DNA from: a virus
Virus record (IMG/VR): IMGVR_UViG_3300042350_000798
Span: 1 to 28,490 of that record
Length of the DNA stretch: 28,490 nt
Strand: one strand, 5' to 3'
Shown here: in pieces, positions 1 to 28,490 of the stretch
Layout: each line of letters starts with the position of its first letter
How positions within the stretch are numbered: position 1 is the stretch's first letter
The notes under the pieces: generated by a model
Told to the model about the DNA's origin: nothing
The model's database searches: none
Seen by the model: only the letters and a program-made list of their open reading frames with translations
Program-made: the position numbers and the translations under genes

Positions 1-8
1 GGTAGACC

Positions 9-212
9 GTGGCGCGGACAACACTCACTGAGTGGTGGGTTCGGCGCATGTGGCGCTGGATCGACGTGGCGCGCAAGGACGTGCGCCAAGGCAAGGGGCG
101 GCGCTACAAGGCGCCGACCGCCTTGCAGCATGTGACCGCTCGATACAATCAACTAAAGGCTAAGAAGCGTGACGTACTTACTCTTGACCATCGGCGCCGC
201 CATCCTCGTTGA
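9..212 (+). CDS. Small basic hypothetical protein
   Basis: This GTG-start frame encodes 67 residues with no recognised domain. The product is very basic and tryptophan-rich near its N-terminus (TEWWVRRMWRW). An in-frame TAG at 3-5 closes the frame upstream, so the start is GTG 9 or ATG 48; the 8 bases available upstream cannot confirm a ribosome binding site. Third codon positions are mostly G or C over the first 50 codons, as in the neighbouring real genes, and the frame ends 4 bases before the stop of the convergent primase-helicase gene. Tight tail-to-tail packing supports a real gene, but its short length leaves this uncertain. A nucleic-acid-binding role would be a guess from charge alone. 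Confidence 0.4.
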   Translation: MARTTLTEWWVRRMWRWIDVARKDVRQGKGRRYKAPTALQHVTARYNQLKAKKRDVLTLDHRRRHPR

Positions 213-216
213 CTGG

Positions 217-2511
217 CTACTTGACGACTGAGAGCGCGGGCGCCTTGTCTTCGGCCATGTGCCGGAGCTCCGACTTGGTGAGGCTCGCAAACTGCGGATG
301 GCAGAACACATGCTTACGTGTCGGCCACTCGCGCGAGTGTAAGCGGCCACAATCGACCCACTCGGCCTCGCGTAGCGCGTGCATAAGCGCCGGCGGTACG
401 ACCTTAACGCCCGTGGGCGCGAGACCTTGCAGCCGGTCGCAGATGGCATAGAACGGCGAGGCGATCACGCCCTTGGCAAAATCACCCTGCCGCGTGCGGA
501 TCATCTCGACCAAGAACGACTCGGCCGTGCTCATGGCCGACTCGATCATAATCATCTTAGCCTCGGTCATCGGCGGCGCGGCGCCAGGGTTGAAGGCCGA
601 CACGTCGCGGGCATCGAGCCACGCGGCGACGGCTTCAAACCCGCCGGACTTGTACCAGGCCCAGATGTGCTCGGCGTCCTCGGGCGCCATGCGCTCGGCC
701 TCCGACCACACGACGAACCAGCGGCGATCGTCGCGCGGTAGGCTGATCGCTGCGCGTTCGTTTGAGAACGACAGTACGAACACTCGGTTGAGCGCATCGT
801 ACGGGTGCATGCCCTTACGGTTGACCGACAGTAGTTCAGGCGGCGCGGCGATCACGGGCTTTAGACTATTCTCAAGCGCCCGGCGATCACGCGCCTCGGC
901 CTGTCTGAGCTCGTTGATAACGATAACTTCAGACTCTAGCGCATAGCCCCACTGCGAATTTAATTCCTCGTTCTTGACGATGGCGACGTTGACGTGCGTA
1001 TTGCCGCCGATCGACCACAGGAACGGCGCCCAGAGCGTGTCCTTACCACTGCCAGGGCGGCCAGCGTGCAGGACAGCATGGTTGATTTTCTTCTCGGGGT
1101 GCTGGCGCTTGTAGGCCATCACGTTAAGCACATGCTCGCGCTCGATGGGGTCTGGGATCATGCGCTCGGCGTGCTGTATCCAAAGGGATACATCACCCTC
1201 GGCGGCGGTCGGCCGCGCGTCGCGCCAGCGGTTGCCGTAGACGAGGCCGTTACGTGAGACAAGGATCGACTCGCCGGCGGCGAACGTAACGCCGACGAGC
1301 GAGTGCGCGCCCATCGCCTGACGGTTTTCGTCAAAGCAGATGGAGGCTTCGATCGAGCGGTTGGTGCGCGTGCTGCGGCACGGGACGTGACGGAACAGCG
1401 CGTTAAACGTCTGCCGGCTGATCTCGCGCCGGTCGAGCATGTCAAAATAACTGTCATCGTCTTGAATGTAGGCGAAACGCTCGTACCATTCCGACCGCTC
1501 GACGCGCCCGAGCTCGCGGCGCTCAACCTCCTCGATCACCTTGGCGGCCTCATCGGGATACTCAGCAGTGGGCGTAATTTTACTCAACGCGGCCTCCATC
1601 TTCTTAGCGAGCAGGTCATCACGCAGACCGTAGCCCGTCTTGGGGCCGCCCTCGGCCTCGACCCACCGCAAGAACTTCTCGCTGTCCCACTCGCCGCAGT
1701 GGCCGTGGAAGCAGGTGTAGCTACGGGATACGGGATTGTACCGCCCGCCGGGGTCGCCCGTCGTGTGCGCCGCGTGGTTAGGGCAGACAACGCCGTACCA
1801 GCCCTCGCCGTTGGCCTTATCGAGCAGCAGCCCGCGCTCGCGGACCCACTCTAGCACCGTGTCGAGGCCATCGTCCTCAAGGTATACGCCGCGTATATAC
1901 GCCGTATCAACAGGGCCGGGCGTAACGCCCAAGGCTTGACAAATATGGGCCAGTGTGTACTCGCGCTCGGGGTGGAACTCAGCCAAGATGGAGGCGAAGT
2001 TGTGGCGCCCTTCCTTTAGGTTGATGCTGCCCTCGATGCGGAAGTTGCGCACCGGGTTGATCGCGCCGGGGTCGGTGTAACCGGCTTCAGCGATCGCCTT
2101 AATCGCCGCGCTGAACTCGCCCTTGGTCGGCTGATCATCAAGGCCGAACGTGTAGCCCCACTGATAGTTGCCGGGGCTCGTCTCCATCTTCCACGTCGGC
2201 TCCAACGGCGGCACTTTGGACTTAGTGCCGACATCGTCGAGCACCATGAACGCGACGCGCTCGCAGTTGGCCGCCGAGGCCGAGAGGCCATCGGCCATGC
2301 GATCGACGATGAAGCAGCCGGTGTTGGCGTACCACGCCCCTTGCGGGCGGCGCTGGTAACGGTCGAACAAGGCCGGCGGCCAGGTGTACTTAAGCGTGCC
2401 GTCGTTGTGGGCAAGCTGCTCGCCGTTACGCATGAGCGGCTTCTGACGGACGAACAGGATAACTTCCCCCTCGGGGGCGATGCTGTTAAGATAATCGGCG
2501 AATCTCATCAT
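217..2511 (-). CDS. Phage primase-helicase (RepB-like primase plus D5/DUF5906-type helicase)
   Basis: This 764-residue protein probably makes primers and unwinds DNA at the phage replication fork. Residues about 85-165 resemble an archaeo-eukaryotic (RepB-like) primase: a hydrophobic strand ending in D92-D93, the segment TSPGNYQ near 111-117, and a basic strand FRIEGSINLK near 157-166. A zinc-ribbon-like cluster follows (C243, H246, C267, H271 or C272). The C-terminal superfamily 3-like ATPase has Walker A GRPGSGKD (484-491), a Walker B-like strand EVIVINEL (528-535) and the arginine-rich LPRDDRRWFVV (591-601) typical of D5/DUF5906 proteins. The message starts ATGATG after GGAG. It lies directly downstream of the DNA polymerase gene, separated by a hairpin. 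Domain assignments rest on motif reading, so the exact primase subfamily is less certain than the helicase. Confidence 0.9.
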   Translation of the reverse strand: MMRFADYLNSIAPEGEVILFVRQKPLMRNGEQLAHNDGTLKYTWPPALFDRYQRRPQGAWYANTGCFIVDRMADGLSASAANCERVAFMVLDDVGTKSKVPPLEPTWKMETSPGNYQWGYTFGLDDQPTKGEFSAAIKAIAEAGYTDPGAINPVRNFRIEGSINLKEGRHNFASILAEFHPEREYTLAHICQALGVTPGPVDTAYIRGVYLEDDGLDTVLEWVRERGLLLDKANGEGWYGVVCPNHAAHTTGDPGGRYNPVSRSYTCFHGHCGEWDSEKFLRWVEAEGGPKTGYGLRDDLLAKKMEAALSKITPTAEYPDEAAKVIEEVERRELGRVERSEWYERFAYIQDDDSYFDMLDRREISRQTFNALFRHVPCRSTRTNRSIEASICFDENRQAMGAHSLVGVTFAAGESILVSRNGLVYGNRWRDARPTAAEGDVSLWIQHAERMIPDPIEREHVLNVMAYKRQHPEKKINHAVLHAGRPGSGKDTLWAPFLWSIGGNTHVNVAIVKNEELNSQWGYALESEVIVINELRQAEARDRRALENSLKPVIAAPPELLSVNRKGMHPYDALNRVFVLSFSNERAAISLPRDDRRWFVVWSEAERMAPEDAEHIWAWYKSGGFEAVAAWLDARDVSAFNPGAAPPMTEAKMIMIESAMSTAESFLVEMIRTRQGDFAKGVIASPFYAICDRLQGLAPTGVKVVPPALMHALREAEWVDCGRLHSREWPTRKHVFCHPQFASLTKSELRHMAEDKAPALSVVK

Positions 2512-2533
2512 GTGACTTCTCCAGTCCCCTATT

Positions 2534-2562
2534 AGCCCGGCCTAACCCGCCGGGCTTTTTTT
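2534..2562 (+). terminator. Intrinsic-terminator-like hairpin pointing rightward, between polymerase and primase genes
   Basis: A perfect 8-bp GC-rich stem (AGCCCGGC at 2534-2541 with GCCGGGCT at 2549-2556) encloses a 7-base loop and is followed by seven T residues (2556-2562) on the + strand. This is a standard intrinsic terminator for rightward transcription. The surrounding genes are leftward: on their RNA the hairpin is preceded by an A run and followed by AAUAGGGG, so it lacks the U-tract needed to terminate them. It may stop antisense transcripts, or act on the leftward message as a processing or stability element. Confidence 0.6.
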
Positions 2563-4522
2563 AGCCCTTGCCATACCGCTCCATGACCTTGACTTCGGCC
2601 TTGAGCGGAAACCCCACGGCCCAATCAGGTGCCGTACACATTACCGTATTCAAAAGTTCTGCAACGACCTCGGCGGCCTCGTTAACACATTCGATAACGA
2701 TTTCGTCGTGAACGTGCAGCACCATACGTAATCCTTGACGGTCTAACTCACGCAGACTGTGCCGCAGCAAATCATTGGCGGTAGCCTGTGTGATGTTCTC
2801 GCAAGCCAAGCCTTTCCACAGTCGCGCACGCGGCCATTCGGTCGCATCTTGCGCGGGTTTCCAAGCGGCTTTGAGATAGCTCACACCGTCCGACTCCAGA
2901 CGGGCGAACGGGTAACATAGCACGCGGCCCGAGGGCAGGGCGTACCACAAGTGCTGACCGTCGTACATGTACGCCACGCGGCCAGCTTTGAACTCAGTGT
3001 TGACATTACGCATGGCGCGGGTGTAGGCGTCTTCTAATCTTTGCCAGTAGCGCACCGCCCACGGATTCGCGCGACGCCAACGGTCAACGATACGCTGCGC
3101 ATTCGCCTCGCTCATGTTGACGCCATACGCGCGGCCCATGGCGCTGAACGCACCGACGCCACCGGCAAAACCAAGCGAGAGGATGGCGACCTTGCCGATC
3201 TGGCGCTGCTCGTCGTTGACCTCGGTAGGCCCGACGCCGTAGATGCCAGCGGCCTCACGCTTGTAAATGTCACCCCCTGTGCGGAATATTTCAAGGACGG
3301 GCTCGGCGAGCGAATCGGCTGAGAGCCACGCGGTCGCACGGGCTTCGATCGCGGCCCAATCGGCCACGACGAACGCGTTACCTTTGGCCGGGATCAGCGC
3401 CGGGCGTAGCATGGACTTGAGCACGTCTGTCACGCGGATTCCGTATCGCGGAACAATCGCATGCCCGCGCACAAGCGCCTGGCGTACGGCCTCGGGCTCC
3501 TTGTGGCACTTGCGGGTGAAGTTGTGGACCTGCGCGCCGTAGCTTGACGCGCGGCCTGTGGCGCTGCCACCTGCAAAGATAAACGCACCGCGCACGCGGG
3601 CGTCCTCGACATCGGCGAGTTGCTTCAATCGGTTGAACTTAGCGACGGACGACGCCCATAGGTCATCTGCGCACTGCACGACATCGGCCACGTCGGGCGG
3701 CACTTCGTCGGCGTTGTCCATGGCGAGCAGGTTGGCCCGCACGGTCTTGTCAATGCTGTACTTCTTCTCGCCGTCCTTGTAGACGGTCATCAGCTTCTTA
3801 GCCTCGGGGCCGACGCGCTCCAGCACCCACTCGCGCATCTTCGGCGAGCGGACGGTAAGGATTTCTCCTTTCGTCACCTCGGCAACGATCTTCTCGATCT
3901 CTTGCAGTTCGGCCTCGGCGTAGCGCACGGCAGCCTCGCAGAGCGGCACGTCTACCCGCACACCCGCGTCGTTGATGCGCTCGTTGACGTGGTAATCGGC
4001 AAGCTCAGTGTCCGATAGGTCGCGCATCGCCTTGCTGATCTCGCGCATGGCGCGCACGTCCTGCTCGCAGTAGGCAATCATTTCGGCCATGAGCGCAGGA
4101 TCGTTGTTGAACGTGCCGTCGGCGCGGGGGATGGAGAGTTGACGGATCAACTGCGAGCCGCGATGGTCCTTCTTCATCTTAGACGAGAGCGCACGGCCAA
4201 TATCTTCGAGGCTGCCGGGCAGACAGTTGGCCCGCGCCTGTGCGGCCGTGCAGTAAAACTGTGTCAAGTCGAAGTTGATCTGACACACGTACCAAAAAAT
4301 AAGCCGCTCAAACGCAGCGTTGTGCGCGCGTATCTGGCCCTTGAAGTTGGCCACGCGCTCGGGGAACGGGTACTTGGGCAACCACGTCGCCACCTCGCCG
4401 TCATCGAACGCATAGGACATGCAAAGCACCTCAGTGCTCAAGTCCTGCGCATAGTTGTACGCGCCGGCTGACGGCAGGTCGCACCGGCTACGGGTTTCAA
4501 AGTCGATCCAGAGTATTGCCAT
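2561..4522 (-). CDS. Family A DNA polymerase with 3'-5' exonuclease (phage type)
   Basis: This is the replicative polymerase. Numbering here counts from an upstream in-frame TTG as residue 1; ATG 4522 (residue 2, giving 653 aa) is preferred. The proofreading domain has Exo I D8-F-E10, Exo II HN69..F72-E73 and Exo III Y152..D156. The polymerase domain has motif A VVADWAAIE (D389, E394), motif B R441..K445..F453 and motif C HVHDEI (H606, D607, E608). No 5'-3' exonuclease domain is present, as usual for phage enzymes. Exo II carries E where D is commoner. In motif B the positions equivalent to E. coli Pol I F762 and Y766 read L449 and F453. It lies between the small 4558-5199 gene and the primase-helicase, in one leftward operon. 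Its start is preceded by a hairpin rather than an adjacent Shine-Dalgarno site. Confidence 0.95.
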   Translation of the reverse strand: MAILWIDFETRSRCDLPSAGAYNYAQDLSTEVLCMSYAFDDGEVATWLPKYPFPERVANFKGQIRAHNAAFERLIFWYVCQINFDLTQFYCTAAQARANCLPGSLEDIGRALSSKMKKDHRGSQLIRQLSIPRADGTFNNDPALMAEMIAYCEQDVRAMREISKAMRDLSDTELADYHVNERINDAGVRVDVPLCEAAVRYAEAELQEIEKIVAEVTKGEILTVRSPKMREWVLERVGPEAKKLMTVYKDGEKKYSIDKTVRANLLAMDNADEVPPDVADVVQCADDLWASSVAKFNRLKQLADVEDARVRGAFIFAGGSATGRASSYGAQVHNFTRKCHKEPEAVRQALVRGHAIVPRYGIRVTDVLKSMLRPALIPAKGNAFVVADWAAIEARATAWLSADSLAEPVLEIFRTGGDIYKREAAGIYGVGPTEVNDEQRQIGKVAILSLGFAGGVGAFSAMGRAYGVNMSEANAQRIVDRWRRANPWAVRYWQRLEDAYTRAMRNVNTEFKAGRVAYMYDGQHLWYALPSGRVLCYPFARLESDGVSYLKAAWKPAQDATEWPRARLWKGLACENITQATANDLLRHSLRELDRQGLRMVLHVHDEIVIECVNEAAEVVAELLNTVMCTAPDWAVGFPLKAEVKVMERYGKG

Positions 4523-4530
4523 CAAAGAAT

Positions 4531-4557
4531 CGGGGGCCGTTGCCGACCCCCGCTCCC
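4531..4557 (-). promoter_or_regulatory. Shine-Dalgarno plus hairpin in polymerase translation-initiation region
   Basis: On the leftward RNA, GGGAG (4557-4553) follows the stop of the upstream gene. Next comes a 22-base hairpin (4552-4531): 9 pairs including one G-U, capped by a GCAA (GNRA) tetraloop. Then ATTCTTTG and ATG 4522 follow. The linear distance from GGGAG to ATG is 30 bases, too long for normal initiation. If the hairpin is folded out, 8 bases remain, the ideal spacing. Phage T4 gene 25 is a known precedent for a hairpin shortening the spacing. The sequence arrangement is seen directly; the function is inferred. Confidence 0.5.
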
Positions 4558-5199
4558 TTACGCAGCGCGTCGCCGACGAGCCGCAGCAGCCGGTGGAGGC
4601 TCATCGCCCTCCGGTGCCGACGGACCCTCACCTTCCATGGACACCCACTCGACGATCTCAAAGACCGGCGTGTAGATGCGGCCGTAGGACTTGTGCTGGT
4701 AGTGCTCCTTCTTCAGAACCACAACCGGCACAGGCTTACTCTGGTCACGCTCGACCTGGGCTGCGATGGCCGCCGCCAAGGTCTGCACGGCACGCTTGCC
4801 GCCCACCGACGTGGTGCTGTAGCGAGCCTCAAGGCCCGCGTCCTCACCCGTGATGCACTTCAAGCTCATGCCGACTTGCGTTTCCCAACCCTTCTTGCTC
4901 TGCGGGGGAGCCGGTTCGAGTTCCGGCAACGGCTGTGACACCGACACCATCTTCTCGCCGAGCACCTCGCCGTCGCCCCAAGCAATGAAGCCGTGAACGA
5001 ACGAGAAAGGATTGACTGCCCACTTGCTGTTTTCCTCAGCCTCGGTTTGATCCGCGCCAAAGACCCAGTGACCCGTCTTGTCCATCTTGAGGATCGCCGA
5101 CCCGACAGGGCCGACCTCCACTTCGATGTTACGCAGGGCGGTGGACAGGGATGACACAGCGGGGAGCCCCGCCTTACTGAACGCAGTGATATTAGACAT
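4558..5199 (-). CDS. Conserved phage protein, putative ssDNA-binding protein by position
   Basis: A 213-residue soluble protein with no catalytic motif that I can identify. It has alternating beta-strand-like segments, for example ILKMDKTGHWVFG and IYTPVFEIVEW, then a linker of Gly, Pro and Glu and a short basic end (ARRRRAA). It sits between the DUF2800 nuclease and the DNA polymerase. In other phages that position is commonly held by DUF2815, which is considered an ssDNA-binding protein; membership of that family is inferred from gene order, not shown by a motif. AAGGAG lies 9 bases before the ATG. The basic tail differs from the acidic tail of bacterial SSB and T7 gp2.5, so the binding role remains tentative. 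Confidence 0.85.
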   Translation of the reverse strand: MSNITAFSKAGLPAVSSLSTALRNIEVEVGPVGSAILKMDKTGHWVFGADQTEAEENSKWAVNPFSFVHGFIAWGDGEVLGEKMVSVSQPLPELEPAPPQSKKGWETQVGMSLKCITGEDAGLEARYSTTSVGGKRAVQTLAAAIAAQVERDQSKPVPVVVLKKEHYQHKSYGRIYTPVFEIVEWVSMEGEGPSAPEGDEPPPAAAARRRRAA

Positions 5200-5210
5200 T
5201 ACTCTACTCC

Positions 5211-6335
5211 TTACAGTAGTTTAGAAAGGGCCGCAGTTAACTGCTGCCCGATTTGCAACACGGCGGGCCGGGGATCGCTCTCCGGCGCCAACGTGGTGCC
5301 CGATGAGACGGAGATAATCTGATCGTCCGGCAAGGGGAGCTTCAGCTTCTTCAGCTTCTTCTCCGCCTGTGCTGGCGAAATCAAATACGTCTCCATCACG
5401 TCAGTCATGGACAGGTGCTTCAAGAGCGCCTGTTTCGCTGATTCTTCGTCCTTCCATTGACGCGTCGCGCGTTTCTGGACGAGCTTGTAGCCCGGTACAG
5501 AATTGCCCGACTCTAACACTTGCAGCGCAAGCGCACGCAAGTCGCTGATCCAATCTTCAAGCACGTCCGCACGCTGGAGCATGTCGCCAAGTTGCGTGAC
5601 GTTCAACTCCTTGATCTGCGTCTGCGTCGCGCGATCGACCGCACCGGTCATCAGCGGGCAGATGGGCTTGGCTGCGCACCAGCGGCAGTGATCGCCGATC
5701 TTGAGCGGCGCGTCAGGTTTGGCCGACTGTTTAACGGCATACGTTAACTCGCGCTCGAACTGCCGCACGCGATCGAACGATGTCACCCAACGCTTGATCT
5801 TCGGCGGCTGGACGATGATGCACTCGATTTCTTTGACATCCTTGAAGACCCATTCCAACGCCGGCGTACGGATCGCCGCAGCCGTATAGAATAGTAGCTG
5901 AGAGTTCTCCTCAGCTTCGACGGCCACACCGTCACCAAATTTCCAATCAAGTACAATAGCGCGATCCCCAATGCGGCCAATAAGATCGCAAGAACCAAAG
6001 ACACCCGGAATAAGATCACCGAAGCTGACGGTTTGTTCGACTGCGAATTCAAGCTGTGCGTCTGGGTCGATTTCATTGATGGCGTCCAGTGCAGGGCGAA
6101 CCTTCTCGTCGATCAGTTCGCCGGTGAGTTTGATGCCGTTGTACTCCATGTCGAGCACATGGCGCAGTTCCTTGTCACTGCCGAGCATCTCGGCCATGAC
6201 GTTATGCAGCAGCGTACCTTCGTCGGCATATTTGCTGCTTGGCTTAGGCGGGACTTTTTGGCAGAGCGCGACACTGCCAGGGCAGTTGATCACGCGTTTG
6301 GCGGTGGACCCGCCAACGATATTGCTATGACTCAT
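5211..6335 (-). CDS. DUF2800-type PD-(D/E)XK nuclease (Cas4/RecB-like) with Fe-S cysteines
   Basis: This 374-residue protein is probably a DNA exonuclease or end-processing nuclease used in replication or recombination. It has H44 in EGTLLH, D117 in GSCDLIG, and the core D130-W-K132 (LDWKFGDG), followed by the Q-containing helix ENSQLLFYT (143-151): the layout of RecB/Cas4-family nucleases. One N-terminal cysteine (C18) and a C-terminal group (C217, C220, C226) match the four-cysteine iron-sulfur arrangement of Cas4 and AddB. The C-terminal third is helical and lysine-rich. It is the first gene of the leftward replication operon: a promoter lies at 6365-6393 and a strong AAAGGAG precedes the ATG. 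The family name DUF2800 is from recognition of the pattern and the gene neighbourhood. Confidence 0.9.
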   Translation of the reverse strand: MSHSNIVGGSTAKRVINCPGSVALCQKVPPKPSSKYADEGTLLHNVMAEMLGSDKELRHVLDMEYNGIKLTGELIDEKVRPALDAINEIDPDAQLEFAVEQTVSFGDLIPGVFGSCDLIGRIGDRAIVLDWKFGDGVAVEAEENSQLLFYTAAAIRTPALEWVFKDVKEIECIIVQPPKIKRWVTSFDRVRQFERELTYAVKQSAKPDAPLKIGDHCRWCAAKPICPLMTGAVDRATQTQIKELNVTQLGDMLQRADVLEDWISDLRALALQVLESGNSVPGYKLVQKRATRQWKDEESAKQALLKHLSMTDVMETYLISPAQAEKKLKKLKLPLPDDQIISVSSGTTLAPESDPRPAVLQIGQQLTAALSKLL

Positions 6336-6364
6336 CGAGGACTCTCCTTTACTGTGTTTGCGCT

Positions 6365-6393
6365 AGCCTAGAGCCGGCTGATTTACTTGTCAA
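6365..6393 (-). promoter_or_regulatory. Leftward sigma70-type promoter of the replication operon
   Basis: On the - strand there is a perfect -35 TTGACA (6393-6388), a 17-base spacer and a weak -10 TAGGCT (6370-6365). Predicted initiation near 6358 leaves a leader of about 23 bases that contains AAAGGAG before ATG 6335. The -35 overlaps that of the rightward promoter. The consensus -35, ideal spacing and fitting leader support it; the weak -10 lowers certainty. Confidence 0.6.
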
Positions 6394-6415
6394 GCATTGT
6401 TTTATCGCATAGGAT
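6387..6415 (+). promoter_or_regulatory. Rightward sigma70-type promoter of the nuclease-helicase operon
   Basis: TTGTCA (6387-6392), a 17-base spacer and TAGGAT (6410-6415) match sigma70 elements at 5/6 and 4/6. Predicted initiation falls at about 6421-6423, on or next to ATG 6423, so the message may be leaderless or nearly so. The AGGA at about 10 bases upstream of ATG would then lie inside the promoter and not in the RNA. An earlier promoter outside this gap cannot be excluded. Confidence 0.5.
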
Positions 6416-6422
6416 TCTCAAC

Positions 6423-6710
6423 ATGAGAGAGAAGACGATTGAGGAGTATCTGACTTGGGCGGTCGAGCGCGCCGGCGGCGTGACGTTTAAGTTCCGCTCG
6501 CCCTCGCAGCGTGGCGTTGCCGATCGAATTGTGTGCTTGCCGAACGGCGAGACGTGGTTCGTAGAACTCAAGGCCGAGCGCGGGCGGTTGTCACCGCTGC
6601 AAAAGGTGTTTGCGTCCGTGATGGCGCAGACGAATCAAAAGTACAAAGTGCTGTATCGCATAGAGGAAGTCGATGCTTTCGTTGCGTCCGTATCAAGAGA
6701 GCGCGGCTGA
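6423..6710 (+). CDS. VRR-NUC domain nuclease
   Basis: A 95-residue stand-alone VRR-NUC nuclease, a compact member of the PD-(D/E)XK fold known to cut DNA structures in replication and repair. Visible family features are an N-terminal helix with E7/E8, GVADR (D34 in the usual GxPDR, with A replacing P), FVELK (E48, K50) and the distal LSPLQ (Q60). The ATG at 6423 is chosen over a TTG at 6387 because the family begins close to this helix and the TTG lies inside the predicted promoter. The gene overlaps the following SNF2 helicase by 38 bases. Stand-alone VRR-NUC genes followed by SNF2 helicases recur in phage replication modules, which supports a joint role on branched DNA. Confidence 0.9.
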   Translation: MREKTIEEYLTWAVERAGGVTFKFRSPSQRGVADRIVCLPNGETWFVELKAERGRLSPLQKVFASVMAQTNQKYKVLYRIEEVDAFVASVSRERG

Positions 6711-8010
6711 CTTCCTGTACGAGCACGACCGCGCGATGGTGCTGGCGCCCGTAGGCGCTGGCAAGACGGCGCTCACCCTCACGGCCATGCAGGACGCGCT
6801 GGAGGACGGCGTGGTGTCGCGCTGGCTGGTCGTGGCACCGCTACGGGTAGCCCAGCACGTCTGGCCGGTCGAGGCAACCAAGTGGGCACCCGGCCTCAAG
6901 CTCGCGGTAGCGATCGGTGCGGCCACCTGGCGGACTAAGGCGCTGGAGTCCGATGCCCGCGTGGTGGTCACAAACTACGATAACTTGCAGTGGCTCGCCA
7001 AGCAAAAACTTAACTTCGACGGCGTGGTGTTCGACGAGCTTACGCGCCTGAAGAACCCCTCGGGCGTGCGGTTTAAGGCGATTCTAAAGGCGCTGGAGCC
7101 GGTCAAGATTCGGTGGGGGCTGACGGGCAGCTTTACCTCAAACGGCCTAGAGGACGTGTTTGGGCAATGCAAGATCATCGACCAAAGCCTACTCGGCCGC
7201 AGCAAGGGTGCCTTTTTGCAGCAGTATTTTATCTGCCTCAACCGGGAGTATGGCGAGTGGATACCCGCTACCGGCGCGTTAGCACAGGTGATGGCGCGGA
7301 TCAAGCCCGCGACGTTTGTGTTAGAGCCTGGCGAGTACAGCGACAAGTTGCCGCCCTTGCATACGGTGCAGATGCGCTGCGACCTGATTGACCGCGAGCC
7401 TTACGAAAAGATGCGCAAGGACTTCATGGTCGAGTTCCCTGACGCCAAGGCAATCGCCGCAAACGCTGCGGCGGTTACGTCCAAGCTACAGCAAATGGCC
7501 TCGGGGTTCGTCTATGAGACGACCCGCACGGCGTCCGATCGACCGGGCAAATTCGACGTGTCGCAGAAGACGGTGTGGTTTTCTGACCACAAGTTAGAAT
7601 TGCTCGACGAACTGCTAGAAGAAAACCAACGGGCCAATACGATAATCGTTTACAATTACCAAGCCGAGCTCGCTGAGTTGCAGCGACGATACCCCAAGGC
7701 GGCGACGATCGACCAGCCGGGTGTGATCGACGCGTGGAACCGAGGCGAGATCGAGTTGCTGTTGATTCACCCCAAGTCCGCAGGGCATGGGCTGAACTTG
7801 CAGCACGGCGGGTGCCGGATGGTGTTTCTGTCGTTGCCCTGGTCGTTGGAAGAATACGAGCAAGTCATCGGTCGATTACACCGCAGCGGCCAGCGGCACG
7901 ACGTATGGGTGTACGTGCTGCTGACGGACAAGACGATTGACGAGAAGATTTGGACGGCACTGCGCGACAAGCGCGCGATGTCGGATGTAGCAATGTGGGA
8001 GCTAAAATGA
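6673..8010 (+). CDS. SNF2-family DEAD-like helicase/ATPase
   Basis: This 445-residue superfamily 2 translocase is likely to remodel DNA at forks or recombination intermediates. It starts LRPYQ (Q-motif-like, 4-8), then Walker A APVGAGKT (25-32), the DEAD-box equivalent DELT (121-124), TGS (151-153), motif V SAGHGLNLQ (369-377) and motif VI QVIGRLHRSGQ (397-407), the last being characteristic of SNF2 proteins. No extra nuclease or zinc domain is present. The start overlaps the VRR-NUC gene by 38 bases and the end overlaps the next gene by ATGA, so the three are probably translationally coupled. The partner nuclease upstream suggests that they act together, an inference from gene order. Confidence 0.93.
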   Translation: MLSLRPYQESAADFLYEHDRAMVLAPVGAGKTALTLTAMQDALEDGVVSRWLVVAPLRVAQHVWPVEATKWAPGLKLAVAIGAATWRTKALESDARVVVTNYDNLQWLAKQKLNFDGVVFDELTRLKNPSGVRFKAILKALEPVKIRWGLTGSFTSNGLEDVFGQCKIIDQSLLGRSKGAFLQQYFICLNREYGEWIPATGALAQVMARIKPATFVLEPGEYSDKLPPLHTVQMRCDLIDREPYEKMRKDFMVEFPDAKAIAANAAAVTSKLQQMASGFVYETTRTASDRPGKFDVSQKTVWFSDHKLELLDELLEENQRANTIIVYNYQAELAELQRRYPKAATIDQPGVIDAWNRGEIELLLIHPKSAGHGLNLQHGGCRMVFLSLPWSLEEYEQVIGRLHRSGQRHDVWVYVLLTDKTIDEKIWTALRDKRAMSDVAMWELK

Positions 8011-8204
8011 ACTGGCGAGAACTGAACGCGAAGCTAAACGCAATGAACGAAACGGAAGTTAAGGCGCTATTGGATGCCGAATTGGTCGGCGCCCAGCGCG
8101 TCACCTTCGTCGAGCGACTGCATCAGCGGTACTGCGCCCTGCGTGCCGTCCGTGAGCGCGCAGAGATGATGGCCTCACTTGCTCCGCGAGCGCAGGTAGC
8201 GTAA
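8007..8204 (+). CDS. Small alpha-helical hypothetical protein
   Basis: A 65-residue protein with no recognised family. It begins at the ATG of an ATGA overlap with the helicase stop, which makes this start much better than an in-frame upstream ATG at 7950 inside the helicase gene. The sequence is rich in Leu, Ala, Glu and Arg and looks wholly helical (MNWRELNAKLNAM, then RLHQRYCALRAVRERA). It ends the rightward operon, and its last 30 bases overlap the tail of the convergent metallophosphoesterase gene. No terminator is apparent at this convergence. Linkage to the VRR-NUC and helicase genes suggests an accessory role, but nothing in the protein proves it. Confidence 0.65.
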   Translation: MNWRELNAKLNAMNETEVKALLDAELVGAQRVTFVERLHQRYCALRAVRERAEMMASLAPRAQVA

Positions 8205-9245
8205 GTAGTCTGCCCCTTCCTCGGGCTCCCACCAGACCTTAATCAAGTCTGGATGCGACTCCGGCAACGCCGGATTGATCGTCGTTAAAGCACACGGCGA
8301 TAGCGAGTTGTCTCTGAAGCCTCGGTCCTTAGCGTAGCGATCGTAAATCTTATAGGACGCTACCTTACAGGCGTGCATAGTTATGCCAGATATTGCATCT
8401 TTAAGCACGCTGTACGCCGACTCATGCTTGTGACCGGCGACGTACAAGTGATCGCGCGTACCCATTAGCGCCGCCTTCATCGGACCGTGCGCCGGGTTCC
8501 AAATCGACGAGCCGCTATGGTCATGCCGCGCGTTAACGCGCACCTCGGCGCCGTTTGGGAACTTGAGCGCGATGCGCGCTTCGCTCGCCTTGTAGAGCGC
8601 GTTCTGCTGCTTGGCAATCCACTTGAGCGGATCGCCCGAGCCTGACCATAGGTCGTGGTTGCCGCCGATCATGTAAAGCCACTGGCAGCGGTTGACGAAC
8701 CATTCGGCCAAGCGCCAGGCTTGCGCGGCGGATGTCGTTTGGTCGGCGTAAAGGCGGGCCAAGCGGCCACACCAGTTGTTCGTCGTGTCACCTACGTTGG
8801 CCGCGAACAAACCTTTGGTCTTGTTAACAAGGGCCGTGTGCCGTTCGATGGCCTCGATGTCGCAGCCGTCGTCGTCAACGTGCGGGTCGCCGAAGTGCAG
8901 GATGCCGATAGGGCCGTCGAGTTTAACGCGAACCGGTATAAGTTTGCTCGCCTCCTCATGCTCGCGCTTGTGGGCGAACTTGCGCTTGCGCTGCGCGATG
9001 AGCTCCTCAATCGGCACGTCATCGTCGGGGATCGGCGTGAATTCAAAATCTTTGTAGATTTCCTCGGTCGGAAGCCCGGCGTATGTCGAATCGGGTATAT
9101 CGACGCCGCGAGCCTTGAGGCCGTCTAATCTAAATTGCAGCGAGCGGACGTTCATGTTGAGCGCCCTGGCTGCTACTGCTCGGATACCGTTTGCTTTCTT
9201 TAGCGCATCGAGAATCTGTGAATCAGTCGCTTTTCTAGCTGGCAC
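8175..9245 (-). CDS. Metallophosphoesterase with N-terminal helix-turn-helix
   Basis: A 356-residue protein with a complete calcineurin-like phosphoesterase set: D120-P-H122 (FGDPH), G152-D153, G195-N196-H197-D198, H241/H243 (HDH) and G271-H272-K-H274. All metal ligands appear intact. Residues about 8-48 form a Fis-like helix-turn-helix (ILDALKKANGIRAVAARALN then SLQFRLDGL), followed by an acidic linker and a basic helix (about 85-103). The start is GTG 9245, with GGAG 8 bases before it overlapping the end of the preceding gene. The substrate is unknown; phage relatives have been suggested to act on nucleic acids or nucleotides. The DNA-binding-like head suggests a DNA-associated job, by inference. 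Its end overlaps the rightward 8007-8204 gene by 30 bases. Confidence 0.9.
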   Translation of the reverse strand: MPARKATDSQILDALKKANGIRAVAARALNMNVRSLQFRLDGLKARGVDIPDSTYAGLPTEEIYKDFEFTPIPDDDVPIEELIAQRKRKFAHKREHEEASKLIPVRVKLDGPIGILHFGDPHVDDDGCDIEAIERHTALVNKTKGLFAANVGDTTNNWCGRLARLYADQTTSAAQAWRLAEWFVNRCQWLYMIGGNHDLWSGSGDPLKWIAKQQNALYKASEARIALKFPNGAEVRVNARHDHSGSSIWNPAHGPMKAALMGTRDHLYVAGHKHESAYSVLKDAISGITMHACKVASYKIYDRYAKDRGFRDNSLSPCALTTINPALPESHPDLIKVWWEPEEGADYLRYLRSRSK

Positions 9246-9250
9246 AACCC

Positions 9251-9607
9251 CTACTCCATTGTCGTTAGCATCTGCTGCAACAAGTGCCCGAGGCGATCGA
9301 CCAGTGCCTCATCGCTGGATAGGTCATCGTGACCAGCCACCGAGAGCAGAGCATGGACAGCTTCGTGAGCCCACACCTGTTGCCTATTCGTTCCTTTACA
9401 AGTGCTTATGATGTGAATCTCATACTTGTCAGGAAGAAACATTCCAACACAATTTTTGCCGTGACGCCACTTTGAGGGCGGAATGACTTTTACTTTGATT
9501 GTGTGACCGGCGAGTTGAAAGTGCGCCGGGATACCATCGCTACGTGTTACGGGATGGTAGTCGCCCACCGTTGCAACGCTCGCAGCTTGGCGTTTTGCGC
9601 GTCGCAT
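9251..9607 (-). CDS. HExxH zinc metallopeptidase-like phage protein
   Basis: A 118-residue protein with the zinc-binding helix AHEAVHALL (HExxH near residues 80-84) and a following acidic helix DEALVDRLGHLLQQ, where a glutamate could be the third ligand, as in SprT- or ImmA-like mini-peptidases. The upstream part (FQLAGHTIKVKVIPPSKW) fits the beta-strand lead-in seen in similar phage proteins. No signal peptide is visible, so it should act in the cytoplasm. The target is unknown. ATG 9607, preceded by GGAG at 11 bases, lies within the inner-spanin gene in another frame, giving a 61-base overlap; a later GTG within residues 1-20 is possible. Catalytic activity is inferred from the motif only. 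Confidence 0.8.
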   Translation of the reverse strand: MRRAKRQAASVATVGDYHPVTRSDGIPAHFQLAGHTIKVKVIPPSKWRHGKNCVGMFLPDKYEIHIISTCKGTNRQQVWAHEAVHALLSVAGHDDLSSDEALVDRLGHLLQQMLTTME

Positions 9608-10008
9608 TGCGCGGCTAACTCGCGGAGTTCGGGGCCGATGTCTGGCCCTTGTTCAAAATTTGCTCCAGCCGATCCTGCATCGCTCCCGGCGGCGGGGGCG
9701 GCTCCAACAGTTCCTTCGGCGGTGTTGCCGGCAGGCACTGCGGCGGGCTCGCGGCACAACCGGACAGGAGTAGAGCGAGTAGGACGGCGAGCAAGAGCAG
9801 CCAGTTCGGATGCGTACGCATTTGAAGCCACTTCAGCACGTATGCGATTAGCACGCTCGGTCCGTAGTTCAGCTTCCAAACGCTCCACTTGAGAACGTAT
9901 TTCTTCACGACCTTGCTCCCGAAAAATGTGTACCGCATAGACTGCCAGAAGGCCCAAGCCTGCCGTCAAGATCAAATGTGGCACGTATTTCAGTAACCAG
10001 TAAGGCAC
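9547..10008 (-). CDS. Inner-membrane spanin, Rz-like
   Basis: A 153-residue protein with one N-terminal membrane segment (about residues 10-28, LILTAGLGLLAVYAV) and then a long charged helical stretch (about 30-75) suited to a periplasmic coiled coil. An Ala/Gly/Pro linker (about 88-120) and a second helix at the C-terminus follow. This is the topology of inner spanins, which work with an outer-membrane lipoprotein to fuse the two membranes in the last step of lysis. The partner is encoded within this gene in another frame. The start is GTG 10008, whose G is shared with the endolysin stop TAG. The low-complexity linker coincides with the region where the second frame must encode the lipoprotein signal and its Pro-rich part. 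Confidence 0.85.
   Translation of the reverse strand: MPYWLLKYVPHLILTAGLGLLAVYAVHIFREQGREEIRSQVERLEAELRTERANRIRAEVASNAYASELAALARRPTRSTPVRLCREPAAVPAGNTAEGTVGAAPAAGSDAGSAGANFEQGPDIGPELRELAAQCDAQNAKLRALQRWATTIP
9615..9821 (-). CDS. Outer-membrane spanin lipoprotein, Rz1-like, embedded in Rz
   Basis: A 68-residue lipoprotein read in a different frame and wholly inside the inner-spanin gene. It has MRTHPNW, a hydrophobic signal (residues 8-19) and a lipobox LLSGC with lipidation at C22, so the mature product has 47 residues. A proline run (41-45) is typical of Rz1 proteins. The start ATG 9821 is chosen because it places the signal peptide directly after a short basic end; the frame extends upstream to 9938 but the added 39 residues would not fit a lipoprotein signal. 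It should sit in the outer membrane and bind the inner spanin in the periplasm. This pair is the best evidence for a Gram-negative host. Confidence 0.85.
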   Translation of the reverse strand: MRTHPNWLLLLAVLLALLLSGCAASPPQCLPATPPKELLEPPPPPGAMQDRLEQILNKGQTSAPNSAS

Positions 10009-10349
10009 TACTTTACACCATTGTGCTCAAAAGAGTAGTGGTTCCCATCATTGAAGCGGCCGCCCCACCGGGCGAGGGGATGCTGCTGCTCCCACCATTC
10101 GCCTAGCGGGCGGTGATCCTCAGATTGCTCCAAGAATTCGCCGTCTTTGAATAGGTTAAGGTCAATGGCCAGTCGCAGTTTATGGGCGCTGTTCGGGTGG
10201 CTGTAGGACTTACGGACGCCCATAGCGCCGTGTACGCGAGGATCGCGGAAGGCGTCGCCTAGCGACACCTCAAACCCTAACTCATACGCTTTGTCGATCA
10301 GTCTGGCCACTAGGCGGGCAAACTGCCGCTGCTTTTGGCCTAACGTCAT
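10008..10349 (-). CDS. Endolysin, M15-type peptidase (L-alanyl-D-glutamate or D-Ala-D-Ala endopeptidase)
   Basis: A 113-residue peptidase expected to cut peptidoglycan stem peptides and free progeny. Zinc ligands of the M15 family are visible: S54-A-H56 followed at the usual distance by D63 (AIDL), and H104 in GNHYS; W95-G-G resembles the conserved Trp-Gly-Gly that precedes the last ligand. No signal sequence is present, so it needs a holin to reach the wall. Its start overlaps the stop of the upstream membrane protein by ATGA and its stop overlaps the inner-spanin start. The length is at the short end of phage M15 enzymes, with no cell-wall-binding domain. The family is clear; the exact bond cleaved is not. 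Confidence 0.88.
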   Translation of the reverse strand: MTLGQKQRQFARLVARLIDKAYELGFEVSLGDAFRDPRVHGAMGVRKSYSHPNSAHKLRLAIDLNLFKDGEFLEQSEDHRPLGEWWEQQHPLARWGGRFNDGNHYSFEHNGVK

Positions 10350-10573
10350 GGCTTGTCGGCCTTGGCGTCCAGCTTGTCGTTTATTCGCATCAACATCGTT
10401 TTGATCTCGTCGATGTCGGCGCGGTAGTCGGCACGGGTCACGTACGTCAACGGCATGTTGCGCACGTCCTTGTCGAGCCGTTCAATGCTGCGACTGATAT
10501 TGTTGAGAATCCACCCACCAAAAACGCCGGCGATGCCGACGATAATGTTGAATAGAATTTGCCCTTCGTCCAT
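10346..10573 (-). CDS. Small membrane protein with coiled-coil tail, possible holin or antiholin component
   Basis: A 75-residue protein starting at ATG 10573, in a TGATG overlap with the preceding gene; an in-frame upstream ATG at 10633 is inside that gene and less likely. One membrane segment lies at residues 6-24 (ILFNIIVGIAGVFGGWIL), followed by a polar region (SIERLDKDV) and a helical, charged tail (YRADIDEIKTMLMRINDKLD) that could form a coiled coil. Similar proteins are found beside endolysins in many phages without a defined role. It might be a holin accessory or a membrane-anchored regulator of lysis. Its stop overlaps the endolysin start by ATGA, so translation of the two is probably coupled. 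Confidence 0.75.
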   Translation of the reverse strand: MDEGQILFNIIVGIAGVFGGWILNNISRSIERLDKDVRNMPLTYVTRADYRADIDEIKTMLMRINDKLDAKADKP

Positions 10574-10776
10574 CACATGCTCCGTAGCACTAGGGTTACA
10601 AGCCAACTGATCAGTGCTCCGGCGGACAGCCACAGCAACTTCTCAACCCATTCCAATCGTTTCTCAAGGCGGAAGACGTTTTGGTTCAGCGTTCTGAACC
10701 GGTGCTCGTAGTCGTTCTTAAGGAACCGTAAGTCCTTAACGATGAGCTTGATGTCCTTCTCGCCGACCTCGCTCAT
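10573..10776 (-). CDS. XhlA-like small membrane protein
   Basis: A 67-residue protein with a charged helical N-terminal two-thirds (LRFLKNDYEHRFRTLNQNV) that ends in LEKRLEWVEKLLW and runs into one membrane segment (about 48-64, LLWLSAGALISWLVTLVL). This order, a coiled coil then a tryptophan-containing turn then a C-terminal helix, resembles the XhlA haemolysin family that co-operates with phage holins. Both ends overlap neighbours (ATGA with the putative holin, TGATG with the next membrane gene), so the lysis genes form a tightly coupled set. Its topology is opposite to that of the next small membrane protein, which has its segment at the N-terminus. Confidence 0.75.
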   Translation of the reverse strand: MSEVGEKDIKLIVKDLRFLKNDYEHRFRTLNQNVFRLEKRLEWVEKLLWLSAGALISWLVTLVLRSM

Positions 10777-10967
10777 TTCGCAGCGAGCGGTTGCGTCGTC
10801 ACGGCGCGTAGCGCCAAGTTAGCGATCGCGCCCGACAGCATGATCGCGGCCGCGACTTGCGAGCCGAACAGCGTCGTCAGATGCGCGCCCATCAGTTCCA
10901 GACCGCCGAGGATGGCGATTAATACGTTGAACCATACCGTTTTGGATTTAAGTGCGCCTTTGAACAT
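10773..10967 (-). CDS. Probable holin
   Basis: A 64-residue hydrophobic protein with two likely membrane segments (about 12-28, WFNVLIAILGGLELMG, and 37-54, QVAAAIMLSGAIANLAL), a short basic N-terminus (MFKGALKSK) and a C-terminal tail (RAVTTQPL). The pattern KSKTVWFN... then N-x-x-LR-x-VTT-x-PL recurs in small phage proteins annotated as holins. It is the first of three small membrane genes placed directly before the endolysin. It is the best candidate to form the inner-membrane lesion, but one of the two following proteins could play that part instead. Confidence 0.7.
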   Translation of the reverse strand: MFKGALKSKTVWFNVLIAILGGLELMGAHLTTLFGSQVAAAIMLSGAIANLALRAVTTQPLAAK

Positions 10968-10972
10968 GGGAC

Positions 10973-13390
10973 TTACCTCGCTAGTGCGTTGCGGGATTCG
11001 CCCGCAGGTTCTGCAAACACGTTAGTAATAACGCCCGGCGCGATGGCCGGAACGCCACGACCAGGCGTAACTTGTGCGGGCCGGAAGAAATACTCACCGA
11101 CCGGGCCTCGACGAGTAGCCAGCGCGTTGCTGAACGCTTGCGCTGCGGAGTTGGAGTTAATCAAATCCACCGCTACCTGCGCGGCCGTGCGCACATCGAG
11201 CTCGCCCTTGACGCGAGACAGGATGAAGTTAGCCAACATCGCAGGACGTGACAGCAGCGACGGAATGTCCGCTACGTCTTCCTGAACGATGCCTCGGACA
11301 CCTGCGCCCGCACGCTGACCGTCAGCAACCAGTTTGTTGAACTGGCGCTGGTCACGGAACGAGGCGTTGATGTCCTCGACTACGGACTTCAACGCAGGAA
11401 TTTCCGTCACGGTTCCCGCTACGCGAGTGGCCGATACGTCAGGCGTTACGTCAGCAAGGTTGGCTTCGGCTTCCTTGGTAAACGTCGCCAAGTCATCGAG
11501 CAATGCACGACGCCCTTCGAGGCCCATCGCACGCTTGCCGAACTCGGCCAACTGCGGCCGTACGTTCATGCCGGCGTTGTCAAAGATGCCGAGTTGTGCG
11601 CGGTAACGCTCCATGAACTGCCGGTGCGCCTTGGGGTCTACACGGCCGCCCTTAACGACGGCTTTGCGGTAGTTGCCTAAGATGCCATTGCGCATGGCTT
11701 CCATCGCATCAGGACTGTCACGGAACGCCGAGACGAACCGGATGGCGCTGTCTTCGTTGCGTAGCGCCGTGCTGACCACGCTGGTCGGCGGTACGGGCGC
11801 CTCGCCACCGCGCCCACGCGGCGAGAGCTTGGCTACCCAACCCTCGCGGAACGGCTGTGCGATTTGCGTTTGATAGACGTTGAGTGCGTTAGCGTACGCA
11901 TCGCGGGCGTCTTTAGGCACACCACGACGGATGGCCTCATCCACCGAGTCGCGTAGGCTCTGCAAGTTGCGCAGCGCCAAGCGCGAAGCAGTATCGTTAG
12001 CGCCCATCAAGCGGCTAACGTCCATGTTGATCGCCTTAATGATGGCGTCCGCGCCTTCCAGCGTAACCTGCGGCGGGATCGGCGCCGGTGCTGGTCGAGC
12101 ACCTGCCAGTCCACTCATGGGGTCTGTGGTAGCTGCCGGCTCTGAGAACTTGTAAATGCGCAGGATTTCGTCAGTGTTAGGCGCCAGCCCTGGGTCAAGA
12201 CGCGTGGACGCATCCGATTGGATGGCCCGCGCTCGACGCACAACAGGTTCCAAACTGAACTGATTAGGCGCCAAGTCAAACGCGGCTTGGTACGCCGGCG
12301 TGACAACATCGCGCTGACGTTGCTGAATCAAAGCAGCGCGCTCTTGCGCAATCTCACGGCCTACGCGGCGCTGGCTGGTCGTCGGTACGGCACCGGCCAA
12401 TTCCGTCTCGCGCTCGGCCAACAGGCGCTCCTGCACCTGCTCGTCTGCCTTGACCTTAGCTAACCGGTTAGCCATGTTTTGCTGAATGGCCGCATCGCGG
12501 GCAGCGTACATGTCGCGCACAGACGTGTTGGCGTATTTTGCAGTGCCAATCAGCGCGGCAAAGTTTGAGTTGTTCGTTTGCAGCGCGACCTGCTGCGGGG
12601 TCATGCCAGACTCCAGCATGTCGATCGCCGCTTGCATCCGCATCGGATCGTTGTCAAACGCGTCTAAGTAGGCGCGGGCGCGGATACGCTCGCCGCCACC
12701 CGGCAATACCGGTTCAACAATGTTGTAGCCCGTACCGCCTAGTTTTTTAGCTGCGACGTTGATACCGCCCGGCGCAGCAGCGCCGAGAATCGTTGCGCCC
12801 ATCTGCACCCAAGGGCTCTCAGCGCCCAAGGTTTCCGATACCTCAAGACCGGTTGCACCGCCAAGCGCCGCGACTGTTTGCTGCCCTGGCTCACGGCCAA
12901 GCTCAGTAACGACGCGTTGAGGAGTGCCTGTAGGAACTCGCGGAGCAAGCGCCGTTGCGGCGCGTGCAGAGGCTTGCGCTGGGACGGCAAACTCTGCTCC
13001 GGTGCGCAGGGTGCTGGTAAACTCACCTGTAGGCGAGCCCATGATGCCTTCGGGATACAAGTCCCGAATCATCTGCGACGGCGTGCGCACGGGGTCTAGC
13101 CCGACCGCGCCTCGTCCGACGTTGTACATTGACGCGGCAATATCGCCAGCAGTCAACGCTCCAACACCAAACGCCGCACCGGGTATGGCGCCTACGCCGC
13201 CAAACGGCGCGCCTAACGCGGCGCCCACACCGGCGGCGGTAGCGTACGGGCCAACGGTGGGGTTAACTACTTCGCGGGCAAAGTCTACGACGCCGCCCGC
13301 AACGCGCTCAGGGTACGACGGCGGTCCTTGGTATTGAGACCACGGACCTTCCGTCTCTGGCGCCTTGTACTTCTCCCAAGGGCCGGCCAT
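10973..13390 (-). CDS. Large virion ejection protein (gp16-like position)
   Basis: An 805-residue protein and the last of three long genes between the tail genes and the lysis genes, matching the order of P22 gp7-gp20-gp16 ejection proteins. It opens with two copies of a GPW-x-x-Y motif (GPWEKY and GPWSQY). A Gly/Ala-rich hydrophobic stretch follows (about 45-90, GVGAALGAPFGGVGAIPGAAFG), which could insert in a membrane. The rest is largely helical, with glutamine- and arginine-rich segments typical of internal virion proteins. No lytic transglycosylase or protease motif is seen. Its gene abuts the preceding stop without spacing. The ejection role comes from position and composition, not from a sequence match. 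Confidence 0.85.
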   Translation of the reverse strand: MAGPWEKYKAPETEGPWSQYQGPPSYPERVAGGVVDFAREVVNPTVGPYATAAGVGAALGAPFGGVGAIPGAAFGVGALTAGDIAASMYNVGRGAVGLDPVRTPSQMIRDLYPEGIMGSPTGEFTSTLRTGAEFAVPAQASARAATALAPRVPTGTPQRVVTELGREPGQQTVAALGGATGLEVSETLGAESPWVQMGATILGAAAPGGINVAAKKLGGTGYNIVEPVLPGGGERIRARAYLDAFDNDPMRMQAAIDMLESGMTPQQVALQTNNSNFAALIGTAKYANTSVRDMYAARDAAIQQNMANRLAKVKADEQVQERLLAERETELAGAVPTTSQRRVGREIAQERAALIQQRQRDVVTPAYQAAFDLAPNQFSLEPVVRRARAIQSDASTRLDPGLAPNTDEILRIYKFSEPAATTDPMSGLAGARPAPAPIPPQVTLEGADAIIKAINMDVSRLMGANDTASRLALRNLQSLRDSVDEAIRRGVPKDARDAYANALNVYQTQIAQPFREGWVAKLSPRGRGGEAPVPPTSVVSTALRNEDSAIRFVSAFRDSPDAMEAMRNGILGNYRKAVVKGGRVDPKAHRQFMERYRAQLGIFDNAGMNVRPQLAEFGKRAMGLEGRRALLDDLATFTKEAEANLADVTPDVSATRVAGTVTEIPALKSVVEDINASFRDQRQFNKLVADGQRAGAGVRGIVQEDVADIPSLLSRPAMLANFILSRVKGELDVRTAAQVAVDLINSNSAAQAFSNALATRRGPVGEYFFRPAQVTPGRGVPAIAPGVITNVFAEPAGESRNALAR

Positions 13391-14668
13391 TTAGCGCACC
13401 TTTTCCCAGTTCTTCTGGTTGGCGGGATCGCCACCCTTAAACCGATAGCCACCCTCCACTGTACCGACGGCCGGACCTTGACCCGCAGCTTCGGGTGTTG
13501 CGTACTTCTTAAGGGCCGGGCGATCAAAGAGCGACTTGCTGCCTTCGCCCTCCAACCAAGCTTCTTCAGCGCCATCAAACGTACCGTTGTCGCGGCGCCA
13601 CTTGGCGTAGAACCGCTGCTGCTCGCCATCGCGCTTGATCTGCTCGCGGGCCACATCCAGCATGAACTGGTTGGCTCTAGGCGTAGTACCCAAGCTGATG
13701 AATGTTTCTTCGATACGCGCAGCGTCCGATTCCGTCTGCGGACCCTTTTGCTCGATCTGCCGACGAAGGACGTTTTCTTTAGCGGCAGCCAAGAACAACT
13801 CCGCATTAGCGGCTTTCTTTTCAGCTTCTGGCTCGCCAAGTGCTGCGAGGAAACGAGCGCCTTGCTTGACGGCTTCAGCACCGAATCCGGTGCGCAGCCC
13901 TTCGCTTAACGCACGTTGCGCTTGGTCAATCGTCGTCAAGAAACGGCGACCCGACTCCGCGCGATCGCGGATAGCGGTGTAGTCCGCCACCAAACTTTCG
14001 CCAAACTTACCGGCTTCAGCGCGCTCGGCGATGTTAGTTACGTTAGTCGTGGATATAGGACGCGAAGCCATGCGCTCGCCAAGGTCTTGTTCGTACACCT
14101 CGGGCGATCGCGGCACGAACAATTTCGCGCGGTCAGCTGGCGGCACTTGCGACAAAAACTGTCCGCGCAACTGCTTTTGCAACAGTGCGGGGTCGTCCGA
14201 TAACGTGCTAGTAGCGTAGTCACGGAACTGCGGCGCAATCATTCCGCGTTCAATCATAAAGTCCACGCGGTCCAATACTTCGTCTTTGCTTGGCGCAATC
14301 TCGCCGTACGCCAAATTCCCGATTTCTCGCTGGAAGCGTCCGTAATTTTCGTCGGCCATTTCGGACGTAATCTTATCGGCCTCAAGCCCGGTCTTTCGCG
14401 TCGTGGCTTGTCGGCTTTCGATTTCCGCCAAATTTGCGGCAAATTCGGCGCCGGGCTTGCCAAAGCGCATAAGCTGATTGCGCGCCTCCGGCGTGCTCAG
14501 ATCGGCAGTTGAAAGGAAGTTACGGAAGTCTGCCTCGCGCTGCATAGCAGCCAATTCCTGCGCTTCTTTTCGCCGCTGCATTTGCGCGCCGCGCCCCGCC
14601 TCAAGGCCTTGCACATACTGGCCAAGGACGTTGACCGGCTCCAGTTGGGTTGCGCCAATGACTGCCAT
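13391..14668 (-). CDS. Virion ejection protein (gp20-like position)
   Basis: A 425-residue, mostly helical protein with many Gln, Arg and Glu residues (for example the N-terminal AQMQRRKEAQELAAMQREADF) and no catalytic motif. The C-terminus ends in EGGYRFKGGDPANQKNWEKV, a pattern that I associate with internal virion proteins of podophages. It is the middle member of the three-gene ejection set, and its stop immediately precedes the next start. It probably rides in the head or connector and leaves with the DNA at infection. This function is inferred from position. Confidence 0.8.
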   Translation of the reverse strand: MAVIGATQLEPVNVLGQYVQGLEAGRGAQMQRRKEAQELAAMQREADFRNFLSTADLSTPEARNQLMRFGKPGAEFAANLAEIESRQATTRKTGLEADKITSEMADENYGRFQREIGNLAYGEIAPSKDEVLDRVDFMIERGMIAPQFRDYATSTLSDDPALLQKQLRGQFLSQVPPADRAKLFVPRSPEVYEQDLGERMASRPISTTNVTNIAERAEAGKFGESLVADYTAIRDRAESGRRFLTTIDQAQRALSEGLRTGFGAEAVKQGARFLAALGEPEAEKKAANAELFLAAAKENVLRRQIEQKGPQTESDAARIEETFISLGTTPRANQFMLDVAREQIKRDGEQQRFYAKWRRDNGTFDGAEEAWLEGEGSKSLFDRPALKKYATPEAAGQGPAVGTVEGGYRFKGGDPANQKNWEKVR

Positions 14669-14670
14669 GA

Positions 14671-15438
14671 TTACACCTGCCCCGGCACACGCGGGCCCAT
14701 ATAGTTAAGCGCCATCAAGTTAGAACCGCCACCGCCTCCGCCAACGCGGTCAAAGTACCCGCCCTTATAGAGTCCGTAGCCCATCGCACCTTGGCCAAGG
14801 GCTTGGCTCAACGCGTTAGCTTGGCCAAGGTAGCCGGAAGCACGCGCCTGACCGCCTTGCATCAGCAAGTTGCCCACGTTGGTGCCCATCTGACCCGCCT
14901 GACCAGCGACTTGTTGCGTAGCGGTCTGCCCCGCACCGTAGAGGCTACCGAGGGCGCCAAGGCGGGTGCCCAACTGCGCCTGCGCGCGGTTAAAGGCGTT
15001 CATGTACTCTTGCGATGCTAAATCACCAGCATACCGCACGCCTTCACGTATCGCCCTTCCGCTAGCTAAGCCGATACCGCCGCCTCTTGCGGACTGCATG
15101 CGCTCCAGTGCCTTCTCGCCTTCGGCAAGACGGAACGCGTAGCCAGGGTCCACCTGCATCTGCTCCGGCGTAAAACCGCGTGTCAGCATGCCATAGTCGG
15201 CTGCCGTGGCGTCGCCACCGATACCGAGCAGTCGCATCAGTTCGTTTTGCGACGTAATACCGGCTTGGCGGAACGGCTCTTGTAGCTCAACCTGCCGTTC
15301 AAACGTTTCACGTTGAAGTTGAGCGGCCTGATCGGCGGCTTGCGTTTGCGCTCTGGCGGCCTTGCTAGCCCCCCGCGACGCCACGGCACCGCCGATAACG
15401 GCGCTACCTAAAATTGCTGCTGCGGTTCCAATGGCCAT
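14671..15438 (-). CDS. Virion ejection protein (gp7-like)
   Basis: A 255-residue protein that begins with a hydrophobic Ala/Gly segment (GTAAAILGSAVIGGAVAS) and then an Ala/Gln-rich helix (RAQTQAADQAAQLQRETFERQ). A Gly/Gln/Ala-rich C-terminal half follows, with a poly-Gly run (DRVGGGGGGSN). The GFTPEQMQVDPGYAFRLAEG segment, GEKALERMQSARGG and YMNAFNRAQAQ are features shared by P22 gp7-like DNA-transfer proteins of podophages. Its ATG shares a base with the stop of the GNAT gene (TAATG). It should be the first of the proteins ejected into the cell envelope; the family call is moderately certain and the detailed action is inferred from P22. Confidence 0.82.
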   Translation of the reverse strand: MAIGTAAAILGSAVIGGAVASRGASKAARAQTQAADQAAQLQRETFERQVELQEPFRQAGITSQNELMRLLGIGGDATAADYGMLTRGFTPEQMQVDPGYAFRLAEGEKALERMQSARGGGIGLASGRAIREGVRYAGDLASQEYMNAFNRAQAQLGTRLGALGSLYGAGQTATQQVAGQAGQMGTNVGNLLMQGGQARASGYLGQANALSQALGQGAMGYGLYKGGYFDRVGGGGGGSNLMALNYMGPRVPGQV

Positions 15439-15896
15439 TACGCCACCTCTCTCATATACGTGCGTTCCATAGGACGAAACCCTTTCCGTGCATACAAATT
15501 AGCCATCTTGCCTGCGCGGTCATCTTCAAGGGCAATCATAAAAAGAGCTGTTGCATTTTTTGCGATTGCCCACGATTCGATCATATCGTACATAGCTTGG
15601 CCTGCCCCTTTACCCCGCGCTTCGGGGGTCAGCCACCACCACAACTCCTGCACTACCATATTGGAAGGGCTGAAGTACATAGGGTAAAACAATGCGCCGG
15701 CGATTCCAATAATTTCGCCGTTGTCTTCAGCCAACCACACACCGATGTTAGGGTTTTGCACGGCCTGTAAGAAAAAGTCGGCATAGCCCTCGTCGTCAAA
15801 CGGGATAACGCCATGCACCGGGGATGCCGCGTGAAACGCCTGCGCCAGCGGCAGGTATCGCGAAAAGTCCTCGGCGATTGCGTTGCGTACGATCAC
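15438..15896 (-). CDS. GNAT-family N-acetyltransferase
   Basis: A 152-residue acetyltransferase with the acetyl-CoA binding signature WWWLTPEARGKGAGQAMYD (R/Q-x-x-G-x-G/A, here ARGKGAG near residues 91-97) and the expected preceding strand (NMVVQELWW) and following strand-turn YARKGFRPME. The substrate is unknown. The start is GTG 15896, in a GTGA overlap with the upstream structural gene. GNAT genes within phage structural operons are widespread but their targets are mostly undefined; modification of a virion or host protein is possible. Its presence within the virion operon means that it would be made late. Confidence 0.88.
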   Translation of the reverse strand: MIVRNAIAEDFSRYLPLAQAFHAASPVHGVIPFDDEGYADFFLQAVQNPNIGVWLAEDNGEIIGIAGALFYPMYFSPSNMVVQELWWWLTPEARGKGAGQAMYDMIESWAIAKNATALFMIALEDDRAGKMANLYARKGFRPMERTYMREVA

Positions 15897-16228
15897 GACA
15901 CTTCGCGTCCCGAACAGCGGATGTTGATGGCCGATCCAGTGCCCGCAAGTGTTGAAATGGCACCACCCGGCGCGAGCACTTGACCGACGAGCTCAGGGAA
16001 CGTGTACGTCTCGGACGGTAGCAGGGTCTTTGCCTTGACGATCAAGTTCTGGTTGCCGGCGTTGTCAAACGACGTGACGATGTTGACCGACAGCGTAGCG
16101 GCCGAACTGCTGTAGTTGGTGGCCGTGAACTTGTCAATAATGGCCGACACGTTGGTCGCCGTGTACTGCGTCGTTTGGGACGCCTCGGCAATTTTTGCCG
16201 GTATCAAGACTTTTACGCTAACTGCCAT
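15893..16228 (-). CDS. Conserved phage structural protein of unknown role
   Basis: A 111-residue protein rich in Thr, Ser, Ala and beta-branched residues, predicted by eye to be an all-beta domain (KVLIPAKIAEASQTTQYTA, SATLSVNIVTS, ETYTFPELVGQ). It has no cysteine cluster or catalytic motif. It lies between the glycine-rich appendage gene and the GNAT gene, in the part of the operon that encodes tail appendages. Small beta-sandwich proteins of this kind accompany fibres in several podophages. The start ATG 16228 is unambiguous and the stop overlaps the GNAT start. Confidence 0.75.
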   Translation of the reverse strand: MAVSVKVLIPAKIAEASQTTQYTATNVSAIIDKFTATNYSSSAATLSVNIVTSFDNAGNQNLIVKAKTLLPSETYTFPELVGQVLAPGGAISTLAGTGSAINIRCSGREVS

Positions 16229-16236
16229 GTGTCACC

Positions 16237-16866
16237 TTAGAATGTAAAGACGAACCGCACGCGGCCCGCCGTGCCTGCATCGCCGTCAAAAAAGAATCCA
16301 CCATCCCCACCTGCACCAGCAGTAAGGCTGGCGTCGCCGGCAACTCCGGCCGCGCCAGTTTGCGTAAAGAACGCGCCGCCATTGCCAGTCGTGTTAGTCG
16401 TGTTTCCGCCTGTGGCGGTGCCCCCTGCGCCTTGATTAGCAAACTGTCCCGAATCGCCGCCGTTACCGCCGTTGGCGGTCATAGTCGTAATGGTATACGT
16501 TCCGCTAGAGACGTTACTAAACGTGCCTGGCTCGCCGTTTGGCGCAAAAGCCGTGCCATTGGGACCACCTGTACCGACGCGGTAGTTGATGGTTTTGCCA
16601 TCTTGTGCGGTCAATGTCAGGACAGTCTTACTGTAGCCACCGCTACCTCCACCGCCGCCGGGGAATACTTCAGGCTCGCCTGGCGCGATTTCGCCTAAAA
16701 AGCCGTACCCACCGCCACCACCGGCGCCCCACACTTGGATTGTGACCCCGGTAGCGCCAGCAGGAATCGCTATAAGACCTGTGCCCGGCTCCGAAAAATC
16801 AAACACGCCCGCCCCAGCGCCGCCGGTACTGCCGTTAATAAACGCTATGAGGGTAGCGCCACTCAT
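16237..16866 (-). CDS. Glycine-rich tail appendage protein
   Basis: A 209-residue low-complexity protein dominated by glycine, with GAGGGGGYG, PGGGGGSGG, GGNGGDSG and GAGGDGG stretches between short beta segments (VTIQVWGAGG, KTINYRVGTGG). It ends GRVRFVFTF, a common terminus of glycine-rich phage receptor-binding domains. Glycine-rich fibre tips form polyglycine-helix sandwiches in T-even-like adhesins, though relation to those is not shown here. It follows the tail-fibre gene with a TAATG overlap. It is probably displayed on a fibre or on the tail, but whether it is part of the spike or a separate decoration is not known. Confidence 0.75.
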   Translation of the reverse strand: MSGATLIAFINGSTGGAGAGVFDFSEPGTGLIAIPAGATGVTIQVWGAGGGGGYGFLGEIAPGEPEVFPGGGGGSGGYSKTVLTLTAQDGKTINYRVGTGGPNGTAFAPNGEPGTFSNVSSGTYTITTMTANGGNGGDSGQFANQGAGGTATGGNTTNTTGNGGAFFTQTGAAGVAGDASLTAGAGGDGGFFFDGDAGTAGRVRFVFTF

Positions 16867-17666
16867 TAGGTCAAACCTGCTCCGCTAATCAGCCAAGAGG
16901 TCGCGCCGATCTTAATGCACGTCGCCACGCCATTTTGCGCCAGCGTTCGCGTGCCGGTCGTCGTGCTGTTAACCAACGTCAGCGTATCGGACGTGATGGC
17001 AATAGACAGCGCCGAGCTATTGAGATTGATAACAATAAATACTGTGCCTGTTGGAAAAGGCACCGCAGAGTTGGCCGGAATGGTCAACGTCACACTGCTC
17101 CCGTTCATTGCAATGGTTTTACCGGCATCCGAGGCGATAAGCGTATAGCCCGTCGTTTTGCTATTTAACGGCGCTTCACGATAGCCAACCGGATAGTTGG
17201 TGTTGGACGGCGCGTTGTCGGGGATCAGCGCAGTGCCGGTAAACGTCGGGCTAGCAATCGGTGCGTACGTTGCCGCAGCGGCCGTCGTTGACAGCGCATC
17301 CGTAATGCCGTAGCCCGCCAGCGTAGTTGGCGTGCCGGTTACATTAGCCCAGCTAATACCGGAAACCGTCAAGTCATTGACGCCAGAAATGTCGTCATAC
17401 GTGCCGATCTGCACTCCGGCAGAATTTTGCAAAACAAACTTATAACTGACTGATTCGGTCAACCAAATTTCTGACGATACGCGGCCTTCTGAGTTAAGAA
17501 TAATAGGGTTAGTGTGCGCGGTGCCGCCGCTAATGCTGGTGTAGGTGGCTTCCGGCGTTGTGGTGCCGGCCGTGTATGTAAGGATGCGACCGCCCGACAA
17601 CGGGTTGCCCGCTCCATCGAAAAACTGTGCGCCGGCACCCGCCAGCGGGGAAAGAAAAACGGTCAT
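16866..17666 (-). CDS. Tail fibre protein with P22-tailspike-like head-binding N-terminus
   Basis: A 266-residue fibre. The N-terminus (LSPLAGAGAQFFDGAGNPLSGGRI, then TTTPEATYTSISGGTAHTNP and GRVSSEIWL) matches the head-binding domain of P22-like tailspikes, which attaches the fibre to the tail. The middle has repeated ATYAP and SPTFTGTALIP units typical of collar or shaft repeats. The C-terminus (AGKTIAMNGSSVTLTIP to ATSWLISGAGLT) is a beta-rich fibre end domain seen in many phages. Its length suggests a short fibre. It overlaps both neighbours by one or a few bases. Confidence 0.85.
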   Translation of the reverse strand: MTVFLSPLAGAGAQFFDGAGNPLSGGRILTYTAGTTTPEATYTSISGGTAHTNPIILNSEGRVSSEIWLTESVSYKFVLQNSAGVQIGTYDDISGVNDLTVSGISWANVTGTPTTLAGYGITDALSTTAAAATYAPIASPTFTGTALIPDNAPSNTNYPVGYREAPLNSKTTGYTLIASDAGKTIAMNGSSVTLTIPANSAVPFPTGTVFIVINLNSSALSIAITSDTLTLVNSTTTGTRTLAQNGVATCIKIGATSWLISGAGLT

Positions 17667-18373
17667 ATATACACCTGCATCACGGTTAAGATGATGGACG
17701 GAATTGCGGGCACGGGAGCCGAAGCGGCAAAAGTCTGTAGCTGCACGTCAAGAGCATCTACAGAGAAATATAACTGAAAGTAATCGCCGTTTGACAGTGG
17801 CAAAAAATAATTTGCGGCCGAGAAAATCTCAGCGTCATTGCCTTGAATCTGAATCAAGCTGGCTGAGTTAGCTACCGCCGTCCCGTTAATAGCCGGCCAG
17901 ATATACAGTTTGCCGGAACCGCCCGATGTTTTGTCCACTTGAATTGAAAATTGAACATTATAAATCGCCGGACGCGATACTTTAATTTTAGTGTTGTCGC
18001 TTGGATCGCGGTAGATGCCATACGCCGTATCCGCATTGTTATAGCTGATCGCCTTAGCAGTATTGATCGTAGTCGCCGCTTGAGTTTGGGTTGAGTAAAA
18101 TGATCCAAAGCTCACCGGCGTTAATTCAAGCCGAGGAGGCCCAAGCTCCAACGCATCAATCCGCGACTGCGCGACTGCAAGCTCAGCCTCGGTCGCCGCG
18201 TCACTAAACGGTGCGAGTTCAAGATCGGCGAGCGAAATGGCGGTCGTGCCACCGCCCGTCAGTTGGAATTGATTGTTAAGGAACCGGAACCATTCGCGCG
18301 AAATGACACCCGTGCGCTCATCAACGAACGGCACGCGAGGCGCGGGGATATTAGTGGTGTTGGGTACAGTCAT
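17663..18373 (-). CDS. Tail appendage protein with C1q/TNF-like jelly-roll domain
   Basis: A 236-residue protein. The N-terminus (VPFVDERTGVISREWFRFLNNQF) is common in phage proteins placed next to gp10-like genes and probably docks on the tail. A short helical segment (TEAELAVAQSRIDALEL) could trimerise. The C-terminal 130 residues look like a jelly-roll (YNVQFSIQVDKT, GDYFQLYFSVDA), like those in phage C1q/TNF-like adhesins. It overlaps the gp10-like gene at its start and the fibre gene at its end by ATGA junctions. Receptor or structural binding is likely, with the exact ligand unknown. Confidence 0.75.
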   Translation of the reverse strand: MTVPNTTNIPAPRVPFVDERTGVISREWFRFLNNQFQLTGGGTTAISLADLELAPFSDAATEAELAVAQSRIDALELGPPRLELTPVSFGSFYSTQTQAATTINTAKAISYNNADTAYGIYRDPSDNTKIKVSRPAIYNVQFSIQVDKTSGGSGKLYIWPAINGTAVANSASLIQIQGNDAEIFSAANYFLPLSNGDYFQLYFSVDALDVQLQTFAASAPVPAIPSIILTVMQVYI

Positions 18374-19920
18374 GCGGTTGTCGGGCTAGCTTGTAGCTCC
18401 GCTCCCATGATGGCCACAATCACCGGATCGGTGCCGGACACTTCGTACACGCGATCGCGCGACTTCATCGTTGCGCCAAGTCGCCGCCAGATGACGCGCG
18501 TTTGCGTCGCGCCAATTGGTCCCATGTCGCGCCAGTATTCGTTACTCCACGTATGCCCGCCATCGTCGGACCACCGCAGCATAACTTGCGGATCAGTGCC
18601 GATATTAGGGCCAGCCAAAGCGTACAACGGGCTAGGCGAAGTGTTAGGCGCTACAGCCTGATTGGTTTCAAGTTCTAACGCGTTTTCGGTGGATAGAATT
18701 AAATCCAACGCCGAAGATGACGAATCACCCGACAAACCGACACCTGTTTGGCAGTCAAGTTGCAGTTGGTGATGGATTGTGCGAGTCAGGTTATTTTGGC
18801 CTGTAGGCAGTGCACGCCAGCGACGCAACCATTTCTGCACCACTCCGGCGTCAAGGTATACATCTAGTTTGAACTGATAAATGTTGCCGTTTTGATAGTC
18901 GCCTATCGTGGGGTAGCCATTAAACGCGGCATGGCAGTTAGACCGGTGCCGTTTGTATTCACCATTAACCAACGCCGCTCGCTCATGCCAAGCGCCCGTC
19001 GCGGCGTCAAATACCCACGTCGTGTCGGCAGTCGGAAAAATCAATACGTAGAACGCATGACCATCTTGCTGATAGGTATACGCTAAGGCGTCGGACATAT
19101 CCGAGTACTGCTGGATAGCAAATTCAACGGCGTGCGTAGACACGCGCGCGGCTTGGTAGCCGTTAGCGCGGTAGACAATGCCTCGGCCGCGAGCGTCGGC
19201 GCCTAGCCAAAAGATCGTGTTGTCGAGCTTGGCTACTGAATAGGGGGCAATACAGCCGACTTCGTTGTACGCGCCTTGAATACGCTCTAGCGGAAAATCA
19301 GGGTTGCCTGAGTTGTACCAGACTTCGGTTGAATTGGTACCAAATAGCCACGCCTCGCGGTGGTCAATCATAACGGCTATAAGGCCGTCAGGTGATCCTT
19401 CAGCACTGGCAAAATCCAGCGGATCAATAGACAGGCCGTCGAGCAATTGCGTCACCCAAATGCGTTGGCTGTTGGGCTCGTTAAAAACAAAATACCCATC
19501 CAGATACCCCACGGTCACAGCGCCGGGGAAGTCTGGATCGGTAATCTGGGCGAATACACCCGTATTAAAATTGTAAATGTATCCGTCTGGGTTACAGGCC
19601 ACAAACAATTGCAGCCCGTTGTCCGCCATGGACACAGGGCCAGTTCCTGTAATATCGCCAAGTTTAGTAATCGTAATGTTTGGCGTCATCTTAAACAGTT
19701 CATTGCCCGAAGCAATGTAAATGTCGTTTTCGCGGTTCCAAAGCCCACGAATCGGCCCAGCACCAACTGACGCAATAGTTTCCATACCTGGGCAACGTTG
19801 CAGGTACGCAGGTTCCTTGCCACCATCAGGGATAACTTCAGGGTACAAGTTGACCATGCGCGCGTCTGCCGCGTTAGGGCTGCGCAGGACATACGATGAG
19901 CCGAGAATCGGCGTTTTCAT
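18370..19920 (-). CDS. P22 gp10-like tail hub (packaged-DNA stabilisation) protein
   Basis: A 516-residue protein whose N-terminus (SSYVLRSPNAADARMVNLYPEV) and repeated beta segments (NEVGCIAPYSVAKLDNTIFWLGADARGRG, AFYVLIFPTADTTWVFDAATGAWHER) are characteristic of P22 gp10-type proteins, which close the connector and form the tail hub. P22 gp10 is 472 residues, so this member is somewhat longer. The C-terminal extension after about 440 may hold the sites for attached appendages. The gene is downstream of the two gp4-like adaptor genes, as expected if the tail is assembled in the order gp4, gp10, spike. Family assignment is from pattern recognition and gene order, without an alignment. Confidence 0.85.
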   Translation of the reverse strand: MKTPILGSSYVLRSPNAADARMVNLYPEVIPDGGKEPAYLQRCPGMETIASVGAGPIRGLWNRENDIYIASGNELFKMTPNITITKLGDITGTGPVSMADNGLQLFVACNPDGYIYNFNTGVFAQITDPDFPGAVTVGYLDGYFVFNEPNSQRIWVTQLLDGLSIDPLDFASAEGSPDGLIAVMIDHREAWLFGTNSTEVWYNSGNPDFPLERIQGAYNEVGCIAPYSVAKLDNTIFWLGADARGRGIVYRANGYQAARVSTHAVEFAIQQYSDMSDALAYTYQQDGHAFYVLIFPTADTTWVFDAATGAWHERAALVNGEYKRHRSNCHAAFNGYPTIGDYQNGNIYQFKLDVYLDAGVVQKWLRRWRALPTGQNNLTRTIHHQLQLDCQTGVGLSGDSSSSALDLILSTENALELETNQAVAPNTSPSPLYALAGPNIGTDPQVMLRWSDDGGHTWSNEYWRDMGPIGATQTRVIWRRLGATMKSRDRVYEVSGTDPVIVAIMGAELQASPTTA

Positions 19921-19923
19921 GGC

Positions 19924-20604
19924 TTAGGCGACGGTCGCGCCGTTGTTCGACACGATCCACCAATCAGTGCCGAGGAACTGCAACAAAACGCTTTCGCCAA
20001 CGGCGCTAAACGTAATGGTCGTGCCGTTACCGAAGTTGGTCGGCGTTAACACGCCCGTGTCGGCTCCTGCGGCTTCGGCGACGTATACGATGGCCTTAAA
20101 CTGACCCGTTACGCCGTCTGCCAGCGTCAAGGCATCGCCTGTGCCGGTTGAAGTAAACGCCGTGGTAAAGGTCGTGATGTTCACTGCGCCAGGACCAGAG
20201 AGCGATTGCACGCTTCCGACAACCGGGCCAGAAAACGTCTGGGTGCCGATAAACGTCTGTGCCGCGTCCGTTCGAGCAATTGTCGCCGACGTGGACGGAA
20301 ACGTCATGGTCGTCGCGTCAGTGCCTGCCAGCGTGATCGAGTTGTTAGCCGTTAGCGTTTTGCCGTTAGCGATCGTCAACGTGGCGCTGGTCGCAGGAGC
20401 GGTAATAGCGACTTTATTGATGCTTATGGCTGTGGCCGCGCCAAGCGCGGGCGTTACAAGCGTTGGGCTCGTAAGCGTAAGGTTCGTAAACAAGTTGGTA
20501 TTAGTAATCTTCTTTGTAAGATTACCTTGCACCAATACAAACTCGTCCGCGCCCGCAGACGAGGACGTGGCCGGAAGATTAGAGATGGTGATTTTAGTCG
20601 CCAT
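19924..20604 (-). CDS. Tail fibre-like appendage protein
   Basis: A 226-residue Thr/Ser/Ala-rich beta-structured protein lying between the adaptor and tail-hub genes. The N-terminus (ITISNLPATSSSAGADEFVLVQGNLTKK) belongs to the same docking pattern as those of the two fibres near 25.5-28.3 kb. Shaft-like repeats follow (LTSPTLVTPALGAAT, NGKTLTANNSITLAGTDATTM). The C-terminus (QFLGTDWWIVSNNGATV) resembles the closing strand of short fibres. It likely decorates the head or tail; whether it is a receptor-binding protein cannot be told. Confidence 0.75.
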   Translation of the reverse strand: MATKITISNLPATSSSAGADEFVLVQGNLTKKITNTNLFTNLTLTSPTLVTPALGAATAISINKVAITAPATSATLTIANGKTLTANNSITLAGTDATTMTFPSTSATIARTDAAQTFIGTQTFSGPVVGSVQSLSGPGAVNITTFTTAFTSTGTGDALTLADGVTGQFKAIVYVAEAAGADTGVLTPTNFGNGTTITFSAVGESVLLQFLGTDWWIVSNNGATVA

Positions 20605-20606
20605 GA

Positions 20607-21401
20607 TTAGAAGTTCCCGGCGTAAATGTTGTAACGATTCCGACGCGCCATGAGGCTATACGGCATAGCCATTATGTCATCGGGGTTGTTGATACGTTTC
20701 AAGTTGCGCTTGCTATACATCGCAATTCGGCGCACTTCAGAAGAAGGCTCGGTATTAAACTCTGGCGCAAGTTCAAGTGCTAGGTTGTATCGAAACGCCC
20801 GCAAGTAGCCTGGGGGAAAGTCAAGCTGAGTTTCAAGTGAGACAGGCTCTGTGAGCGGCTCAACAGAAACAAAATGGAATTCCATTTGTTTCGTGGGCAC
20901 TGGATACACGGACAATGTGATGTTGGGGAATGTCATATTGACCCACATCACTTGCGGATACGTGCTAGTAACCGTTTTTACGGCAATGTTGTTGTATTGC
21001 AGTTGGTTGATAAACCGCAGCCCATACGACACGTTAGTAGACGGATCGCGGAAATACGTTGAATCCTCCAGCAAAATAGGCCGCTTGCCTATGCCGGGAT
21101 TGTTAGCCTCTAAAGCAATAAAACCGTCGTTTTGCGTTCCCAACGGATCAGGGGCTTGCGTACCAAGCAACAGCGTAAAATCGCCCGTAGGCCCAAGCGT
21201 CTGGACGCGGGCGTTAGCAGGCCACAAAAAAACTTGATCTTGAGTACAAAAAACAGCTAGCCGTTCAGTGTTCCAGCTATCAATCATTTGGTTCATGGCA
21301 ACCAAATTGTCTTGATAGACCGCTTCAGGCAGCACGTTGCCGGAGTTTACAAGCCCCAGCAACCGATGCGCGCCGTTTAACAATTCGCGTACTGTTGCCA
21401 T
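20607..21401 (-). CDS. P22 gp4-like tail adaptor, second copy
   Basis: A 264-residue homologue of the P22 gp4 tail-accessory factor, the first adaptor added to the portal to close the filled head. Helical N-terminal features (LLNGAHRLLGLVNSG...NQMIDSW, FCTQ) and the later PPGYLRAFRYNLALELAPEF match the family. It is much longer than P22 gp4 (166 residues), with a central beta-rich insert. It is a clear paralogue of the gene immediately upstream (21410-22123). The C-terminal end is helical and basic (YSKRNLKRIN, ARRNRYN). Role inferred from the family; whether both copies are in the same ring is not known. Confidence 0.82.
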   Translation of the reverse strand: MATVRELLNGAHRLLGLVNSGNVLPEAVYQDNLVAMNQMIDSWNTERLAVFCTQDQVFLWPANARVQTLGPTGDFTLLLGTQAPDPLGTQNDGFIALEANNPGIGKRPILLEDSTYFRDPSTNVSYGLRFINQLQYNNIAVKTVTSTYPQVMWVNMTFPNITLSVYPVPTKQMEFHFVSVEPLTEPVSLETQLDFPPGYLRAFRYNLALELAPEFNTEPSSEVRRIAMYSKRNLKRINNPDDIMAMPYSLMARRNRYNIYAGNF

Positions 21402-21409
21402 GTGTTACC

Positions 21410-22123
21410 TCAAATCGGCGGCATGTTAAACGTGGTGTTCGTATTCGGCACGTTATCGGTTTTGTTAACCGGCAACGGCTGAATGTTTGTGCGGATCAAA
21501 CTGTCGAGATCGGCTCTAAGGTTAGCAATAATTTCGGGTTTTACCTGCGAACCGTATTCCGGTGCAAGTTCCATTGCCAACGACAGTTCAAGCAAACGCT
21601 GATAGCCAGGCGGCAGATACTGCGTACTTATGAGCGCAGGATATTTAGTAATCATACGCTCGGCTTTAATAAAAAGGGGGACGTTTGCGTTTGGAGTGGG
21701 GTATAGCACCACTTCCCCATACGGAACGTTTGGGCGATAAAGCAGTTTTGTGGGGACTCCAGCGTTTGCTTTAGTAGCAATGTTAGTCCAATACTGTTCC
21801 GTAATTAACGCTAACGGGGTGTCAACGTTATTAATACGGACAAAAGCACCGACAATACGAATAGGCCGAGCAGTAACAAAGTCTGCTGGAGGGACCATAG
21901 TGGGGTCGTCTCCAATCGTATACGTGTTTTTTCCGTTAATTACGATAAATTGCTCGGCTTGCGTGCAGAAATAATACTGCGGGTTAGCCGCATACGAGTC
22001 AATTATAGAGTTCAAGCTGTACAACGAATCTTGCGCTTCGTCGGCCGTAGTCGTCTCGCCCGACGCCAAAACGCCCAACAGTCGCAATGACTTGTTGATG
22101 ATGCTCTGGGCTGTTACAGCCAT
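21410..22123 (-). CDS. P22 gp4-like tail adaptor, first copy
   Basis: A 237-residue protein with the same plan as its neighbour: SLRLLGVLASGE, NSIIDSY and FCTQ in the N-terminal third, and PPGYQRLLELSLAMELAPEYG in the last third. Between these lies a beta-rich region. This places it in the gp4/head-closure family. It is the first of two tandem copies, spaced by 8 bases, and lies just after the head genes, where portal-binding adaptors are usually encoded. The C-terminal tail (NTNTTFNMPP) is unlike that of its paralogue and probably unstructured. Division of labour between the two copies is an open question. Confidence 0.8.
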   Translation of the reverse strand: MAVTAQSIINKSLRLLGVLASGETTTADEAQDSLYSLNSIIDSYAANPQYYFCTQAEQFIVINGKNTYTIGDDPTMVPPADFVTARPIRIVGAFVRINNVDTPLALITEQYWTNIATKANAGVPTKLLYRPNVPYGEVVLYPTPNANVPLFIKAERMITKYPALISTQYLPPGYQRLLELSLAMELAPEYGSQVKPEIIANLRADLDSLIRTNIQPLPVNKTDNVPNTNTTFNMPPI

Positions 22124-22134
22124 TGTTCAGCCCT

Positions 22135-22329
22135 CTAGGCTTCGGCCGCAACTGCCTTGCGGCGACGTTTCAACTGATTAGGTTCCGGCGACGCAACAGG
22201 TTCTTCCTGCCGCGCCGCCGGTTCCAATGGGTCATACTCCTCCCATCCATGTTCGGCGTCCATAGCCGCCTCTAAGTCAGAGATGGCGATCTTTAGCCCG
22301 TGAACCGGGTGGCGAAGATATATGTTCAT
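22135..22329 (-). CDS. Small hypothetical protein with HPxHG motif
   Basis: A 64-residue protein beginning IYLRHPVHGLKIAISDLEAAMD followed by GWEEYDP. Proteins with this start occur in the head-gene regions of other podophages, without known function. The last half (EEPVASPEPNQLKRRRKAVAAEA) is disordered and basic at its end. It lies between the head-fibre-like gene (2 bases away) and the gp4-like genes. It has no helix-turn-helix or catalytic motif. Tight spacing and an unambiguous start make it a real gene, but no role can be assigned. Confidence 0.7.
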   Translation of the reverse strand: MNIYLRHPVHGLKIAISDLEAAMDAEHGWEEYDPLEPAARQEEPVASPEPNQLKRRRKAVAAEA

Positions 22330-22331
22330 AG

Positions 22332-22652
22332 TTACGGCAAGAGCCCGTAAGCCTGAAACCGCGACTCAAGCTGAGCAACGCGAGTCTGGAGGTTTGCAAT
22401 CACAGCCAACACCGTGTTGCCTTCGTTCTTAGTAACGAAGCCAAACGGGGTCGTCTGGGTCAAATCCTGAATCGCAAAGTCTGCCGGAGACGGGGCCGTG
22501 GACGTAATCGTCGTAAGCTGCGCCGTGAGAGCCGCACCTTCGGAAACCGGCGTCGTGCCGAAGAATCCGACCGTACCGCCCGCAGCGCCAATTACTGCAC
22601 CGTCAAGCTCTGGGTCCGAGAACGCAACACCAACCGCCTTTGTATTAGGCAT
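22332..22652 (-). CDS. Head fibre-like structural protein
   Basis: A 106-residue protein of the type GFFGTTPVSEGAALTAQLTTIT, then a phage-typical DFAIQDLTQTTPFGFVTKNEGNTVL and a C-terminal helical end (VIANLQTRVAQLESRFQAYGL) that could form a coiled-coil trimer. This pattern is like phage head-fibre or trimeric-fibre base proteins (for example the phi29 head-fibre family). It lies among the head genes after the coat protein. AGGAGT precedes the ATG. It would decorate the capsid or help hold a fibre; the family is recognised only from the motif. Confidence 0.7.
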   Translation of the reverse strand: MPNTKAVGVAFSDPELDGAVIGAAGGTVGFFGTTPVSEGAALTAQLTTITSTAPSPADFAIQDLTQTTPFGFVTKNEGNTVLAVIANLQTRVAQLESRFQAYGLLP

Positions 22653-22673
22653 AGAAATACTCCTATGAGCAGT

Positions 22674-22705
22674 GCCCCCTACGGTATCACCCGTAGGGGG
22701 CTTTT
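22674..22705 (+). terminator. Intrinsic-terminator-like hairpin pointing rightward, inside the head-gene operon
   Basis: A perfect 11-bp stem (GCCCCCTACGG at 22674-22684 with CCGTAGGGGGC at 22691-22701) with a 6-base loop is followed by TTTT (22702-22705) on the + strand. The genes on both sides are leftward. On their RNA the hairpin has AAAA before it and ACUGC after it, so it lacks a U-tract. It could be a barrier to antisense transcription, or partly stabilise or cut the leftward message between the coat-side genes and the adaptor genes. Confidence 0.55.
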
Positions 22706-22709
22706 GCTA

Positions 22710-23117
22710 TTAGCCGAGGCGATAGACCGTCCAGGCCGCGTCGCCAGTCTTGCGAGCGCGGAAGTGTGCCGACGTACCGTCAGCCACCACCGCCGAACCC
22801 ACGACCGTCCAACCCGTGCCCGAGAACGTCACGTCGTTTCCTGCGTCGTCACCGAGGTTGACGCAGTAGAAGTCGAACGTGCTGCCCACGCGGGCGCTCG
22901 CCACAGCGGCGTCCACAAGGGACGCAGCCGCGAACGAGTAGGTGCCCGCAGACGTGCTGCCCGCGTCCACCGAGAAGACGCCGTTCACAAGATCGGCGAC
23001 CGCGATGGTGCCCGTAGCGCCGGCGTACGCCGTCACCGGGCCAAGAACGCCCATGATTGGCTCGGCAGCATTGCCGGCGCCAACCTGATAGCCACTAGTA
23101 CCGTTAGGAAGTGCCAT
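22710..23117 (-). CDS. Putative capsid-associated (decoration-like) protein
   Basis: A 135-residue protein with Ala/Gly/Thr-rich beta segments (GVLGPVTAYAGATGTIAV, TSAGTYSFAAASLVDAAV, TFDFYCVNLGDDAGNDVTF) and a compact end (FRARKTGDAAWTVYRLG). It lacks any enzyme motif. It is the first gene after the coat protein, 30 bases away, the usual site of decoration or cement proteins. A ribosome binding site CGGAGT lies about 12 bases before the start codon. The assignment to decoration is inferred from position and beta-rich composition only. Confidence 0.68.
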   Translation of the reverse strand: MALPNGTSGYQVGAGNAAEPIMGVLGPVTAYAGATGTIAVADLVNGVFSVDAGSTSAGTYSFAAASLVDAAVASARVGSTFDFYCVNLGDDAGNDVTFSGTGWTVVGSAVVADGTSAHFRARKTGDAAWTVYRLG

Positions 23118-23147
23118 TTTTAGTTACTCCGTGAATAAGGTTAAGAA

Positions 23148-24359
23148 TTAGCCCCAGATGCGGCAGGCCATCTGCGGACGGATCACCGAGTAGCCATACA
23201 GCACGTCGATACGGCAGGGCATACGGTCGTTGTTGATGTCGTACTGACGGACAACGCGCATGGAGATGCCGTTGTGGACCTGACGCGACGCCATGTCAAC
23301 GCCCTGCGGGAGCAGGAGGTCGGCGGTGGCAAACGTGATTGCGTCCTTGTGGTACACCAGGTTCTGAGCGTACTGGCCGCTAGCGGCGCCCACGTAGGTC
23401 ACGACATCGTTCGCGGCCGGCAGCTTGCTGACCGTGGCGAGGGCGTGCGTCGGGCCGTAGACCGCCGGCAGGAACTCCACGTCCACGAACTCGGTAGCAG
23501 CCGAGGTGACGGTGTTCTGCACAACGAACTGCTGCAGCGAACCGGTGGACTCGCGGGTCTGCGGGTTGACCGCAAACACGCCAGCGATGGTGAACACGTC
23601 GCCGGGGACGAGGGTGAGGCCGTCGGTCACGTTGTCGAGCGTCAGCTTGGTCGCACCGTTGACGAGCGTGGTCTTCACAATCGGGGTGTCCGAACGCGAG
23701 GCCGAGCCGTTGGTGTGCTGCTTGATCGACTGCGACATGTTGATTTCGTCGTAGCCGAGGACGCCTTCACCCATCATGCCGTTCTTGAACTGGCGGCTGA
23801 TGGAGTCCACCGGGTTGAACAAGCCCTTCATGCCTTCGACGAGGCCAGCGTTGGCGGCCGGGTTGACGGTCGCGTAGCGCGGGGCCATGCCGGCGGCGGC
23901 TTCGTTCAGCTTCTGCTGGGCCTGCAAGAGAACCAGCGAGGTGCCGGGGGTGACGCCAGGCGTACCGACCGACTGATAGACCTTCTTGAAGCTGTTGGCC
24001 ACATCGGCGTCGATGCTGGAAGCGAGCTGGCTGATACGCGGCTTAAGCACGCGCTCGGCGAAGTCGTCCAACTGGAGGGCCATTTCGGCGCTGGTGAAGT
24101 TGACGCCAATGTGCTTCTGCGAGGCGACGGTGAGAGTCGTGAACTGCTCGTTGTCGTCCTGCACCTGAAGCGCGGCGCCGTCGGTCACAAGGGCGCGATC
24201 CGGCAGACGGATGCGGAGGGTCGAACCAATCTTGGCACCTTCGACAGCGAAGCTGTCGTCGTACTGACGGTTCACGTTGCGGGTGATCACCAGGTTGTTC
24301 TCAAGAATTTCGAGAGCCTTCCGGGTGATCATGTCAATAGTAAGCAGTGTATTAGACAC
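23148..24359 (-). CDS. Major capsid protein, P22 gp5-like
   Basis: A 403-residue coat protein, with N-terminus SNTLLTIDMITRKALEILENN, a typical start for P22-like coats. Further family features are the early RIRLPDRALVTDG strand, a middle helical run (RVLKPRISQLASSIDADV) and the C-terminal RVVRQYDINNDRMPCRIDVLYGYSVIRP. The start codon is GTG 24359 with GGAGA 6 bases upstream. P22 gp5 has 430 residues, so this is slightly short. The fold is expected to be HK97-like; residues 245-340 (VTDGLTLVPGDVFTIAGVF...) include a beta-rich insertion domain. It is downstream of the scaffold gene, as in P22. Family confidence is high. Confidence 0.93.
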   Translation of the reverse strand: MSNTLLTIDMITRKALEILENNLVITRNVNRQYDDSFAVEGAKIGSTLRIRLPDRALVTDGAALQVQDDNEQFTTLTVASQKHIGVNFTSAEMALQLDDFAERVLKPRISQLASSIDADVANSFKKVYQSVGTPGVTPGTSLVLLQAQQKLNEAAAGMAPRYATVNPAANAGLVEGMKGLFNPVDSISRQFKNGMMGEGVLGYDEINMSQSIKQHTNGSASRSDTPIVKTTLVNGATKLTLDNVTDGLTLVPGDVFTIAGVFAVNPQTRESTGSLQQFVVQNTVTSAATEFVDVEFLPAVYGPTHALATVSKLPAANDVVTYVGAASGQYAQNLVYHKDAITFATADLLLPQGVDMASRQVHNGISMRVVRQYDINNDRMPCRIDVLYGYSVIRPQMACRIWG

Positions 24360-24380
24360 AGTAAATCTCCAAAAAAGAAG

Positions 24381-25157
24381 TTAGCGGTTACGTCGGGCTT
24401 CCCACTGTTTAATCTGTCGCAGACGCTCGGCTTCAATCCACTCTGACGTGCTCATGTCCTTGACGGAGCGGGGGTCAGTCGTGTCTCGGGCCGGTGCGCC
24501 GACGGTTTTAGCCGTCACAGGCTTAATCGGCGGGGGCGCATTAGTTGTCTTTTTGACCGGCGGATTGTCGGTCAACTTGACCTCAATCTTACCAATCTCC
24601 TTGGCTTGCAGGTATGGCGACAAACGGGAAATACGTTCAGCCTCGCGGGGGTTGGAGCCCAAGTAGTACGCTACGTCGGGGCCAACATCCGAAGCCTGAA
24701 TCGTCTCGGCCATCACGTTCGTGATTGGCAACGCCCTATTGTACACGACTTGCTCAAAGTCGTCGTACTTCTCAAAGGCCGCTTCCTCACGTTCCTTATA
24801 GGCCGTCAACAGCTCGCGCTGCTGCCGATCCGCCTCACGCTGGGCCAGCAATTCCTCCGCCTTACGGGCCGCAAGGGCTTCCGTATAAGCGTCGGGGTCG
24901 ATGTCCCGGTCAGGCAGCGCGGCAGGCGTCTGGGCCATCGGCTCAGGCGCTTTCAACGCTTGCTCTCGTTCCCACTTGCGACGTTCCCGTGCAAGTCGTT
25001 TACCTACCAGCGCGTCGAGCTCCTCTTGGGAGAACGTCTTGGCAGGCTTTTCCTCCGGCGGGGTTGCCTCTTGAGCAACAACTTCGGGTTCCGGTGCAGC
25101 CGTAGCAACCGGTTCCGGCGCGGGTACTTGTTCCGCTACTACTTCGTTTTCAGACAT
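24381..25157 (-). CDS. Scaffolding protein
   Basis: A 258-residue, highly charged helical protein. The first 40 residues are acidic and Pro/Ala-rich, followed by FSQEELDALVGKRLARERRKWERE, a sequence typical of phage scaffolds. A Gln/Glu/Arg helical centre follows, then a linker with KPVTAKTVGAPA, and a C-terminal helical, basic tip (SEWIEAERLRQIKQWEARRNR) that resembles the coat-binding end of scaffolds. ATG 25157, with AGGA 9 bases upstream, is chosen over a TTG at 25184. The gene directly precedes the coat gene. It organises coat assembly and leaves the head before packaging, as established for P22. Confidence 0.87.
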   Translation of the reverse strand: MSENEVVAEQVPAPEPVATAAPEPEVVAQEATPPEEKPAKTFSQEELDALVGKRLARERRKWEREQALKAPEPMAQTPAALPDRDIDPDAYTEALAARKAEELLAQREADRQQRELLTAYKEREEAAFEKYDDFEQVVYNRALPITNVMAETIQASDVGPDVAYYLGSNPREAERISRLSPYLQAKEIGKIEVKLTDNPPVKKTTNAPPPIKPVTAKTVGAPARDTTDPRSVKDMSTSEWIEAERLRQIKQWEARRNR

Positions 25158-25176
25158 TGTGATTCCTAGCGAATCC

Positions 25177-25193
25177 CTGGTCAACCGGACCAG
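25177..25193 (-). promoter_or_regulatory. 5'-terminal leader hairpin of scaffold/coat message
   Basis: On the leftward RNA a perfect 6-bp stem (CTGGTC 25193-25188 with GACCAG 25182-25177) with a 5-base loop begins about 3 bases after the predicted start of transcription. It lies 20 bases before the scaffold ATG and leaves the AGGA free. Such 5' hairpins are known to protect RNAs (for example the ompA leader), so a stabilising role is inferred. Confidence 0.45.
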
Positions 25194-25202
25194 TACGGTT
25201 AA

Positions 25203-25230
25203 ATCGTACGCTGTTGCGTAAAAGAGTCAA
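25203..25230 (-). promoter_or_regulatory. Leftward sigma70-type promoter before scaffold and coat genes
   Basis: On the - strand TTGACT (25230-25225), a 16-base spacer and TACGAT (25208-25203) match sigma70 elements at 5/6 and 4/6. The predicted start is near 25196, giving a leader of about 39 bases. It lies in the widest leftward gene gap of the virion region. It would add a separate supply of scaffold and coat RNA beyond read-through from the right. Confidence 0.5.
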
Positions 25231-25240
25231 GCAAGGTTAG

Positions 25241-25489
25241 TTACGGAGCTTGAATGGGATTTGATTTTCGAGACGCAAGTGCCTCGTCAAGTCCTGCGGC
25301 AACCTTATCCGCAATTGTTTCGATTTCAGCCGAAGACCATTCCTCTCTAGCCTTTTGCTCTGACTCACCGGGAACGTATACAGCCGAAGCAAAAATCTTA
25401 TTCCCAGATGCGTCAACGTCTTCGCGGGTAAACGTAATTGTTTCAACAACGTCCATACCACGGCAAATCTTAGATTTCCAAGACGGCAT
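25241..25489 (-). CDS. Small hypothetical protein next to scaffold
   Basis: An 82-residue acidic protein, MPSWKSKICRGMDVVETITF, then a beta-like segment (KIFASAVYVPGES) and a helix (SSAEIETIADKVAAGLDEALASRK). No domain is recognised. AAGGAG lies 8 bases before ATG 25489, so the start is good. It lies between a fibre gene and the promoter of the scaffold gene. A small phage protein in this place could help head assembly, but there is no evidence. An overlapping frame at 25237-25527 has poor composition and is rejected. Confidence 0.7.
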   Translation of the reverse strand: MPSWKSKICRGMDVVETITFTREDVDASGNKIFASAVYVPGESEQKAREEWSSAEIETIADKVAAGLDEALASRKSNPIQAP

Positions 25490-25499
25490 ATCAGTCTCC

Positions 25500-26483
25500 T
25501 TAATTCAAACCGCTGAACACAGCGCAATGGATGTTGTAAGTTCCAGACGCCATAGCTACTTGCAAAATATCTGAGCCTGACATTGTGTAAGTTCTTGCGA
25601 CAGGTGATCCGCTGACCGTTTTTGCAGACAAAACAGTTGCGCCAGCGGTTGCGGAAGTAAATACCAAATCGGTAAAAAATGCGCCACCGGGATCAAGCCC
25701 GGTAACAATGCACAGATTCCCCCAGGTATTCCCAATAGGACTAATATCTGTTGCGCTTGTGGAAACGCTTGTTAATTTGGTGGCAAGTCGCGCATTGGTG
25801 TCTTCAGCCGAAGATGTAATTCGCAACTTACTAATGGCGCGAACATCTCCGGTTCCTTTTGGCCGAAGCCGAACATCAATGTCTGCTCCAGAACCCGTTG
25901 CCGAAAAAGTCGGGGAGCTGCCCGACGCGGCGTTAGTAATTGTAAATTCGTTGACGGCAGAAGCAGTAGTGGTAAATTTAATCAGTTCGTTGTTATTTGT
26001 GTCGTTTATGCCGTTGCCAGATGTAAAAAATTGCAAATTTCCGGCGGCCGTAAGTTTTGCCTGAACAGTACCGTCAAAAGCAATTGCAAAACCGCCGCTT
26101 GCGTTATTTGCGTTCAAAAGAGCCGCATCAGCAGCGTTAGTAATGTCTGTAAATGAGCTGCTGGTCATCCCAAGCCAAGCACTACCGGCATCACTAATTG
26201 CAAGGAATCTAGCCGCTGATGTGGTTCCAGCGGTTGAGTTTGATACCCCAACGGTTGCTGCTGCGTTAGCGTTCGAAACAGCATGAACTCGATAAGACGG
26301 AGATGAAGTTCCAAATCCAGAATCACCAGTTGTATTTATTGATGATGCGCTGACGGTTTTGCCAGCGGTCAAGTTATCAACTGATACCTTAACTGTGCTG
26401 CCGCTCTGTACGATTGGCAGAACTTCGGTTCCGGCAAGCGGAGTTGCTGCGCCGGTTAACTGCGAAATTTTCTTGTCAGCCAT
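25500..26483 (-). CDS. Tail fibre/appendage protein
   Basis: A 327-residue Ala/Ser/Thr/Asn-rich beta-structured fibre. Its N-terminus (KISQLTGAATPLAGTEVLPIVQSGSTVK) shares the docking pattern of the tailspike upstream and of the 19924-20604 protein. A repetitive shaft follows (ASSINTTGDSGFGTSSPSYRVHAV, SAWLGMTSSSFTDITNA), and the C-terminus (ATVLSAKTVSGSPVARTYTM to YNIHCAVFSGLN) is a compact beta end. The DNA is visibly richer in A/T than the head genes. It is likely to be a second receptor-binding or structural fibre; no enzyme motif is seen. Confidence 0.8.
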   Translation of the reverse strand: MADKKISQLTGAATPLAGTEVLPIVQSGSTVKVSVDNLTAGKTVSASSINTTGDSGFGTSSPSYRVHAVSNANAAATVGVSNSTAGTTSAARFLAISDAGSAWLGMTSSSFTDITNAADAALLNANNASGGFAIAFDGTVQAKLTAAGNLQFFTSGNGINDTNNNELIKFTTTASAVNEFTITNAASGSSPTFSATGSGADIDVRLRPKGTGDVRAISKLRITSSAEDTNARLATKLTSVSTSATDISPIGNTWGNLCIVTGLDPGGAFFTDLVFTSATAGATVLSAKTVSGSPVARTYTMSGSDILQVAMASGTYNIHCAVFSGLN

Positions 26484-26500
26484 AAAATACTCCTAAAATC

Positions 26501-28261
26501 TTAATAAAATCGCAAGGCGCTTATAGCAAAATTGCCGTTGTAGCCAGTTGCATTTGCAAAATTTAACTTGTAGGAACCCGTTACAGTTACAGTTACATCC
26601 GTAAAAGTCGTGATCGTGGTAACGGATGTCGATGTTCCTTGACGAACAACCAAATAAACGCCAGGGCCGTAATGCACATTTGTCGCGTTAATCAAATAAC
26701 ACGTAACTAGGTGCATTGACGTATTTGGCAAAACGTAATCTAAATCGCCATTTTGGCCGTTATTAATTGTTTGCGTTGCTGACGCGCTAAAAACCTTTGA
26801 AGTAGCTTTAAGGTCTGTAAATGTTCCAGCCGCAGGAGTCACACTGCCAATTGTGTTGCCATCAATCTTTCCGCTTGACGCCCAAACAGCGCCAAACTGC
26901 TGAGTGCCTGCAATAAGATTTTCACGGACAATGGTGCGTCCGGCAGCCGCATCCGCTGAGTCAACAGAAATGCCTTGTGCAACTTTGTTATGTATGACGT
27001 AATTTGAGTTATAAAGACTGTTTCCGCCAACAACAACAATGTTGTTTGTTGGGTCGGTAGACATACAACGGTTATTTTCAATAATTACGTTTTGTACGTT
27101 GTTAGCTTCAATGTCTACGGTTTTTAAGCCAATAAACAAATTATTAAGGATACGCCAGTTCCAAACGTAAGTGCTTGACGAAACGCCAAGAACAATACCT
27201 TTCGTTCCGGTGCTAGTTCCCGTAATAAAACAGTTGCTGTCTACAACAATTGTGTCGGCAGCTTCCGCATTTTGGTTAGCATGATAAATGCCGATTGCGT
27301 TGTTGGCGCTAATCTCAAAATAGTTATTTTTAATTGTTAAGACGTTGTTTGCCGCGTTTCCTATGTAAACGCCATAGGACGATCCAAACATATCGTTGTC
27401 ATTGATAAGCGTATAGGTTGTCACGCCATTCAACGATACGGCACGGGCAAAACCAAAAATTTGGTTTCCTCGAATGTACACGCCTTCATTGACTGCGCCA
27501 TTCAAGTCAATGCCGTGCCGATCTGCTCCACCCGAAGGAAATCCTCCTTCGTAAATCATGTTGCAGTCTGTTATTCGGATAACCAGTGAATAGTTACCAA
27601 AAGTAAACGGATTGTTTACGCGAAAAATTTTTAATTCGTTAAAATGCGCTTCCCAAGTTGCGTTGATGATAAACGCTTGGTTAATGTCATAAATGCGCAA
27701 ACGATAAAAATACAGGCCATCTCTAGAGTCAGTGCCAAAAACGCCACCAGAAGGCAAAATGCTTTCTACGGCGGTCCAGTTTCCACTCGATCCAGCATGA
27801 CTCGTAATGGCAAAGTCCGAAAAAAACATGTTTCCGCCATCGTAAGAGGCGGAATTGAAATTGATGCCGTTGCAATTTAAGCAAGACAAAATAGATGCTG
27901 TGCCACCTTCGCCGTACATTGAAACGCCATACGGCATCAGCAATGCGGAAGTAATTTTGTATGTACCGGATGGAAGATATACCGCGCCGCCGCCTGATGT
28001 TTGCACGGCGTTAATTGTTGCTTGAATCGCAGCAGTATCATCTGTGACACCATCGCCAACAGCGCCAAAATCAAGCACGCTAACTGAGTCGCGCAGTTTA
28101 TTCTGAATGGTGCGCGTTACCGCGTTAGCACCTGCCGGCAAAAACCCAAACTGGTCAATAGACGCTTTTTTAGTTACGCCGTTTTGCAAAAACGGCGCTA
28201 CATCCGACGGCGATACCGGCGAATCGGCAGCAGGCAACTCAGAAATTTTAATAATAGCCAT
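26501..28261 (-). CDS. Tailspike with pectate-lyase-like beta-helix
   Basis: A 586-residue spike. Residues 4-37 form a docking module (KISELPAADSPVSPSDVAPF, then NGVTKKASIDQF). At 61-80 is SVLDFGAVGDGVTDDTAAIQ and at 90-103 GGGAVYLPSGTYKI, the entry of the pectate-lyase superfamily beta-helix. Asn/Ile/Val-rich coils extend to about 460 (NNPFTFGNYSLVIRI, ENNRCMSTDPTNN). A beta-rich C-terminal domain follows (YLINATNVHYGPGVYLVV). Trimeric spikes of this type bind or cut surface polysaccharides; the cleavage residues cannot be picked out here. AGGAG precedes the ATG. The gene is A/T-rich, which is common in exchanged host-range genes. Confidence 0.88.
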   Translation of the reverse strand: MAIIKISELPAADSPVSPSDVAPFLQNGVTKKASIDQFGFLPAGANAVTRTIQNKLRDSVSVLDFGAVGDGVTDDTAAIQATINAVQTSGGGAVYLPSGTYKITSALLMPYGVSMYGEGGTASILSCLNCNGINFNSASYDGGNMFFSDFAITSHAGSSGNWTAVESILPSGGVFGTDSRDGLYFYRLRIYDINQAFIINATWEAHFNELKIFRVNNPFTFGNYSLVIRITDCNMIYEGGFPSGGADRHGIDLNGAVNEGVYIRGNQIFGFARAVSLNGVTTYTLINDNDMFGSSYGVYIGNAANNVLTIKNNYFEISANNAIGIYHANQNAEAADTIVVDSNCFITGTSTGTKGIVLGVSSSTYVWNWRILNNLFIGLKTVDIEANNVQNVIIENNRCMSTDPTNNIVVVGGNSLYNSNYVIHNKVAQGISVDSADAAAGRTIVRENLIAGTQQFGAVWASSGKIDGNTIGSVTPAAGTFTDLKATSKVFSASATQTINNGQNGDLDYVLPNTSMHLVTCYLINATNVHYGPGVYLVVRQGTSTSVTTITTFTDVTVTVTGSYKLNFANATGYNGNFAISALRFY

Positions 28262-28264
28262 TTA

Positions 28265-28426
28265 TTACTCCAGCAGCAGCAAGCCGCCGTTTTCTTGCAC
28301 CAAGTTTTCGCCGGTTTCGGTTTCCAGATTGCCAAATATTACGTCGCTTGCGTAGCCCGTCAAAAACGAAGCAATGCCGCCAAGCCCTAGCCCGACCGCA
28401 TTTCGCAAACCAACTCCGAAGCTCAT
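28265..28426 (-). CDS. Small 53-residue hypothetical protein
   Basis: A short gene that starts at ATG 28426 in an ATGA overlap with the preceding gene and ends with tandem TAA TAA just before the tailspike ATG. The product begins MSFGVGLRNAVGLGLGGIASF, a Gly-rich and possibly membrane-active or amphipathic segment, and ends TGENLVQENGGLLLLE, an acidic, leucine-ended tail like those of other small phage virion proteins. No family is known. Its exact fit between two genes favours it being real. It is too short for many gene finders. Confidence 0.65.
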   Translation of the reverse strand: MSFGVGLRNAVGLGLGGIASFLTGYASDVIFGNLETETGENLVQENGGLLLLE

Positions 28427-28490
28427 CGGATGTTAATGGGCTTGGCGTACAAGTCGCCGTCAGCCGTTACGCGAATGGCACTCACTCGCC
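28423..28490 (-). CDS. C-terminal end of an unidentified gene (runs off the window)
   Basis: Only the last 22 codons lie in the window. The open frame reads VSAIRVTADGDLYAKPINIR and stops with TGA sharing bases with the next ATG (ATGA). The two other - strand frames contain stops in this stretch. The ending suggests a beta-rich structural protein, but the family cannot be named. In P22-like phages the genes expected upstream of this side are the portal and terminase. Confidence 0.6.
   Translation of the reverse strand, partial: RVSAIRVTADGDLYAKPINIR

Follow-up and report, generated by a model that had tools for sequence, protein, structure and literature searches.

A predicted hairpin-split ribosome binding site before a phage DNA polymerase gene and similar junctions before unrelated genes

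The analysis of the junction upstream of the DNA polymerase gene in the window (the whole 28,490-nucleotide stretch of virus record IMGVR_UViG_3300042350_000798) points to a split, or "accommodated", ribosome binding site of the type known from T4 genes 25 and 38, an explanation that we regard as probable. The assignment is made on sequence grounds: the Shine-Dalgarno (SD) word is too distant from the start codon, no alternative SD is found, a hairpin lies between the two, the spacing left after folding is workable, and relatives carry changes that keep the pairs. Sites of this type were already known; the novelty lies in the element being portable and recurring in front of unrelated genes. 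The intergenic gap is 35 nt and contains the whole SD word, hairpin and linker, arranged as follows.

4558-5199, minus strand: upstream gene, 213 aa, C-terminus RRRRAA (phrog_9528; weak OB/SSB-like predicted fold)
4560-4558, minus strand: TAA stop codon of the upstream gene, directly adjoining GGGAG
4557-4553, minus strand: GGGAG, proposed SD (the SD word of the variants abuts the stem; GGAG/GCAG control, below)
4552-4544, minus strand: 5′ arm of the hairpin, CGGGGGTCG (sequence and MFE fold)
4543-4540, minus strand: GCAA (GNRA) tetraloop (GTAA in relative L014)
4539-4531, minus strand: 3′ arm of the hairpin, CGGCCCCCG (sequence and MFE fold)
4530-4523, minus strand: pyrimidine-rich linker ATTCTTTG, 8 nt (6-10 nt in relatives)
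2561-4522, minus strand: family-A DNA polymerase gene with its ATG at 4522-4520 (PF00476, 5.1e-28; phrog_17)

The hairpin CGGGGGTCG-GCAA-CGGCCCCCG has nine pairs, eight G-C and one U.G, with a computed stability of about -19 kcal/mol, and is present in the MFE fold of the transcribed strand. The distance from SD to ATG is 30 nt in linear sequence and 8 nt with the stem closed. No SD-like word was found in the 15 nt examined upstream of the polymerase ATG; such a word stands at normal distance in 19 of the 25 window starts examined. A sequence-only reading had described a hairpin between an SD and the polymerase ATG, an upstream stop codon adjoining GGGAG, and a spacing reduced from 30 to 8 nt upon folding, and all three were confirmed on the minus strand. 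Hairpins of this strength number four on the minus strand of the window, where dinucleotide shuffles gave 2.25 on average. A stem of such strength alone is not rare in this GC-rich genome; it is the location of the hairpin and its conservation that lie above chance. In Rfam 15 no family was matched at gathering score, the top match by E-value (E 0.62) scoring 16.9 bits where the cut-off is 42.7.

This arrangement could be explained as follows. GGGAG, adjoining the upstream stop, would pair with the 3′ end of 16S rRNA while the 22-nt GC-rich hairpin would remain folded and be looped out, so that the ATG would lie 8 and not 30 nt from the SD and could reach the P site. A ribosome ending the upstream gene would meet the SD immediately, and since the SD abuts the stop codon the junction probably also favours reinitiation. 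We infer both the use of GGGAG by ribosomes with the hairpin folded and the coupling of the two genes.

Hairpins of T4 reduce the distance between SD and AUG from 22 to 5 nt in gene 38 and from 27 to 11 nt in gene 25, and destabilising them lowers initiation; the layout of gene 25 is confined to close relatives (PMC3014915). Like gene 25 at the 26-25 junction, the window has a distant SD, a stable intervening hairpin, an intercistronic position and a workable folded spacing, and its structure is likewise conserved in close relatives only; with gene 38 it shares the shortening of the spacing by a hairpin. It differs from the T4 sites in phage and gene, in that the stem abuts the SD and the SD abuts the stop, in its very high GC content, and in that the element is swapped between genes. 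Beyond the T4 precedents (PMC3014915), no broader class of split sites was found in the literature searches.

The junction was compared among relatives. Searching viral contigs with the polymerase provided 80 loci, pattern scans from the polymerase start added more, and the compiled junction between upstream gene and polymerase comprised 112 distinct sequences. The hairpin is kept in all close relatives having the same junction, and the order of stop, SD, hairpin, linker and ATG is constant in the window clade. The SD touches a GC hairpin in 20 sequence variants, with a folded spacing of 6-11 nt and a linear one of 27-31 nt; the SD forms in the clade are GGGAG, TGGAG, AGGAG, AAGGAG and CGGAGA. 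Within the stem, pair 7 is either U.G or C-G, pair 8 has undergone a two-sided compensatory change from C-G to U-A (L017, L020 and L126), and pair 1 is broken in some relatives. The top consists of nine pairs with a GNRA loop or of seven pairs with a 7-nt loop, the loops seen among the variants being GCAA, GTAA, GCCTGCG and GCCCTCG. Covariation proper is thin, with one two-sided change, because the five basal G-C pairs out of nine never vary within the close clade and are uninformative in this respect.

Different stems were found in L098 (GGGCGGTC-GCAA-GACCGCCC) and L319 (GGGGCGGTC-GCAA-GGCCGCCCC), and an unrelated one, CGGGGGC-TTCG-GCCCCCG, in L310; in all three the SD abuts the stem and the ATG follows 7-10 nt after it. 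In the polymerase tree L098 and L319 form a sister clade of the window clade and L310 is distant. As L310 and L319 were retrieved by a query containing GGAG, only L098 and the window clade count as unbiased. The refuting outcome named in the sequence-only reading, an absence of compensatory changes in relatives, did not occur, given the compensatory change in pair 8, the C-G/U.G exchange in pair 7 and the unrelated stems, and the comparative evidence argues for the proposed likeness to T4 gene 25, in which a hairpin would bring the SD back into range. One relative (L077) has a hairpin at the junction and no clear SD in front of it, and many more distant relatives have other RNA structures there, often without a recognisable SD. 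Among annotated phage records MW202483 is the sole moderately close relative, and the region upstream of its polymerase start differs.

The element is portable. An inserted gene of about 195 aa separates the upstream gene from the polymerase in L006/L007/L009, L011, L104, L113 and L117 and encodes a DNA methyltransferase (phrog_757, 8e-75); the insert in L126 belongs to a different family, a Dcm-type methyltransferase (phrog_116, 4e-97). When a methyltransferase gene is inserted, SD and hairpin stay behind the upstream stop. The ATG of the phrog_757 gene then lies 6-8 nt past the hairpin (L006, L011, L104, L113 and L117), the L006 junction being TAA, GGGAG, hairpin, ATTCTTCA and ATG, and the Dcm-type gene begins 8-9 nt past the same element. 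No SD of their own was found at the starts of the inserted genes. One element is thus followed at equal distance by three unrelated genes that lack SDs of their own, which favours a role in ribosome binding and disfavours an operator specific to the polymerase. The series of gene swaps offers natural comparisons already at hand.

A similar layout recurs elsewhere. All viral contigs were scanned, before any gene, for the pattern GGAGCGGGGG N8-11 CCCCC N6-10 ATG, and for a control in which GGAG was replaced by a single other tetramer, GCAG. The recurrence depends on the SD word: at least 119 stretches matched with GGAG and 8 with GCAG (complete scan), in a sample where metagenome contigs are redundant and some raw matches resemble antisense tRNA arms. 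A junction counted as well formed if its stem had 6 pairs or more, if an ORF of at least 45 aa followed, and if an ORF of at least 60 aa ended no more than 7 nt before the tetramer. Distinct junctions of this quality numbered 41 among the GGAG matches listed and 1 for GCAG. The 41 represent about ten unrelated gene families, with the MEGxMAKSPAW family left out since it probably starts four codons further downstream; the sole GCAG junction belongs to this doubtful family as well. Neither pattern occurred in 369 bacterial genomes of one class, a sample too small to be informative.

Linkers without a T-run were seen before a tail gene (phrog_394, AACCACA), the VEIRRV family (CAACTGCTT), L352 (AACCCGCC) and L355 (TCCCGCTC), and these linkers scarcely pair with GGAG. 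The preference for GGAG is therefore explained neither by termination nor by pairing with the linker. A 60-aa gene (MKVLI..DCAA; L333, L336, L340, L342, L344, L359, L375 and L382) has the same layout and is terminator-like too, its lead consisting of stop, GGAG, GGGGGCGG-GCAA-CCGCCCCC, a T-run and ATG. No relative of the tail-gene, VEIRRV and 60-aa families was found among annotated phage records.

The sequence-only reading regarded the hairpin as a control element of the polymerase. This is contradicted, as the same element leads methyltransferase genes and the same layout is found before unrelated genes elsewhere; because of this recurrence the element looks like a portable gene-joining device rather than a polymerase-specific switch. 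A dependence of polymerase output on folding and on upstream translation, which the same reading proposed, may exist; what the sequence shows of it is the contact between stop codon and SD. We lean towards the broader view that split sites may form a widespread portable phage junction module (stop, SD, GC hairpin, 6-11 nt, ATG) which would have emerged in front of, or spread to, many unrelated genes, would allow the exchange of whole genes and would sometimes double as a terminator. Programs that predict start sites, like statistics on SDs, presuppose a linear spacing of about 5-10 nt, and such genes would be counted by them as having no SD. Should the recurrence be genuine, some phage genes apparently without an SD hide a strong one behind a hairpin, and a folded helix between SD and P site is accepted by the ribosome in more cases than has been supposed.

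The strongest alternative, itself rather unlikely, is a closed site in which the linker (TTCTTT) stays paired with the SD (AAGGGA) until a ribosome terminating on the upstream gene opens it. The MFE fold of every variant does extend the stem through the SD, GGGA is unpaired with a computed probability of only 0.01-0.11, and about 5.2 kcal/mol is needed to open it (unfolding of the whole structure costs 25.8 kcal/mol). However, the mean energy of SD-linker pairing was -4.5 kcal/mol against -5.2 kcal/mol for shuffled linkers, and 191 of 200 shuffles paired at least as strongly, so composition suffices to account for the pairing and nothing points to selection for occlusion. Pairing of the SD with the anti-SD, at about -7.2 kcal/mol, would be able to compete, and linkers of the tail gene and other families hardly pair with GGAG. 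Sequestration by the linker was rejected since the pairing, though real, is weaker than in the shuffles. In two relatives (L102 and L169) the loop sequence CCCCTT is complementary to AAGGG at the stop and SD, so the SD may be closed by a pseudoknot there.

An intrinsic terminator or attenuator between the genes, which would lower the amount of polymerase mRNA and make GGAG incidental, is unlikely in the window. The element shares with intrinsic terminators a GC-rich stem (eight of nine pairs G-C), a stable tetraloop and some T past the stem, and it was picked up by a terminator scan; it differs from them in that the window has no adequate T-run and in that GGAG and the spacing to the start are conserved. 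The window tail ATTCTTTG has a T-score of 1.08 (d'Aubenton-Carafa type), most of the clade lies at 0.8-1.1 and L101 at 1.61, and on this basis a terminator in the window was rejected. L098 has a real T-run (T-score 3.42), inspection by eye shows others in L310, L319 and the 60-aa gene family, and termination is possible in some relatives (L098, L310 and L319). A terminator gives no reason for the excess of GGAG over GCAG or for an ATG fixed 6-11 nt past the stem, and the layout occurs without a T-run in several families.

Still less probable is a role of the hairpin in protecting or processing the upstream message at its 3′ end, with the ATG reached by SD-independent reinitiation. The element does stay with the upstream gene when the next gene is swapped, and in L144, L151 and L053 hairpins follow directly after the same stop with an SD on their 3′ side. 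But these three lack GGAG after the stop, so that GGAG before the stem and an SD behind it seem to exclude each other, and a role at the 3′ end predicts neither an enrichment of GGAG nor a fixed spacing. Finally, an operator for autoregulation, to which the polymerase or the upstream protein would bind in the manner of T4 gp43/gp32, is highly improbable: the element does sit before a DNA polymerase gene and T4 gp43 does bind a hairpin close to where its own gene begins (PMC3014915), but the T4/RB69 gp43 operator is a protein-binding, repressing hairpin with a conserved loop, whereas here the loop and upper stem vary freely (GCAA, GTAA, GCCTGCG, GCCCTCG), the polymerase is of family A, and the gene behind the element is exchangeable for methyltransferase and unrelated genes, swaps that led to the rejection of a polymerase-specific operator.

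The upstream protein is labelled a nucleotidyltransferase in PHROGs (phrog_9528), a doubtful label. Its predicted fold has a weak OB-fold SSB likeness (best SSB chains E 0.06-0.1), all PDB matches being non-significant, and strongly resembles uncharacterised phage proteins. Methyltransferase genes from two unrelated families use the gap between this gene and the polymerase as an insertion spot (L006, L011, L104, L113, L117 and L126). Elsewhere in the window, an 8-pair hairpin at 2534-2556 directly follows the polymerase stop, with six T on its plus-strand side, and the gene after it has the ordinary layout with the SD TGGAG 3′ of the stem. An 11-pair hairpin at 22674-22701 precedes a gene starting at 22652 and has the SD AGGAG on its 3′ side.

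Other structured RNAs occupy the same junction in relatives. A candidate is present in L033, L078, L239, L261, L027, L028, L034, L250 and others; its outer helix covaries (GGGG/CCCC, GGGCC/GGCCC, GGGAGCC/GGCTCCC, GGGGGCT/AGCCCCC and GAGG/CCTC), its conserved internal loop GAAAGC...G(C/T)GAGTA resembles the bulged-G (sarcin-ricin) module, and its inner hairpin is variable. No Rfam family was matched at gathering score in the loci scanned. In L027, which is near the window clade, this element has the same layout as the window hairpin: TAAAGGAAA, closed RNA domain, GATTCTG and ATG. The family as a whole may tend to set a closed RNA domain between the stop of the upstream gene and the start that follows, and the window hairpin may be the smallest version of it. 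A different element of about 100 nt is found at the same junction in L162, L068, L054, L075, L255, L271, L287 and L237; it is closed by GGGGGCT/AGCCCCC, GGGGTGG/CACCCC or GGGAGGT/ACCTCCC and has the common inner motifs CAGC.TTCGAGGATG...CTGGCTTT. In L036, L044, L224, L205 and L305 the GAAAGC/GAGTA element is followed by a long hairpin, whose top is conserved and CTTGGTCGGTTCG-like and whose base is strongly paired (GGCTCTGGTCAT/ATGACCGGAGCC and variants).
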